DNA of 64,000 nt from an uncultured Gammaproteobacteria bacterium (GTDB lineage: Bacteria; Pseudomonadota; Gammaproteobacteria; UBA6429; Thiohalophilaceae): the NCBI GenBank assembly GCA_913064945.1, contig CAJYAN010000009.1, forward strand, positions 1-64,000, read 5' to 3'. Below, one piece after another: positions 1 through 64,000 of this stretch. The first letter of the stretch is position 1. Each line of letters starts with the position of its first letter. Below the pieces are notes generated by a model. The model saw only the letters and a program-made list of their open reading frames with translations, made no database searches and had not been told where the DNA came from. A program made the translations under genes and the position numbers.

Positions 1-141
1 AACGCGCAGTGGAGTGGTGCGGTTTCCAAGAATCCTTACCTGTCTTTCAAGTTCAGTGGTGCCAAAATCGGCGATACCATCAAGCTGAGCTGGGTCGACA
101 ATACCGGTATGAGCGATTCTGCAGAAGCAAAAGTTAAGTAA
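1..141 (+). CDS. soxZ: SoxZ, thiosulfate-oxidation carrier subunit (3' part only)
   Basis: Only the last 46 codons are inside the window; the frame is open from base 1 to a TAA at 139-141. The encoded tail, with a KNPYLSFKF stretch, a short turn, the segment IKLSWVDN and an Ala/Lys-rich end, fits the immunoglobulin-like C-terminus of SoxZ. SoxZ pairs with SoxY in the periplasm, where the SoxY swinging arm carries the sulfur substrate. soxA follows 31 bases downstream on the same strand, which supports the call and suggests one transcript. The start and most of the protein lie to the left of the window. Confidence 0.85.
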   Translation, partial: NAQWSGAVSKNPYLSFKFSGAKIGDTIKLSWVDNTGMSDSAEAKVK

Positions 142-172
142 CCGTGATTAATAACTATCAGGAGTCATAATT

Positions 173-1042
173 ATGAAGAAAATTCTGATGATGGCAGCGA
201 TTGTAATGGGGCTCACCCCTATCTTTGCAAGTGCTTCGCCACAACAAGACCTGAAACAGTTCCGTGCCTACTTCTTTAAGAAGTTCCCGGGTGTGAAACT
301 GCAGGAATTCGCCGATGGTATCTATGGTATCAGCAAAGAACGCCGCCAGGAATACGAAGCGATGGAAGACTTTCCTCCCTACGAACCCGGCGTTGAAATC
401 GGTAAGCAACTGTTCATCAAATATAAAGTTGGTTCATGTTTTAAACACGGTGGTATTGGTATCCGTCAAAACTATCCCTACTTTGATAAGAAGAGCGGTC
501 AGGTACGCACACTGGAAGGCGACATCATGGCCTGTCTGCATCGTAATAAAATCGATACCAAAAAAGAGAATCTCAAATTTGGTAAAGGTAAATTTGCCGC
601 TATCTCTGCTTACATGGCCTACACCTCTCGCGGCAAAAAACTCAATGTCATCGTACCAAATGACAAACGTGCGCTGGCAATCTATAACGAAGGTAAAACC
701 TACTTCTACGCCAAGCGTGGTCAGTTAAACTTTGCCTGTGCCGATTGTCACATGTACGATGCCGGCATGATGGCACGTGCTAACCTGCTGTCACCGGCCC
801 TGGGTCATGTGACACACTTCCCGACTTATCGTAAGAAATGGGAAAGTTCACCAGGCGGTAACCCTGCCCTGAACGGCTTTGGTACGATTCAACGCCGTTA
901 CGGGGGTTGTAACAAGCAGGTTCGCGCCAAACCTCTGAAGCCAATTAATGGTCATCAGAACCCGGAATACGTTGCCCTGGAATATTTCCATAGTTACATG
1001 AGCAACGGCATCAAGATTAATGGTCCTGATATCAGAGAGTGA
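173..1042 (+). CDS. soxA: SoxA, cytochrome c subunit of the SoxAX sulfur transferase
   Basis: 289 residues with a Sec signal peptide (about residues 1-22, ending ASAS). SoxA with SoxX oxidatively joins thiosulfate to the SoxY cysteine in the periplasm. The C-terminal haem site is intact: CADCH at residues 189-193. The active-site cysteine that ligates the haem in this family is visible in YGGCNKQV (C246). At the place of the N-terminal haem of dihaem SoxA the sequence is C89-F-K-H, with no CXXCH, so this is probably a single-haem SoxA; C89 and C121 could form the structural disulfide known from other single-haem forms. An AGGAG ribosome site precedes the ATG. The gene is followed at once by a strong terminator, so it is the last gene of its operon; soxX and soxB are not seen downstream. 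Confidence 0.93.
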   Translation: MKKILMMAAIVMGLTPIFASASPQQDLKQFRAYFFKKFPGVKLQEFADGIYGISKERRQEYEAMEDFPPYEPGVEIGKQLFIKYKVGSCFKHGGIGIRQNYPYFDKKSGQVRTLEGDIMACLHRNKIDTKKENLKFGKGKFAAISAYMAYTSRGKKLNVIVPNDKRALAIYNEGKTYFYAKRGQLNFACADCHMYDAGMMARANLLSPALGHVTHFPTYRKKWESSPGGNPALNGFGTIQRRYGGCNKQVRAKPLKPINGHQNPEYVALEYFHSYMSNGIKINGPDIRE

Positions 1043-1058
1043 TCATTCATCGTGAATG

Positions 1059-1090
1059 AAAAAAGCCCGGCATCTGCCGGGCTTTTTTTT
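1059..1090 (+). terminator. Rho-independent terminator of the sox operon
   Basis: A GC-rich hairpin (GCCCGGCA pairing with TGCCGGGC) flanked by an A-run and an eight-base T-run starts 17 bases after the soxA stop. A smaller inverted repeat (CATTCA/TGAATG, 1044-1058) sits between the stop and the hairpin. The A-run makes the hairpin readable from both sides. Confidence 0.92.
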
Positions 1091-1598
1091 GCCTGTGGAT
1101 TTTACCCTCACTTCGTCATCGACCACCCACTTTATGCCTTCTAAAATCACACCAACCCATCTACATTGGCACATACTACGTTCAGCGCCAGGGCAAGCCC
1201 CGCTCATAATAACGGCGGCAGACCTTTCCAGCCTGTATCGTGCCGATAAAACGACCTCTGTCGATACTAGTAAGCGACTGGAGGCCAATGAGGTGACATC
1301 AGGCAACGCCTATCCACACTTACAATTAATAACAAACGTCCAGCTCACCGCAGGGGTTTTCTGAATAAGACGACATTAGGGTGAGAGCGGGCACACGAAC
1401 AGGCAAAAAGTCATAGGTTCATCATCAGTAATCATAGGCGTTCAGGATTAAACGACGTTTGAATGCTTCAGATCATCCATTGCGTGTCCTAAGACGTGAC
1501 AGATTGTCACTGCAAGACCGCATGATACAAATCAACAGACTAGCCTAAAGCGAGGTTGCTTATCAAACAGCTAGTGTCTACGGAATGGAAGCTAAAAA
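1091..1598. other. Intergenic stretch with no supported gene
   Basis: About 500 bases between the sox terminator and tRNA-Lys. Short open frames exist on both strands, but they start in or cross the terminator and look neither like coding sequence nor like any known family. I see no repeat, RNA motif or convincing promoter. Confidence 0.6.
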
Positions 1599-1674
1599 TG
1601 GTGGGTCGTGCAAGATTCGAACTTGCGACCAATTGGTTAAAAGCCAACTGCTCTACCGACTGAGCTAACGACCC
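1599..1674 (-). tRNA. tRNA-Lys (anticodon TTT)
   Basis: The reverse strand folds as a full cloverleaf: acceptor GGGTCGT/ACGACCC, D-arm AGCTCAGTCGGTAGAGC, anticodon loop CTTTTAA on a GTTGG/CCAAT stem, and T-arm with TTCGAAT. The discriminator is A, and the CCA end is encoded (1599-1601). The anticodon TTT reads Lys codons. In E. coli a tRNA-Lys cluster also lies downstream of the tol-pal genes, so the position looks ancestral. Confidence 0.97.
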
Positions 1675-1767
1675 ATTCTAGGTTGATACACTTGCGTGCG
1701 AATGCTATATCAAATATCGCCAGACCACGTGTGCCGACGGCGACAAAAGAAGCGGCATTTTACCGGA

Positions 1768-1794
1768 CCTGTCGGGAAGTGCAAGCCCGACAGG
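1768..1794 (-). terminator. Hairpin downstream of the permease gene, possible terminator
   Basis: A perfect 9-bp inverted repeat (CCTGTCGGG/CCCGACAGG) with a 9-base loop starts 27 bases beyond the stop of the permease gene. No T-run follows directly on the minus strand, so it may act as an mRNA 3'-end stabiliser rather than an intrinsic terminator. Confidence 0.4.
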
Positions 1795-1820
1795 GCCGCT
1801 AAATATGCATAAATCCGTGC

Positions 1821-3101
1821 TTAGACAGCCTCCAACTTACGCAGTCCCGCCGGTAGAAGCTTGATGTCCACCAAAGCCGTTATCAAGGCCTTCATAAAAC
1901 TGGCTTCTTCCTCATATACGAGTTTGTAGTACTGGATCTTCATGGTCAGGGTACTCCCCAGGATGATGCTACCCAGCGTCATGAACGAGCCTAGCGCCAG
2001 AGTAGAGACACCCGTCACCCCCTGTCCAATCGTACAACCCAGACCCAGGACACCACCAAAACCCATCAGGACGCCACCAATGGCATGGGTATAAAAATCT
2101 TTGAAGGAGGCAAACCATTCAATACGAAATCGTCTGGTCAACAGCGACCAGAGGAAAGACCCCAAAATTACGCCGAGGACCGCCATCACACCGACGGTGA
2201 CAAAACTTGCTTTCACGCCGGATGTCGCATAACCCCATGCCTGGCCAATGGGGCTAATGAAGGTAAATGACTGTGGCAACAGGTTGGTCGAACCGTTTTG
2301 TGGTTTACCAGCACTGGAGTCCATCACAAAATCCCAGTTGGCATAGAATTGCGTCAGTGACTGGTGTCCGTCAGAGGTCGTAATCGTCGTCGTCGCTGTG
2401 AAATACCAGACCAGGACAACGGCCAGCCCAACGGCAAGACCGGCGAAGACATTATCGAAGCTCTTGCGAAAGTCCGCCGCGCGGAATATTAGAAACAATG
2501 ACACCGCGCCTATAACCAGACCAATAATCGTACGTACGGTCAATGCCGCCTGCCCCGACCAGCCAGCGACGATGCTGCCGAGATCCTGAGGCGTCGAGAG
2601 TGATATGGAGGCTTTACCTAGCCAGGGGGCAAAAAAACGTGCATACCAGTTCGCCGGCAGGATCTGCTTGTATGGGTCAACCATGTAGTAAGCAATAACC
2701 CCGATAATGACCAGTACCATAAACGATTTAATATTACCGCCACCGATACGAATCAACGTCTTGTTACCGCAGCCGCTGGCCAGTGTCATGCCAATACCAA
2801 AGAGTACCCCACCAAGGATATAACGACCCCACTGCAGCTCCGTTCCGCGATAGGGGGGCAAGGTACCCGTCCCAAGCGAAAACACGCCTGACGCCTCGAG
2901 AATCACCACACCCAGCATCGCGGTCGTGGCCGCCAGCATCCAGGCACGCATACGACCGGAATCACCCATATTCACCAGATCGGAAACGGCACCCATGGTG
3001 CAGAAATTAGTCTTGTTAACAATTGCACCCAAGATGGCCGCGACGACAAAAGTGGACCACAGAAAAAAGGACTGTGCCCCGGCAAAACTTTCGAAACTCA
3101 T
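1821..3101 (-). CDS. YeeE/YedE (TsuA-type) sulfur-compound permease
   Basis: 426 residues, mostly hydrophobic, with about nine to eleven membrane spans. It has the hallmarks of the YeeE/YedE family: conserved cysteines in NFCTMGAVSD (C34), LASGCGNKT (C111) and LGLGCTIGQG (C356). The internal repetition of Gly-Cys motifs is what lets TsuA hand thiosulfate through the membrane by cysteine relay. Length fits the fused two-domain form. Closeness to soxZ-soxA (720 bases away, convergent) supports import or movement of thiosulfate or a related sulfane-sulfur species across the inner membrane. The substrate is inferred; TsuA itself is the best-studied relative. The family also includes selenium and other sulfur transporters. 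Confidence 0.85.
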   Translation of the reverse strand: MSFESFAGAQSFFLWSTFVVAAILGAIVNKTNFCTMGAVSDLVNMGDSGRMRAWMLAATTAMLGVVILEASGVFSLGTGTLPPYRGTELQWGRYILGGVLFGIGMTLASGCGNKTLIRIGGGNIKSFMVLVIIGVIAYYMVDPYKQILPANWYARFFAPWLGKASISLSTPQDLGSIVAGWSGQAALTVRTIIGLVIGAVSLFLIFRAADFRKSFDNVFAGLAVGLAVVLVWYFTATTTITTSDGHQSLTQFYANWDFVMDSSAGKPQNGSTNLLPQSFTFISPIGQAWGYATSGVKASFVTVGVMAVLGVILGSFLWSLLTRRFRIEWFASFKDFYTHAIGGVLMGFGGVLGLGCTIGQGVTGVSTLALGSFMTLGSIILGSTLTMKIQYYKLVYEEEASFMKALITALVDIKLLPAGLRKLEAV

Positions 3102-3179
3102 AGTGACATCCTCGTGTTATTCGCCATTCATTACTGTTCGGCAGGAAAACTAGACCGGTCACCCGGCATACAGCGCGGC

Positions 3180-3185
3180 ATTATA
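3180..3185 (-). promoter_or_regulatory. Possible -10 element for the permease gene
   Basis: On the minus strand a perfect TATAAT lies 79 bases upstream of the permease ATG. No good -35 hexamer sits at 16-18 bases, so it would need an activator. Position and match are the only support. Confidence 0.35.
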
Positions 3186-3241
3186 TCGTGAACCCGCCTT
3201 GACTCACCAGTGCAGATAATTATTTTATTGAAATCATGGAG

Positions 3242-3919
3242 TTATTGATATTTGGTGGCATCCGGGAGCCCCGCCTGAGAAAATCCTTCCGCTCGTAGGC
3301 GACAGGAATCGCACTTACCACAGGCGTGCCCCTCTTCATCCGGGTTATAACAGGAGATCGTGTGGGCATAATCGATGCCCAAGGCCACACCATGACGGAT
3401 AATATCGGCCTTGCTCCAGTGAATCAGGGGGGTGTGGATAGTCATCTGTCCCCCTTCTGAGCCCACCTTAGTCGCCACACTGGCCAGCTTTTCAAAGGCA
3501 GCAATAAATTCGGGACGGCAATCAGGATAACCAGAATAATCGACGGCATTGACGCCAATAAAAATATCCTGAGCCCCCAGGACCTCAGCCCAGCCCAAGG
3601 CGATCGACAGGAAAATGGTATTGCGAGCCGGGACATAGGTGACGGGGATGCCGTTCGTCGCATGCTCCGGGACCTGGATATTTTGATCAGTCAGCGCCGA
3701 GCCACCGATACTACCCAAATCCAGACCAACGACCTTGTGTTCAACCGCCCCATAGTGCGCGGCCAAATTGGCTGCCGCCGACAGCTCACAGCGGTGTCGC
3801 TGACCGTAGTCAAAACTAATCGCATAACAGTCAAAACCCGCCGCTCTGGCGATTGCCAGGGTGGTGACCGAATCCAGTCCCCCGGATAATAAGACCACTG
3901 CTTTATTTTTCATTGTCAT
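3242..3919 (-). CDS. queC: 7-cyano-7-deazaguanine synthase (QueC)
   Basis: 225 residues, the usual length. QueC converts 7-carboxy-7-deazaguanine to preQ0 with ATP and ammonia, in the cytoplasm, for queuosine in tRNA. The PP-loop ATP motif SGGLDS is at residues 12-17, and a zinc site of four cysteines (C190, C200, C203, C206) is near the end. It lies 18 bases after queE on the same strand, so the two probably share a transcript that starts upstream in the tol-pal operon. Two in-frame ATGs lie two codons apart (3919, 3913); the choice does not alter the domain. Confidence 0.96.
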
Positions 3920-3937
3920 GGCGTATTGCTATTGTTT

Positions 3938-4585
3938 TTATCGTCCAGGCGTATTATCCCAGAGATATTTATGTAACTGAATCTGAAAACGCACAGGTAG
4001 CTGATCGCCTAATATCCAATCCGCCAGTTCCCGCGGCACTAGTTGCCCTTCAACCGGTGAAAACAATACGGTGCATTTTTCGGCCAATTGATACTCTCGC
4101 AAAATCGTCACGGCCCAGTCGTAATCTTCACGACTAGCAATCACCAGCTTTATCTGATCCATAGATTTGAGCTTGTTGAGATTCGCCCAGCGATTTTTTT
4201 CGACCTCACCGGAAGAAGGCGTCTTGATATCCATGACGGTCACAACACGTCCATCTACGGCGGAAATATCCAGCGCACCACTGGTTTCAAGAGATACCGC
4301 ATAGCCCGCATCACACAGACGGCTCAATAAGCCAAGGCAGCCTTTCTGTGCCAGTGGCTCGCCACCAGTAACCGTGACGTGCGGGGTCTGAAACTTTTTG
4401 AGTTCATCGATGATACTGTCGAGACCCCACCATGCTCCGCCCTGAAAGGCATAAGCCGTGTCACAGTAACTACAGCGCAAGGGACAGCCGGTAAGGCGAA
4501 TAAAAATGGTGGGCCAGCCGACGCTGGCCGCCTCGCCCTGGAGCGAATAAAAAATTTCAGTAATGCGTAAGCGTTCCGCGGCCAT
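3938..4585 (-). CDS. queE: 7-carboxy-7-deazaguanine synthase (QueE), radical SAM
   Basis: 215 residues. QueE is a radical-SAM enzyme that contracts the ring of 6-carboxytetrahydropterin to 7-carboxy-7-deazaguanine. The iron-sulfur cysteines are C34, C38 and C41 in GCPLRCSYCD, and the SAM-binding TGGEPL follows. The N-terminal EIFYSLQGE is typical of QueE. It sits between cpoB and queC, an order common in gammaproteobacteria. About 95 bases separate it from the cpoB stop, without a clear terminator. Confidence 0.96.
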   Translation of the reverse strand: MAAERLRITEIFYSLQGEAASVGWPTIFIRLTGCPLRCSYCDTAYAFQGGAWWGLDSIIDELKKFQTPHVTVTGGEPLAQKGCLGLLSRLCDAGYAVSLETSGALDISAVDGRVVTVMDIKTPSSGEVEKNRWANLNKLKSMDQIKLVIASREDYDWAVTILREYQLAEKCTVLFSPVEGQLVPRELADWILGDQLPVRFQIQLHKYLWDNTPGR

Positions 4586-4679
4586 AGGACAGAGCCAATA
4601 TCATCAGGTCGGTTGAAATTACAGTTGATCAAACTACGAAAGCACCAGCGCATCCCTGCGCGAACCACTTTCGTACGTT

Positions 4680-5567
4680 TTAAGGTGTACCACTTTGTTG
4701 CAGTTTAATCTTTTGCAGCAGATTTTGCCCCTGGCCCGCTTCCGTGGTCCCCGGATAGGCTTTAATAAGTCGTTCGAGGCTATCGCGCGCCTGATCATAC
4801 TGCTTTAATTCAAACTGGCTATAACCAATTTTCAGCATGGCCTCCGCCAGTTTTGGACTATTGGGATAGTGATCCAGTAGCGCCTGGTAGTCGACAATCG
4901 CATCGGCAAAGCGACGCTGCGCGTAATTCGCCTCGCCTATCCAGTACTGGGCAATATGTGCATACCGACCATTAGGAAATTGGCGAATAAAATCACGGAA
5001 AGCGGCGATCGCTTTATCGTAATTCAGCGCGCGCAACAGGTCAAAGGCCTTTTGATAGGACTGCTGTTCACCCTGTGCCGGAGCCGTTGACGTTTTGGCG
5101 CTACTTGGTGACGCCATCGTAGTGGCCGGCGATACTATCGCCGGTGGCGCTGATGATACCGTCTGATGGCCACCGTTACGCTCTATTGCAAGCAGACGAC
5201 GATCAATGTCGACATAGAGTTCACGCTGACGTTTTTTTAACTCAGCCAGACTATTGGTCTGAACCTCAATATCGCCGCGTAGACGCTGTAACTCCTGTTG
5301 CAGTTCCTGTTGTTGCACCATCAGGCTCACCAGCCCCTGGCTGTCCAGGATATGCTCCAGTCGACGCAGGCGTTCTTCCGTTGTCATTGAGGCCGTATTC
5401 AGCTTGGCCTGTGCCGGTTGCGGTTGTTGTACCAGCGCTGACGGCGGCGCATCGGCTTCCATGCCGGGGCGATCGCGCAACTGCACATCACGGGCCTGGA
5501 CCAACGCGGGTATGGCCAGCGTCGTTATTGAGACGAGTAGTGTCAGCAGATGCTGAGATGGTTTCAT
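4680..5567 (-). CDS. cpoB: Cell division coordinator CpoB (YbgF)
   Basis: 295 residues from the ATG at 5567, chosen because an AGGA site lies 7 bases upstream and a clean signal peptide (hydrophobic core, ending VQARD) begins there; an upstream in-frame start would overlap pal. After the signal peptide there is a Gln-rich coiled-coil trimerisation segment, a Ser/Thr/Pro/Ala linker, then three TPR units (roughly residues 175-290). CpoB is periplasmic, binds TolA and tunes PBP1B during constriction so that outer-membrane invagination keeps pace with peptidoglycan synthesis. It is the last gene of the tol-pal operon, only 1 base after the pal stop. Confidence 0.95.
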   Translation of the reverse strand: MKPSQHLLTLLVSITTLAIPALVQARDVQLRDRPGMEADAPPSALVQQPQPAQAKLNTASMTTEERLRRLEHILDSQGLVSLMVQQQELQQELQRLRGDIEVQTNSLAELKKRQRELYVDIDRRLLAIERNGGHQTVSSAPPAIVSPATTMASPSSAKTSTAPAQGEQQSYQKAFDLLRALNYDKAIAAFRDFIRQFPNGRYAHIAQYWIGEANYAQRRFADAIVDYQALLDHYPNSPKLAEAMLKIGYSQFELKQYDQARDSLERLIKAYPGTTEAGQGQNLLQKIKLQQSGTP

Positions 5568-5568
5568 T

Positions 5569-6090
5569 TCATTTTCCTGAATATAAGATTTCAACTCGAC
5601 GATTCAGCCGCCAGGCTGCTTCATCATGGCCCAGGGCAACCGGCCGTTCCTCACCAAAGCTGATAACCTGAAGCTGTTTTTGTCCGACACCCTGTAAGAG
5701 CATTAACTGCTGAACGGCCTTAGCTCGACGCTCACCCAGGGCGATATTATACTCCCGTGAACCTCGTTCATCGGTATGCCCCTCTAGGATAACTGAAACG
5801 TTAGGATTTTTCGTCAGATACTCGGCATGTGCCGCAATTATACTCCGATCTTCCGCACTCACCTCACTACTATCAAAGTCAAAATAGAGGACACGCTTTG
5901 CCAGTGGGCTAGCCGGATTGGTTAATGGGTCTCCGCTAAAACCACCCCCGGTATCCGCACCAAAGCGTTGATCGGTTGTGCCAGCCGATTTGCTGCCATT
6001 AGCGACATCGGTCGATTTTTTCGGAGAAGATTGACAGCCAATGAGCAGGCTGCTCATTAGCAGACTAAGAACCAGATATCGAATACGCAT
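5569..6090 (-). CDS. pal: Peptidoglycan-associated lipoprotein Pal
   Basis: 173 residues from the ATG at 6090; an AGGAG lies 10 bases upstream, whereas the GTG nine bases earlier nearly touches it. The lipobox is LLIGC, so the mature protein is anchored in the outer membrane. The C-terminal half is an OmpA-like peptidoglycan-binding domain with the motifs YFDFDSS, EGHTDERGS and LGERRA. Pal links outer membrane and peptidoglycan and cycles between TolB and the wall during division. It lies between tolB and cpoB as expected. Confidence 0.97.
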   Translation of the reverse strand: MRIRYLVLSLLMSSLLIGCQSSPKKSTDVANGSKSAGTTDQRFGADTGGGFSGDPLTNPASPLAKRVLYFDFDSSEVSAEDRSIIAAHAEYLTKNPNVSVILEGHTDERGSREYNIALGERRAKAVQQLMLLQGVGQKQLQVISFGEERPVALGHDEAAWRLNRRVEILYSGK

Positions 6091-6111
6091 GATGTTCACA
6101 CTCCTGTGTTA

Positions 6112-7419
6112 TTAATTTGAATTCATAAAGGGGGACCAGGTCGGTTCACGCACATCCCCCCGTTGGAAACGCAGACGCTGATGGGCCCGGCCATCAATCG
6201 AAACCTCCGCCAATATCCCTTTGCCGGCATTCTCAGTGGCATAAATAATCATCTGCCCATTTGGCGAAAAACTTGGCGATTCATCCAGAGGATTATCCGT
6301 CAGCACCGTCAAATATTGATTCTTTAAATCAAGGACCGCGATATGAAAGCCCTTGCCATTGCGATTGACCATCGCCACATGGGTGCCTTTGGGTGAGATC
6401 GCCGCACGCGCGTTATAGTTACCCTCGAAGGTCAAGCGTCGCGCTCGGGTCTTTTGTCCCGTTCGACTGATCGCGATCTGATAGAGCTGCGGTGAACCCC
6501 CACGGTCCGAGGTAAAGATAATACTCCGGCCATCTGGCATCCAGGCCGGTTCGGTATCAATCGCATAATTATAAGTAAGCCTTTGTAGATGATTCGATGC
6601 CAGATCCAGGATATAGATTTCCGGGTTACCATCTTTTGACAGGGTCAGTGCCAATTGCCTGCCATCCGGCGAAAAGGCCGGGGCATTATTCAAACCAGGA
6701 AAGGCGGACACACGCTTGGCAATCCGGGTCTGAATGTTCTGTATATAGAGTTCAGGGCGGCCACGAGTATAGGAGACATAGGCAAGCTCCTGCCCGTCAG
6801 GCGACCAGGTCGGCGACAGTACAGGTTGAGATGAGGAATAGATGATTTGTTCATTAAAACCATCCGCATCGGCAATACTCAGATTATAAGAGCGATGTCC
6901 CCCCTTATCCGTCACAACGGTAACATAGGCAATATGCGTATCAGAGGCACCACGCTCCCCGGTCAGTGTCTGGTAAATCAAATCACTTATCTGATGCGCC
7001 GTCTTACGTAAATGTGACGTCTGGCTGGTAATACTATAACCCGTGAGTTGTGTGCCCTGTTTGACATCAAACAACTGGAACTGCACCACATATTGGTCCG
7101 GGCCACGCATTTGCAAACTGCCCACCACCATATCGTTAATTTTACGTGCCTGCCACACAGGAAACTGCAGGGGTTGTCCCCACTGTGGTGCTGGTTGAAT
7201 ATCTGCCTCAGGCAGGGGAGCAAAGCGCCCGCTCCGCTTCAAATCAGCGGCAATAATAGCCGCAATATTTTCAGGGGCCGACGGTTGTCCAGTCCAGGTA
7301 AAGGGGGCAATGGCGATCGGAGTGGCACCCTCCACCGTCTGGGTGATATCAATCGTCAACTCCGCCCGGGCCTGAGCGGCCAGCAGAAAAACACCCATAA
7401 AAATCAGCTTTCGTAACAT
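6112..7419 (-). CDS. tolB: Tol-Pal periplasmic protein TolB
   Basis: 435 residues, usual length. A signal peptide (about residues 1-19, ending AQARA) is followed by the N-terminal TolB domain that contacts TolA. A beta-propeller follows, visible as repeated SPDG/SPNG motifs, for example SPTWSPDGQ, APAFSPDGR, PAWMPDGR and SPSFSPNGQ. TolB binds Pal through the propeller and is released by TolA at the septum. It lies 12 bases after tolA and 21 bases before the pal start. Confidence 0.97.
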   Translation of the reverse strand: MLRKLIFMGVFLLAAQARAELTIDITQTVEGATPIAIAPFTWTGQPSAPENIAAIIAADLKRSGRFAPLPEADIQPAPQWGQPLQFPVWQARKINDMVVGSLQMRGPDQYVVQFQLFDVKQGTQLTGYSITSQTSHLRKTAHQISDLIYQTLTGERGASDTHIAYVTVVTDKGGHRSYNLSIADADGFNEQIIYSSSQPVLSPTWSPDGQELAYVSYTRGRPELYIQNIQTRIAKRVSAFPGLNNAPAFSPDGRQLALTLSKDGNPEIYILDLASNHLQRLTYNYAIDTEPAWMPDGRSIIFTSDRGGSPQLYQIAISRTGQKTRARRLTFEGNYNARAAISPKGTHVAMVNRNGKGFHIAVLDLKNQYLTVLTDNPLDESPSFSPNGQMIIYATENAGKGILAEVSIDGRAHQRLRFQRGDVREPTWSPFMNSN

Positions 7420-7430
7420 ATATTTTAACC

Positions 7431-8249
7431 CTACGTCTTTGATTCCAGTTTAAACGGAAATCGTAAATCCCTGAACACGTCAAACAGCCCGGTCTCTACT
7501 TTGGGTACCGGTAAGGGTGAAGCCTGTCGAATGGCCAGCTCGACCGACTTATCAAAAATGGTATTCCCGCTACTCTGAACAATTTCGACCCGAATCACTT
7601 CACCACTGGGGAGTAATCGAACACGTAATACACACCCCATCCCGGCACGGGCACCCGGTGGAATCTGCCAGTGCTTTCGTACCGCTGCCTCTATCATACT
7701 GCGGTAACGATCTATCGTCGATTGCCGCTGCTTGTTTTGTTGTGCAAGCCGCTGTTGTTCATCAGCCAGCTGGCGTTTCAGGTCTTCTTCCTTCCGCTCC
7801 TTGTCCATCTGCTGCAGGGCTTTTTCCTCTGCGGCACGTTGTGCACGGGCTTTCTTTAGCTGATTCTCTTCCTGCTGACGCTGGCGTTCTAATTCCTGCT
7901 TTTGTTGCTTTATCTGGGCAAGATGCTTTTGCTCCGCCTGTTTTTCTTTTTGCTGTTTTTCCCGGATTGCTGCGAGACGTCGTTGTTCCTTTTTACGCTG
8001 CGCCTGGGCGCGTGATATATCGTTGTTAATTTGTCGTTGCTTTTGCTGTTCCGCAGACTTGATGCGGTTTAATTCATGCGCCACCTGTTTTTCATCCACG
8101 GCAACCGCCTGCACAACGGAGACTTTGGCCCTACTGACATGACTCACACTATTTATGTGTAAACTCATACCCATAAAAATCGCAAAAATCACATGCACCA
8201 TGACCGCCAGTAAGAATGCCCGCGGATGTCTCTTTATCATTGCCAACAT
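7431..8249 (-). CDS. tolA: Tol-Pal inner-membrane linker TolA
   Basis: 272 residues. One N-terminal transmembrane helix (about 12-32) is followed by a long helical, Gln/Lys/Glu/Arg-rich coiled coil (about 55-185) that spans the periplasm. A C-terminal domain III (about 190-272) has RKHWQIPPGA and GCVLRVRLLPSGEV, with a TonB-like fold. TolA transmits the TolQR proton-motive-force motor to TolB and Pal. It is shorter than the E. coli protein mainly in the coiled coil. The start at 8249 has a weak ribosome site; an ATG three codons on (8240) is possible. Confidence 0.93.
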   Translation of the reverse strand: MLAMIKRHPRAFLLAVMVHVIFAIFMGMSLHINSVSHVSRAKVSVVQAVAVDEKQVAHELNRIKSAEQQKQRQINNDISRAQAQRKKEQRRLAAIREKQQKEKQAEQKHLAQIKQQKQELERQRQQEENQLKKARAQRAAEEKALQQMDKERKEEDLKRQLADEQQRLAQQNKQRQSTIDRYRSMIEAAVRKHWQIPPGARAGMGCVLRVRLLPSGEVIRVEIVQSSGNTIFDKSVELAIRQASPLPVPKVETGLFDVFRDLRFPFKLESKT

Positions 8250-8251
8250 AC

Positions 8252-8698
8252 TTACTTACTGGATACCTTTATTGGCCGGGTTATCAGGCCCACATTATTC
8301 ACACCCGCCTTTTGCAGCAACGCCATAACAGTAATTACCTGCCCATAACTGGCGTCTTCATCGCCGCGGACATATACCGCTGATTTTGGATGCAACCGCC
8401 GCATGGCAACAATACGATTGACCAGGGTATTCGCGTCTAGCGGAGTCTCCGGTGACGTTTCGGTGTTTAGATAAAATGCACCTTTGACATCCACCGAGAC
8501 GACAATGGGTTTGTCATCGGTCTGTTCCAGGGCCTTGGTCGCAGCCTGCGGTAGATTGACGTTGACCCCTTCCGTCAACAGCGGTGCGGTAATCATGAAA
8601 ATCACCAGTAAGACCAGCATAACGTCGATATACGGGACAACGTTGATCTCGGCAAGCCGTTTTTTGCGGTAACGAACAGGAGAAGGATGCATCGCCAT
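8252..8698 (-). CDS. tolR: Tol-Pal motor protein TolR
   Basis: 148 residues, ExbD/TolR family. One transmembrane helix follows a short basic N-terminus, with INVVPYIDVMLVLLVIF carrying the membrane aspartate essential for proton-driven motion. A periplasmic domain follows (PIVVSVDVKG, VYVRGDEDASYGQV). It pairs with TolQ to energise TolA. It lies 21 bases after the tolQ stop and only 2 bases before the tolA start, so translation is probably coupled. Confidence 0.96.
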   Translation of the reverse strand: MAMHPSPVRYRKKRLAEINVVPYIDVMLVLLVIFMITAPLLTEGVNVNLPQAATKALEQTDDKPIVVSVDVKGAFYLNTETSPETPLDANTLVNRIVAMRRLHPKSAVYVRGDEDASYGQVITVMALLQKAGVNNVGLITRPIKVSSK

Positions 8699-8719
8699 AA
8701 TAGTATGTTACTCGCCTAA

Positions 8720-9394
8720 TCAGGCATGTGCCTGACGCTGCAATAGCGTCGTAAACTCATCCAGGAAATTGTCATAACGACTCACAAGTCGTTCAACGTC
8801 ATTGGCAAAGCGATTATAGGCCACCACTGCCGGGATGGCGGCAAACAGCCCCATGGCCGTGGCGATCAGCGCCTCGGCAATACCGGGTGCAACATCGGCA
8901 ATGGTCGCATATTGCGTCTGGCCAAGATTTTGGAACGCACTCATAATTCCCCAGACGGTACCAAACAGACCAACATAGGGGCTGGTCGAACCGGCCGTGG
9001 CCAGAAAGGACAAGTGGGTCTCCAACATTTCAATTTCGCGGTTTAACACCACCCGCATAGCACGTTGTGCACCTTCCACAATGGCCATTGGTTCAACACC
9101 ATTTTGCTTACGCAACTGAACAAACTCACGAAAACCGGCTTCGAAAATGGCTTCAAGGCCACGCATCTGTCCCTTGCGACTAGCCAGTTTTTTGTATAGT
9201 TCACCCAGGTCACTACCCGACCAGAAGCGACGATCAAAGTCCTCGGCGGCCGCTCGTGCCTGACGAACCGCCCGACGTTTGATAAAAATGATCGTCCACG
9301 ACATTAGTGAGACTACCAGCAAGGCCAGCATCACCAGCTGTACGATAAAACTGGCTTTTAACACCAGATTCAAAATGGATAAATCAACGCCCAC
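8720..9394 (-). CDS. tolQ: Tol-Pal motor protein TolQ
   Basis: 224 residues, MotA/TolQ/ExbB proton-channel family. Three transmembrane helices are visible (about 15-35, 130-155 and 170-190). GLFGTVWGIMSAF and ATAMGLFAAIPAV are the family's pore-lining segments. I place the start at GTG 9394, because AGGGG lies 8 bases upstream; a TTG two codons earlier is too close to that site. It is the first gene of the tol operon here. In many relatives the thioesterase gene ybgC precedes tolQ; it is absent. Confidence 0.95.
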   Translation of the reverse strand: MGVDLSILNLVLKASFIVQLVMLALLVVSLMSWTIIFIKRRAVRQARAAAEDFDRRFWSGSDLGELYKKLASRKGQMRGLEAIFEAGFREFVQLRKQNGVEPMAIVEGAQRAMRVVLNREIEMLETHLSFLATAGSTSPYVGLFGTVWGIMSAFQNLGQTQYATIADVAPGIAEALIATAMGLFAAIPAVVAYNRFANDVERLVSRYDNFLDEFTTLLQRQAHA

Positions 9395-9757
9395 GCCCAA
9401 ATCCCCTGTAATTAACTAACATTCGGTGGTCTTGCAACTGGTCTTTGTTTTCAATATCTGACAAGCAACAGGTCTCAGTCTGACACATTTGTTACTTACT
9501 TTCCGCGAGCCGGACCTCACTGGTAAAACTTCCTGTTCTGTGTGTGATCCTGATAGTGACAAATCTATAACTAATGATATCTAAGCTCCGTAAGGTAGTT
9601 TACCAATACGCCGTCACGCCGCATACGACACTTTGACCTAAACAAAGTTCAGCCATCGCCTCGTCAACGGAAAAAAATTAAACGGCGTAACTTGCTTCAC
9701 TATCATGGTAACAATCGCGTTTTAGCCAAAGGAACCCGTTCACGCTTTACTGAGAAA
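9395..9757. other. Intergenic stretch between ruvB and tolQ; no ybgC
   Basis: About 360 bases on the upstream side of tolQ. No frame encodes the YbgC hot-dog thioesterase that often sits here, nor a recognisable remnant of it. The region presumably holds the tol promoter, but no strong -35/-10 pair stands out to me. Confidence 0.6.
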
Positions 9758-9780
9758 TGCCGGTTATTCAATACCCGGCA
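9758..9780 (-). terminator. Hairpin after ruvB, possible weak terminator
   Basis: An inverted repeat (TGCCGG/CCGGCA with an inner TAT/ATA pair) lies 16 bases beyond the ruvB stop. On the minus strand only a short T-rich run (ATTTCTC) follows, so termination strength is doubtful. Confidence 0.3.
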
Positions 9781-9795
9781 ATCCCTCTGCCACAT

Positions 9796-10839
9796 TTATT
9801 CATCTTCAAACAAATCTCTGGCGGCAGGTTTACCATCTGCTTTTGTCTTAAGACCAAAGTGACGGTAAGCATGCTGGGTCACCACCCGCCCCCTCGGTGT
9901 GCGCATCATAAATCCCTGTTGAATCAAATAGGGTTCGATGACATCTTCAATGGTGCCGCGTTCTTCACCAATGGCAGCGGCCATGTTATCGACCCCTACC
10001 GGACCACCGTCAAATTTTTCAATAATGGCCAGCAGCAGTTTGCGGTCCATCATATCAAAGCCCTCAACATCGACATCCAGCATATCCAGGCCCCGCTGTG
10101 CGACGTCGGCGGTAATTTTGCCACCGGCCTTGACTTCGGCATAGTCCCGAACCCGACGCAACAAACGATTAGTAATGCGGGGTGTACCCCGTGAACGGCG
10201 CGCGATCTCTCTGGCACCCGTGTCATCAATATCAACCCGGAGAATACCAGCAGAACGTTTCACAATCTTGACAAGTTCATCGGTTGAATAAAATTCCAGT
10301 CGTTGCACGATCCCAAAGCGGTCACGCAACGGTGAGGTTAGCAGGCCGGCTCGGGTGGTTGCCCCCACCAGCGTAAAAGGTGGCAGGTCCAGTTTAATGG
10401 AACGCGCCGCCGGACCTTCGCCGATCATAATATCAAGCTGAAAGTCTTCCATGGCGGGATACAGCACTTCCTCAACCACGGGGCTAAGGCGATGGATCTC
10501 ATCCACAAACAGTACGTCGTGTGGCTCAAGATTGGTGAGTAGCGCCGCCAGGTCACCGGCGCGTTCCAGCACCGGGCCGGAGGTATGTCGCATATTGACC
10601 TGCATTTCATTGGCTATGATGTGTGACAGCGTCGTCTTGCCCAGGCCCGGCGGTCCAAAAATCAGCACATGGTCGAGTGCCTCGTTGCGCTGACGTGCCG
10701 CCTGAATAAAGATTTCCATTTGCTCACGTACCGCTGACTGTCCAATATAGTCCGCCAGGGTCTGGGGGCGAATGGCGTGATCCAGGGCTTCCTCGCCCGT
10801 CATGGCAGCGGCGTCAAGTGTGCGGTCGTGTTCCAGCAT
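9796..10839 (-). CDS. ruvB: Holliday junction helicase motor RuvB
   Basis: 347 residues, usual length. RuvB is the AAA+ motor that drives branch migration with RuvA. Walker A is [10 protein letters not shown], Walker B DEIHRL, sensor 1 GATTRAG, and the arginine finger and winged-helix domain follow in the C-terminal third ([11 protein letters not shown]...[10 protein letters not shown]). The tail is acidic (DLFEDE). It is 24 bases after ruvA on the same strand, giving the order ruvC-ruvA-ruvB. Confidence 0.98.
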
Positions 10840-10863
10840 AGGCGTTATGGTCTTGCTCTCCGG

Positions 10864-11475
10864 CTATAGTCTAATCATGGTCTTTAAGGCGGCGCGAATC
10901 AGTGCCTCGCTGGACTCCGCCTGGTCTGTCACCAGCGATAACATGCGACTGGCCTCTTGCGGTTTGTAACCCAGGGCAATAAGGGCATGCTGCGCCTCCT
11001 GCTCTACCGACGAGTTTGATGCTTCGGCGGGGCCATGACTAAAATGTACACTATCGATTGGCTCGTTGTGCCACTCTGCGAGACGATCCTGCATTTCGAT
11101 AATCAGGCGCTCAGCCGTCTTTTTGCCCACCCCAGGTAGCTTGACCAGTCGGGCGGCTTCCTTGTCACGGACACACCGCGCAAACTCACCAGCGTCCATA
11201 CTGGAAAGGATGCCTAATGCCAGTTTGGCACCCACACCATTGACTTTAATAAGGCTGCGGAACCAGCGCCGCTCCGCCTCGGTGGCGAAACCATATAAGA
11301 GCTGGGCATCCTCACGTACTACCATGTGGGTGTGCAGTGAGACGGCTTGCTGGAGTTCCGGCAACTGGTAAAACGTCGACATGGGGGCTTCCAGCTCATA
11401 ACCGACACCGTGTACATCCAGCATTAACCACGGGGGTTGTTTCACAATTAGCTTACCTGTCAAATGTCCAATCAT
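10864..11475 (-). CDS. ruvA: Holliday junction DNA-binding protein RuvA
   Basis: 203 residues. RuvA forms the tetramer that holds the four-way junction open. Domain I is an OB fold starting MIGHLTGKL; domain II has helix-hairpin-helix motifs (VNGVGAKLAL and LPGVGKKTAERL); domain III, after a flexible linker, is the RuvB-contacting three-helix bundle (HALIALGYKPQEA). It lies 14 bases after ruvC. Confidence 0.98.
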   Translation of the reverse strand: MIGHLTGKLIVKQPPWLMLDVHGVGYELEAPMSTFYQLPELQQAVSLHTHMVVREDAQLLYGFATEAERRWFRSLIKVNGVGAKLALGILSSMDAGEFARCVRDKEAARLVKLPGVGKKTAERLIIEMQDRLAEWHNEPIDSVHFSHGPAEASNSSVEQEAQHALIALGYKPQEASRMLSLVTDQAESSEALIRAALKTMIRL

Positions 11476-11489
11476 AATTATTAGCTGTC

Positions 11490-12050
11490 CTAGCGACGAC
11501 GAAAACGTATGCCCTGTAATTCAGGTGCACGCTGTGCGGTTTGTCGATGATAACCATGACACAGTGCCACGGCGAGGGCATCGGCGGCATCCTCGGCCGG
11601 GGCCTTGACCAGGCTGAGGATCGCCTTGACCATGTGCTGAACCTGTTCCTTGCTGGCGTTGCCTTTACCGACCACCGCCTTTTTAATTTGCATCGGCGAA
11701 TATTCATCCACCGAGATAGAATGAATGGCTACGGCACTGATCAACACCCCCCGTGCCTGCCCCAGTTTCAGCGCCGAATCGACATTGCGATGCACAAAGA
11801 CACTTTCAATGGCCATTTCATCCGGCCGGAATTCGCTAATAATCTCCTGCAGGCCATTAAAGATATTTTTGAGGCGCAGCGCCAGCGCACCATCACCGAC
11901 CCGCAGGCAGCCATTGGTAATGCAGGTGGCCTGCTGTCCGGCCAGCTCGACGATACCGTAGCCGGTAATACGTGAACCCGGGTCAATTCCCAGAATACGA
12001 ACGCTACCTTCACGGCTTGATGCAGGGCCCCCTGTAAGCCGTCTTTGCAT
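11490..12050 (-). CDS. ruvC: Crossover junction endonuclease RuvC
   Basis: RuvC cuts Holliday junctions symmetrically. The acidic active-site residues are visible in RILGIDPGSRITG, MAIESVF and EDAADALAVALCH. The start is uncertain: the ATG at 12050 gives 186 residues with a GAGG about 10 bases upstream; a TTG at 12056 is 4 bases from the same GAGG. Either way there is an N-terminal extension of about 18 residues before the usual start of the fold, with no start codon nearer to it. It lies between yebC and ruvA. Confidence 0.95.
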   Translation of the reverse strand: MQRRLTGGPASSREGSVRILGIDPGSRITGYGIVELAGQQATCITNGCLRVGDGALALRLKNIFNGLQEIISEFRPDEMAIESVFVHRNVDSALKLGQARGVLISAVAIHSISVDEYSPMQIKKAVVGKGNASKEQVQHMVKAILSLVKAPAEDAADALAVALCHGYHRQTAQRAPELQGIRFRRR

Positions 12051-12068
12051 AATCAATGTGCCTCGTAT

Positions 12069-12818
12069 TTAGCCGGAGAATTGTGCCATTGCCTCAGCGG
12101 AGAAATCGGCATTGGTATAAACGTTTTGCACATCGTCCAGGTCCTCCAGCATATCGACCAGGCGAATCACCTTTTCGGCATCTTCACCGTCCAGGCTCAC
12201 TTCGATCGCGGCCTGCATCGTTATCTCGGACATTTCGGGAGTATGACCTGCATCCAGCAGCATCTGCTTCACCTGGAGAAAATTCCCGGCCGCCACATGG
12301 ATCTCGATGCTACCATCGTCCTGCGTAACCACGTCGTCAGCCCCGGCCTCCAAAGCGACTTCCATAATAGCATCTTCGTCATGCTCACTGGGGTAACTGA
12401 GAATACCCAATTTACTAAACTGGTAGGCAACCGAGCCGTCGGTGCCCAGATTGCCCCCGCACTTACTAAAGGCATGGCGAACATCGGCCACGGTGCGATT
12501 TCGATTGTCGGTGAGACAGTCTACCATGACGGCTACGCCCCCCGGGCCATAACCCTCGTAGCGAACCTCTTCATAATTTTCACCCTCCGTGGCACCACTG
12601 CCTCGTTTGATGGCGTTTTCGATGGTGTCCTTTTTCATGTTGGCGCTGAGCGCCTTATCAATGGCATCGCGAAGACGCGGATTACTGTCGAGGTCGGCAC
12701 CGCCGGTACGAGCCGAGACCGTAATTTCACGAATCAGTTTGGTAAATATTTTGCCACGTTTGGCGTCCTGGGCCGCCTTGCGGTGCTTGATGTTGGCCCA
12801 TTTGCTATGACCTGCCAT
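12069..12818 (-). CDS. yebC: YebC/PmpR family protein
   Basis: 249 residues from the ATG at 12818, which has GAGGG five bases upstream and begins with the family's [15 protein letters not shown] longer in-frame extension upstream is not conserved-looking and is rejected. YebC proteins were first described as transcriptional regulators and more recently linked to translation of difficult peptide stretches. Family motifs include [26 protein letters not shown] and [12 protein letters not shown]. It is next to ruvC, as in most gammaproteobacteria; its other usual neighbour, aspS, is 4.7 kb away because the kinase module lies between. Confidence 0.96.
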
Positions 12819-12930
12819 TAAAACCCTCATTATTTTCCGGCTCGAATACTCCGGTAAGTGTAGCATTGGCGCAGGTGTCTCATAAAGTTGACACCGCTGA
12901 GCAGAATGGAGACGGGGGTGAAAAAATCGT

Positions 12931-13284
12931 TTAATCGGGTAAATAAATCGCCGTAGTTTCCAGGTCGACGCCCTGTTCGGTATCGTAGTGAAACTGGTGC
13001 TGGCCCAGCCGAATAACATCGCCGTGTTTTAACAGGTGCTGCCCCGTCAGTTGTGCGGTATTAACGATCGTACCGTTGGTACTACCGGCATCTTCAATGA
13101 AAAAATCCTCGTGGTTATCCAGATAGGAATCCTGTGATCGGACAATCAGGGCATGATGGCCACTCACCGCGGCATCATCGACCTGAATATCATTGTCGGC
13201 CTTGCGACCGAGGCTAATTTCTTCCTTATCGAGGGGATAGCTACGCAGGGTAATGCCTTGATGTGTCAGTACCAGTTTGGTCAT
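12931..13284 (-). CDS. Single FHA-domain protein
   Basis: 117 residues, essentially one forkhead-associated domain, which binds phosphothreonine peptides. Core motifs are [19 protein letters not shown] and GSTNGT, with the phosphate-contacting Arg/Ser/Asn positions present. The N-terminal strand ([19 protein letters not shown]) is nearly the same as in the next gene (KLLLMHDGAVIREYPLDKE), so the two are paralogues by tandem duplication. It is the last gene of the minus-strand kinase/phosphatase module, 29 bases after the neighbouring FHA gene, with a good GGAAGGA ribosome site. It is probably a reader or substrate of the module's kinase; the partner is unknown. Confidence 0.9.
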
Positions 13285-13313
13285 CGCAAGTCCTTCCGTT
13301 AACAGCGCGGAGA

Positions 13314-14009
13314 TTAGTCGTCTACGCTGGCTTCAAACTGTAGGCGCGAGCCAGCCACTTCGATAATATCACCTAAAGTCAGAACCTGACTCTCGGCCTG
13401 GAGCGGATTGCCATTTAGACGTGGCGGCTTACTGGTGGCCGTCCCCTGCATGGGCATCAGAAAAAAACGCGCCCCGCGCTTGGCGATGACGGCCATTTCA
13501 CCACCGGGCGTTCCCAGCGTTGTATAGGGTTTTTTCAACGCGATGACGGTACCGTTTTTAGGCCCCGAGACAATGCGAACGACCATGGGTGTCACGACAG
13601 CAGCGGGTTCGGTAGAAGGTTTGTTCGGTACCGCTGGTGCGGGTGTCTTTCCCATGACCGCGGCCGGTGTTGGTGCTGTGGCGGCATTAATCACTACCGT
13701 GCGCTCAAAATTCTGCGCCTTGTCATCGATAAACTTCAACTCGTGACGACCAATGCGAATAATGTCGCCGTGTTCCAGCTGGCGCTTGCCCACACGCTTG
13801 CCATTGAGGATCACGCCATTGGTGCTGTTCTGATCCTCAACATAGACATTGTGTAATACCAGGAATACGGCATGAGTTCCGCTAACCGTCTGGTCATCCA
13901 GCTGTATCTCGTTGTTGGGACGTCGACCGACCGACATACGCTCCTTATCCAGCGGATATTCCCGTATGACAGCGCCGTCATGCATTAAGAGCAGTTTTGG
14001 CATTTCCAT
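13314..14009 (-). CDS. FHA-domain protein with a second, degenerate FHA-like half
   Basis: 231 residues. Residues 1-95 form a canonical FHA domain (VGRRPNNEIQLDD, VSGTHA, NSTNGV, HGDIIRIGRHEL). A Pro/Ala/Thr-rich linker (about 108-135) leads to a C-terminal half (about 140-228) that repeats the pattern of an FHA fold: IVSGPKNGTVIALKKPYTTLG, then RLNGNPL and LTLGDIIEVAGSRLQF. There the Arg and Ser/Asn phosphate ligands are missing or replaced. The gene starts 1 base after the PP2C stop, so translation is probably coupled. It could act as an adaptor between a phosphorylated partner and another protein. Confidence 0.88.
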   Translation of the reverse strand: MEMPKLLLMHDGAVIREYPLDKERMSVGRRPNNEIQLDDQTVSGTHAVFLVLHNVYVEDQNSTNGVILNGKRVGKRQLEHGDIIRIGRHELKFIDDKAQNFERTVVINAATAPTPAAVMGKTPAPAVPNKPSTEPAAVVTPMVVRIVSGPKNGTVIALKKPYTTLGTPGGEMAVIAKRGARFFLMPMQGTATSKPPRLNGNPLQAESQVLTLGDIIEVAGSRLQFEASVDD

Positions 14010-14010
14010 C

Positions 14011-14829
14011 TCACTCTGGTTGAACTAAATTGTCAGTTGAAGGCTCCAGGCCCCGATCGTCAGAAAACGCTTCTATCATACTGACGAGGATAACAGAAAT
14101 GTTGTCTGTCCCACCTCGCTGATTCGCCAGGTTGACCAGTTCCTGCGCGGCCAGCTGTGTATTCGGTATAGCCTCACTAATAACGTTGCCTATATCCTGA
14201 TCATTGACCAGGTCGGAAAGCCCATCAGAACACATGAGAAAAATATCGTCACGCTGCACTGGGATCTCCCTGACATCGACCTCAACCTCCTGCGCGATGC
14301 CGAGGGCCCGGGTAATCAGGTTTTTACTGGCGGACTGTTGCGCCTCTTCCTGACTCAGGTAACCGTTATCAACCATCTCCTGCACCAGGGAGTGATCCGA
14401 GGTCATTTGCTCCAGCCCACCATGCCGATAACGATAAATGCGTGAGTCCCCCACATGTGCCAGTATCACGGTATTGCTGCGGAAGAGTCCCATCACCAGT
14501 GTCGTACCCATACCGGCACACTCGGGCTTCATTTGTGCCTGCTCGAGGATCTCCTGGTTGGCGAAAGTTACCGCTTCACGTACAGCGTCATGATAATCGA
14601 TGATATCCGCCGCCTGTATCTCGGGAGCCAGTACGTCCTGCAGCGCGGACTTAATGGTCTCGACCGCCAGGGCACTGGCCACCTCACCAGCATTGTGCCC
14701 CCCCATACCATCCGCGAGCATGATCAATCCCAACCGCGCATCCCAGGCAATACTGTCCTCATTCCCCTCACGCACGCGCCCGACATCAGAGATACCGTTG
14801 ATGGTAAGTTTTACTTCTGATCCTATCAC
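14011..14829 (-). CDS. PP2C-family Ser/Thr protein phosphatase
   Basis: 272 residues from a GTG at 14829 with GAGGAAGG upstream. The PP2C metal and phosphate motifs are in order: GRVREGNEDS (20s), LADGMGGHNAGE (40s), GMGTTLV, HVGDSRIYRYR, TSDHSLVQE, CSDGLSDL and GGTDNISVI. It is cytoplasmic, with no membrane span. It lies between the CHASE2 kinase (16 bases upstream) and the double-FHA gene. This kinase-phosphatase-FHA arrangement resembles the PpkA/PppA/Fha control group of type VI secretion, but no secretion genes are present. It most likely reverses phosphorylation by the adjacent kinase. Confidence 0.94.
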   Translation of the reverse strand: MIGSEVKLTINGISDVGRVREGNEDSIAWDARLGLIMLADGMGGHNAGEVASALAVETIKSALQDVLAPEIQAADIIDYHDAVREAVTFANQEILEQAQMKPECAGMGTTLVMGLFRSNTVILAHVGDSRIYRYRHGGLEQMTSDHSLVQEMVDNGYLSQEEAQQSASKNLITRALGIAQEVEVDVREIPVQRDDIFLMCSDGLSDLVNDQDIGNVISEAIPNTQLAAQELVNLANQRGGTDNISVILVSMIEAFSDDRGLEPSTDNLVQPE

Positions 14830-14844
14830 CGCAACTACCTTCCT

Positions 14845-17376
14845 CTATCGACCAATTCGCTTGATACATCGCTGCAGTGAGGCCGCCATACGCTCACCAC
14901 TCTGGAAACGCCTTTCCACATCTTTGGCCAGCGCCTTGTTTATCACGCTACTGACACAAGAAGGTAAATCGGGACGGAATAAACGCACATCCGGATGTTT
15001 TTCATTAGTGATTTTATACATCAAACTGGCGAGCGACTCACCAATAAAAGGTAATTCACCGGTCAACATCTGATACATCGTCACACCCAGAGAGAATAAA
15101 TCCGAGCGACCATCGACTTTTTGCCCGGCCAATTGTTCCGGGGACATATAAGAGGGGCTTCCCAGGATCGTGCCGGTTTTGGTTTTACTGGCATCGGTCA
15201 GGCAGGCAACACCAAAATCGGTTACCCGGAGATTCCCGTTCTCCGGGTCATACATGATATTGGCGGGTTTGATATCACGGTGCACCACATTTTGACTCTG
15301 GGCATAATTCAGCGCATCCGCCACTTTGATCATTAACTCCAGAACCGTCTTGATCGGCAAGAGCTTGTCGGCCTTGCAATATTCCAGCAATGTATCGCCA
15401 CGCAGATAATCCATCGCAATATAGGAGAGCTCTTCCTCTTCACCAACATCGTATATGGTAATGATATTGGGATGATTCAGACGCCCCGCCGTCTCTGCCT
15501 CGCGGAAAAAGCGCTGTCGGATATCCTCCAGCTTTTCACCCTCAAACTCCTGTGACAGCAACATGGTCTTGATCGCCACGGTACGACCAATTTTGGGGTC
15601 ATGCCCCAGGTAGACCGTGCCCATGGCTCCACGACCTAATTCCCGATCCACCTGGTATCGTCCCAGCATGGGTTTTTGCACCCCCGGATTACTCAATACC
15701 AGGGTGCCATTAGGCGCGGTCGCCTTACCGCCTTTTACCAGCAGCATTTCCGAGGCGTCCTTATTACGTTGCATACGGTCGTCGACGTCACGGAACCGTT
15801 TATCTGCCTTACTAACAAAACGAAATACGGCCTCGGCCTTGTTAAATTGACGCTTACGCTCATAATCGAGCCCGAGATTATAGAGTTGATCCAGCAGCTT
15901 GTTGTCGACCAGACAGCGGCGATATTTTTCAAAGGCCTGATCCAGCTGTCCCTGTGACTGAAAGGACTGACCCAGCATACGGTTGGCATCCGACAGCTCG
16001 GTTTGAAAACCGGACCAGCGACGCTGCAGCAGATGTTTAACACCCAGGACCATGTGGCCGAAAATCAAGGCGAGTAAAGGCACCATTAAGGGTACCCACA
16101 TGGTCTTGCCGATCATCAGGACGAAGTGGACATTGATGATACCTAGCCCCAGCAGAATACTCAGGGCCAGGCCGGTACCGAGACCAAATCGTGGCAGCAC
16201 AAACATCAGATACAGGCCAACGAAAATGACCGCCAGCTTCTGTGCAGTCCCGGCCCAGTGAGGTATCGTCATCAGGTCATCGTTCAACAGACTCGATACC
16301 GTATGTGCCGTGACCATCACCGGCGGCATCAACTCACCCAGGGGGGTCTCCTGCCAGCGTACCTGCTGCTTGGCCGTCAGACCAATAATCACGACTTTAT
16401 TGGTAAAGACGCTCGCCGGTACCTTGTCATTTAACAGTGACAGAATTGGCACGGTGGGAATTGCCGGCCTGCCTTCTTTTCCACGGTAAAAATAGGGGTA
16501 CACCCTCAGGGCGCGATCGGTCTTGAGCAGGCGGTGCCCCAGGCGCATCCCTTTTTGCAGGTCGACACTGATATCACTGGTCTTGAGGCCCATATCACGA
16601 GCCGCCAGCACCAGCGAAAAGGCGGGGAAATACTGGTCGCCATATTGAACGACCATCGGAATCGAGCGCTGTGTGACCGTCTGTGTCTCGGGGTTACGTA
16701 GTAGGCCCACGGCACCGGCGTAGCGGCTTAACTCGGTAATGGGGGTATGCAGGCCACTGGCCATGGGGACCCAGACGTCCTGAAACAGGTGTGACAGCAC
16801 GTTGCCCCGACGGCGTTCCCCTTTGACGTTTGATAAATCAAAACGTCGCATATCCTCGCTCGCCTCAAGCTTGAAGTCATTACTGGTGTCGCCAACATGA
16901 TAGGGGGCCGCCAAAACGACACGACTCAACCGCTTCAAACTGTCGCCCAGGGCACGATCGGTATCGAGACCATACTCGGCGTCCTGCAGAAGCTTTTTGA
17001 TACTCCCGCCGGCCTTACCCCAGTTGGCATCAAAGACTGTACGGAGTTTCTCAATATAGGAGAGACCAAGACTACTCTGGCGAGTATCGAACGGCAGCGC
17101 ATAGCCAACGGTCTTGGGATGGGCCTTCGATAGCGCCACGGTGGCTTTGGCAAGAATATCGCGGGGCCAGGGCCAGCCACCAAACTGCTGCATCGCCGCA
17201 TCGTCAATGGCAACAACCACGACATCGGGATGAACCTGACGGGCGGCGGAAAAACGAATACCCAGGTCATAGAAAAGATTATCAATACTGCGCGTGCCAG
17301 ACAGGGAGGCCATCAATAGAAAAATGATAGCCACCACCATGCCGAGGAACCAATCTGTATGCCAATAACGCCCCAT
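14845..17376 (-). CDS. CHASE2-TPR-Ser/Thr protein kinase
   Basis: 843 residues. In order: an N-terminal transmembrane helix (about 10-28); a CHASE2 extracytoplasmic sensor (about 30-370, with VVVVAIDDAAMQ, WPWPR and KVVIIGLTA); three transmembrane helices (about 378-397, 401-420, 424-445); TPR-like helices (about 460-540); and a Hanks-type kinase (573-840). Kinase residues are complete: Gly loop GRGAMG (581-586), ATP lysine K603, catalytic HRDIKPAN (699-706), DFG (720-722), and the activation segment ending SPSYMSPEQL. The kinase is at the C-terminus, so the sensor precedes it as in CHASE2 cyclases. It probably senses a periplasmic signal and phosphorylates Thr residues read by the FHA proteins downstream. 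It is the first gene of the module. Confidence 0.95.
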   Translation of the reverse strand: MGRYWHTDWFLGMVVAIIFLLMASLSGTRSIDNLFYDLGIRFSAARQVHPDVVVVAIDDAAMQQFGGWPWPRDILAKATVALSKAHPKTVGYALPFDTRQSSLGLSYIEKLRTVFDANWGKAGGSIKKLLQDAEYGLDTDRALGDSLKRLSRVVLAAPYHVGDTSNDFKLEASEDMRRFDLSNVKGERRRGNVLSHLFQDVWVPMASGLHTPITELSRYAGAVGLLRNPETQTVTQRSIPMVVQYGDQYFPAFSLVLAARDMGLKTSDISVDLQKGMRLGHRLLKTDRALRVYPYFYRGKEGRPAIPTVPILSLLNDKVPASVFTNKVVIIGLTAKQQVRWQETPLGELMPPVMVTAHTVSSLLNDDLMTIPHWAGTAQKLAVIFVGLYLMFVLPRFGLGTGLALSILLGLGIINVHFVLMIGKTMWVPLMVPLLALIFGHMVLGVKHLLQRRWSGFQTELSDANRMLGQSFQSQGQLDQAFEKYRRCLVDNKLLDQLYNLGLDYERKRQFNKAEAVFRFVSKADKRFRDVDDRMQRNKDASEMLLVKGGKATAPNGTLVLSNPGVQKPMLGRYQVDRELGRGAMGTVYLGHDPKIGRTVAIKTMLLSQEFEGEKLEDIRQRFFREAETAGRLNHPNIITIYDVGEEEELSYIAMDYLRGDTLLEYCKADKLLPIKTVLELMIKVADALNYAQSQNVVHRDIKPANIMYDPENGNLRVTDFGVACLTDASKTKTGTILGSPSYMSPEQLAGQKVDGRSDLFSLGVTMYQMLTGELPFIGESLASLMYKITNEKHPDVRLFRPDLPSCVSSVINKALAKDVERRFQSGERMAASLQRCIKRIGR

Positions 17377-17546
17377 ATGAACAGCTCAGTACGACCGACC
17401 GATTTTCCCCTATAAAAAATTGACAACCACCGCGAGGGCTATACTGCCCTTACAAAGCGGGACAAGCAAACCGTTGCTAATATTCTTAGACTGTATCGGC
17501 AAGCGACGGCAATTTCATGAGCGCTGCGGCAGGACAGTCTGGTTGC

Positions 17547-19325
17547 TCAAGATTCAACCTGAGGCTTGCGAATACGGATGTTCAGCTCTTTCAACTGTCG
17601 CTCGGAGACGGGCGATGGCGCCTGGGTCAGCAGACAACTGGCCGTCTGTGTCTTGGGAAAGGCCATCACGTCACGAATGGAGGCCGCCCCGGACATCAGC
17701 ATCACCAGACGGTCCAGCCCAAAGGCGATACCGCCATGCGGTGGGCAGCCAAACTTGAGGGCATCCAGCAAAAAGCCAAATTTATCCCTGGCCTCTTCAT
17801 CGGCAATCCCCAGATGCTTAAAGACCTGTTCCTGCACAGGCTGGCGGAAGATACGCATGGAGCCACCACCAACCTCGGTTCCGTTCAGGACCAGGTCATA
17901 GGCGCGCGATTCACAGTTACCCGGATCCGACTCCAGCAGCGCCAGGTGCTCTTCTTTGGGCGAGGTAAACGGGTGGTGTAGAGATACCCAGCGCTTGCTC
18001 GCCTCATCCCACTCGAACATCGGGAAGTCCACCACCCACAAAGGCCGCCAACCACGTTCAACCAGACCACGATCATGACCCAGCTTGACGCGCAGGGCCC
18101 CCAGTGCCTCATTGACCACGCGGGCCTTGTCGGCACCAAAGAAGATCAGGTCGCCGTCTTCGGCGGCGGTGCGCTCCAGTATGGCGGTAACCACGTTATC
18201 GGGCAGGAATTTCAAAATCGGCGACTGTAGACCTTCCAGACCCCTGGCCTTGTCGTTGACCTTTATATAAGCCAGACCCCTGGCACCGTAGATGCCAACA
18301 AACTTGGTGTAATCGTCGATCTCCTTGCGACTCAGCTCACAGCCTTTGGGCAGGCGTAGCGCGGTTACACGACCCTCCGGGTCAGTGGCAGGCCCACTAA
18401 AGACCTTGAAATCCACCTCGGCCATAACATCTTTCAGGTCAACCAGTTCCAGCGGGATGCGTAAGTCGGGTTTGTCCGAGCCGTAACGCAACATGGCCTC
18501 TTTATAAGTCATACGCGGGAAGGGGTCATGCAGTGCCTCTTCGAGTACATGGGCAAAAATGTGGCGTACCATGGCCTCCATTTGCGACATGATGGCCTCT
18601 TCATCGATAAAGGACATCTCGATATCCAGCTGGGTAAATTCCGGCTGACGGTCGGCACGCAGGTCCTCATCGCGGAAACAACGGACAATCTGGTAATACT
18701 TGTCCATGCCCGCCACCATCAGTAGCTGTTTGAAGATCTGTGGCGACTGCGGCAGAGCAAAAAATGAGCCTGGATGGGTCCGGCTGGGGACCAGATAGTC
18801 GCGGGCACCTTCGGGGGTGGCACGGGTCAGCATCGGCGTCTCGATGTCGAGGAAGCCCTGAGCATCGAGATAGTGACGCATGGCGGTGGTCACCTGGGAG
18901 CGCAGGCGCAGGCGTTGTAGCATTTCGGGGCGCCGCAGGTCCAGATAGCGATAGCGTAGACGCAACTCTTCAGAGACCGCATCATCGTCAAGAATAAAAG
19001 GTGGCGTCTCGGAGGTGTTAACAATATTCAGTTCCAGACCCAGGATTTCGACCATGCCGGTCGGCAGGCTGGCATTCTGGGTCCCTTCGGGACGGTGGCG
19101 TACGCGGCCGGTGACTTGCAGGACAAATTCATTACGGACTTTTTCGGCGGTGGCAAAGACTTCCGGCTTGTCAGGGTCGTAGACCACCTGCACCATGCCT
19201 TCACGATCACGCAGGTCAATAAAAATCACCCCGCCATGATCACGCCGCCGTTGCACCCAGCCACACACGGTGACTGTCTGCTCAATCAGGGATTCATTAA
19301 TTTCGCCGCAATAATGGCTACGCAT
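17547..19325 (-). CDS. aspS: Aspartyl-tRNA synthetase
   Basis: 592 residues, the bacterial form. The N-terminal OB fold recognises the anticodon ([21 protein letters not shown]). The class II catalytic core has motif 2 ([23 protein letters not shown] region), the bacterial GAD insertion in the middle, and motif 3 (GLDRLVML) near the end. It charges tRNA-Asp. Whether it is discriminating or also makes Asp-tRNA-Asn cannot be read safely here. It lies 97 bases after the zinc-ribbon gene and 170 bases ahead of the kinase gene. Confidence 0.97.
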
Positions 19326-19422
19326 GGTCTGCCTCTAACGCTAATAAAGGCGGGCAATGTTACGGATTGCTCGATCCGGATGCAACTCAAAATCGTGGCA
19401 AATCAGGCGATTGAGGCCGATT

Positions 19423-19677
19423 TTACGAGGATTTGCCACCTGAGTCTGACTTGCTGGATTTACTCTTTTCGCTGTTGGTAACGTTCTTTTTGTTGCCGGT
19501 CTTGAAGTCGGTCTCATACCAGCCTCCGCCACTGAGACGAAAACCAGTCGCAGAAATTAGCTTTTTCAATTCAGCCTTGCCACATTCTGGACAATCCTTG
19601 AGCGGATCATCACTCATACGTTGCATGGCTTCCATCTGGTGGCCACAGGCCTGGCACTCATATTCGTAAATCGGCAT
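19423..19677 (-). CDS. FmdB-type zinc-ribbon protein
   Basis: 84 residues. The N-terminal MPIYEYECQACGH and DCPECGKAELKKLISA form a four-cysteine zinc ribbon (CxxC and CxxC), the FmdB/CxxC_CXXC_SSSS family. The C-terminus is a Ser/Lys/Gly-rich disordered tail, also typical. Function is not established; members often stand upstream of aspS, as here. It has no predicted membrane span or signal. Confidence 0.9.
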   Translation of the reverse strand: MPIYEYECQACGHQMEAMQRMSDDPLKDCPECGKAELKKLISATGFRLSGGGWYETDFKTGNKKNVTNSEKSKSSKSDSGGKSS

Positions 19678-19933
19678 AAGGAACCGTCATCCTCTTCAGG
19701 GAAAAGTCAGTAAAAACGCTCTGCCGCGCGATTATAGCCACGCGGCACGCGCAGGTCACGCGGCTTGAGATATGGGGCCAATTCACACGATCCCAAGTCC
19801 TTCTGAACTAAAGCCTACCCCAGGTTTCTCCCGACAGTGTCCGTATTCATATTCTGTCTGGCCACGACAAACAGGCCATGACGCCATCACTAAAAGCCTG
19901 CTAGGCTATGCCAATAATCGATGACACTTCCAC

Positions 19934-20290
19934 ATGAGTAAAATTAAGCCTATAGCCAATAACGCAATCCTGTCACGGCCTCGGGTCGCCACTGCCAATG
20001 GGCAGCGCATTCTGGCCGGACTAAATAGTGTCGATCATGTTGCCATTGTCAGCCCGGAAGAATGGGGGTTATCCGAACAGTCCTCTGCACAACAGGCACA
20101 GGCAGCGGACCACCGCGACCATAGTGAGCCTAGTGAACCTCCACAACCCATGGATACGGTACGCCGCAAAATTGAGGGCCAGCGTCTGACCCTGGAGGGG
20201 GTTTGTGCGATTACACCGGATATCAGCCACAATCGCTACTCCCAGATGGAAATGACGGCCTTCCTGCCAAAAAGTTATATGGAGTCTTAA
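19934..20290 (+). CDS. Hypothetical protein heading the PRPP-synthetase-like operon
   Basis: 118 residues; I do not recognise a family. The first 50 residues look folded (RILAGLNSVDHVAIVSPEEW), the middle (50-75) is a polar Gln/His/Ser/Pro linker, and the end (80-118) again looks ordered. No signal peptide, membrane span or metal motif is seen. It ends only 5 bases before the next gene's GTG, which argues for a real, cotranscribed gene, but its own ribosome site is poor. It could be a non-coding stretch with a chance frame, though the length and position favour a gene. Confidence 0.55.
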   Translation: MSKIKPIANNAILSRPRVATANGQRILAGLNSVDHVAIVSPEEWGLSEQSSAQQAQAADHRDHSEPSEPPQPMDTVRRKIEGQRLTLEGVCAITPDISHNRYSQMEMTAFLPKSYMES

Positions 20291-20295
20291 CTAAC

Positions 20296-21186
20296 GTGTT
20301 TATTAAGCAGGATCATGTTGTACTCGGCCACCCTGAATCGACCGTGGCGGCGCGCCATCTTGCGGAAACGCTCGACTGCGCTTACCACGAGATTCAGATT
20401 CATCACTTTCCCGATGGCGAGTCACGCGTCACCCTGCCCGTCGACCTCCCGGCCAGGGTCATTGTGTATCGTAGCCTGAACCGGCCAAACGACAAGCTCA
20501 TCGAATTACTCCTGACAACGCGCGCACTGCGAAACCAGGGCACAACGCATATTACTCTGGTTGCGCCCTATTTATGTTATATGCGCCAGGACTGTGCCTT
20601 TGAGGCTGGTGACGTCATTAGCCAGCGCGTGGTCGGTGAGTTTATCGCCCAACATATTGATAGATTAATTACGATCGATCCTCATCTGCACCGTGTTCAG
20701 ACTTTGTTGGAAGCGGTCCCCTGCCAGCAGGCGATTAGTCTTACGGCGGCGCCGTTGTTTCGTGACTACCTTGAACAACATCTGGATAATAACGCCATCC
20801 TGCTCGGTCCCGATGCGGAATCTGAACAGTGGGTGGCCTCCATCGCCGGCGACCGCTATCGTTTTGGCGTCGCACATAAACAACGCCACGGCGATCGGGA
20901 CGTGGAAATACTGATCCCCAGTCTGCCCTATCAGGGGCACACTATTGTCCTGATTGATGATGTGATCAGTACCGGGCAGACACTGTTAAAAACGGTTGAG
21001 GCCATACGTACACATCAGCCGGAAAAGATCGTCATCCTGGTCACTCATGCCCTGTTTGCCGAGCCGGATTTTGATCAGACCTTATATGACAATGGCGTAA
21101 CCGATATTATCAGTACCGATAGTATCCCGCACCGTGATAACCCGTTGCTATTAGCACCGCTATTGGCCAGGGCCATCACGGACTGA
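20296..21186 (+). CDS. Ribose-phosphate pyrophosphokinase-like protein (PRPP synthetase family)
   Basis: 296 residues from the GTG at 20296, chosen because it follows the previous stop and fits the fold; an earlier in-frame ATG lies inside the previous gene. PRPP synthetases transfer pyrophosphate from ATP to ribose 5-phosphate. Visible family parts are HFPDGESRV, the ATP-site RQD (about 97-99), DPHLHR, and the PRPP loop IDDVISTGQT (about 221-229). The flexible loop reads HKQRHGDRDVEI, closer to archaeal-type enzymes (KxR...GDR.VE) than to canonical bacterial DKRRP. It is about 20 residues shorter than housekeeping Prs, so it is likely a second, specialised copy. Substrate is inferred only. 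Confidence 0.88.
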   Translation: MFIKQDHVVLGHPESTVAARHLAETLDCAYHEIQIHHFPDGESRVTLPVDLPARVIVYRSLNRPNDKLIELLLTTRALRNQGTTHITLVAPYLCYMRQDCAFEAGDVISQRVVGEFIAQHIDRLITIDPHLHRVQTLLEAVPCQQAISLTAAPLFRDYLEQHLDNNAILLGPDAESEQWVASIAGDRYRFGVAHKQRHGDRDVEILIPSLPYQGHTIVLIDDVISTGQTLLKTVEAIRTHQPEKIVILVTHALFAEPDFDQTLYDNGVTDIISTDSIPHRDNPLLLAPLLARAITD

Positions 21187-21196
21187 GCTGACCCGT

Positions 21197-21844
21197 ATGG
21201 CACCGATACAACTTCTACTCTTTGTCTTTTTGCTTATCGCCTTGATGGTCTTTGTGCAGGTCGGAGTCTTCACCCTGGCACTGGACAAACTGGGCATTTC
21301 CAGCGCGAGCGCCTTTAGCATCCTGTTTGCCTCTCTGATCGGCAGTGGCATTAACCTGCCACTGAATCGCATCACCTCCGCCGCCGCACCGGGGACCAAG
21401 CACTGGCCCAAACTGGCCTACACTCCACGCTATTTTATCCCCGGGACAACCTTAATCGCCGTCAATGTCGGTGGTGCGCTGGTGCCGATACTCGTATCGA
21501 TTTACCTGTTGCGTCTGCAACCGGGCATTTTTAGTTCTGCCCTGGCCTGTATCACGAGCGTCGCCCTGATCAGTTTTTATTTTAGTCGCCCCATACACGG
21601 TATTGGTATTGGCATGCCGATATTGATTGCGCCCCTGGCCGCGGCACTTACCGCTCTGCTGCTGGACCCGCAACACAGCGCGCCACTGGCCTATATTGGT
21701 GGCACTCTGGGGGTACTCATTGGTGCCGATCTATTTCGTCTCAAGGATATTCGCCGTATGGCGCCACCGATTGCCTCAATCGGTGGCGCGGGGACCTTTG
21801 ATGGGATCTTTATCACCGGCATTGTCGCCGTTCTGCTGTCCTGA
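21197..21844 (+). CDS. DUF1614 family membrane protein
   Basis: 215 residues, almost entirely hydrophobic, with about six to seven membrane spans. The pattern LIGSGINLPLNRI near residue 50, YFIPGTTLIAVNVGGALVPI, and GGAGTFDGIFITGIVAVLL at the end match the DUF1614 family, whose role is unknown. It begins 10 bases after the PRPP-synthetase-like gene and ends 12 bases before the SDR gene, so it belongs to the same operon. The aspartate in FDGIF and the SIGGAG loop are candidate functional residues inside the membrane region. Confidence 0.85.
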   Translation: MAPIQLLLFVFLLIALMVFVQVGVFTLALDKLGISSASAFSILFASLIGSGINLPLNRITSAAAPGTKHWPKLAYTPRYFIPGTTLIAVNVGGALVPILVSIYLLRLQPGIFSSALACITSVALISFYFSRPIHGIGIGMPILIAPLAAALTALLLDPQHSAPLAYIGGTLGVLIGADLFRLKDIRRMAPPIASIGGAGTFDGIFITGIVAVLLS

Positions 21845-21856
21845 AGAGTCATCGTT

Positions 21857-22711
21857 ATGCATACACCTGAACAAAAAAGTATTTTAATTACCGGCTGCTC
21901 CAGTGGCATTGGTCTGTGTGTCGCCCGAGGCCTGCATCAACGTGGTTATCGTGTCTTTGCCACCGCGCGCAAACCTGAAGACGTCGCGCGCCTGCTCGAT
22001 ATGGGACTGGAGAGCCTGCCGCTGGACCTCACAGATTCAGACTCGATCCAGTCGGCCGTACAGGAGATTCTGCAGCGCACCCAGGGCCAACTCTACGCCC
22101 TCTTCAATAACGGTGCCTACGGTCAGCCGGGGGCTGTTGAAGACCTGCGGCGTGACGTCCTGCGTGAGCAGTTTGAGACCAATCTCTTTGGCTGGCTCGA
22201 ACTGACCAATCTCATTATCCCGGTGATGCGTCGTCAGGGGGCGGGGCGGATTATTCAAAACAGTTCGATACTCGGCATCATGGGACTGCCGATGCGTGGT
22301 GCCTATGTTGCCAGCAAGTATGCCCTCGAGGGACTGACAGATACCCTGCGTCTGGAACTGGCGGGTAGCGGTATTCAGGTATCATTAATCGAACCCGGTC
22401 CCATCGAGAGCCAATTCCGCACCAATGCCTTTCGTGCCTACCAGCACAATATTGATCGTGATAGCAGTGTCCATCGTGATGCCTACCTGCGTACCGAGGC
22501 CCGCCTCGCCAAACCAGGACCCGGAATGGCGTTCACCTTACCACCAGAGGCTGTCCTCAAACGGGTTGTGCATGCGCTGGAACACCCGCGCCCCAGAGTA
22601 CGATATGCTGTGACCTTCCCGACATATCTGTTTGCATTTCTGCAACGTATCTTGCCTTGGCGTATACTCGATCGCATACTATTAAAAGTTGGTAATTCAG
22701 AAGGGCGCTAA
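21857..22711 (+). CDS. Short-chain dehydrogenase/reductase (SDR)
   Basis: 284 residues, classical SDR. The NAD(P) motif TGCSSGIG is at residues 12-19, with an Arg-rich stretch after strand 2 (ATARKPED) that favours NADP. NNGAYG is at 84-89 and the catalytic Ser (136/137), Tyr150 and Lys154 (YVASK) are present. The C-terminal segment is hydrophobic and may associate with the membrane (FAFLQRILPWRILDRIL). It resembles the YbbO-type NADP-dependent aldehyde reductases, but substrate cannot be fixed. The stop overlaps the next start in TAATG. Confidence 0.9.
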   Translation: MHTPEQKSILITGCSSGIGLCVARGLHQRGYRVFATARKPEDVARLLDMGLESLPLDLTDSDSIQSAVQEILQRTQGQLYALFNNGAYGQPGAVEDLRRDVLREQFETNLFGWLELTNLIIPVMRRQGAGRIIQNSSILGIMGLPMRGAYVASKYALEGLTDTLRLELAGSGIQVSLIEPGPIESQFRTNAFRAYQHNIDRDSSVHRDAYLRTEARLAKPGPGMAFTLPPEAVLKRVVHALEHPRPRVRYAVTFPTYLFAFLQRILPWRILDRILLKVGNSEGR

Positions 22712-23790
22712 TGCAGAAGACGCTCTCGCAAAACGTAAAGGAATGGAAGGAAATGGGAATTCTCGATGAACTTAAAAGGCAGGCCTTACAACGCAAGAAA
22801 CAGCATGGCTCCGAAAGCGAAGACCTTATTAAGTTCACTCACGCCAGTCTGGTAACACAATTACAAACCATTCACCAATTCCTGCGTGAATTTGTCGAGC
22901 AACTGCATGCCGCTGAACCTCAGATCCTTGTAGACCTGCCTATCAAGGCGATCGGCGTCTGCCCCCAGCTCAAACAGGAACATTTTCGCCTGCTCGCCGA
23001 GAGTCACGTCCATACCGAGGTCTTGAGTCTGACCTGCAATCTTGTCAACGAGCAGCCCTGTATACTCGCCATTGAAAATATCGGTAAGCTGGAAAATATC
23101 CCGGAACAACTTGCGGCCCTGGATGTTCGTTCAGAAATCGTTACCGTACCGGATAAAGACCCTCAGCTAGAGATATCCGGCAGTATTCCGGCACGCTTCG
23201 TCTTCGAGATCGACCCCCATGCCGATTTAATACGGGTCAAAATTCGTAACTATTCCGAGCTGGGGAACAAACACTTTCACTTAAAACCCGATCAGGTGAA
23301 TGATGGATTTCTCGAGGCCCTGGGGGAATTCATTCTGCGTAAAAACACCCAACTGCTTTCGATTTTGCAGGAGAGTACCAGCGGTATTCACTATGTCCCC
23401 ATTTCAGACACAGGACCACAGACAGCGCAAATGGAGACCTCACGCCTGAAATCCATTTTTAATCAGGATGCCAAGCTCTATTTGACTTATCACAGTACCA
23501 TTAAAGAATTATCCAGTAAGACAAAAAGTTTTATTTTGGGTCGCTCCAGTAAGAGTGACATCCTCATCGACTCCGACCTGGCTTCCAGACAACATGCCAA
23601 ACTTTTATATCGAAAAGGCAAATTTGTCCTCGTCGATATGAGTACCAATGGCACCTTCGTCAAGACCCAGGGCGGTAAGGAAGTTTATGTCCAAAGAGAG
23701 GAGTACCCCCTCTCCGGCTCCGGTTTTATCAGCCTGGGCAAGTCGGTATCCGTTGACAACGAACATCTCATTTATTTTTCCTGCCAGTAA
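22711..23790 (+). CDS. FHA-domain protein with unknown N-terminal region
   Basis: 359 residues. Residues about 270-350 form an FHA domain with LGRSSKSDILIDS, ASRQHAKLLY, DMSTNGT and FISLGKS, and complete phosphothreonine-binding positions. The first 250 residues are not recognised: a basic helix (ELKRQALQRKKQ), then mixed alpha/beta sequence without a membrane span. The ATG at 22711 overlaps the SDR stop and has AAGGG five bases upstream; a second ATG at 22753 has its own GGAAGG and is a reasonable alternative. It is the third FHA protein in the window and could read phosphorylation by the CHASE2 kinase encoded about 5 kb away. Confidence 0.85.
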   Translation: MQKTLSQNVKEWKEMGILDELKRQALQRKKQHGSESEDLIKFTHASLVTQLQTIHQFLREFVEQLHAAEPQILVDLPIKAIGVCPQLKQEHFRLLAESHVHTEVLSLTCNLVNEQPCILAIENIGKLENIPEQLAALDVRSEIVTVPDKDPQLEISGSIPARFVFEIDPHADLIRVKIRNYSELGNKHFHLKPDQVNDGFLEALGEFILRKNTQLLSILQESTSGIHYVPISDTGPQTAQMETSRLKSIFNQDAKLYLTYHSTIKELSSKTKSFILGRSSKSDILIDSDLASRQHAKLLYRKGKFVLVDMSTNGTFVKTQGGKEVYVQREEYPLSGSGFISLGKSVSVDNEHLIYFSCQ

Positions 23791-23928
23791 GGCAATAACG
23801 GTTTGAGAAGTACATTTTTTTCACCTGTGTCAGTTTTTCCCTACAGGAATAATCTACATTGACACTCGCCAAACACCATTAGCTTCCATAGAGTAACAGG
23901 CCACCAAGAGGTGTCCCTGGAGGCAAGG

Positions 23929-24216
23929 ATGCAAGCGTTGATCGAACATGAACTTATCTGGAAGGTAACTGGCGCCTATCGTCTGGGGGCGAAGTATCGC
24001 AGCAACGAAGGTCGCCTCCTGTATATCAAGGGTATCGGCTGGTTTATACGGATCCGGGATGAGTTTAATTCACTGAGTGGCCTGACCGCCAGTCACGGCA
24101 TCGCCGGACCCTTCACTTCGCAGGACCAGGCCTTTGCTTATTTACGTAACGCTATCCGCCGAGAACCTGCAGCTTCGTCACCGGCCTCAACTACGCACCC
24201 CAATTCCCCGGTTTAA
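23929..24216 (+). CDS. Small conserved-looking protein (DUF6316-like pattern)
   Basis: 95 residues from the ATG at 23929, which has a strong GGAGG five bases upstream; a GTG six codons earlier lacks one. The core YIKGIGWFIRIRDE...GIAGPFTSQDQAFAYL resembles small proteins with a W(Y/F)F.TRE...GPF.S...A pattern (DUF6316 group), cited from memory. Function unknown. It lies 138 bases after the FHA gene, so it may have its own promoter. Its last 30 bases overlap the end of the convergent ABC permease gene. Confidence 0.65.
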   Translation: MQALIEHELIWKVTGAYRLGAKYRSNEGRLLYIKGIGWFIRIRDEFNSLSGLTASHGIAGPFTSQDQAFAYLRNAIRREPAASSPASTTHPNSPV

Positions 24217-24960
24217 TAACCAGAGCGCAAACAAAAAAAGTCCCACCACAAACGACAGAATAATGCTGATGGCGGTAAACACATTAATATCGGCAACACC
24301 TAACATACCGTAACGCATCGCATTCACCATGTAGAGTATGGGGTTCCCCAGCGACAGCGACTGCCAGAATCGCGGCAACATATCGATGGAATAAAAAACG
24401 CCACCAAGATACGTTAAAGGTGTCAACACAAACGTCGGGATAATGGAAATATCATCAAAGGTCTTGGCATAAACAGCATTGATAAAACCCGCAAGCGCAA
24501 ACAGAATAGCCGTCATGAGTAACACCAGCACGGTCAGACCAAACGAGTAAAAATGCAGGTCAACAAAAAAGCTGGCGACGACCGTCACCACCGCCCCCAC
24601 CACCAGGCCACGCGCCACCCCGCCGGCGACGAAGCCGGACAGGATAAGATAGTTCGGCATCGGCGACACCAGCATCTCTTCCACATGACGTTGAAACTTG
24701 GCGCTGAAAAATGATGACACCACATTGGCATAAGAATTGTTGATCACGGCCATAAGAATGATTCCTGGCACAATATAATCAATATATCGCTGGCCATGCA
24801 CATCCGCCAGTTGCGAACCGATCAGGTTCCCGAAGATAATAAAATACAGAGCCATAGTGATACCGGCAGGCAATACCGTCTGCACCCAGATGCGGATAAA
24901 CCGCATAAACTCTTTGATGAGAATTGTGGTGAAGGCATGGTACTGGGCTTTAAGCTGCAT
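24187..24960 (-). CDS. ABC-2 type transporter permease (YadH-like)
   Basis: 257 residues with six membrane spans. The ABC-2 signature is seen in FVLTPLTYLGGVFYSIDMLPRFWQ followed by NPILYMVNAMRYGMLG, typical of YadH. It forms an inner-membrane exporter with the ATPase encoded just upstream, whose stop overlaps this start by 11 bases. The substrate is unknown for this family; polysaccharide or drug export is often assumed. It converges on and overlaps the small gene at 23929-24216. Confidence 0.92.
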   Translation of the reverse strand: MQLKAQYHAFTTILIKEFMRFIRIWVQTVLPAGITMALYFIIFGNLIGSQLADVHGQRYIDYIVPGIILMAVINNSYANVVSSFFSAKFQRHVEEMLVSPMPNYLILSGFVAGGVARGLVVGAVVTVVASFFVDLHFYSFGLTVLVLLMTAILFALAGFINAVYAKTFDDISIIPTFVLTPLTYLGGVFYSIDMLPRFWQSLSLGNPILYMVNAMRYGMLGVADINVFTAISIILSFVVGLFLFALWLLNRGIGVRS

Positions 24961-25879
24961 TAATTTTGCCCTCTTCGGTCAGGCGAACAAATAATTCCTC
25001 AAGCCGGTTACTTTTGTTACGCATACTATCGATATGAATACCCTGTGCGGAAAAGGCACTAAAGAGTTCATTGAGCGACTGGCGCTTGTCCACATCGACC
25101 TCGAAGGTCTGTGCATCAATTTTTCGCACGGCATACTCTGCGATCGATGGCATTCCGCTGACGGCCTCGCGGCTATTAAAGACGAAGGTCTCCTGTTGAA
25201 GACGGCGCAATAAGTCGCGCATCTCTGTACTTTCAATGGTCAGGCCATTATCAATAATCGCAATGTGTTTGCAGAGATTCTCCGCTTCTTCGAGATAATG
25301 CGTGGTGAGGATAATGGTCGTGCCCTGCTCATTAATCTCGCGCAGGAATTTCCACATGGAACGGCGAATTTCAATATCCACACCAGCCGTTGGTTCATCC
25401 AGTATCAAGAGGCGCGGTTCATGTACAAGTGCACGGGCGATCATTAAGCGACGCTTCATTCCACCGGAGAGTTCACGCGCCATTTCCCGTCGCTTGTCCC
25501 ACAGGCCTAATTGTTTGAGATATTTTTCCGCACGCACACTGGCGGTCGCACGGTCAATACCATAATAGCCCGCCTGATTAACCACGATTTCGAAGACTGG
25601 TTCGAATTGGTTAAAATTGAATTCCTGCGGTACCAGGCCAATACAGGTCTTGGCGGCCTCCAGTTCCAGGTCAATATCATGACCAAAAACAGTTACTTTT
25701 CCCGAAGTCTTATTCACCAACGAGCAAATAATACCAATGGTGGTGGATTTGCCAGCGCCGTTAGGTCCGAGTAGGGCAAAGAAATCACCCTCTTTCACTT
25801 CCAGCTGTACGCCGCGCAGCGCTTCAACACCACTCTTGTAGGTTTTCCTGAGTTCAGAAATTGATAATGCCAGAGACAT
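24950..25879 (-). CDS. ABC transporter ATP-binding protein (YadG-like)
   Basis: 309 residues. Walker A is GPNGAGKST, Q-loop LVPQE, signature LSGGMKRR, Walker B LLILDEPTAGVD and H-loop TTHYLEEAE. After the nucleotide-binding domain (about 1-235) comes a C-terminal extension of about 75 residues with an alpha/beta look, common in this exporter class. It is translated ahead of, and overlaps, the permease gene. No substrate-binding protein is present, in keeping with export. Confidence 0.94.
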   Translation of the reverse strand: MSLALSISELRKTYKSGVEALRGVQLEVKEGDFFALLGPNGAGKSTTIGIICSLVNKTSGKVTVFGHDIDLELEAAKTCIGLVPQEFNFNQFEPVFEIVVNQAGYYGIDRATASVRAEKYLKQLGLWDKRREMARELSGGMKRRLMIARALVHEPRLLILDEPTAGVDIEIRRSMWKFLREINEQGTTIILTTHYLEEAENLCKHIAIIDNGLTIESTEMRDLLRRLQQETFVFNSREAVSGMPSIAEYAVRKIDAQTFEVDVDKRQSLNELFSAFSAQGIHIDSMRNKSNRLEELFVRLTEEGKINAA

Positions 25880-25939
25880 AATATAAGTAAACCTGAGTAA
25901 AGTAGTAACGAAGTATAACAGAGCATTGCAAGAAACGAA

Positions 25940-27190
25940 TCACATCTGGATCGGCTTGGAGTCTTCCTCAATAATGCGCCGTACATCAATATCGTGTCCT
26001 GAGGGCGGGATGACCCCCTGAATTTTAACGGCTTTGGGGCCTGTACTCCATTGCGGGTGTGCCAGATTCATCAATCTGCGTGTTTTATAAAACTTTCTAT
26101 CTCTGTCCTGAATCAACATAACAATTGGTCGCAGCCGCGTCTTATCACTCGCCGAAATTACCACGGCAACTTCATTGGTATTCAGATAGACGAGACTGCC
26201 GATGGGGTAAATTCCCAAGCACTTGATAAACTCCTCCACCAGTTTTATATCAAAATCACTTTTAGCCCAACGATAAATATCATTCAATGCATCATAGGGT
26301 GAAACTCCATCATGGTAACAACGGTCGCTGGTAATCGCGTCGTAGACATCCACAATCGCGGTGATCTGTGTCAGGAGGGGAGTATTGTATTCCAGCAGCT
26401 TGTCAGGATAGCCCTGGCCATTCTTGCGTTCGTGATGATGTTTGATGATATTCAGAGTCGCCTGCGGCAGATCATCATGCTGCTGGAGCATGTTATATCC
26501 CAGGACGGGGTGTTGTCGCATAATGTCAAATTCTTCTGCGGTCAATCTACCGGGTTTATTCAGTATTTCCAGCGGGATTTTCATTTTACCCAGGTCATGC
26601 AATAAGGCCCCGAGACCAAGCTCGTTCAATTCGACTTTATTAAGTTTTAGACAACGACCAAAACTTATCGCCAGAATACAGACATTAATACAGTGCACCG
26701 CCGTGTACTCATCACGATTCTTTAAATGTGTCAGCCACACTACCGCATTCGGATTGCGGACAATATTTTCCGTTAGACTCGCTACCAACGCCTTTGCCTG
26801 CCGGGTATCGACACTATGACCTAATCGAACGTCCTCCAGCGCCGTATCTATGTAGTTTCGTGTTTTATCGTAGGTTTTGCGCGAACGGCGCAAGGCGGCG
26901 AGAAAATTTTCGCGTTCCTTTTCGTCGGAACTGTTCGTCGCTTCTGGTGAAGGGGTGCGTCTTGTTACCGGTTGTGTCGCCAGGACCTTTAAGTGCGGAC
27001 GAATATCGGTACTGGATTCCTCAACACTAATATAAACGAATTCACAGGTCTCTCTGGTTTGTTGCAGAATTTCATTTGAGTCGAGCATAAATCCCTGGAA
27101 CAGGAAAGGTGACTCCAACCAGGGACGATCGAGTTCCTGTACATACATACCAAGTTGTAACTGCTCTTTATATATTTTTATCCGTTCCAC
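25940..27190 (-). CDS. HD-GYP domain protein, probable c-di-GMP phosphodiesterase
   Basis: 416 residues from a GTG. The N-terminal DUF3391 region (about 1-110) precedes an HD-GYP domain (about 140-340): HCINVCILA, LHDLGKMKIP (H198-D199), HHHERKNGQGYP (GYP at 260-262) and VDVYDAITSDR. All metal ligands of an active HD-GYP enzyme appear present, so it should hydrolyse c-di-GMP. It is cytoplasmic, with no membrane segment. It is a single gene between the ABC exporter and purL. The ribosome site before the GTG is weak. Confidence 0.93.
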   Translation of the reverse strand: MERIKIYKEQLQLGMYVQELDRPWLESPFLFQGFMLDSNEILQQTRETCEFVYISVEESSTDIRPHLKVLATQPVTRRTPSPEATNSSDEKERENFLAALRRSRKTYDKTRNYIDTALEDVRLGHSVDTRQAKALVASLTENIVRNPNAVVWLTHLKNRDEYTAVHCINVCILAISFGRCLKLNKVELNELGLGALLHDLGKMKIPLEILNKPGRLTAEEFDIMRQHPVLGYNMLQQHDDLPQATLNIIKHHHERKNGQGYPDKLLEYNTPLLTQITAIVDVYDAITSDRCYHDGVSPYDALNDIYRWAKSDFDIKLVEEFIKCLGIYPIGSLVYLNTNEVAVVISASDKTRLRPIVMLIQDRDRKFYKTRRLMNLAHPQWSTGPKAVKIQGVIPPSGHDIDVRRIIEEDSKPIQM

Positions 27191-27264
27191 AATACGGGCA
27201 CTCTATTTTCTAAGTTTATAAACAACGTATCAGGATGATCCAAGATTAGCCCATGGTCCAGAGG

Positions 27265-30200
27265 CTAGTCCACCCAACGCCGCGCGTTCTGAAACAGACG
27301 GAGCCAGGGACCCTCTTCTGGCCAATCATCCGGGTGCCAGGAATATTGCACACTACGGAAAACACGCTCAGGGTGCGGCATCATAATCGTGACGCGACCA
27401 TCATCGGTCGTCAGACCGGTAACGCCTTGCGCTGAACCATTGGGATTAAATGGATAGACCTCGGATGGCTTACCGTAGTGATCAATGAAACGTAGAGCAA
27501 CATTGGCCTGTTGCCGATCGGTTTCTCCGGCAAACAGCGTACGGCCCTCACCATGGGCGACTGCAATGGGTAGACGCGAGCCCTGCATCCCCTGTAATAG
27601 AATTGAAGGCGATTCGCTTACCTCGACAAAGGACAGGCGCGCCTCAAACTGTTCGGACTGATTACGCACAAAACGTGGCCAGTGCGTTGCACCGGGGATC
27701 ATATCCTTTAAGTGCGAAAACATCTGGCAACCATTACAAATCCCAAGACCGAAACTATCACTCCGCTGAAAAAAGGCCGCAAAGGCGTCTCGTGCCCGGG
27801 CATTAAACAGGATCGATTTGGCCCATCCGCCGCCCGCACCCAGGACATCGCCATAGGAGAAGCCACCACAGGCCACCAGGCCTTTCACCGCCGTCAGGTC
27901 GAAACGCCCGGCGATAATATCGCTCATATGCACATCGATGCTGTTAAAACCTGCCTTATCAAAGGCCGCCGCCATCTCTACCTGCCCATTGACACCCTGT
28001 TCACGCAGAATCGCCACCGAGGGCCGCACACCGCGATTAAAATACGGGGCCGTAATATTTTCGGTCGGATCAAAACTGAGTATTGGCTGTATACCGGGAT
28101 CAGTTTTATCCAATAGACTATCGTAGGCCTGCTGGGCGCATGCGGCGTTATCACGCAGGGCCTGCATCTGATAACTGGTATTTGACCACAGGCGATGCCA
28201 GGCAATGCGATCCCCGGCCAGTACTTCACGTTTGTCATAGGTGAAGACCAGACGATCCTTATTATTCAACTCGCCAATGACATGGCTGTAGTGTGCCAGA
28301 CCATTGTCATGTAACCAGGCCAGGACATCATCCGTGTCACTGTGTTTTACCTGAATAACGGCACCGAGTTCTTCATTAAACAATGCCGCCACATGGTCAT
28401 CACCGAGATCATCAAGTTGGACACTGATGCCGCTATGCGCGGCAAAGGCCATTTCACAGAGTGTCGTAAACAGGCCACCATCAGAGCGATCGTGGTAGGC
28501 CAGTAATAGTCCTTTATCATTCATAGTTTGAATGGCACTAAAGAAACGTTTCAATACCTCGGCATCATCCACATCCGGGGCATCACGGCCAATCTGTTTG
28601 TAGACTTGCGCCAGACAGGAACCACCGAGACGATGCCTGCCCTTACCCAGGTCGATCAGGATTAAATCCGTGTCTCCCAGGTCGGTACGCAGCTGCGGGG
28701 TCAGGGTTTTGCGTACGTCCTGCACACGGGCAAAGGCGGAGATTATCAGTGACAATGGCGCGGTCACCGATTTTTCTTCACCACCCTCCTGCCAGACAGT
28801 CTTCATGGACATAGAATCCTTGCCAACGGGGATGGTAATTCCCAAGGCTGGACAAAGCTCCATACCGACCGCCTTCACCGCCGCATACAGACCGGCATCC
28901 TCACCGGCATGCCCGGCGGGTGCCATCCAGTTGGCGGACAACACCATATCGCTTAATGCATTAATACGCGCCGCCGCAATATTGGTGATCGCCTCGCCCA
29001 CGGCCATGCGTGCCGAGGCCACCGTATCCACCAGGGCAATCGGCGTGCGCTCCCCCATGGCCATGGCTTCACCGGTAAAACTTTCAAGCGTGGTACTGGT
29101 GACGGCAACATCGGCAACCGGTACCTGCCAGGGACCTACCATTTGATCGCGTGTCACCATGCCGGTGACCGAACGATCACCAATCGTAATTAGAAATGTC
29201 TTGTCTGCCACGGCTGGTAATTGCAGTACCCGCGCGGCGGCTTCCTGCAAATCGATTTTGCTAGTATCAAATTCATACTTTTGAAACGGGTGATGCTTAA
29301 CGTCGCGCAACATCTTAGGCGGCTTGCCCAGTAAGACTTCCAGCGGCATATCAATCGGTGTGTTACCGAAGTGTCCGTCACCGAGGACCAGTTGTTTCTC
29401 ATCCGTGGCCTCACCCACAATGGCATAAGGACAACGCTCGCGTTCACAAATGGCAGTAAAGGCATCTATGTCTTTGGCCTCGATAGCCAACACATAACGC
29501 TCCTGAGATTCATTGCACCATATCTCCAGTGGTGACATGCCGGGTTCATCATTGGGGATGGTCCGCAATTCAAAACGACCCCCACGGTCTGAGTCATTCA
29601 CGAGTTCCGGTAAGGCATTGGATAAACCACCCGCACCGACGTCATGGATACTGACAATGGGATTTTGACTCCCCATTTGCCAGCAACGATCAATCACTTC
29701 CTGGACACGGCGTTCGATTTCCGGATTACCACGCTGCACGGAGGCAAAATCCAGGTCTTCATGACTGGTACCGGTTGTCATTGACGAGGCGGCACCACCG
29801 CCAAGGCCTATCAGCATGGCCGGACCACCCAGGACGACGATCTGTGCTCCCGAGGGAATACGATTTTTTTCGATATGGTCTTCACGTATGCTGCCAAGAC
29901 CACCGGCCAGCATGATGGGTTTGTGATAGCCGCGGACCTCATCACCGGTTGGACCGGGGACCTTTTCTTCAAAGGTACGAAAATAACCGCAGATATTGGG
30001 ACGGCCAAATTCATTATTAAACGCCGCCGCGCCAAGCGGACCATCGATCATGATATCCAGCGCAGAGACAATACGCGTGGGGCGGCCATATTCCGTCTCC
30101 CAGGGTTGTGGCGCCTCGGGCAGGTGCAGGTTGGAGACCGAAAAGCCACACAGGCCCGCCTTGGGTTTGGAGCCACGCCCCGTGGCACCCTCATCTCGAA

Positions 30201-31146
30201 TCTCACCGCCGGAACCGGTCGCCGCCCCCGGAAAGGGTGATATGGCCGTAGGGTGATTGTGCGTCTCCACTTTCATCAGGATATGAACGGGTTCACTGTG
30301 ATACTGGTATTCGTTGCTACTGCTGTCCGGATAAAAACGCCCTGCCTGAAAACCCTGCATCACGGCCGAGTTGTCATGATAGGCCGACAGTATGCCCTTG
30401 GAATTTTGTTCGTAGGTATTACGAATCATTTTGAACAACGAGGCAGGTTGCGTCTGGCCGTCAATGACCCAGTCGGCATTAAAAATCTTGTGACGACAGT
30501 GCTCGGAATTGGCCTGAGCAAACATCATGAGTTCGATGTCATTGGGATTACGGCCCAGGGCCAGAAAATTTTCCAGCAGGTAATCGATCTCGTCGCTCGC
30601 CAGGGCCAGTCCCATGTCGGTATTGGCGCGGACCAGGGCGTCGCGACCGCCACCCAGGATATCGACACTGACCATCGGTGCAGGTTCGGCCGTAACAAAC
30701 AGGGCCTCGGCTTCCTCCAGAGACGGCACGACAACCTCGATCATGCGATCATGTAACAACGCCTTGATCGCCTGAAGCGTTGCCGCGTCGGATATCTCAC
30801 CGGCAACGTCGAGGTAATAGGCAATCCCCCGCTCGACACGATGGATAGTATGCAAACCACAATTGTGCAGAATATCCGTCGCTTTTGAGGCCCAGGGTGA
30901 GATGGTCCCGGGGCGGGGCATTACCAGCAACAGGCGACCACAATACTCGATATCGGTCACCTCTCCATACACCAGCAGAGAGCGTAGCTGCGCCATAGCC
31001 TCAGTGCTAAGTTTCTGTTCTACATCAACAAAATGGAAATATTGTGCCTCAATCGACTGCAACTCGGGCACTATCGCCTGCAGTGCAGCCAGGAGTTTTT
31101 GTTGGCGAAAAGGCGAGAGGGCGGGACTGCCGGGCAACTGCAACAT
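27265..31146 (-). CDS. purL: Phosphoribosylformylglycinamidine synthase, large single-chain PurL
   Basis: 1293 residues, the gammaproteobacterial/eukaryotic single-chain form. It converts FGAR to FGAM with glutamine and ATP in purine synthesis. The N-terminal PurS-like domain is followed by two AIRS-type halves ([23 protein letters not shown] region; [14 protein letters not shown]) and a C-terminal class I glutaminase with the nucleophile cysteine in GLGICNGCQ and the HGEGR/HPER segments. It is a single-gene transcription unit here, with 147 bases upstream before the DUF2173 genes. Confidence 0.98.
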
Positions 31147-31293
31147 AGATACGCTTCCGAGGTCATCAGCAAAAGCGGCATGATACTGTATCCGCCTAAT
31201 GACAGGCCAGTATTGGACGAAAGTTTGTCGCCACTAACACAGTATTACGGTGCCTGCCGGGTCAGTGCCCGCAACAAACGGGGCGACGCCTCG

Positions 31294-31626
31294 TTACCAG
31301 CTCGCGGCGGTAGCCAGCGCCTGCATGACCTCATTTAGTGAGCCTTCATTGTTCTGCAACACACAGACCAGGTTACCGGTGCCGCAGACCGAGAGCTGTG
31401 GACCTCGAACAATCCAGCCACCGGGCGGTGTCCAGCCATTCATCTGGGTAAACATGGATAGCTGATCGGCATTACCCTGCACAATGCGTTTATAATCATG
31501 GGCAAACTTGGCCAGACCCGCGAGTTGATCCTCTGGCAACATACCGTAGCCCTCAAGAAACAAGCCATCATCACGAAACAGGCAAATGGCCATGACGCCA
31601 TCCAGCGCCAATAATTGTTTAATCAT
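31294..31626 (-). CDS. DUF2173 (roadblock-like) protein, third of a tandem trio
   Basis: 110 residues. The N-terminal IKQLLALDGVMAICLFRDDG and the later GWIVRGPQLSVCGTGNLVCVLQN followed by SLNEVMQ match DUF2173, a small roadblock/LC7-like family that I recall mostly from sulfur-oxidizing bacteria. It is closely related to the gene at 32068-32424 (shared GWIVRG..(L/F)SVC and SLN(E/D)VMQ). It starts 9 bases after the middle gene of the trio. No membrane span or signal peptide. Function unknown; roadblock folds usually form dimers that contact small GTPases or scaffolds. Confidence 0.8.
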   Translation of the reverse strand: MIKQLLALDGVMAICLFRDDGLFLEGYGMLPEDQLAGLAKFAHDYKRIVQGNADQLSMFTQMNGWTPPGGWIVRGPQLSVCGTGNLVCVLQNNEGSLNEVMQALATAASW

Positions 31627-31635
31627 GGCGATACC

Positions 31636-31974
31636 TCACTGTCCGAGGGCAGCGTAGGCCGCTTCATAATCCACTTTGTCATTTGGTAACACGACGCCGT
31701 AGCCCTGATTCACAATCGCGGTCCAGTCAAAGCCGACGAAGGTAAAACCCTCAATCGGGTAAAAGCCCTGCATGCCGGTCATTTTTTCCCAGCCGCGTGC
31801 CTGCATGGTCGCAATCGCCATATTGGCAATACAGACATGACAGAGCAGATCCAGGACGGTCTCATTCAGATCACTGCCAGTGGCAATTTGATGCGCTTGC
31901 AGCTCCCCTTTGTCCGAGTATTGAAAGGCGGCAGCGGCGCCGGCCAGGTTCATTAATGTATTCAAATCAGGCAT
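31636..31974 (-). CDS. DUF2173 (roadblock-like) protein, middle and most divergent of the trio
   Basis: 112 residues. It follows the plan of its neighbours (MPDLNTLMNLAGAAAAFQYSDKGEL, a cysteine-bearing helix, then a hydrophobic strand pair GFTFVGFDWTAIVNQGYGVVLPN) but lacks the GWIVRG motif. The end (VDYEAAYAALG) differs from the SLNxVMQ end of the other two. It begins about 93 bases after the first gene's stop and ends 9 bases before the third gene. It was probably derived by duplication followed by divergence, perhaps to make a heteromeric complex. Confidence 0.75.
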   Translation of the reverse strand: MPDLNTLMNLAGAAAAFQYSDKGELQAHQIATGSDLNETVLDLLCHVCIANMAIATMQARGWEKMTGMQGFYPIEGFTFVGFDWTAIVNQGYGVVLPNDKVDYEAAYAALGQ

Positions 31975-32067
31975 ACGATGCCCCCCTCTTGTTCTTTACG
32001 TTGATATATTTTTTAAGCTGGCTTCCAGGTTCTCTGTGTAAGGACACAGGTAACTCACCACGTGAGT

Positions 32068-32424
32068 TTAGATGAGGTCACCTTCCTGATGAGGGACCTT
32101 GTCACGCATGATTTGCATGACATCATTTAATGACGTCGCCTGATTATTGATAAAACAAAAAACATTGGCGATGACACAAACACTAAACTGCTGACCCCGA
32201 ACGATCCAGCCACGTGCCGGGGCGCAACCACAGTCGTGACCAAGTCCCTTCATCATGTCAGCCTGCATATGTACCGCCATGGTGGTTGCACGACACATGA
32301 TCGAGGCCATACGGGCCTTGTCATCGTCCAGTTCTCCCTGGCAGGAAAAACGATCACCTCGAAAGGAATATTCACCGGCAGCAATAACACCCGGCACTGC
32401 AGATAACTCGTCGAGTAGACTCAT
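32068..32424 (-). CDS. DUF2173 (roadblock-like) protein, first of a tandem trio
   Basis: 118 residues: LLDELSAVPGVIAAGEYSF at the start, a helix with cysteines (SIMCRATTMAVHMQADMM), a Cys pair (HDCGCAPARG) absent from the third gene, then GWIVRGQQFSVCVIANVFCFINN and SLNDVMQ. A good AGAGGGG ribosome site lies upstream, and a TATAAC -10-like hexamer at 32447-32452 would give a leader of about 20 bases. This is the promoter-proximal gene of the trio, divergent from the RDD gene. Confidence 0.8.
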   Translation of the reverse strand: MSLLDELSAVPGVIAAGEYSFRGDRFSCQGELDDDKARMASIMCRATTMAVHMQADMMKGLGHDCGCAPARGWIVRGQQFSVCVIANVFCFINNQATSLNDVMQIMRDKVPHQEGDLI

Positions 32425-32732
32425 AGGACACCCCTCTTTATTCGACGTTATAAAATTTTTATTATTATCGTTTCCCTGACCGCACCAGGCTGCCTCTATC
32501 GAGACAGTAGCACCTACCAGAATCTAGCTTATCAGACATCCGATGTCATCGAAAAAATGGCTGGCGCGATTCATCGGGAACTCTACGTTTTAATATTAGC
32601 GCAGTTTTTATTAATAACCCTGTGGCGAAACGATTGCAAGCTTTCTCATCCCATGCGGCAATCACACATTTGACAGCAGCCATAAGACCGGCCATGATGA
32701 CAACTTTCAATTAACACATACCATTTTCTAAC
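32425..32732. other. Divergent intergenic region between the DUF2173 trio and the RDD gene
   Basis: About 310 bases of A+T-rich sequence between divergent genes. Apart from the possible -10 noted for the DUF2173 operon (32447-32452, minus), I see no clear operator, repeat or small gene. Confidence 0.5.
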
Positions 32733-33254
32733 GTGTCTTCATCCGCCGCTCATGCACAGCCTGCTCCTCCCTGGCGTTGTCTGCTTGCCAGTCTCTATGA
32801 CGCCCTGATTCTACTCGCCTTATGCTTTCTGGCCATGGCGGTGATCACGCCGATTTTTGATAGTCAGAGTTCTATTCAGCATATATTGGCCGGTATTTAT
32901 TTACTGATGGTGATCTCAGCATTTTATCTATGGTTCTGGACACATGGCGGTCAGACACTGGGCATGCGTGCCTGGCGTCTTCGACTTCAAGGCAAGGATG
33001 ATCAGCCAGTCAAACTAACACAGGGCATACTCAGAATCATAACGGCACTCCCCTCCTGGCTCGGCCTTGGTATATTTGCCCTGCTGGCGAGTATACGTAA
33101 TAGCAGTGAGCTGCCTGTGCTATTCCAGCAACTACAGCCCTATGCGCCCTGGTTATGTCTGCTATGCCTTGTCTGGATTCTATTTGACAATCGCTCAGCT
33201 TCCTGGCGTAACCGTTTCAGTCATACTCACGTAACGTTTACGCCCAAAACCTAG
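32733..33254 (+). CDS. RDD family membrane protein
   Basis: 173 residues from a GTG. An RDD domain with the Arg/Asp pattern (WRCLLASLYDALILLALCF, and GQTLGMRAWRLRL after the second span) and about four membrane helices. The C-terminus has VWILFDNRSASWRNRFSHT. RDD proteins are a broad family; some act in sodium/proton exchange, most are uncharacterised. It converges with lptG, and both stop codons share the palindrome CTAG at 33251-33254. Confidence 0.87.
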   Translation: MSSSAAHAQPAPPWRCLLASLYDALILLALCFLAMAVITPIFDSQSSIQHILAGIYLLMVISAFYLWFWTHGGQTLGMRAWRLRLQGKDDQPVKLTQGILRIITALPSWLGLGIFALLASIRNSSELPVLFQQLQPYAPWLCLLCLVWILFDNRSASWRNRFSHTHVTFTPKT

Positions 33255-34315
33255 CGAATACGTCGTACGTGATAGATACTAAAAACCAGAATCAACATCG
33301 TTGGTAAGCTGGCCCCCAGCCACGGGGGTAACGCATAGACAACACTCACCTGACCGAATAATTGGGCGGCAATATAGAACCCCAGGCCTACCAGGAAACC
33401 GACAAAGATTCTCTGCCCGACGCCCCCCTGTCTTAAAGAACCAAACACGAACGGAACGGCCAGTAACACCATCGCGGTAATCGTCAATGGCATAATTAAT
33501 TTGTTCCAGAACGATAATTCATACAGCGATGAATCAAGGTTATTTTCCTGCAGATAATCAATATAGTCCTTTAGTTTCCAGATAGAGAGAAACTCCGGCT
33601 GAATCGAGACCACATCGACCAGTTCGGGTTTGAGCAGACTTTTCCAGGTGAGATGGTTAAACGTTTTTTTCTGTGCCCCGCCCGGCAGAAAGTCCGTTCT
33701 AACGACTTTCTGCAATTGCCAGTCCTCGCCTCGATGATAAGCGGATGCCGCCGTCAGAATTGACTGTAGTTGTTGCTTATCATCGAAATTATATAACTGT
33801 ATACCGGTTAAGCGGCCATCACTCTCGACACGACGCACATGGATAAATAGCTGCCCATCACGTGCCCATAGACCATAGTCCGTATTCAGACTGATTTTTT
33901 GCGAGAGACTGTGGGCTTTTTGTAACTGGGCGTACTGCGTCATAGGGGGGGCAATCGCCTCGCCAATCACCATGGCCAGAACAATCAAGACGAAACCCGC
34001 TTTCATGACGGAATAAATAATGCGCAACAGGGAAATTCCTGCCGCACGAATAACTACCAATTCACCCGTACTGGCCAGGCCGCCAAGGCCAAGAACGGTA
34101 CCCAGCAAAACGGCGATGGGGAAAAGTTCGTACAATTGTCGGGGCATGCTCAACAGGGTAAATTCAATCGCCGACCATAGCGTATAGTTGGCAACACCAA
34201 TCTTGTCGGCGTCACCGGCAAAGCTGATAATGGAATAGAGTGTCCCCAGCACCGCCAATACAGAGAGCACCCCGCCAAGCATCGCACGCGCCAGGTATTT
34301 ATCCAGAATCTCCAT
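33251..34315 (-). CDS. lptG: LPS export ABC transporter permease LptG
   Basis: 354 residues, YjgP/YjgQ family. Six transmembrane helices are arranged as three, a large periplasmic jellyroll (about 135-265), then three. The N-terminal LDKYLARAML and the run GELVVIRAAGISLLRI (coupling-helix region) are typical. With LptF and the ATPase LptB it extracts LPS from the inner membrane and passes it to LptC. Start and the lptF stop overlap by one base, so translation is coupled. Confidence 0.95.
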   Translation of the reverse strand: MEILDKYLARAMLGGVLSVLAVLGTLYSIISFAGDADKIGVANYTLWSAIEFTLLSMPRQLYELFPIAVLLGTVLGLGGLASTGELVVIRAAGISLLRIIYSVMKAGFVLIVLAMVIGEAIAPPMTQYAQLQKAHSLSQKISLNTDYGLWARDGQLFIHVRRVESDGRLTGIQLYNFDDKQQLQSILTAASAYHRGEDWQLQKVVRTDFLPGGAQKKTFNHLTWKSLLKPELVDVVSIQPEFLSIWKLKDYIDYLQENNLDSSLYELSFWNKLIMPLTITAMVLLAVPFVFGSLRQGGVGQRIFVGFLVGLGFYIAAQLFGQVSVVYALPPWLGASLPTMLILVFSIYHVRRIR

Positions 34316-35415
34316 TAGTCGCCTTTGTTATTAGCGCGACGCCATCGCGGTATCGGCAGCCCCAGCTGTCGCCACCAAAGCAGCAGGGCAAAGAGAATTG
34401 CCAGAGCATGTACCCACCATAGTCCGATCCGCGGATCAATCTCAGACTTCGTCACCCAGGCACGCGCAAGATTTAGCAAATTGGTATAGACAATATATAG
34501 GAGCAAGGCAATCGCCAGTTTGCCATAGCGTCCCTGGCGATTGGAGGTACGACTCAATGGTACGGCCATGATGGCGAGTAGAATACACACAATCGGCGCC
34601 GAAATGCGCCACTGCAGTTCTGCAATATACGGCGCACTCTTTGCCGACCACAGGGTCGCTGTAGGGATCGCCATATAACGCAACTGGATGGGCTTATTCG
34701 ATGTCGACTCTGTCATACGAATACCGTGTTTCTCAAACGCAACCGAACTAAAGTGATTGGCACCCGGCTTGCCTGAGTAGCGGTGACCGTTTTCCAGGAT
34801 CATAAATCGCTGACCGGTGGTCTTATCCACCTCCCGATAGGCGCGCTCCGCCCGGATCAGGGTTTGGCCCTCGGGATTTTCCTGTTCCAGGAAAATATTG
34901 TACATGCGCCCGTCGTCATCCATTTTTTCAACGTAGAGCACACCGACACCACGCGCCAGCTCCTTAAAGCGACCTGGAATTACCCCCTGCTGCTCCGTGC
35001 TACTCTCCCCAACGCCCTTGATAATTTCCTGTGCTTTAGTCTCGGCCCAGGGAGCCGCCTGTAGCGATATCCAGCCGAGTAATCCGGCAAAGCCCAGCAT
35101 AAGCATGAACAGGCCGCGCAAAACCCGCGCCTGGCTGATACCGCAGGCCGTCAGGACCACCATTTCGTTATCCTGATAAAGTCGGGTAAACGCCAGCAGT
35201 ATGGCCAGATAAAAGGCCAATGGCAGGACAAACACCAGGTCGGTAAAGCTGTTCAGGCCCAGCAGGAGCAATACTGTATTGGCATGCAGGGTGCCGGAGG
35301 CCACTTTGCCAAACAGGTTGACTAACTGCCCGCTCATAAAAATAAGCAATAGCACGACACTGACCCCGATCAGGCTTTGTGTCACCTGTCGTGCCAGATA
35401 GCGATCAATAATCAA
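34315..35415 (-). CDS. lptF: LPS export ABC transporter permease LptF
   Basis: 366 residues, same fold as LptG. MIIDRYLARQVTQSLIGVSVVLLLIFMS opens the first span, NEMVVLTACGISQARVLRG is the coupling segment, and a periplasmic domain lies between spans three and four. It precedes lptG, as in E. coli, and is divergent from pepA across 137 bases, also the E. coli arrangement. No clear sigma70 promoter was found in that gap. Confidence 0.95.
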   Translation of the reverse strand: MIIDRYLARQVTQSLIGVSVVLLLIFMSGQLVNLFGKVASGTLHANTVLLLLGLNSFTDLVFVLPLAFYLAILLAFTRLYQDNEMVVLTACGISQARVLRGLFMLMLGFAGLLGWISLQAAPWAETKAQEIIKGVGESSTEQQGVIPGRFKELARGVGVLYVEKMDDDGRMYNIFLEQENPEGQTLIRAERAYREVDKTTGQRFMILENGHRYSGKPGANHFSSVAFEKHGIRMTESTSNKPIQLRYMAIPTATLWSAKSAPYIAELQWRISAPIVCILLAIMAVPLSRTSNRQGRYGKLAIALLLYIVYTNLLNLARAWVTKSEIDPRIGLWWVHALAILFALLLWWRQLGLPIPRWRRANNKGD

Positions 35416-35552
35416 ATTCGTTGCCCTGCCAGCCGTCTGTCATCAGTTTTCCCGGGAAGCTACTCAGTTACGGCCTATTGTAATACCATATCGCCTGGAA
35501 CAACCAAAGCAAACAACTCAATTTTACGCGTTATGTCGTATGGAGAAATATA

Positions 35553-37046
35553 ATGGATGTCAGCCTCGCCACCACCCAAGCCGAACAACAAAACAGCGAC
35601 TGTCTGGTCGTCGCCATTTTCGAGGGCAAAAGACTTAGCCCGACCGCCACCCAGCTGGACAAGGCCTGTGGCGGTGGAATTGCGCGCCTGTTAAAACGCG
35701 GAGATCTTGAGGGCAAACTTGGTCAGTGCCTGCTGCTGCATGATCTCTCCGGCATTGTGGCCAGCCGCGTTCTGCTCGTTGGTTGTGGCAAGGAAAAAGA
35801 CCTTACGCTCACGGCATTCAAAAACGTCATTCGGACAGCCTGCCAGCAGATTGCTAACGGCAATATCAAAGACGCTGTCTGTTATTTCACCGAGATCGAC
35901 ATCATAGGGCAGGGACTGAACTGGAAAATCCGCCGCATCACCGAGACCCTGTTTCACAGCCTCTATAAGTTCGAGCAGCTCAAGAGCAGCAAGGACAAGT
36001 CAAAATCGAACCTGCGTAAAGTGACCCTGCATGTAGAGAATAAGGGGGATATCAAATCGGGTCGCAAGGCGCTGGCGGAAGCCAGTGCCATCGCCAGTGG
36101 CACCAGCCTGGCACGTGACCTTGGTAACCTGCCAGGCAATATCTGCACCCCCAGTTATCTTGCCGACCAGGCAAAGCATATCGCGAAAACGTGCAAACAA
36201 CTAAAAGTCACGGTGTTAGACGAGGCACAGATCAAGAAACTCAAAATGGGCTCGTTTTTATCGGTCGCCAAGGGTAGCCGTGAAGCGCCGAAACTGATCG
36301 TCATGGAATATCAAGGCCTAACCGCCGATGACAAACCCCACGTCCTGATCGGTAAAGGGATTACCTTTGATGCAGGCGGTATCTCGATCAAACCCGCCGC
36401 CAAAATGGATGAAATGAAATTCGATATGTGCGGCGCCGCCAGTGTCATCGGCACCATGCAAACCCTGGCGGAACTGCAACCCAGGATTAATGTCGTGGCC
36501 ATCGTCCCCAGTTGTGAAAACCTTCCTGATGGCAATGCCAACAAGCCGGGAGATATTGTCACCAGTATGTCAGGCCAGACCATTGAAATTCTCAATACCG
36601 ATGCTGAGGGCCGTCTTATTCTCTGCGATGCCCTGACCTATGCAGAAAAATTCAAACCAAAGAGTGTCATCGATGTCGCCACGCTAACCGGCGCCTGCGT
36701 GGTAGCACTGGGACATCAGGCAGCGGCGGTTTTAGGCAACGACGAGACCGTGATTAATAAAATCCTTGATGCCGGCAATACCACCGGGGACCGTGCCTGG
36801 CAAATGCCCCTCTGGGAAGAATATCAGGAACAGCTCAATAGCAACTTTGCCGACATGGCCAATATCGGCGGCCCCTCAGCCGGCGCAATTACCGCCGCCT
36901 GCTTTCTTTCACGCTACGCGAAAAAACTCAAATGGGCACACCTGGATATTGCCGGCGTCGCCTGGGATAGCGGTCAAAACAAGGGCGCTACCGGACGTCC
37001 GGTCACTTTGCTGAGCCAGTATCTGCTAAACCAGTGCAAAAAATAG
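35553..37046 (+). CDS. pepA: Leucyl (cytosol) aminopeptidase PepA
   Basis: 497 residues, peptidase M17. The C-terminal catalytic domain shows the two-metal site: GKGITFDAGGISIKP, KFDMCGAASV and NTDAEGRLIL, plus the bicarbonate-binding arginine in that last motif. The N-terminal domain (about 1-170) is the variable hexamer-forming region. It releases N-terminal residues, and in E. coli also acts as a DNA-bending accessory factor. A GGAG ribosome site precedes the ATG. It heads an operon with holC, as in E. coli. Confidence 0.96.
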   Translation: MDVSLATTQAEQQNSDCLVVAIFEGKRLSPTATQLDKACGGGIARLLKRGDLEGKLGQCLLLHDLSGIVASRVLLVGCGKEKDLTLTAFKNVIRTACQQIANGNIKDAVCYFTEIDIIGQGLNWKIRRITETLFHSLYKFEQLKSSKDKSKSNLRKVTLHVENKGDIKSGRKALAEASAIASGTSLARDLGNLPGNICTPSYLADQAKHIAKTCKQLKVTVLDEAQIKKLKMGSFLSVAKGSREAPKLIVMEYQGLTADDKPHVLIGKGITFDAGGISIKPAAKMDEMKFDMCGAASVIGTMQTLAELQPRINVVAIVPSCENLPDGNANKPGDIVTSMSGQTIEILNTDAEGRLILCDALTYAEKFKPKSVIDVATLTGACVVALGHQAAAVLGNDETVINKILDAGNTTGDRAWQMPLWEEYQEQLNSNFADMANIGGPSAGAITAACFLSRYAKKLKWAHLDIAGVAWDSGQNKGATGRPVTLLSQYLLNQCKK

Positions 37047-37068
37047 GCAGGCACTGCATACTATCGCA

Positions 37069-37503
37069 ATGACCCGCGTCGATTTCTACATCAGCCCTAA
37101 TCATGCGGCCCAGGCAAGACAGGACCTTGCCTGCCGCATTGCTGACAAGGCCTATCAGCAACGCCATCGAATCTATATTCACACCAGTTCATTAGCAGAG
37201 GCCCAGCTAATAGATAGCCTGCTGTGGACATTTCGACAGGGTAGTTTTCTACCACACGGCCTCTATGGCTGCGATGAACAGGATGACTGCGCCATTGTCA
37301 TTGGTCATCAGGCAGAGGCGCCCAGTGACAACAAGGATGTCCTCATTAATCTGGCCACAGATGTGCCGCTTTTTTTCAGCCAGTTTGAGCGCGTCGCTGA
37401 AATGATCAACGAAGACGAAACACAGAAACAACATGGCCGTGAACGCTATCGCTTTTACCGTGATCGTGGCTATGAACTCAATACGCATCAACTCAAGGAA
37501 TAG
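37069..37503 (+). CDS. holC: DNA polymerase III chi subunit HolC
   Basis: 144 residues, near the 147 of E. coli. MTRVDFYISPN and the QARQDLACRIADKAYQQRHRIYIHT segment, followed by SLLWTFRQGSFLPHGL, are typical of chi. Chi sits in the clamp-loader complex and binds the tail of single-stranded DNA-binding protein. It lies 22 bases after pepA. The valS gene that usually follows holC is not here; an acidic protein gene follows instead. Confidence 0.94.
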   Translation: MTRVDFYISPNHAAQARQDLACRIADKAYQQRHRIYIHTSSLAEAQLIDSLLWTFRQGSFLPHGLYGCDEQDDCAIVIGHQAEAPSDNKDVLINLATDVPLFFSQFERVAEMINEDETQKQHGRERYRFYRDRGYELNTHQLKE

Positions 37504-37507
37504 AACG

Positions 37508-38182
37508 ATGGGTAATAAAAAAGATCTCATCGATAATAACGAGGCTCTGGTCAAGTCACTCGAGTCTATCAAAGCCCTTCTGGCACAGAGCGAAACCAAA
37601 CTCTCTGCCGCCCGCGAAAGCCTGACTCAGGCCAACAAAGGCCCCACTATGAAAAAACAAAAACCGGAACCTGATATCCCCACGCTTGATGAAATTGTCG
37701 AAGCGGGTCATCAAATCCAGATTGACCTGGCGGAGGAAGATGATATTCCCGTCCTGGAATCTGTTGAAACGGAGGCCCCTGTCTTCAAGCTCGATGATGA
37801 AGACGACTACGACTTTGGTGAAGCTACCATGACCATTGATACCTCCTCTATGCCGTTTGAGGCGATGACAATGGAGGAGGATGAAAGCGAGGCCATCCCG
37901 GTACTGGCCATTGAGCCAATCGCGGAAAGGGAGGGACCCGCCCTGCCGGAAATCCCCCCCCCTGACAATGCGGCCGAGTCGGCCCCCCCCGTCGAAGCGG
38001 TTGTAGAATTACCCGATCTAAGTCCCCTGCTTAACGCCATTGATAATGCCGAGGGGACCATGCGTTCACAAATTGCCGAGGCCGCTATTACCTTCGAGGA
38101 GAACCTCAACAGCCAACTCGACGTGCAAATGCAAAAGCTTCGGGATCAGGTGTATGCACTGGTGGATAAATTCGGGGGATAA
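37508..38182 (+). CDS. Acidic hypothetical protein with repeated IP(V/T)L motifs, next to holC
   Basis: 224 residues from the ATG at 37508, which has AAGGA eight bases upstream, within the holC end. I do not recognise a named family. Residues 1-45 form a helical, possibly coiled-coil, segment. Residues 50-170 are very acidic and low in structure, with three short repeats: IPTL (57-60), IPVL (80-83) and IPVL (130-133), each in an acidic context. The last 55 residues form another amphipathic helix. It starts 4 bases after holC stops. Such motif-in-acid-linker proteins often bind repeated partners; an HolC or replication partner is possible but unproved. Confidence 0.8.
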   Translation: MGNKKDLIDNNEALVKSLESIKALLAQSETKLSAARESLTQANKGPTMKKQKPEPDIPTLDEIVEAGHQIQIDLAEEDDIPVLESVETEAPVFKLDDEDDYDFGEATMTIDTSSMPFEAMTMEEDESEAIPVLAIEPIAEREGPALPEIPPPDNAAESAPPVEAVVELPDLSPLLNAIDNAEGTMRSQIAEAAITFEENLNSQLDVQMQKLRDQVYALVDKFGG

Positions 38183-38278
38183 CAAAAAGAGTTTCTGTGC
38201 CCGGACGCTGCTGGGGGAGTGCCGCACCTGCCGAATTTTCACAAGCTATTGAGAGGTGAACCCTGAGAGATTCAACCG

Positions 38279-39367
38279 CTAATATTGCACTGCCACCCTT
38301 GGGTTGATACCACAAACCAGGTCGTAGGCAATGGTCCCGGCGTGTTGGGCCACCTCTTCGGTGGCTAGACCTTCACCCCACAAAATCACTTCGTCGCCTA
38401 GCTTAATATTCTGCAGACCGCGCAGGTCAACGGTCATCATATCCATGGAGACGCGTCCGATCAGAGTGGCGCGCTGCCCGTTGATCAAAACCGGCGTGCC
38501 TGCCGCCGCATGGCGTGGATATCCATCTCCGTAACCAATGGCGACGACACCAATGGACATATCTTCCGGGCAGGACCAGCTACCGCCATAGCCTATGGCC
38601 TCACCACGTTTATGTGTGTTGATGGCAATCAAGCATGACTTCAGTGTCATGACAGGCTGTAAGCCATGATCCGCGCCCTGATGATTCAGAAGCGGGGAAA
38701 TACCATAAAGCATAATACCGGGACGCACCCAGTCAAAATGTGTCTGCTTCCAACCAAGAATACCGGCAGAATTGGCCAGACTGGCGATAGGTGCTGTATC
38801 ACTGTCGGCGAACTGATGGCGCACACGATCAAATACCTGGTATTGCTGCTCCGTTTTGCCATCCGCCCGATCATCGGCGTTGGCGAGGTGCGACATCAAG
38901 CCAATCTTACTGGCATCGACACTACGACACTCCTGTAAACGACGCCAGGCCTGGCTTGCCTGTTCTGGACTGATCCCCAGACGGTGCATGCCAGTATCGA
39001 TTTTCAACCAGATGGCCAACGACTCGGCGCGTTCTGCCTCCAATAAGGAAATTTGTTCTAGTTGATGCACGACCGGAGTTAGTTGATAGCGGCGACAGAT
39101 CGCCAGCTCCTGTGAATCGATAAAGCCTTCCAGTATCGTTAACGGCTTATTGATGCCCGCTTCACGCAGCTGTACCGCTTCATCAACACAGGCGACGGCC
39201 AGGGCATCAGCCTGCTCTAACGCCTTTGCCACCGGCAACATGCCGTGACCATAGGCATTGGCCTTGATCACCGCCATGTGTTTTGTATCGGGGGCCGCCT
39301 GTTTGGCCATCGTCAGGTTATGACGGAGTGCGGTGAGATTGATCGACGCGCGCGTAACTCGGGTCAT
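38279..39367 (-). CDS. alr: Alanine racemase
   Basis: 362 residues, PLP-dependent fold type III. The cofactor lysine is K35 in AVIKANAYGHG. The catalytic tyrosine is in GEAIGYGGSW, and the C-terminal beta domain has the family run RVSMDMMTVDLRG. It makes D-alanine for peptidoglycan. It is 26 bases downstream of dnaB, the dnaB-alr order of E. coli. Confidence 0.97.
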   Translation of the reverse strand: MTRVTRASINLTALRHNLTMAKQAAPDTKHMAVIKANAYGHGMLPVAKALEQADALAVACVDEAVQLREAGINKPLTILEGFIDSQELAICRRYQLTPVVHQLEQISLLEAERAESLAIWLKIDTGMHRLGISPEQASQAWRRLQECRSVDASKIGLMSHLANADDRADGKTEQQYQVFDRVRHQFADSDTAPIASLANSAGILGWKQTHFDWVRPGIMLYGISPLLNHQGADHGLQPVMTLKSCLIAINTHKRGEAIGYGGSWSCPEDMSIGVVAIGYGDGYPRHAAAGTPVLINGQRATLIGRVSMDMMTVDLRGLQNIKLGDEVILWGEGLATEEVAQHAGTIAYDLVCGINPRVAVQY

Positions 39368-39393
39368 AAAATAATCTTTAACGAAAAGAAATA

Positions 39394-40803
39394 TTAATGC
39401 TGTGAACCATCGTACGAGTGTTCACTTATAAAATTATCAAAGCGCGTGTACTGACCATTAAAGGTCAGGCGTACTGTGCCGATAGGGCCGTTACGTTGCT
39501 TACCAATAATAATTTCAGCGGTGCCCTTCTCCGGACTGTCTTCATTATAGACTTCATCTCGATAGATAAAGACAATGACATCAGCATCCTGCTCGATGGC
39601 ACCTGACTCACGCAGATCAGACATGACCGGCCGCTTATTGGGGCGTTGTTCCAGGCTTCGATTCAGCTGTGAGAGCGCCACCACCGGCACGTTTAATTCT
39701 TTTGCCAGGGCCTTCAAGCTGCGTGAAATCTCGGAAATTTCCGTGGCACGGTTTTCCCCGCTCTTGGATGACTGCATTAATTGCAGGTAGTCGATGACAA
39801 TCAGACCCAGGCCATGCTCTCGCATCAGGCGACGGGCGCGGGCACGTAAATCCGAGGGCGTCAGTGCCGGGGTATCATCAATAAAAAGCGGCGCCTCGGA
39901 TAACATCCCTACGGTAGAAGTAATTCGCGGCCAATCTGAATCATTTAATTTTCCGGTTCGTATCTTGTGCTGATCAATGTGTCCCAAGGATGACATCATA
40001 CGCATAACCAGTTGTTCACCGGGCATTTCCATACTGAACACCAGCGTCGGCACCTGTTGTTTGATAATGGCGTTCTCCGCCAGATTCATGGCGAAGGTGG
40101 TCTTGCCCATAGAGGGACGACCGGCGACGATAATCAGGTCTGAAGGTTGTAAGCCGGCGGTATGTTCGTCGAAGTCGGTAAAGCCCGTCGGCACACCGGT
40201 AATGTGGCTATCCAGCTGAAAGAGTTTATCAATACGGTCAACCGCACGGACCAGTAGCTCCTTAACGCCCACATAACCCTTGCGGTGCTTGGCGCCCTTC
40301 TCGGCAATCTGAAAGACCAGACGTTCCGCCTGATCCAGGAGCTCACCGCTGGCGCGGCCTTCAGGATTAAAGGCACTATTGCCAATTTCTGTCGAGACAC
40401 TAATTAGTTGGCGCAGTACCGCCCGTTCACGCACAATCTCGGCATAGGCACCGATGTTTGCCGCGGTTGGGGTATTCTTGGCCAGTGCGCCCAGGTAGGC
40501 CAGACCACCAATTTGATCCAGCTCACCGTGGTTGGCCAGGGCTTCCGAGATGGTCACCGCATCACAGGCCATGCCCGCTTCGAAGAGCCTGGCAATCGCA
40601 CGAAAAATGAGTTTGTGATCACGCCGATAAAAATCGTCTTCATTGATGACATCACCGACACGGTCCCAGGCACCGTTATCGATCATCAGTCCACCGAGCA
40701 CCGACTGCTCTGCCTCAATGGAATGAGGTGGTAATTTTAAGGCTTCGGTATCGGCATCGCTACGCATGCTGGACTCAGCAAGTTCCTGCACACTACCTCC
40801 CAC
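39394..40803 (-). CDS. dnaB: Replicative DNA helicase DnaB
   Basis: 469 residues. The N-terminal helical collar (about 25-130, with SVLGGLMIDN) is linked to a RecA-like C-terminal ATPase domain. Walker A is GRPSMGKT (228-235); Walker B is LGLIVIDYLQL; the DnaB motif SRSLKALAKELNVPV is present. No intein or insertion disrupts these motifs. It stands about 200 bases downstream of rplI and shortly ahead of alr. Confidence 0.98.
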   Translation of the reverse strand: MGGSVQELAESSMRSDADTEALKLPPHSIEAEQSVLGGLMIDNGAWDRVGDVINEDDFYRRDHKLIFRAIARLFEAGMACDAVTISEALANHGELDQIGGLAYLGALAKNTPTAANIGAYAEIVRERAVLRQLISVSTEIGNSAFNPEGRASGELLDQAERLVFQIAEKGAKHRKGYVGVKELLVRAVDRIDKLFQLDSHITGVPTGFTDFDEHTAGLQPSDLIIVAGRPSMGKTTFAMNLAENAIIKQQVPTLVFSMEMPGEQLVMRMMSSLGHIDQHKIRTGKLNDSDWPRITSTVGMLSEAPLFIDDTPALTPSDLRARARRLMREHGLGLIVIDYLQLMQSSKSGENRATEISEISRSLKALAKELNVPVVALSQLNRSLEQRPNKRPVMSDLRESGAIEQDADVIVFIYRDEVYNEDSPEKGTAEIIIGKQRNGPIGTVRLTFNGQYTRFDNFISEHSYDGSQH

Positions 40804-40951
40804 AACATAACGTTTTAGTGCAATGAATAATGAAAAAGTCTAACACATGCATCAGCCACAAGCTGCTGACAATAAGCGATTTTATAAAAAGCTTGGCAAA
40901 CGCAAAGAAGGGGAACAGGTTAAGAGTTTTTTCTTTAAAACCAAGCCACTA

Positions 40952-40976
40952 CACCCAACCCAGGACGGGTCGGGTG
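40952..40976 (-). terminator. Hairpin after rplI, weak terminator candidate
   Basis: An inverted repeat (CACCC-A-ACCC / GGGT-C-GGGTG) with one mismatch and a five-base loop lies 25 bases past the rplI stop on the minus strand. The nearest T-run is 11 bases beyond the stem, so it is a weak intrinsic terminator or an attenuator between the ribosomal operon and dnaB. Confidence 0.35.
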
Positions 40977-41000
40977 CAATCGTGTCGGCAATCAGCTGTC

Positions 41001-41453
41001 TTACTTGGCCGCTTCTACGGTAACGCTGATGGCCTGGATGACATCACTGTGCAGACGAACATCCACACTGTATTCACCAATCAGGTGAATCGGGCCTTCA
41101 GGCATCAGGACTTCGCTCTTGGCAATCTCAACACCGGCATCGGTTGCCGCTGATGCAATTTCAACAGGACCGATAGAACCAAACAGCTTGCCTTCATCGC
41201 TGGCATTAACCTGAATGGTAATGCTCGCCAGTTGGGCCAGTGTATCAGCACGTGTCTGGGCAGCGGCCAGCACTTCTGCAGCGGCCTTCTCCAGTTCGGC
41301 GCGACGTTCTTCAAACATTTTGACATTGTCTGCTGTCGCCGGAACCGCCTTTTTACCCGGGATGAGGAAATTACGTCCGTAACCAGCGCGGACCTTAACC
41401 TTGTCGCCAAGATTGCCCAAATTTGGGACTTTTTCCATTAGTATGACTTCCAT
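41001..41453 (-). CDS. rplI: 50S ribosomal protein L9
   Basis: 150 residues. The N-terminal domain starts [33 protein letters not shown], followed by the long alpha helix (about 40-75) and the C-terminal domain. L9 binds 23S rRNA and helps keep the reading frame. It is the last gene of the rpsF-rpsR-(DUF2232)-rplI operon. Confidence 0.98.
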
Positions 41454-41483
41454 GGGATGTCACCTCTTCTTTGTTACATCAGA

Positions 41484-42419
41484 TTAGGCCGCAGGCTTGT
41501 TAGCACCACGACCGCGTAAATTTAACCAGTTATCCAGCCAGCCGGTAAGGGCAATGGCAAGCAACAGGTAAGGCAAGGTCAGCACGAGTAGTACATACAT
41601 AACGACCAGCCAGAGCCTTGCATTCTTCTGCCGCATCAGTCGCTGGTGCATCACCGAAAGTCCCTGAAACAGGAATATGACCAGCATTAAAATAGAAAGA
41701 TTGCGTAGCAGTTCGCTCAGCCATCCTCCTGCTAGAAAAGCCCCTGCCACACTCAACAGGGCGATTCCCGCAACCAGCGTCCCAAAACGAAGCTGGTAAA
41801 ACTCTTCGCGGTAAGCCTCCGGTCTCTTCATAATCAGGGCCTGCCACCAACGCGACAGGATGACGATCAAACACAGACTCAGAAGCCAAAAACTCAACAG
41901 CGTGCCTGTCATGACACTCGCCATTGCCGTCAATTCCTTTTTGCCACTGGGCAACTGGGGGCCGCTTAACCCTGCTTCTTTGAGCATGGGAATAACCTGT
42001 TGCTCAATAAGCTGCTGCCACCACTGGGCCGGGTTGTCCATTAGGACATAAACACCTAGCAACACAATAAAAGCCAGGATCAGCGCACCACTCAGCGCCA
42101 CGGCCAATGACCTTTGCTGGCGAATCAACTCCGCCAACAGCAGTGCCGGCAACCACAGCATGGTGGCATAGACCATACCCAGCATCGGCACTTTGGCCGC
42201 TATTCCGGTCAACGCCAGTATGGCAATGACCGCCAGAATTGCTGTCTGAATACCTTCCTTTGGGCCTTTTACCAGTATCACCAGCGACAGGGCCGCTCCA
42301 CTAAAAAAGGCGGCGGGCCAGGAAAAGGGTGGCAATATCAGGCTCAGTACACCAAACCCACAGGCCACCAGTACGGCCTGTGCCTTGCCACGCAATACAT
42401 AGCTCGCTACAGCGCGCAT
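41484..42419 (-). CDS. DUF2232 family membrane protein
   Basis: 311 residues with about eight membrane spans. It resembles the YybS/DUF2232 family, which is often found between rpsR and rplI in gammaproteobacteria, as here. A short periplasmic loop (about 125-160) contains NPAQWWQQLIEQQVIPMLKEA. Function is unknown. It is 25 bases after rpsR and 30 bases before rplI, so it is cotranscribed with ribosomal genes. Confidence 0.88.
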   Translation of the reverse strand: MRAVASYVLRGKAQAVLVACGFGVLSLILPPFSWPAAFFSGAALSLVILVKGPKEGIQTAILAVIAILALTGIAAKVPMLGMVYATMLWLPALLLAELIRQQRSLAVALSGALILAFIVLLGVYVLMDNPAQWWQQLIEQQVIPMLKEAGLSGPQLPSGKKELTAMASVMTGTLLSFWLLSLCLIVILSRWWQALIMKRPEAYREEFYQLRFGTLVAGIALLSVAGAFLAGGWLSELLRNLSILMLVIFLFQGLSVMHQRLMRQKNARLWLVVMYVLLVLTLPYLLLAIALTGWLDNWLNLRGRGANKPAA

Positions 42420-42444
42420 CTATATTGCCCAAAAACCCTGGTCT

Positions 42445-42675
42445 TTAATGCTTGTGTGCGTCGCAGTACGGGATCAGCGCCAGATAACGCGCGCGCTTGA
42501 TCGCGGTGGACAACTGACGCTGGTAACGTGCACTGGTACCGGTAATACGACTGGGGACAATCTTGCCGCTCTCAGTAACGTTGCCCTTTAAAATTTCCAG
42601 GTCCTTGTAATCAATATGCTTGATGCCTTCGGCGGTAAAACGGCAAAACTTTTTACGACGAAAATGACGTGCCAT
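42445..42675 (-). CDS. rpsR: 30S ribosomal protein S18
   Basis: 76 residues from the ATG at 42675; the AGGAG ribosome site lies within the last codons of rps[37 protein letters not shown] and [18 protein letters not shown] are S18 hallmarks. S18 forms a heterodimer with S6 on the 30S platform. The single Cys near the N-terminus (C11) is as in many S18 proteins. A longer upstream frame is rejected because it overlaps rpsF. Confidence 0.98.
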
Positions 42676-42676
42676 C

Positions 42677-43078
42677 TTAGTTCTCCTCTGCTTGACGTGT
42701 CGCAGGCGCAGGTGCTGCTTCGGTACTTTCGCTACTAGTGTCTCGGCTATACTCACGCTCTGGTCGTTTGGCCATCGGTGAGGCCTCGGTGACCGCTTCA
42801 TCACGGCGAATGACCATGTGGCGGATGACGGCATCATTAAAGCGGAAGGCACTGACCAGCTCATCCAGGACCGCCTGTGAACATTCGATATTCATCAGCA
42901 CGTAATGGGCTTTGTGAATCTTCTGGATTGAATAAGCTAACTGACGACGGCCCCAATCTTCCAAACGGTGGATCTTGCCATCTTGTGATTCGATAGTAGT
43001 GCGGTATCGGTCAATCATGGCCGGTACCTGTTCGCTCTGGTCAGGGTGGACCAGAAACACGATTTCGTAGTGTCTCAT
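42677..43078 (-). CDS. rpsF: 30S ribosomal protein S6
   Basis: 133 residues: [22 protein letters not shown], the central [19 protein letters not shown] strand-helix, and HYVLMNIE. After about residue 105 there is an acidic, Ser/Ala/Pro/Glu-rich tail ending AEEN, comparable to the Glu tail of E. coli S6 that RimK lengthens. The stop is one base before the rpsR start. A priB gene between rpsF and rpsR, present in enterobacteria, is absent. Confidence 0.98.
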
Positions 43079-43182
43079 TGTCTTTCCTTTCGGTTTATAG
43101 CCCCCCGTCTCAACCTAATTCATTGATTCAATCAGGTGCGGTGGAGCAAGGAATCCAGCTTTAAGGCCGGAAAAGAGCGGGG

Positions 43183-43211
43183 ATTTTACTGGAGCGGCTA
43201 CGGTAATGCAA
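43183..43211 (-). promoter_or_regulatory. Candidate sigma70 promoter of the rpsF operon
   Basis: On the minus strand TTGCAT and TAAAAT are separated by 17 bases; the -10 matches five of six consensus bases, the -35 only three. Transcription would start roughly 95-100 bases upstream of rpsF, leaving a leader able to carry the S6:S18 control element known in this operon. Confidence 0.45.
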
Positions 43212-43249
43212 TCAAATATACCACCCGAGCCTGGAACCCAATGATTCAT

Positions 43250-43996
43250 TCACCGGGTTCTCTGGCGCAGCGCCTCATATAAAAGGACCCCGGCGCTGAC
43301 CGAGACATTGAGGCTCTCTACCTGCCCCACCATGGGCAGAGACACCAACGTATCACAGTGCTCACGGGTCAGGCGTCGCATCCCCTTGCCTTCGGCACCC
43401 AGTACCAGGGCGATAGGGCCAGTGAGATCCGCCTGGTAGAGACTGATTTCAGTATCGGCTGCAGTACCCACCAGGAACACACCTCTGTCCTGAATCGCAC
43501 GTAAAAATCTAGCTAAATTAGTCACTTGCACAAAGGGTACCGATTCTGCCGCGCCGCAGGCCACTTTGCGTACGGTCGAAGTCAGGCCACAGGCATTATC
43601 CCGCGGGGCAATAATCGCCTGGATACCCACGGCATCCGCGGTGCGTAGGCAGGCACCTAGATTGTGCGGGTCCTGAACGCCATCCAGAATGAGTAGAAAT
43701 GGCACCGCCTCACTTTGCTCAAGCCAGGTGAAAAAGCTTGCCTCATCCATGGCCGCCTGGTTCTGACTCTCGGCCACAACTCCCTGGTGTCTGACCTCAC
43801 CGACCAGTTTATCCAGCACCTGACGTTCGACGCGCTCGGCCGTCAGGCCATGGGATTTGGCCATCCCCAGTAGCTCGCGTCCGCGCTGATCACGTCGAGA
43901 TTGCTCGACCCAGAGACGTTTGACCAGTTCAGGTTCTTTGCGTAGCAGGGCCGTGACGGCATGCATACCGAAAACATAGTGTGTATTGTCTGCCAT
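43250..43996 (-). CDS. rlmB: 23S rRNA (guanosine-2'-O-)-methyltransferase RlmB
   Basis: 248 residues, SpoU/TrmH family. The N-terminal substrate-binding domain (about 1-75, YVFGMHAVTALLRKEPE) precedes the knotted methyltransferase: DGVQDPHNLGACLRTADA (motif 1), LVLGAEGKGMRR (motif 2) and LPMVGQVESLNVSVSAGVLLYE (motif 3). It methylates G2251 of 23S rRNA. It starts 5 bases after the rnr stop, as in E. coli. Confidence 0.96.
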   Translation of the reverse strand: MADNTHYVFGMHAVTALLRKEPELVKRLWVEQSRRDQRGRELLGMAKSHGLTAERVERQVLDKLVGEVRHQGVVAESQNQAAMDEASFFTWLEQSEAVPFLLILDGVQDPHNLGACLRTADAVGIQAIIAPRDNACGLTSTVRKVACGAAESVPFVQVTNLARFLRAIQDRGVFLVGTAADTEISLYQADLTGPIALVLGAEGKGMRRLTREHCDTLVSLPMVGQVESLNVSVSAGVLLYEALRQRTR

Positions 43997-44001
43997 GCCG
44001 T

Positions 44002-46407
44002 TTAACGTGGACGTTGCGTCTTCGAGCCTTTTTTCTTGGCTGTCTTTTTCCTGGTTGACTTCTTCTTACTTGTCTTCTTTTTAGTGGCCTGTTGTTCGCC
44101 GGTCTTCTTGCCGGTAGAAGTGCTTTTGGAACGGCGCCGTTTAGCATCACGTTTTTTCTTTTGCTTCTTGCCCGGTGTTGTAGGCTGACCAGAACGATTC
44201 CGGTGGGCGGCCGTTTCAATACTAAGTTCTGGCTGCTCATCCGCTAGAATAAAATCGATTTTGCGATCGTCGAGATCAACACGTGCGACCCTGATACGAA
44301 TGACATCACCCAGGCGATAGACCTGGCCACTATCCTCTCCCACCAGTAAATGTGCGACCGGGTCAAAGTGATAGTAATCATTCTTCAAGGCGGTAATGTG
44401 CACCAGGCCTTCCACATAAATATCCTGCAACTCGACGAACAAGCCAAAACCGAGGACACTATTAATAATACCGTCGTAGTCAGTACCCACTTTGTCGAGC
44501 ATGAATTCACATTTTAACCAGTCCACTGCATCACGCGTGGCTTCGTCGGCACGACGCTCCGTCATGGAACAATGTTCACCCATAGCGGCCATATCACCTT
44601 CGCTGTAGCGAAAATCATCCGCTGTACCGCCACTAATCAAATGGCGAATGGCTCGATGCACCAGCAGGTCGGGATAACGACGTATGGGTGAAGTAAAGTG
44701 GGCGTACGCCGTATAGGCCAGGCCAAAGTGACCGACATTATCCGGGCTGTAGACCGCCTGTTTCATGCTACGCAGCATGACCGTCTGAATGAGATGGGCG
44801 TCGGGACGTTCGCCCAGGGATTCCAGCAGTTTGGCGTACTGGCGCGGCTCCGGCTCGTCACCTCCCCCCAGGGTCAGTCCAAACTCGGTTAGAAACAGGC
44901 GCAGGTCGGCCAGTTTTTCGACGCCGGGTTTTTCATGGATTCGGAACAGCGCCGGGATTTCATTTTCTAGCAAATATTGAGCTGCCGAAACGTTCGCCAT
45001 CAACATGCACTCTTCAATCAATCGATGGGCATTGTTGCGCGTCACTGGCACAATACTTTCGATTTTGCGATCTTCGCCAAAGACAATGCGAGTCTCGGTC
45101 GAATCAAATTCAATCGCGCCACGCTGCACACGTGCCGCATGCAGGGTGTCAAACAGGGCATAGAGATTTTCCAGCGGCGTTATGAAATCTGCATATTGCT
45201 GCCGCAGTTCCTGGTCCCCCAGTTCAATCATCTGATGGACCTTGTTATACGTCAGCCGTGCATGTGAATGCATGACCGCCTCATAAAATTGATACTGCTT
45301 GAGTTTGCCCTGCTCACTAATCTGCATTTCACATACCATGCAGAGGCGATCGACCTCCGGCTTGAGTGAACACAGGCCATTGGAAATTACCTCGGGCAAC
45401 ATGGGAATGACGCGCTCAGGAAAATAGACCGAGGTCCCCCGCTCATGGGCGCTGGCGTCCAGCGCCATGCCGGGTTTGATATAATGCGAGACATCGGCAA
45501 TGGCAACGATTAACCGCCATCCCTTGCCCTGAGGTTCACAATAAACAGCATCATCAAAGTCGCGGGCATCTTCGCCGTCAATGGTTACCAGTTTCAGGTG
45601 ACGAATATCAGTGCGCGCCTGTTTGTCGGCCTCGGCAACCTGTTCGGTGAATCTGGCGGCCTCGGCTTCGGCCTCAGGTGATAATTTCTGTGGTAGATCA
45701 TGACTGCGAATCGCAATATCAATTTCCATACCCGGGGCCATATGCTCACCGAGAATTTCTGCCACCCGCCCAATCGCCTGGCGGTACTTGCTGGGGTACT
45801 CCGTAATTTCCACCGTGACCATCTGGCCATGGGTTGCGCCGGCCTGTAACTCGACGGGGACCAGAATATCCTGAGTCAGGCGTTTGTTGTCCGGCGAGAC
45901 AAACCCAACGCCACCTTCAATAAACAGGCGACCGACCACCTGCTTCATGGCACGCTCAAGCACCTCGACCACCGCCGCTTCACGCCGGCCACGGCGATCG
46001 ATACCACTGACGTGGGCGACAATACGATCACCGTGCATCAGGGCGCGCATATCGCGCGCCATAATAAACAGGTCGTCGCCTCCCTCTTCCGGGACCAGAA
46101 AGCCAAAACCATCGGGGTGACCGATCACCCGGCCGCGAATCAGGTCCATTTTAGAGACCAGGCCATAACCGCCGCGACGGGTAAAGACCAGCTGGCCATC
46201 CCGTTCCATGGCACGCAGGCGTCGGCGCAGGGCCTCGATCTGGGTTTCACCTTCGATCTTGATCGCCGTGGCAATATCCTCACGGTTCATTGGGCCACTG
46301 CTCTTCTCCAGCACTTCCATAATGTATTCACGACTGGGAATGGGTGTTTCGTATTTACTTGCCTCACGCTCGGCGTGGGGGTCTTTGATATCGGATTTTT
46401 TACTCAT
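44002..46407 (-). CDS. rnr: Ribonuclease R
   Basis: 801 residues. In order: an N-terminal winged helix (about 25-95), two cold-shock domains, the RNB catalytic domain (IDGEDARDFDDAVYC, with the metal-binding aspartates), an S1 domain (about 640-725), and a basic tail from about residue 747 to the end made almost only of Lys, Arg, Ser, Thr and Gln. RNase R is the 3'-5' exonuclease for structured RNA and links to ribosome quality control. The basic tail is longer and more repetitive than I expect in E. coli. The gene heads the rnr-rlmB pair. Confidence 0.96.
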   Translation of the reverse strand: MSKKSDIKDPHAEREASKYETPIPSREYIMEVLEKSSGPMNREDIATAIKIEGETQIEALRRRLRAMERDGQLVFTRRGGYGLVSKMDLIRGRVIGHPDGFGFLVPEEGGDDLFIMARDMRALMHGDRIVAHVSGIDRRGRREAAVVEVLERAMKQVVGRLFIEGGVGFVSPDNKRLTQDILVPVELQAGATHGQMVTVEITEYPSKYRQAIGRVAEILGEHMAPGMEIDIAIRSHDLPQKLSPEAEAEAARFTEQVAEADKQARTDIRHLKLVTIDGEDARDFDDAVYCEPQGKGWRLIVAIADVSHYIKPGMALDASAHERGTSVYFPERVIPMLPEVISNGLCSLKPEVDRLCMVCEMQISEQGKLKQYQFYEAVMHSHARLTYNKVHQMIELGDQELRQQYADFITPLENLYALFDTLHAARVQRGAIEFDSTETRIVFGEDRKIESIVPVTRNNAHRLIEECMLMANVSAAQYLLENEIPALFRIHEKPGVEKLADLRLFLTEFGLTLGGGDEPEPRQYAKLLESLGERPDAHLIQTVMLRSMKQAVYSPDNVGHFGLAYTAYAHFTSPIRRYPDLLVHRAIRHLISGGTADDFRYSEGDMAAMGEHCSMTERRADEATRDAVDWLKCEFMLDKVGTDYDGIINSVLGFGLFVELQDIYVEGLVHITALKNDYYHFDPVAHLLVGEDSGQVYRLGDVIRIRVARVDLDDRKIDFILADEQPELSIETAAHRNRSGQPTTPGKKQKKKRDAKRRRSKSTSTGKKTGEQQATKKKTSKKKSTRKKTAKKKGSKTQRPR

Positions 46408-46459
46408 GGGATCCTTAACTTATTGGTCCATTGGTTATTTTTGCCACTCAGATGGTCGA

Positions 46460-46488
46460 TTGACAAGCTCGGCGAGTCTAGGTAAAGT
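46460..46488 (+). promoter_or_regulatory. Promoter of tRNA-Leu
   Basis: TTGACA (46460-46465), a 17-base spacer, then TAAAGT (46483-46488). A GC-rich stretch (TCGCCGCC) follows the -10, like the discriminator of stringently controlled stable-RNA promoters. The start point would be about 30 bases before the mature tRNA 5' end. Confidence 0.7.
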
Positions 46489-46524
46489 TCGCCGCCTTGA
46501 CTGTAGATACCTTCTACAGAGCAG

Positions 46525-46611
46525 GCCGAGGTGGTGAAATTGGTAGACACGCTAGCTTCAGGTGCTAGTGGGGGCAACCCCGTGGAGGTTCAAGTCCTCT
46601 CCTCGGCACCA
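46525..46611 (+). tRNA. tRNA-Leu (anticodon CAG)
   Basis: 87 bases, a class II tRNA with a long variable arm. Acceptor GCCGAGG/CCTCGGC, D-arm with TGGTAGACAC, anticodon stem CTAGC/GCTAG with loop TTCAGGT (anticodon CAG), variable arm TGGGGGCAACCCCG, T-loop TTCAAGT, discriminator A, encoded CCA. It has its own promoter and terminator, so it is a single-gene unit. Confidence 0.97.
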
Positions 46612-46616
46612 TTTTA

Positions 46617-46650
46617 AAATATCACTTTACACTCCAAGTGATATTTTTTA
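46617..46650 (+). terminator. Terminator of tRNA-Leu
   Basis: A perfect 11-bp stem (AAATATCACTT/AAGTGATATTT) with an 8-base loop, followed by a T-run, begins 6 bases after the tRNA end. Confidence 0.85.
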
Positions 46651-47146
46651 TTTTAAAAACAGCATTTTAGCATAAAATCGTTTTTTTACTAGCCTCATCA
46701 TTCACTCCCTGATAGACATCATTTAAGCCGACATGGTGCGTATCACTTAGATGTTCTCTCACGAATCGCCAGCAGAAATGATGCAGAATTCGGTATAGCT
46801 CATCACCGCCTGTCATACTTTAGCTGCCTCGATCTGTCACCGCCGGAAACCTTCCGCTTGACAATAGGCAACGCGACATAGCCGACTGCCTCACTCAACA
46901 AGCGACGCCCATTTATCATCACAGGGCACCATTGAAACAATGACGATGCAAACCAGACGATAGCTGGTTATAGTAAGTCAGCATTTATCACTCACGAATA
47001 AAGAACAGGTCGATAACACCGGGTAATGGCATCGACGCTGCAGATACTAGCTAGTTTGAACCAACGATTTCAATACGTCGCAAACGTTTGCCTGCATTAA
47101 CGACCCGGACAGATCGCCATCATCTCGATTAAAAGGGCCTGCATCC
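46651..47146. other. Intergenic stretch before mobB with no supported gene
   Basis: About 500 bases. Stop codons are frequent in all frames. I see no family, RNA fold, repeat or strong promoter; it presumably contains the mobB promoter near its right end. Confidence 0.55.
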
Positions 47147-47695
47147 ATGATTAAATTTTCTCTGCCACTGCTTGGCTTCTGTGCTTATAGTGGTACAGGT
47201 AAAACGACACTGCTAACAACGTTACTGCCTCTCCTCAAGACCCATGGGTTACGAGTTGGCATGGTGAAGCATGCACATCATCGGTTTGATATTGATTATC
47301 CAGGCAAAGACAGTTATGAATTACGCAAAGCCGGCGCACAACAAATGCTGGTCACCTCACGTCAGCGGATGGCGTTGATTGTCGAATCAAGTACGCAACA
47401 GGACGAACCCGTGCTGGAAGATGTTCTCACCATGCTCAGCCCCGCAACTCTGGACCTGGTCCTGGTTGAAGGCTTTAAACACGCGGCAATTCCCAAAATT
47501 GAGTTATACCGGCCAAGCCTGGGTAAACCGCTCATGTATCCCACCGACAACAATATTATTGCCATTGCCAGCGACACCCCATTGGAAATATCAGATCATC
47601 CAATTCGTCAATTCGATCTAAATCATGCAGAAGAAATAGCGCACTTTATTTTGCACAACTTCATGCAGGCTTCTGCACCTCAGACAATGCGTTAA
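47147..47695 (+). CDS. mobB: Molybdopterin-guanine dinucleotide adapter protein MobB
   Basis: 182 residues. MobB binds GTP and assists MobA in making the guanine dinucleotide form of the molybdenum cofactor. The P-loop is AYSGTGKTTLL; the next strand has VGMVKHAHHRFDIDYPGKDSYELRKAGA, the standard MobB signature; VLVEGFKHAAIPKIE follows. It is a single gene here, whereas mobA and moeA lie about 15 kb to the right. Confidence 0.94.
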   Translation: MIKFSLPLLGFCAYSGTGKTTLLTTLLPLLKTHGLRVGMVKHAHHRFDIDYPGKDSYELRKAGAQQMLVTSRQRMALIVESSTQQDEPVLEDVLTMLSPATLDLVLVEGFKHAAIPKIELYRPSLGKPLMYPTDNNIIAIASDTPLEISDHPIRQFDLNHAEEIAHFILHNFMQASAPQTMR

Positions 47696-47957
47696 ATCCT
47701 CGAGGCCAATGGGTCAGGGTATTTCGACGATCAAAGAGAAGTTCTCAGTAGACCCACAACCATCAGTTTTTTAATGTAAGTAAAACCGGCCATCAGGGCT
47801 CCCGCCTTCACACCGTGATGAACGGGGTAAATTGTATTGTCTCGAAGCTGAAGACTGTCCCAGCCTGAAGGTTGATAATCCTGTTCTGATTCGGTCCTTT
47901 GATTCATTATCTGTTCGGCACGAATGACTAAAAATTAAAATTACCGTTACAGCAACA
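47696..47957. other. Convergent intergenic region between mobB and purA
   Basis: About 260 bases between convergent genes; no open frame with protein-like content and no repeat seen before the purA terminator. Confidence 0.5.
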
Positions 47958-47985
47958 AAAAGCCCGCGACTTGTGGCGGGCTTTT
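47958..47985 (-). terminator. Rho-independent terminator of purA, possibly bidirectional
   Basis: A perfect 10-bp stem (AAAAGCCCGC/GCGGGCTTTT) with an 8-base loop, 26 bases past the purA stop. T-runs occur on both strands, so it may also stop mobB transcripts. Confidence 0.88.
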
Positions 47986-48010
47986 ATGTCTTTCTGATTA
48001 TTGCATAGCC

Positions 48011-49354
<1,344 letters not shown>

Positions 49355-50548
49355 TTATACGGCTTCAACTTGCCACTGACCATTACGATTCACCAACCGC
49401 TCATCGCACCCCATGTCAGTCGCCGTCTGTTTCTGTCCCGGCAAGCCACATATCACACGTTTGCCCTGTTCGCGTAGAGCGATAACTTTCTTGTGTAATT
49501 CAGCATCGTTACTCTCTGGCGCAAACACCGCCGTAACTGGCGCGGGCAGACAGAAACGACCTAACTGCATTAATTGTTTAAGGTCTGTCGAAAATCCAGT
49601 TGCCGGTCGTGCCCGGCCAAACACTTCACCAATATGATCATAGCGTCCCCCCAGGGCAATCGCCTGACCCTGACCCGGCAGGTAGGCGGCAAAAACTACG
49701 CCGGTATGATAGTTATATCCACGCAGCTCACCCAGGTCAAAGTGCAATTTTAGCGAAGGAATTTCCTCCTGGATTCGATCGGCAATAGTCACGAGCTGCT
49801 CCAGGGCCGCTAACACTGTCTTATCTGCCGTGGCAAAACACTCCCTCGCCTGTGATAAAATATCATGTCCGCCATGCAGGTCCGCGAGGGCTGTCAGCAT
49901 GTCCGCCATCTCTTTCGTCAGTTTCCACTTGGTAACCAGTGCCTGTAGTTCTGGCTTGGCCTTGCGTTGCAGGGCATCAAAAAACTGTTCTTCCTGTGCC
50001 TGATTCAAGCCCGCCTGCTGCACCAGGCAACGAAAAATTTCTACATGTCCGAGGTCAATATAGAGTTGTTCAATACCGCTGACCTTTAAGGTCTCCACCA
50101 GCAGTCGCAGGACTTCCAGATCACTCTCGATACTGGCATTGCCGTAGAGTTCGACACCAACCTGTAAAGGACTACGTGAACCGGCAAAGCCATCCGGGCG
50201 GGTATGTAGGACAGTACCGATATAACATAAACGCGTAGGTGACTCGCGGCGTAGCATGTGTGCATCAATGCGTGCTACCTGTGGCGTCATGTCGGCGCGA
50301 ACTCCCATCAGGCGACCGGTGAGCTGATCGGTCAGGGTAAAGGTTTGCAGTGCCAGGTCATGCCCCGTGCCGACAAGTAACGACTCCATGTATTCAATAA
50401 ACGGTGGCATCACCAGGTCATACCCCCAGCGATCATAAAGATCCAGCAGCACACGCCGCAGTGCTTCTATTTGCCGTGCCTGTGCAGGTAATACTTCGGC
50501 GATACCTTCCGGTAATAACCAGCGCTCATCGGTAGTTGTCGACATCAT
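49355..50548 (-). CDS. hisZ: ATP phosphoribosyltransferase regulatory subunit HisZ
   Basis: 397 residues, a catalytically inactive paralogue of histidyl-tRNA synthetase. WLLPEGIAEVLPAQARQIEALRR starts the class II-like core; VRADMTPQVARIDAH and ATGFSTDLKQLM are typical. HisZ partners with the short form of HisG in the first step of histidine synthesis; hisG is elsewhere. Its presence implies a short-type HisG. It lies between the DUF2065 gene and purA, a common order in this group. Confidence 0.94.
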   Translation of the reverse strand: MMSTTTDERWLLPEGIAEVLPAQARQIEALRRVLLDLYDRWGYDLVMPPFIEYMESLLVGTGHDLALQTFTLTDQLTGRLMGVRADMTPQVARIDAHMLRRESPTRLCYIGTVLHTRPDGFAGSRSPLQVGVELYGNASIESDLEVLRLLVETLKVSGIEQLYIDLGHVEIFRCLVQQAGLNQAQEEQFFDALQRKAKPELQALVTKWKLTKEMADMLTALADLHGGHDILSQARECFATADKTVLAALEQLVTIADRIQEEIPSLKLHFDLGELRGYNYHTGVVFAAYLPGQGQAIALGGRYDHIGEVFGRARPATGFSTDLKQLMQLGRFCLPAPVTAVFAPESNDAELHKKVIALREQGKRVICGLPGQKQTATDMGCDERLVNRNGQWQVEAV

Positions 50549-50574
50549 ATTCGGCTTGTTTACGTTATTAATTT

Positions 50575-50763
50575 TTAATTTTTCATCCAGTAAATCAGAC
50601 CGGCCCCGACCATCATCAGCGTCAAGCCCCAGCGACGAACCTGCTTATCATCAAGTTCCGTCAGCATGCGCATAGTGCGCTTAAAGCCCGGTGGGTTGAC
50701 CGTTGGTAAAAAACCTTCAATCACCAGCACCAGGGCTAACGCGAGTCCAAAATCACCTAACAT
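50575..50763 (-). CDS. DUF2065 (YjeT) small membrane protein
   Basis: 62 residues with two hydrophobic helices (FGLALALVLVIEGFLPTVNP and WGLTLMMVGAGLIYWM) flanking a charged loop. It matches the YjeT/DUF2065 family by size, content and position between hflC and purA/hisZ. Function unknown. It begins 21 bases after hflC. Confidence 0.85.
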   Translation of the reverse strand: MLGDFGLALALVLVIEGFLPTVNPPGFKRTMRMLTELDDKQVRRWGLTLMMVGAGLIYWMKN

Positions 50764-50784
50764 TATTAAACAGAGGTTTTCAGT

Positions 50785-51660
50785 TTACTTGGTACCAGGC
50801 TTGGATTTCTTAAAGTAACTGAAAAAATCCGAATCGGGTTCAAGCACCATGACATCGTTTTTACTGGAAAATGAATTACGATAGGCCTCAAGACTACGAT
50901 AGAACGAATAAAATTCCGGATTCTTTTTATATGCCTTGGCATAGATTTCTGATGCCTTGGCATCGCCATCACCCCGAATGGTCTGTGCCTGATCATACGC
51001 TTCCGCCAATAAAACGGTACGTTTGCGATCTGCTCCGGCACGGATTTTTTCTGCCGACTCTGCACCCTTTGAGCGCAAGTCCTTGGCAACGCGGGTACGC
51101 TCCGATGCCATACGACGGTAGACGGATTCGCTAATCTGCTTCTCATAGTCGATTCGTTTGATACGAACATCCACTATCGCAATACCGAATTCATGAACAC
51201 GCTCATTCAACACTTTGGTGCTGGCCCGCATAATTTCGCTACGTTCACCCGAGATGACTTCCTGTATGGTGCGATTACTAAACTCGGCACGCAGGTTGTC
51301 ATTAATGATCGTAAAAATACGTTCCTGCGCCGTACGTTCGCTGCCGGCCATGGTTTTGTAAAAGGTCAATGGATCATCAATTCGCCACTTCACAAAGAAG
51401 TCGACATTCACGTTCTTCTTTTCCTTGGTCAGGTAACGCGTTGGCAGGGCATCGAGCGTCAGGATGCGTCGATCAAATTTACGGATGTTATTGATAAACG
51501 GAACCTTCCAGTGTAATCCAGGCTTATAGTCCGCTTTGACAATTTCACCAAGACGGAACTTGATGGCATATTGGCGCTCATTGACGGTAAAGACTGACGA
51601 ATAGACCGCGATCGCGATCAACACCACAGCGATCAGTATGGGGAGTTTCTTGGGATTCAT
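50785..51660 (-). CDS. hflC: HflC, SPFH-domain regulator of FtsH
   Basis: 291 residues. One N-terminal transmembrane helix (LPILIAVVLIAIAVYSSVFTV), then a periplasmic SPFH/band 7 domain (ERQYAIKFRLGEIV) and a helical C-terminus with KDLRSKGAESAEKIRAGADRKRTVLLAEAY. HflC and HflK build a large cage around the FtsH protease in the inner membrane. The start immediately follows the hflK stop. Confidence 0.96.
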   Translation of the reverse strand: MNPKKLPILIAVVLIAIAVYSSVFTVNERQYAIKFRLGEIVKADYKPGLHWKVPFINNIRKFDRRILTLDALPTRYLTKEKKNVNVDFFVKWRIDDPLTFYKTMAGSERTAQERIFTIINDNLRAEFSNRTIQEVISGERSEIMRASTKVLNERVHEFGIAIVDVRIKRIDYEKQISESVYRRMASERTRVAKDLRSKGAESAEKIRAGADRKRTVLLAEAYDQAQTIRGDGDAKASEIYAKAYKKNPEFYSFYRSLEAYRNSFSSKNDVMVLEPDSDFFSYFKKSKPGTK

Positions 51661-52836
51661 TTAGCGTACCTCACGTTGGCGAAAGCGGTCACGCATATCA
51701 CTCTTTGTGGTTGAAGGCGTCGTAGTAGCCGAGTCGCCAGCATCCTGAGACTTTGGTTCATAGAGCGGAACACCTCGCGCACCTTTCGATGCACCCAGTT
51801 TATCTAGCGGTAGATAGATAAGGCTGTTGCCTTTCTTAACATCGACCATCACCTTATTGGTTTTCTCAAGCACAGACTCCATTGATTCCAGATAGAGGCG
51901 CTCGCGCGTCACTTTCGGGGCGCGTTCATATTCCTTCAGTATTTTGGTAAAACGATTGGTCTCACCACTCGCTCTGGCAACGACCTGGTCTCGATAGGCC
52001 GATGCCTCTTGCACCATGCGGGCTGCCTTACCTCGAGCCTTGGGCAGAATATCATTGGAATAGGCCTCGGCTTCGTTGATCTTGGTCTCCCGATCCTCAC
52101 GGGCCTTGATAACGTCATCAAAGGCGCCCTGCACCTGCTCCGGTGGCTGAGCATCCTGCATATTGAGATTGGTAACCAGAATACCGGTCTTATAACCATC
52201 CAGGATTTTCTGGATCAAGTGCTCGGTACGGGCAGCGACTTCTGGACGGCCCTCTTTGAGAACGAAGTCCATTTTGTTTTTACCGACAATTTCACGCATG
52301 GCGCTCTCTGTCGCCTGCACCAGTGTGGCGTCAGGATTACGTACATCAAAAAGGAAGTTCTTTGCATCTTTCACTTTATACTGGATGGTGAATTTCACAT
52401 CGACGATATTTTCGTCCTGTGTCAGCATGAGTGCTTCAGAGGCATTTCGTCCCAGGTTGACACTGCGCGAGCCTTCTACATCGACAATATCCACAGTCTG
52501 GATAAAACGCGGATACCAATGTGGACCCGGTTCGGTAATTTTATCAAAGGCCCCAAACTGCAGGATCACGCCTTGTTTACCTTCATCGACAATATAGATA
52601 CCGGACAGAAACCAGACGACGACAATCGCGATCGCGACCAGCCCTAAGCTAATCGAACCGGCCGAGCCCGAGCTACCACCAGTACCGTTGCCGCCGGGTT
52701 TACGGCCACCGAACATGCTGGAGATCTTGCCGCTGATCTTCTTGATCAATTCATCAAGGTCAGGGGGGCCCGCTTGATTATTGCGGTTACCCCAAGGGTC
52801 TTTGTTTCCAGAACCACCAGGTTCGTTCCAGGCCAT
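51661..52836 (-). CDS. hflK: HflK, SPFH-domain regulator of FtsH
   Basis: 391 residues from the ATG at 52836, which has GGAG seven bases upstream and the family start MAWNEPGGSGNKDPWG. A Gly/Asn-rich cytoplasmic N-terminus (about 1-70) precedes a transmembrane helix (about 71-95), the SPFH domain and a long helix (RGKAARMVQEASAYRDQVVARA). The C-terminal tail is polar. Partner of HflC. A longer upstream frame overlaps hflX and is rejected. Confidence 0.96.
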   Translation of the reverse strand: MAWNEPGGSGNKDPWGNRNNQAGPPDLDELIKKISGKISSMFGGRKPGGNGTGGSSGSAGSISLGLVAIAIVVVWFLSGIYIVDEGKQGVILQFGAFDKITEPGPHWYPRFIQTVDIVDVEGSRSVNLGRNASEALMLTQDENIVDVKFTIQYKVKDAKNFLFDVRNPDATLVQATESAMREIVGKNKMDFVLKEGRPEVAARTEHLIQKILDGYKTGILVTNLNMQDAQPPEQVQGAFDDVIKAREDRETKINEAEAYSNDILPKARGKAARMVQEASAYRDQVVARASGETNRFTKILKEYERAPKVTRERLYLESMESVLEKTNKVMVDVKKGNSLIYLPLDKLGASKGARGVPLYEPKSQDAGDSATTTPSTTKSDMRDRFRQREVR

Positions 52837-52891
52837 GTATTTACTCCATCGATTTACAATAATTTTCAGGGATTTAACCCGAATGGGGATT

Positions 52892-54214
52892 TTATGGGGC
52901 TTGGGCGGTGACCGCAAGGCAATCCTCATCGGATTCATGAATCGTAAACTGTGATATTTGTTGATGCTTCTCCAGTGCCAGCCAGGCCTGCTGGGGCAAT
53001 TCAACCTCCAGCAGCCAGTTTCCCTGACTGTCGGTGTCTTCGAACAGTATCTTCCCCACCTCAAACAACCTGGCTCGCAGTCGCCCTTCAGAAGGTGGCA
53101 GCGTCAGCCGGGCATGCACCTGCGTCTGGCCCAGTTGTTCCGCAATGACCTCAAGTAACTGCTCCAGCCCCTTACCTTCCTGGGCAGACAGCCATACCCG
53201 CCGCGGTCGGTCATCTGGATCACGTTCAATGCAGGCCTCGGCCTGTGGCAACCTATCAATCTTATTGAAAACTTCGATCATTGGTTGCTGATCCGCGCCT
53301 ATTTCATTCAGCACCACGTGTACCTGGTGAATATTGGCGTCACGACGTTCATCCGCCGCATCGACAACGTGCAATAACAGATCCGCCTCCTGGGTCTCCT
53401 GCAATGTTGAGCGGAAGGCCGCCACCAGGTCATGGGGCAGGTGACGAATAAATCCTACTGTATCGGCCAGAATAATCATTTGTCCATTAGGCAGTTCAAC
53501 CCTTCTCAGGGTAGGGTCTAACGTCGCAAACAGCTGATCCGCCGCCAATACCCCGGCCGCCGTTAAATTGTTAAACAATGTCGACTTGCCGGCATTCGTG
53601 TAGCCCACTAGTGAGACCGTGGGGATTTCAGCACGTCGTCTGCCGCGTCGCCCCTGCTCGCGTTGTTTTCGTACCTTGGCCAGGCGACGATTCAGTAACT
53701 TGATGCGCTCAGCAAGGAGTCGACGATCCGTCTCCAGCTGGGTTTCACCCGGGCCACGCAGACCAATCCCACCCTTTTGTCGTTCGAGATGGGTCCAGCC
53801 CCGCACCAGGCGTGTCGAGAGGTGTTGCAGCTGGGCCAGCTCGACTTGTAATTTGCCCTCATGGGTACGGGCACGCTGGGCGAAAATATCCAGAATCAGG
53901 CCCGTCCGGTCCAGTACCCGGCAGCCACAAAGCTTTTCCAGGTTACGCTCCTGAACCGGTGATAAGGCGTGGTTAAACAACACCACATCCGCCTCATGCT
54001 GCAGGACAAAATCGCGGATTTCTTCGGCTTTACCCGTGCCAACGAAATAGCCCGGGTCGGGTTTGTGACGTTTACCCGTAATGAAACCGGCGATTTCAAC
54101 ACCGGCAGAGTTAGCCAGATCGGTAAATTCCTGACGCTCTTCATGTTCGATAAAGGCATCAAAATCAATATGGACGAGAACGGCCAGTTCTCCGCCCTTG
54201 TGGCGTTCAAACAA
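52892..54214 (-). CDS. hflX: Ribosome-associated GTPase HflX
   Basis: 440 residues. The N-terminal HflX domain includes AGVEIAGFITGKRHKPDPGYFVGTGKAEE and GLILDIFAQRARTHEGKLQVELAQL. The G domain has GYTNAGKSTLFN (G1), DPTLRR (G2 region), DTVGFI (G3) and NKIDRL (G4). HflX splits stalled 70S ribosomes under stress. It lies between hfq and hflK. Confidence 0.97.
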   Translation of the reverse strand: MFERHKGGELAVLVHIDFDAFIEHEERQEFTDLANSAGVEIAGFITGKRHKPDPGYFVGTGKAEEIRDFVLQHEADVVLFNHALSPVQERNLEKLCGCRVLDRTGLILDIFAQRARTHEGKLQVELAQLQHLSTRLVRGWTHLERQKGGIGLRGPGETQLETDRRLLAERIKLLNRRLAKVRKQREQGRRGRRRAEIPTVSLVGYTNAGKSTLFNNLTAAGVLAADQLFATLDPTLRRVELPNGQMIILADTVGFIRHLPHDLVAAFRSTLQETQEADLLLHVVDAADERRDANIHQVHVVLNEIGADQQPMIEVFNKIDRLPQAEACIERDPDDRPRRVWLSAQEGKGLEQLLEVIAEQLGQTQVHARLTLPPSEGRLRARLFEVGKILFEDTDSQGNWLLEVELPQQAWLALEKHQQISQFTIHESDEDCLAVTAQAP

Positions 54215-54249
54215 TCACACACTCCTGCCGATCTCGGACCGGCATTAAG

Positions 54250-54498
54250 CTATAGATTTCCAGTGCCTTCTTCCACACCATTAATTGGCATCTTGACATT
54301 TCTAGCGGGGACAACGGTTGAGATCGCATGCTTGTAGACCATTTGGCTGACGCTATTGCGTAGCAGTACGACAAACTGATCAAACGATTCAATCTGGCCC
54401 TGCAATTTAATGCCATTGACCAAAAAAATAGAGACCGGAATACGTTCCTTGCGTAAAGCGTTTAAAAAAGGATCTTGTAATGCCTGCCCTTTTGCCAT
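54250..54498 (-). CDS. hfq: RNA chaperone Hfq
   Basis: 82 residues from the ATG at 54498; GGAG lies 9 bases upstream. An in-frame ATG five codons earlier contains that site and is rejected. Sm1 is [19 protein letters not shown] with the proximal-face QDPFL; Sm2 is YKHAIST. The C-terminal tail is short (about 15 residues after the Sm core). Hfq pairs small RNAs with mRNAs. It lies between miaA and hflX. Confidence 0.97.
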
Positions 54499-54665
54499 TT
54501 TAAAATTCTCCATGTTTATATTGCCTTTTTATATTGTTAGCTGTTTTTACACATGGCTTTCTTATTATTAATTTTCAACAACATAAGCAAACATCAATCC
54601 GAAAAAAGCCCTACAAATAATAATGTCCCACGTGACTGTTTTGCTCAAACAAAGTCTAGCACATG

Positions 54666-55616
54666 CTATGAATTGGACATGAGGACCGTTTGCAGATATT
54701 TCAAGACCTGTGCATCTACGTTTGCTGCCAAACTATCGAAAATGATTAAATCCTGCTCGCTACGTAACCAGGTGTGCTGGCGCTTGGCTAACTGGCGGGT
54801 GGCAATAATCCCCTTCTCAATCATCTGCTCATACGTGTACTTGCCATCCAGATACTCCCATACCTGACGATAGCCGACGGCCCGCATGGCGGGTTTGCTC
54901 AAATCCAGGTCCCCACGCTCATACAGCGCCTGCACTTCCGCGATAAAACCGGTATCCAGCATACGCTGGAAACGACGACCGATGACTTCATGCAAATACT
55001 GACGATCTGAAGGAATTAGCGCCAGCTTAATGCTCTGATACGGCAAACTGGCAGGCTGATTTCCCTGTTGCAGCCACTGGCTCATAGGGATGCCCGAGAT
55101 TTCATAAATCTCCAGCGCCCGCTGAATACGCTGTGGATCGTTTGGGTGAATTCGTGCTGCGGCCGTCGGGTCAACCTCCGCTAGACGTGCGTGCATCGCC
55201 TGCCAGCCTTTTTCAGCCGCCTCGACTTCTAACCGTGCACGAATCATCTCATCCGCGACGGGTAAATCGGATAGTCCCTTTAGCAGGGCACGATAATACA
55301 GCATGGTGCCGCCGACCAGTAAAGGAATGCGGCCACGCGCCACAGTGGCGTCAATTTCCCGTAAGGCGTCGCTACGAAATTGTGCGGCGGAATAAGACTC
55401 AGCCGGGTCGAGAAAGTCAATCAGGCGATGTGGTGCCTCGGCAAGCACTGAGGCCTCAGGCTTGGCGGTGCCGATATCCATCCCTTTGTAAATCAGGGCT
55501 GAATCAACACTGATAATGTCCATCGGAAAGTGCTTTATCAGCGCCACGGCCAGTTCAGTTTTGCCCGAAGCCGTCGGACCCATCAGGCAGACGATAGGTG
55601 CCAAATGCTCAGCCAT
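54666..55616 (-). CDS. miaA: tRNA dimethylallyltransferase MiaA
   Basis: 316 residues. The P-loop is [34 protein letters not shown] and [13 protein letters not shown] are family signatures; the C-terminal part has the tRNA-binding RQVWEYLDG and [14 protein letters not shown]. It adds the dimethylallyl group to A37 of tRNAs reading UNN codons. The start overlaps the mutL end by 8 bases. About 150 bases separate it from hfq, room for an hfq promoter. Confidence 0.97.
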
Positions 55617-57309
55617 GTTCGATCAACTCCGCCAGTCGTTCACTGCTGATACTTCGCCAGACAGATTTTATCGAGGAGGGTAATTTCACTACCGCTTCCA
55701 GCCACGGCATCATATTGTCAATATTACTATCATAACGAAAATGCATTGCCGCCAGATGCGCCAACTGATTCGGGACTTGCTCACCGGCTGTTGATGATAC
55801 CCACAATTCCAGTAAACCTCTCAACAATTTCTCAACATCAACACCGCGTAGCATCACTGGCATGTGATACACCATCGCCAGATTCGGGCCGCCGACACGC
55901 ACATCAATGCCCCAGTCTCGTAGCGGGTCCTGAACTTTTTCCAGTAATACGATCTGCTCTGTCGTCAAACTCAGATTAATCGGAATCAGTATCGGCTGCT
56001 GTTGCAAAGGAGTCGTTGCTTCCTGAAGCTTCTGCTGAAACACTGCTTCGCGAGCCTTTGGTAAGTCAAGCAGCACCAACGCGTGTGCATTTTGAAACAA
56101 CCAGAATCTGTTCTGGATTTCACCAAGCCAGATGCCAAAGGGCGTCTCCCGTTGTGCGACACGATGCGTTTGTGTCAGGACACGATAATCCGTCGTACCC
56201 TCACTTATTCGTGATTGAGGCGGCGACCCGCTGATCGAAAAAACAGGCGTAGTATGTGAATGCTGACGAGGCATTGGTGTTGATATTGATGAGTTGGTTT
56301 CGCTCAGGGCATCACTGACCACTTTATGAATAAAGTCATGTACCAGACGGCTTTCACGAAAGCGGACTTCATGCTTGGTCGGATGCACATTCACATCCAC
56401 CAACGACTCGTCCAGCTCCAGATGCAGGACATAAGCCGCCTGTCGACCGGGATAGAGTCTGGTCTCATAGGCCTGGCGTATGGCATGATTAATAATGCGA
56501 TCGCGAATAATGCGGCCATTGACGTAAAAATACTGCTGATCCGCCTGACTACGCAAATAGTCCGGCTGCGACAACCAACCCCACAAACGCAGGCCACTGG
56601 CTTGAATATCAAGACTCGTTGACTGCTGCACAAACGACTTGCCAAAGACCTGTTGTATACGGCGTTGCAGACTAGATGGATCAACCGCCGGACGCAATTG
56701 ATGCACAACACGGCGATTATGTTTTAACTGAAAGCCGACATCAAAATGCCCTAAGGCCATACGGCGAAAAATTTCATCCAGATGACGAAACTCGGTACGC
56801 TCCGCGCGCAGAAATTTTCTCCTCGCCGGGGTATTATAAAACAGGTCACAGACCTCCAGACTGGTGCCGACCGGATGGGCAATCGGTTCAATGTGGTTAT
56901 CGACACCATTGCGACTCGATAAACACCAAGCATGAGGCGCATCCGCAAGGCGTGAAATTAATTGCAGTCTTGATACCGAGCCTATGCTCGCCAGGGCCTC
57001 GCCACGAAAGCCCAGACTATCGATTGCCTGTAAATCGGTCGCCGTTTCAATTTTGCTGGTAGCGTGTCGGCAGAGTGCCAGCGCCAGTTGGGCCTGTGGA
57101 ATTCCACAACCATTATCCCTCACCAGGATCTTTTTAATGCCACCTTCTTCGATCTCGACATCAATTTGCGTAGCCTGGGCATCGAGGCTATTTTCTATAA
57201 GTTCTTTGATAACAGAGGCAGGCCGCTCGACCACTTCACCCGCCGCGATCTGATTAGCGAGTTGTTCCGGTAGAATACGAATTTCAGCTGGCGTCGATAC
57301 ATGAGACAT
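55609..57309 (-). CDS. mutL: DNA mismatch repair protein MutL
   Basis: 566 residues. The N-terminal GHKL ATPase has [15 protein letters not shown] and [10 protein letters not shown]. The C-terminal dimerisation domain (about 380-566) does not show the DQHAxHER endonuclease motif; the matching stretch reads [11 protein letters not shown]. It therefore looks like the E. coli type, which relies on MutH or another nuclease for the nick. It lies between amiB and miaA. Confidence 0.96.
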
Positions 57310-57360
57310 GGATGCAGTGTACGCAAAGCCCCTGCCATAGCAAACTGTTACAGGAAAATA

Positions 57361-58662
57361 TCAGCTACCGCTATAGGGGATATTTAACGTGTTGCCAATC
57401 TGCAAATTATCACCGCGCAGACCATTGACCTTTCGTAGATATTGCACACTGACCTGATACTGATTAGCAATCCCGGACAGGGTATCGCCACGCGTGATCT
57501 CATGCTGTCGCGGTTTCAGCGCAAGCAAAGTGCCTTTGGGCGGATACTTATCAAAATAGCTTTTGGTGCCGTTAAAAATTGCCCGCGCCAGCTGTTGCTG
57601 ATGTCGGCTGTTCTTCAACTTGCGTTCTTCCTGTGGATTGGAAATAAAGGCAGTCTCAACCAGTAATGAAGGAATATCCGGTGCCTTCAGGACTCGGAAA
57701 CCGGCTTGTTCGACATGACGTTTATGTAGCCTGCCGACATGACCCAAACGCTGCAAGATATCGCGAGCCACCCTGTGGCTATCCTCAATGGTATTATTTT
57801 TAACCATATCGACCAGCACCATCTTAAGCAAGTCGTCCTTATCATCCAGGCTGACGCCACCAATCAAATCTGAACTGTTTTCACTCTCCGCCAGAAACTG
57901 TGCCACGTCACTACTGGCATTGCGACGATCTGAAAGCACATAGACGGATGAGCCTCTCGCCTGAGGTCTTTTAAAGGCATCGGCATGAATCGAGACAAAC
58001 AAATCGGCTCGATAATGGCGCGCAATATCCACTCGCTTGCGTAACGGAATATAATAATCACCCTTACGGATCATGACGGCCTTCATGGTGGGATCGCGAT
58101 CGACTAAGGCCTTCAATTTTTTGGCAATACTCAGTACAACATTTTTTTCTTTTGTACCGTGTCGACCAATCGCGCCCGGGTCGTCACCCCCATGACCGGC
58201 ATCTATCGCAACCACCACGGGGCGAGCCTGATCTGGACGTTGTATATCACTCAGGACCGGACGTTTTTCGTCATCGGCTTCCTGCAGATCCACGACCAGT
58301 CGATAGCCATACTCACGCTGCGGGCGCAGTAGGAAACTCTTTGGCCGGACCATTTTTTTCAGGTCCAGCACAATGCGTAGGTCATTTGCACCACGGCGAC
58401 CAAAACGGATGCCCTTCAAAAAACCCTGGGCCAGTGCCTTCTCATCCAGCGATGCCAGCATACGGGTATTCTTTACATCGATGACAATGCGATCGGGGTT
58501 CTTAAGCGTAAAGAGAGAATGTTCCACCGGACCCGAGAGATCCAGCACCAAGCGGGTATTATCAGGCGCCGGCCACATCCGCACACTCTGAACCTGTACA
58601 GCCGCTTGTACGGTCAATGAGGCACATGCCAGCAATACTGTCAGGATGACGCTAAAACGCAC
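57361..58662 (-). CDS. amiB: N-acetylmuramoyl-L-alanine amidase, AmiB type with LysM
   Basis: 433 residues. Signal peptide (about 1-20), AMIN domain (about 25-125), Amidase_3 catalytic domain (about 150-370) with zinc-site segments VVAIDAGHGGDDPGA, ADLFVSIHADAF and LVETAFISNPQEE, then one LysM repeat (about 387-430, GDTLSGIANQYQVSV). It splits septal peptidoglycan after export to the periplasm, normally under EnvC or NlpD control. Enteric AmiB lacks the LysM domain; pseudomonad-type proteins carry it. Confidence 0.95.
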   Translation of the reverse strand: MRFSVILTVLLACASLTVQAAVQVQSVRMWPAPDNTRLVLDLSGPVEHSLFTLKNPDRIVIDVKNTRMLASLDEKALAQGFLKGIRFGRRGANDLRIVLDLKKMVRPKSFLLRPQREYGYRLVVDLQEADDEKRPVLSDIQRPDQARPVVVAIDAGHGGDDPGAIGRHGTKEKNVVLSIAKKLKALVDRDPTMKAVMIRKGDYYIPLRKRVDIARHYRADLFVSIHADAFKRPQARGSSVYVLSDRRNASSDVAQFLAESENSSDLIGGVSLDDKDDLLKMVLVDMVKNNTIEDSHRVARDILQRLGHVGRLHKRHVEQAGFRVLKAPDIPSLLVETAFISNPQEERKLKNSRHQQQLARAIFNGTKSYFDKYPPKGTLLALKPRQHEITRGDTLSGIANQYQVSVQYLRKVNGLRGDNLQIGNTLNIPYSGS

Positions 58663-58836
58663 ACCTTCCCCCTTTTCGATGTTTGCCTGACTCTAACTAT
58701 TGCAATAACCTGAAAAAATTTCAAGTTAAAATTCCTTTAAAACACAAATAGATAGGATGTAAACCTATTTAATTACCTTAAGATTATTGCAGGCCGTGGT
58801 GTAAAAAAGCGGAAAAAATGTATGCCAATCAGGGGG

Positions 58837-59304
58837 TTAATGGCCAAGTGAGAGGAGAAACCGCTCGCCGATAGGCGTCCCGGTACAGAGCCTGGCCTGA
58901 CGACCGCCCTGCGAGCTGACGTGTAACTCGATGATTAAATCAGGCCCTGGAAGCATACCCGCGCCTTTCTCCGGCCACTCAACCAGACAAAGTCCCTGAC
59001 CTGAGAAATAATCACGACCACCGATATATTCGAGTTCCTCCGGGTCCGCGAGGCGATAGAGGTCAAAATGATAAACGGATCGACCTTGAATTTCATAGGG
59101 TTCGACCAGGGTATAAGTCGGACTCTTCACCCGCCCCTGATAACCCAGCCCTTGCAACCAGCTACGAACCAGAGTCGTTTTACCGGCACCCAGGTCTCCC
59201 TGTAAAAAGACTGTAGCCTGCTCGCTGCCGACAGCCGCCAGACGGACACCGAGTTCCAGTGTCGCCGCCTCATCCGGCAGGTATTCGCTAATACAGTGCG
59301 CCAT
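58837..59304 (-). CDS. tsaE: tRNA threonylcarbamoyladenosine ATPase TsaE
   Basis: 155 residues. The P-loop is GDLGAGKTTLVRSWLQ; SPTYTLVEPYE and HFDLYRL follow, and the CLVEWPEKG segment is typical of TsaE (YjeE). It works with TsaB and TsaD in t6A formation. Its stop is 174 bases from the amiB start, and its own start is directly next to the nnr stop. Confidence 0.96.
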   Translation of the reverse strand: MAHCISEYLPDEAATLELGVRLAAVGSEQATVFLQGDLGAGKTTLVRSWLQGLGYQGRVKSPTYTLVEPYEIQGRSVYHFDLYRLADPEELEYIGGRDYFSGQGLCLVEWPEKGAGMLPGPDLIIELHVSSQGGRQARLCTGTPIGERFLLSLGH

Positions 59305-60807
59305 CTAGGAATTACCGGGATTAGCCAGACGGCGTACCCAGGGCATCAGGTCCGAGGCCAGGAGGCCACGCTCACCGGCCGTCTTGGCGGCCTGGTCACC
59401 CGCTTCGGCGTGTAAGGCGACGCCCAGTGTCGTTGCCCTGGACAGGCTTAAGCCTTGTGCGATCAGTCCCGAGATGATCCCCGTCAGGACATCACCCATA
59501 CCACCACTGGCCATACCCGGGTTCCCGCCACTACAAAGTTGAACGGCCTGATCATTAAATTTAATAAGCGTACCGGCCCCTTTGAGGACGACGATCCCGC
59601 CAAGGCTATTGACCAGCTCCTCTATCGCCGCAAAACGATCGGCCTCGACTTCACTGACGGCCTTGCCAAGCATGCGGCCAGCTTCACCGGGATGCGGGGT
59701 CAGGACCCAGTCCTCGCGCCTCCGCATCTGGTGAGAGAGTAAATTAAGGGCATCCGCATCCATCACCAGTGGTAAACCACTTTCCAGGGCAAAGCTCAGC
59801 ATCTGTTGCGACCAGTCACTCTGTCCCAGCCCAGGTCCAACGGCAATGACCGTGGCACGCTCGGCCAGGTATTGAAATTCATTTTCGGCCGTAATGCCAT
59901 GACACATCAATTCGGGCCGCGAGGCATTCAGGACGGCAGCATGTTCCGGGCGAGTAGCAATACTCACCAACCCGGCACCCACGCGTGCGGCGGCCTCGCC
60001 AGCCATGCGTACCGCTCCGGTAAAACCACGCTCTCCCCCCACAATCAAAACGTGGCCACAGTCGCCTTTGTGTAAATAACGCGAACGCGGTGTCAGTAGA
60101 TGTTTTACCCGAAGATAGTCAATACGTTCTGCTGATGGTGGTCGCATGTCATAGACTTCCGGCGGCACACTCAGGTTGGCGAATACCAGCTCACCACAAT
60201 AATCACTGCCCTGGCCGGTCAGCAGCCCCTGCTTCATACCTATAAAAGTCACCGTGCCTGTGGCCTTAATGGCACAACCCAACGCGACGCCGGTATCGGC
60301 GTGCAGCCCCGACGGAATATCCAGTGACAACACCCCTCGACCAGACTGATTGACCGCCTCAATCGCCTGGCGATAGTGATGACTAACTTCGCCCTTCAAG
60401 CCTGTTCCCAGCAAGGCGTCAATAATGACATCCGTGTGGGAGAAATCCGGGCTTGAGAAGGGTTCCAGCGTCAGGTCGGCACCTTGAAGACGCTGCAAGG
60501 CCGCCAGGGCATCGCCACTGATATGAGACTCGTCACCGACCTGATACACCTTCACCATCAGGCCTTTTTCATGTGCCAGGCGCGCGATAACATAGCCATC
60601 GCCACCGTTATTGCCGGTACCGCAAACAATGGCGAGGGACCTAGCCTTGGGCCAGCGATGGGTTAAATAGGCAAAGGCAGCCGCCCCGGCGCGCTCCATC
60701 AACACGGTTGCAGACAAACCAAAGGAGTCGATAGCAAATCGATCCAGCTCCCGAACCTGTGCCCCAGTATATAAATGGTGAGGTAAATGTGACATGGGCG
60801 GTATCAT
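59305..60807 (-). CDS. nnr: Bifunctional NAD(P)H-hydrate epimerase/dehydratase Nnr
   Basis: 500 residues. The N-terminal epimerase domain (about 1-215) has VCGTGNNGGDGYVIARL and DIPSGLHADTG; the C-terminal ADP/ATP-dependent dehydratase (about 225-495) has TPHPGEAGRML and GGNPGMASGGMGDVLTGI. It repairs hydrated NADH and NADPH. Two possible ATGs lie four codons apart (60807, 60795), neither with a strong ribosome site; if the first is used, only 29 bases separate it from the divergent queG start. Confidence 0.95.
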   Translation of the reverse strand: MIPPMSHLPHHLYTGAQVRELDRFAIDSFGLSATVLMERAGAAAFAYLTHRWPKARSLAIVCGTGNNGGDGYVIARLAHEKGLMVKVYQVGDESHISGDALAALQRLQGADLTLEPFSSPDFSHTDVIIDALLGTGLKGEVSHHYRQAIEAVNQSGRGVLSLDIPSGLHADTGVALGCAIKATGTVTFIGMKQGLLTGQGSDYCGELVFANLSVPPEVYDMRPPSAERIDYLRVKHLLTPRSRYLHKGDCGHVLIVGGERGFTGAVRMAGEAAARVGAGLVSIATRPEHAAVLNASRPELMCHGITAENEFQYLAERATVIAVGPGLGQSDWSQQMLSFALESGLPLVMDADALNLLSHQMRRREDWVLTPHPGEAGRMLGKAVSEVEADRFAAIEELVNSLGGIVVLKGAGTLIKFNDQAVQLCSGGNPGMASGGMGDVLTGIISGLIAQGLSLSRATTLGVALHAEAGDQAAKTAGERGLLASDLMPWVRRLANPGNS

Positions 60808-60836
60808 AGCGAGATTCCAGCCATAGACAAACTAAC

Positions 60837-61904
60837 ATGACATTCACGCAGAACAAACTCTCGGTACTGGCACAGCAAATAAAGTCCTGGGGAACAGAGC
60901 TTGGCTTCCAGCAGACGGGCATTACCGGTATTGACCTGTCCGCGGCAGAGCACCGACTGCAGGCATGGCTGACTAAGGGTTTCCAGGGCAGCATGGACTG
61001 GATGGCCAAGCACGGTAGCAAACGCAGCCAGCCTGACGAGCTTGTACCGGGCACGATCAGCATTATCAGCGTCCGCATGGATTATCTGCCTTCGGTCCAT
61101 GAGGATCTATGGGCGGTACTAGACGATAGCGAACGTGCTTATATTTCCCGCTACGCCCTCGGCCGCGACTACCACAAGCTGATGCGAAAACGTCTGCAAG
61201 GACTCGCCGACCGGGTCAGTCGGGAAATGGGGCCGTTTGGCTACCGGGTTTTTGTTGATAGTGCCCCGGTCATGGAAAAACCCATTGCACAACTGGCGGG
61301 GCTTGGCTGGATGGGCAAGCATAGCAACCTCATACATCGCCAAGCCGGATCATGGTTTTTCATCGGCGAGATCTATACTGATATTGCCTTACCGGCAGAT
61401 ACCCCTCACGACGAAAATCACTGCGGCAGCTGTACCGCCTGTATTGAAGTCTGTCCGACGAAAGCCATTGTGGCCCCCTATCAGGTCGATGCCCGCCGCT
61501 GTATTTCCTATTTAAGCATCGAACACCCTGGCAGTATTCCCGTGGAATTTCGCCAGGCGATGGGTAACCGCATTTATGGTTGTGATGATTGCCAGCTTAT
61601 CTGTCCCTGGAATCGTTTTGCCCGCGCGTCACAGGAGGAGGACTTTCAACCACGCCATGGGCTGGATACCGCCAGCCTTATCGAATTATTTTCCTGGGAT
61701 GAAGCTACCTTTTTGCACAACACCGCTGGCTCTGCTATTCGTCGTATTGGTCATGAACGCTGGCGACGCAATCTTGCCGTCGCCCTGGGTAACGCCGCAA
61801 CATCAAATGAAATTATCCAGGCACTGAAAAAAGCGCAATGCGATGCCTCCGGGCTTGTACACGAGCATATTGCCTGGGCCTTGCAACAACACACCTCCCG
61901 ATGA
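60837..61904 (+). CDS. queG: Epoxyqueuosine reductase QueG
   Basis: 355 residues. QueG uses cobalamin and two [4Fe-4S] clusters to reduce epoxyqueuosine in tRNA, the last step of queuosine synthesis. The N-terminal cobalamin-binding part has GRDYHKLMRKRLQ and DSAPVMEKPIAQLAGLGW; the ferredoxin-like part has CGSCTACIEVCPTKAI and CDDCQLICPWN; a HEAT-like C-terminus (RRNLAVALGNA) follows. Divergent from nnr, as in E. coli. Confidence 0.97.
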   Translation: MTFTQNKLSVLAQQIKSWGTELGFQQTGITGIDLSAAEHRLQAWLTKGFQGSMDWMAKHGSKRSQPDELVPGTISIISVRMDYLPSVHEDLWAVLDDSERAYISRYALGRDYHKLMRKRLQGLADRVSREMGPFGYRVFVDSAPVMEKPIAQLAGLGWMGKHSNLIHRQAGSWFFIGEIYTDIALPADTPHDENHCGSCTACIEVCPTKAIVAPYQVDARRCISYLSIEHPGSIPVEFRQAMGNRIYGCDDCQLICPWNRFARASQEEDFQPRHGLDTASLIELFSWDEATFLHNTAGSAIRRIGHERWRRNLAVALGNAATSNEIIQALKKAQCDASGLVHEHIAWALQQHTSR

Positions 61905-62111
61905 ACCACGGGCCCGGACCTCACATACCTTAGATTAGCCAGTAAATTGCTATGCCAAATTTTGCTTAAGCGCAGCGCCTTTTGCCACAATCCAGAATGC
62001 GATTATCGTGTAACCGGAATCACCATTGTGTGTGAATATGCCTGAAAAGCGCCGGCAGCCCGATTAGTATAGGCAGACCTTACGGAAGAGGAAAAAAGCT
62101 GAAGGTATGAC

Positions 62112-62288
62112 TCAGGCCTTCACATCCACCATTTGACCTACCGTATCAGTATTGGAATTGACCTTAGGTTCGCTATTGGCCTCGTCCGAACTTTGGTTGG
62201 CGATTTCTGAGGCAACGGCCTTGGCACTCTCAACATTGCGCTGGAGTGAGGAAATGGCGGATTCGAGTGATGAACCGATCGTATTCAT
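62112..62288 (-). CDS. 58-residue protein resembling flagellar D0 helices
   Basis: 58 residues from the ATG at 62288, preceded by AAAGGTG at about 8 bases. The N-terminal helix SSLESAISSLQRN...AKAVASEIAN follows the L.SA...L....A..IAN spacing of flagellar rod and hook D0 helices. The middle is Ser/Asn/Glu-rich, and the end TVGQMVDVKA recalls the (M)LGTLLDIK ends of FlgC/FlgE-type proteins. No signal peptide. It lies 84 bases after a second, better matching small gene and may share its transcript. Function unknown; it could equally be one of the small proteins loosely annotated as putative motility proteins. Confidence 0.6.
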   Translation of the reverse strand: MNTIGSSLESAISSLQRNVESAKAVASEIANQSSDEANSEPKVNSNTDTVGQMVDVKA

Positions 62289-62372
62289 GCGATGACACCT
62301 TTGAAAATGGGAACTCTCTATTGCAAAGGTTTAGCGTCCTGTAACGCGCTATCTTTAATCACAAAAACAAAT

Positions 62373-62585
62373 CTAGGCGTATTCGTCCAGCAGTTTTCCG
62401 ATGGCATCATCGCCCGCTTTTACGACTTTGGCGTTGGCTTCGACCTGACGCGCTGCTTCCTGCTCCTTTACGAGTGCTTTTACGGGGTCTTCCCCGTTGG
62501 CAATACGGCGGGCATTGTCCTGCATTTCCGTGAGGCCTTGCTGCATCCCGGATAGAGCATTTGTCGTCACGGCCCCAGTATTCAT
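62373..62585 (-). CDS. 70-residue miniature flagellar rod/hook D0-like protein
   Basis: 70 residues from the ATG at 62585, with GAGG about 6 bases upstream. Residues 9-30 (ALSGMQ...NARRIAN) match the N-terminal rod/hook pattern ALSGM.........A.NIAN. Residues 48-70 (EANAKVVKAGDDAIGKLLD) match the C-terminal pattern YEANVKVVKTADEMLGTLLD of FlgC, FlgE, FlgF and FlgG. Only about 15 residues join them, so the D1 and outer domains are absent. No flagellar operon is in the window. It is the first gene of the minus-strand pair with the 58-residue gene and divergent from mobA. Function unknown. Confidence 0.75.
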   Translation of the reverse strand: MNTGAVTTNALSGMQQGLTEMQDNARRIANGEDPVKALVKEQEAARQVEANAKVVKAGDDAIGKLLDEYA

Positions 62586-62665
62586 CGCGCCCTCATAAAG
62601 TGATTACCATGCCTATATATCGGCATATATTGGCTGCTATTTAAACAAATTTTGCGGTATTTTGC

Positions 62666-62671
62666 TATATT
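62666..62671 (+). promoter_or_regulatory. Possible -10 element of mobA
   Basis: TATATT ends 6 bases before the mobA ATG, so transcription from it would start at or next to the start codon. No ribosome site is visible before that ATG. The -35 region (about 62641-62648) is weak. An inverted repeat ATGCC/GGCAT (62609-62626) lies upstream. Confidence 0.35.
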
Positions 62672-62677
62672 ACCCAC

Positions 62678-63292
62678 ATGCTGGACTCAACTTTAAGCCC
62701 AAGCCAGGCGAACACAACCCTGGTGCTGCTCTGCGGTGGCAGAAGCCGCCGTATGAATGGCCAGGACAAAGGCTTGCTGCTATTAGGAAAACAGGCCATT
62801 TATTTACAGACCCTGCAACGGCTAAGACCCCAGGTCGCGCAGGTGATTATTAGTGCGAACAGGAATCTGGCAGAATATGACAAGAGCGGCTGTGTCGTGA
62901 TCCGCGACACCCTGCCTGAACACCCCGGCCCCCTGGCTGGCCTGCTGTCGGCTATGCAGCAAATTGAAACGCCGTGGGTGCTTACCGCCCCCTGTGACAT
63001 GCCAAACCTGCCAACGGACTTGTTGCAACGTTTTCAGGAAAAGGCCCAGCAGGCCAATTTCCCACCAGCCCTGGTGGTCTATGACGGGCGACAACAACAA
63101 CATCTGATCTGTCTACTCAACAAATCTGTCCAGCAAAGTCTGCAAACCTATATTGCCTCAGGCCAACGTGCTGTCCATCGCTGGCTGTCACAATTGGGGG
63201 CCATTAGGGTCGACTATCACGATATGCCAGAGGCATTTTTGAACATCAACACGCCGGAAGAGTTAGCCGCAATCGAAAAGCGCTATGCCTAA
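62678..63292 (+). CDS. mobA: Molybdenum cofactor guanylyltransferase MobA
   Basis: 204 residues. MobA transfers GMP from GTP to Mo-molybdopterin. The N-terminal LLCGGRSRRMNGQDKGLL is the nucleotide-binding signature; PGPLAGLLSAMQ, APCDMPNLP (metal-binding aspartate) and the C-terminal FLNINTPEEL are family marks. It is followed by moeA 156 bases on. The start has no ribosome site and may be leaderless. Confidence 0.95.
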   Translation: MLDSTLSPSQANTTLVLLCGGRSRRMNGQDKGLLLLGKQAIYLQTLQRLRPQVAQVIISANRNLAEYDKSGCVVIRDTLPEHPGPLAGLLSAMQQIETPWVLTAPCDMPNLPTDLLQRFQEKAQQANFPPALVVYDGRQQQHLICLLNKSVQQSLQTYIASGQRAVHRWLSQLGAIRVDYHDMPEAFLNINTPEELAAIEKRYA

Positions 63293-63448
63293 TTCAGCCG
63301 AGCGGCGCGAAAATGCCCTCGCGCTGCTTCGTAATTGCCTACCGTTCAGCTGAGTAAGGACATTTCCTGGCGGGCAAACAACACGATCTAACCTTCAACA
63401 TTGCGCCGTACCACGTCATAATGCCATCCCCAATGACAGGATATGACC

Positions 63449-64000
63449 ATGAGCAAACCCATTCCCACGCCCGCCTGCGACGAATTTGACCCGAATAATC
63501 TCAATGTGGAACCGGCCCGTGAACGCATTCTGAGCAACGTCTCGGTCGTCGCAGGGGTTGAGCGAGTCGCGATTCGTGACGCACTGGATCGTATTCTTGC
63601 CGCCGATATCATTTCGCCGATTAACGTACCGCCTTATGCCAATTCTGCGATGGACGGTTACGCCGTTATCGCCAGTGACCTGCCGCCGGAGGGTGAGCGT
63701 AGTCTCAAGCTCCTCGGAACTTCCTTCGCAGGTACGCCCTTTGATGGGCATGTCGGTGCAGGCGAGTGTGTGCGGATTATGACGGGCGCAAAAATGCCAT
63801 CGGGTGCCGACAGTGTCATCATGCAGGAACACGTCCGTATAGAAAAAGACAGGATTGCCATTGGCCCCGGCCACACTGCCGGACAGAATGTCCGTCATAT
63901 CGGTGAAGATATCGGAGCCGGAAAACCGGTACTAACCGCCGGCAAAAAAATCGGCCCGGCCGAACTCGGTCTCCTGGCCTCGCTGGGTACACCGGAAGTG
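63449..64000 (+). CDS. moeA: Molybdopterin molybdenumtransferase MoeA (5' part, cut by the window end)
   Basis: 184 codons are inside the window, open to the right edge. The ATG at 63449 has AGGA seven bases upstream; an in-frame ATG two codons earlier is too close to it. MoeA inserts molybdate into adenylated molybdopterin. The N-terminal part shows INVPPYANSAMDGYAV, GECVRIMTGAKMPSGADSVIMQE and the start of the next domain (GPAELGLLASLG). Its neighbour mobA acts in the next step. Confidence 0.95.
   Translation, partial: MSKPIPTPACDEFDPNNLNVEPARERILSNVSVVAGVERVAIRDALDRILAADIISPINVPPYANSAMDGYAVIASDLPPEGERSLKLLGTSFAGTPFDGHVGAGECVRIMTGAKMPSGADSVIMQEHVRIEKDRIAIGPGHTAGQNVRHIGEDIGAGKPVLTAGKKIGPAELGLLASLGTPEV

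Follow-up and report, generated by a model that had tools for sequence, protein, structure and literature searches.

A three-gene DUF2173 operon of sulfur-oxidizing Gammaproteobacteria, a candidate for a heteromeric roadblock assembly

The locus and its genomic surroundings

The window, a 64,000-nucleotide stretch of contig CAJYAN010000009.1 from an uncultured gammaproteobacterium of the Thiohalophilaceae, harbors three adjacent genes on the minus strand, named A, B and C in the order of their transcription. The features of the locus are as follows.

27265-31146, minus strand: purL, downstream of the trio and on the same strand; a flank outside the system (Pfam, synteny)
31294-31626, minus strand: gene C, the last of the operon; 110 aa, DUF2173, paralogue clade C
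31636-31974, minus strand: gene B, the middle gene; 112 aa, DUF2173/roadblock, paralogue clade B
32068-32424, minus strand: gene A, the first of the operon; 118 aa, DUF2173/roadblock, paralogue clade A
32425-32732, minus strand: divergent intergenic region before the operon, 308 bp, presumed from its sequence to hold the promoter
32733-33254, plus strand: divergent gene for an RDD-family membrane protein (PF06271), followed by lptG and lptF; a flank outside the system (synteny)

The initial annotation described three adjacent DUF2173 genes of 110-118 codons, and the open reading frames lie exactly where it placed them, all with E ≤ 2e-31. The matches to Pfam PF09941 (A, E = 3.9e-36; B, 1.6e-31; C, 6.3e-36) are full length and score 109-124 bits against a curated cut-off of 26.1 bits. 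A, B and C are full-length members of a family known only as an uncharacterized domain, and they are the only DUF2173 copies in the genome (3.2 Mb, 22 contigs). The motifs GWIVRG and SLN(E/D)VMQ are, as originally noticed, common to A and C and missing from B. The lack of GWIVRG does not make B the aberrant member it was taken for, however, as C is the most distant from single-copy DUF2173 proteins (mean identity to them 30.8% for B, 29.9% for A and 25.1% for C). Across the trio loci, the gap between B and C has a median of 9 nt, with many overlaps of 4 nt or 1 nt, and that between A and B a median of 38 nt, reaching 362 nt. A motif scan of the upstream regions of 66 loci revealed no conserved sigma-54-like promoter element.

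The arrangement lptF-lptG-RDD(divergent)-A-B-C-(purL) is deeply conserved across many families and is a vertical, housekeeping context. Other families carry the trio near genes such as valS, pcnB, folK or panB/panC (named by sequence inspection, not by profile) or elsewhere, and the trio stays intact across these differing housekeeping contexts. No functional partner travels with the trio in the neighborhoods examined. Operon partners were also sought by guilt by association and rejected, the neighbors being vertical synteny or unrelated housekeeping genes. In none of the contexts examined does a sox, dsr or sHdr gene lie within the operon or adjoin it. The sox genes of the window had been read as fitting the trio. 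That point falls away: soxA (TIGR04484) lies at the contig start, approximately 30 kb from the trio and with no operon link to it, and this distance, together with the intervening housekeeping genes, means that proximity within the window is not evidence. At positions 1-1042, soxA is preceded by an apparent 3' end of soxZ; the contig break removes the remainder of the cluster, and soxB of this genome is on another contig. A Sulf_transp (YeeE/YedE-like) permease of 426 aa is encoded at 1821-3101, and its matches to models of the thiosulfate transporter TsuA are far below the cut-offs.

Three diverged paralogues kept as one set

The AlphaFold2 models of A and B (pLDDT 89.7 and 95.6, respectively) share the element order H-E-E-H-E-E-E-H. 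Foldseek matched both to roadblock proteins, MglB and Ragulator/LAMTOR subunits with a probability of 1.00 and TM-scores mostly of approximately 0.6-0.75. The earlier description of the proteins as roadblock-like is borne out by these two analyses for A and B, for which the roadblock fold is confidently predicted; C probably has the same fold, judging from homology. A profile search of PDB sequences returned no roadblock chain, so membership follows from the predicted fold alone. The fold is not, however, defined by sequence resemblance to its solved members. Predicted strand beta-3, which in roadblock proteins forms the dimer edge, carries the conserved motifs GW(I/V)xG in A and GFxxxG in B.

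A tree of 78 sequences supports the clades A, B and C at 81, 100 and 100, respectively, and a split with 98% support places A and C apart from B and the single-copy proteins. Orthologues are 52-56% identical to one another, and paralogues 20-26%. The low identity between paralogues relative to orthologues, together with the clade support, indicates that the duplications are older than the families and that each subunit is under separate constraint, with its own invariant residues. The three therefore represent long-separated types of subunit; recent tandem duplication does not explain them. Across 106 triples, the invariant residues of A are R22-G-D-R, C44, C83 and C90, and A also carries the GWIVRG strand. 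Those of B are H46, A50-N51, MQARGWE and GFYP, giving the signature H-x-C-x-A-N...MQARGWE...GFYP, and those of C are FRDDG, R47, Q50, D54-Q55 and GWTPP, giving FRDDG...GWTPP.GW.VRG. Mean-field coupling of the 106 paired triples (effective size 72) was dominated by shared ancestry, its within-protein signal was not contact-like, and the analysis was set aside.

Within the GTDB family of the window, 30 of 37 genomes have three or six DUF2173 copies and seven have none; no genome among the 37, many of them fragmented MAGs, has any other number. A class-wide sample contained DUF2173 in 46 of 369 genomes, 41 of which carry the trio, with five holding one or two copies. Both counts were made with the Pfam model and are free of the bias of seeding with B. 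Each of 66 extracted trio loci has every paralogue exactly once, in the order A-B-C and on a single strand (66/66); order was assigned from stop codon positions, and the tree resolves three clades of 66 sequences each. All 80 loci fetched from named GTDB genomes (the best 80 of 112 relatives) are likewise A-B-C, in a scan that used the B profile as seed and is therefore blind to loci without B. The two samples overlap in genomes and together comprise 106 distinct triples. Genomes with the trio span 20 GTDB families, and preservation of the A-B-C order in 66/66 and 80/80 loci is far beyond chance. The distinct paralogous subunits of the trio were always encoded together in these genome searches, as a Ragulator-like heteromer would require. 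Two complete A-B-C sets are present in G055 (L049 and L050), where they are divergent and each has an unrelated context, and likewise in G032 (L058 and L059).

Occurrence with sulfur oxidation and RuBisCO

The 46 DUF2173 genomes of the class include 43 with soxB, 33 with dsrA (counted as present at a best E < 1e-30, so that fragments in MAGs count) and 45 with either, whereas either gene is present in only 121 of the 323 class genomes that lack DUF2173 (Fisher p ~2e-16, uncorrected for shared ancestry). When trio genomes alone are considered, soxB or dsrA is present in 40 of 41. RuBisCO is encoded in 34 of 35 tested trio genomes versus 35 of 45 sulfur oxidizers that lack the trio (p 0.02). Autotrophy alone was rejected as an explanation: 20 of 80 genomes negative for soxB and dsrA have RuBisCO, and none of those 20 has DUF2173. 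The exception among trio genomes is G337 (L115), which lacks soxB, dsrA and RuBisCO; its assembly is in 350 contigs, and the contig with the trio is possibly misbinned. Named carriers include Thiohalophilus thiocyanatoxydans, Thiohalobacter thiocyanaticus, the Solemya velum symbiont, Sedimenticola, Thiogranum, Guyparkeria hydrothermalis and Candidatus Thiobius.

Neither of two cytoplasmic pathways accounts for this distribution. Dependence on Dsr was rejected, as 13 of the 46 DUF2173 genomes and seven trio genomes of the window's own family lack it. Dependence on sHdr was rejected on the basis of a Guyparkeria-like family (G193, G303 and G396) with neither dsrA nor an sHdr signature. The sHdr signature, judged from the spacing of CCG hits, was present in families f27, f122 and f127 and in G055, and in none of the f158 genomes. 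The loci L105, L112 and L127 of G193, G303 and G396 combine the trio with soxB, indicating that the trio is separable from the cytoplasmic sulfane-sulfur branches. Of the seven genomes in the window's family without the trio, dsrA is retained by six and full-length soxB by four; neither pathway thus requires the trio. Nor does sulfur oxidation suffice for the trio to be present, and some sulfur oxidizers can dispense with it. The co-occurrence that had been proposed for examination with sox, dsr and hdr genes is therefore present for soxB or dsrA, but with no tie to dsr or sHdr specifically.

DUF2173 itself has a wider and thinner distribution. In a sample of 299 genomes of the phylum it was present only in the window's own genome, indicating a rare family. 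Control genomes of Methanosarcina and Sulfolobus gave DUF2173 matches. Plasmids of the methanotroph Methylocystis iwaonis carry single-copy DUF2173 genes (L213:8001-8348 and L214:10001-10348) adjoining a split gene for an SOS-response-associated peptidase, showing that DUF2173 is not confined to sulfur oxidizers. The initial annotation had placed the family mainly in sulfur oxidizers. This link holds for genomes with the trio but not for the family, given the single copies in Methylocystis and the matches in Methanosarcina; it is the three-paralogue operon that is associated with sulfur oxidation, and not DUF2173 proteins in general. A DUF2173 protein of the Sulfolobaceae is among the genes most induced by sulfur, with 99-fold and 32-fold increases (PMC11323534). 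It is a multi-span membrane protein, an architecture other than that of the trio, and its support is indirect. It is also the only protein for which DUF2173 is named in the open-access literature searched, which held no description of a strict three-paralogue DUF2173 operon and nothing relevant on COG4831 or on roadblock proteins with sulfur.

A possible three-subunit scaffold and its alternatives

The unvarying combination of a single A, B and C strongly suggests a heteromeric complex, and an obligate heteromeric assembly is the best explanation for an unbroken set of three diverged subunits. The three proteins could instead each be a homodimeric regulator or binding protein, placed in one operon for common expression without any joint complex. 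MglB, a roadblock protein, is a homodimer (PMC9481161), single-copy DUF2173 proteins must function without B or C, and the often long gap between A and B is in keeping with separate proteins. However, separate homodimers do not predict the absence of one- or two-member genomes from the window's family, nor an order kept across 20 families, and this explanation is considered unlikely. The trio could also be a vertically inherited lineage marker whose sulfur association reflects shared ancestry only. Its recurrence beside lptFG and RDD, often with purL, across many families does point to old vertical inheritance, but the trio is also found in unrelated contexts in several families, persists in families without dsr and sHdr, and is missing from nearly all genomes of the same class that are negative for soxB and dsrA. 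Shared ancestry as the sole cause therefore seems quite unlikely.

Conserved cysteines raise the prospect of a redox, persulfide or metal sensor, in which cysteine oxidation or sulfur binding switches the assembly. C83 and C90 of A, and C81 and C88 of C, are placed as a pair across the beta4-beta5 hairpin, in a register taken from the predicted secondary structure of A, and C44 of A is placed on alpha-2. Conservation is strong, at 82-99% of the 106 sequences (C44, C83 and C90 of A, 99%, 96% and 92%; C81 and C88 of C, 82% and 91%). The commonest B sequences have no cysteine at either paired position, and single-copy relatives retain only the first. Yet the second cysteine is replaced by alanine in some intact trios, and buried structural cysteines account for the pattern equally well, making a sensor distinctly unlikely. 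Very doubtful is the fuller proposal that a three-subunit complex senses the redox or sulfur state by the paired cysteines of two subunits and so couples the flow of electrons from thiosulfate to carbon fixation or respiration in sulfur-oxidizing autotrophs, without a small GTPase. Regulation of small GTPases is the best-known role of bacterial roadblock proteins, and MglB and subunits of Ragulator/LAMTOR are among the best structural matches; the trio might accordingly be a GAP or GEF scaffold like MglB or Ragulator, acting on a Ras-like GTPase whose gene lies elsewhere. However, PF00025 searches found no small MglA/Arf-type GTPase (~200 aa) in 14 trio genomes. The sequences that did match did so weakly, in frames of ~430-1150 aa that would fit IF2 and Der. 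Nor was a GTPase recognized near the operon in the trio-locus neighborhoods, and this already weakened reading is highly improbable.

We favor, with moderate confidence, an obligate three-component roadblock scaffold in sulfur-oxidizing chemolithoautotrophs that acts only as the complete set. One compact operon would supply three anciently diverged roadblock-fold subunits, and the most likely mechanism is that A, B and C form a small cytosolic heteromeric scaffold. Pairing would use the usual roadblock dimer surface, to which the long helix alpha-2 and the edge strand beta-3 contribute; that strand bears GFxxxG in B and GW(I/V)xG in the other two. Three non-identical subunits would present defined, asymmetric binding faces to client proteins. 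The assembly is probably an adaptor or platform and not a GTPase-activating protein, a role favored because no MglA/Arf-type small GTPase was found in the tested trio genomes. Its client or signal probably lies on the electron-donor or energy side of sulfur-oxidizing chemolithoautotrophy. We infer the physical complex, the dimer surfaces, the scaffold role and the pathway served.

Two known systems are instructive for comparison. MglB and MglC of Myxococcus and Thermus are small soluble proteins with the same predicted fold as A and B (Foldseek probability 1.00) and, like the trio, are paralogues working in one module. Unlike them, the trio consists of three obligate paralogues in one operon, with ~10-22% identity to MglB/MglC, and the MglA/Arf-like GTPase that an MglB-type GAP module needs was not found in the 14 trio genomes. 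LAMTOR2/3 and LAMTOR4/5 of Ragulator (p14-MP1) offer a precedent for distinct roadblock subunits acting as a heteromeric scaffold, and they match A and B by Foldseek. Ragulator differs, however, in being eukaryotic and lysosomal, with two heterodimers arranged around p18 in the service of Rag GTPases, and no sequence relationship to the trio was found beyond the fold.

With these results, DUF2173, so far a domain without an assigned function, gains a setting in which it can be tested. The obligate three-part set marks chemolithoautotrophic sulfur oxidizers across approximately 20 GTDB families, including the cultivable genera Thiohalophilus, Thiohalobacter and Guyparkeria. The best-known examples of roadblock assemblies with a defined heteromeric make-up are eukaryotic, namely Ragulator and dynein. 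A bacterial roadblock heteromer that works independently of GTPases, if true, would widen the uses of the fold, and the trio may bring to light a missing part of sulfur-based energy metabolism.
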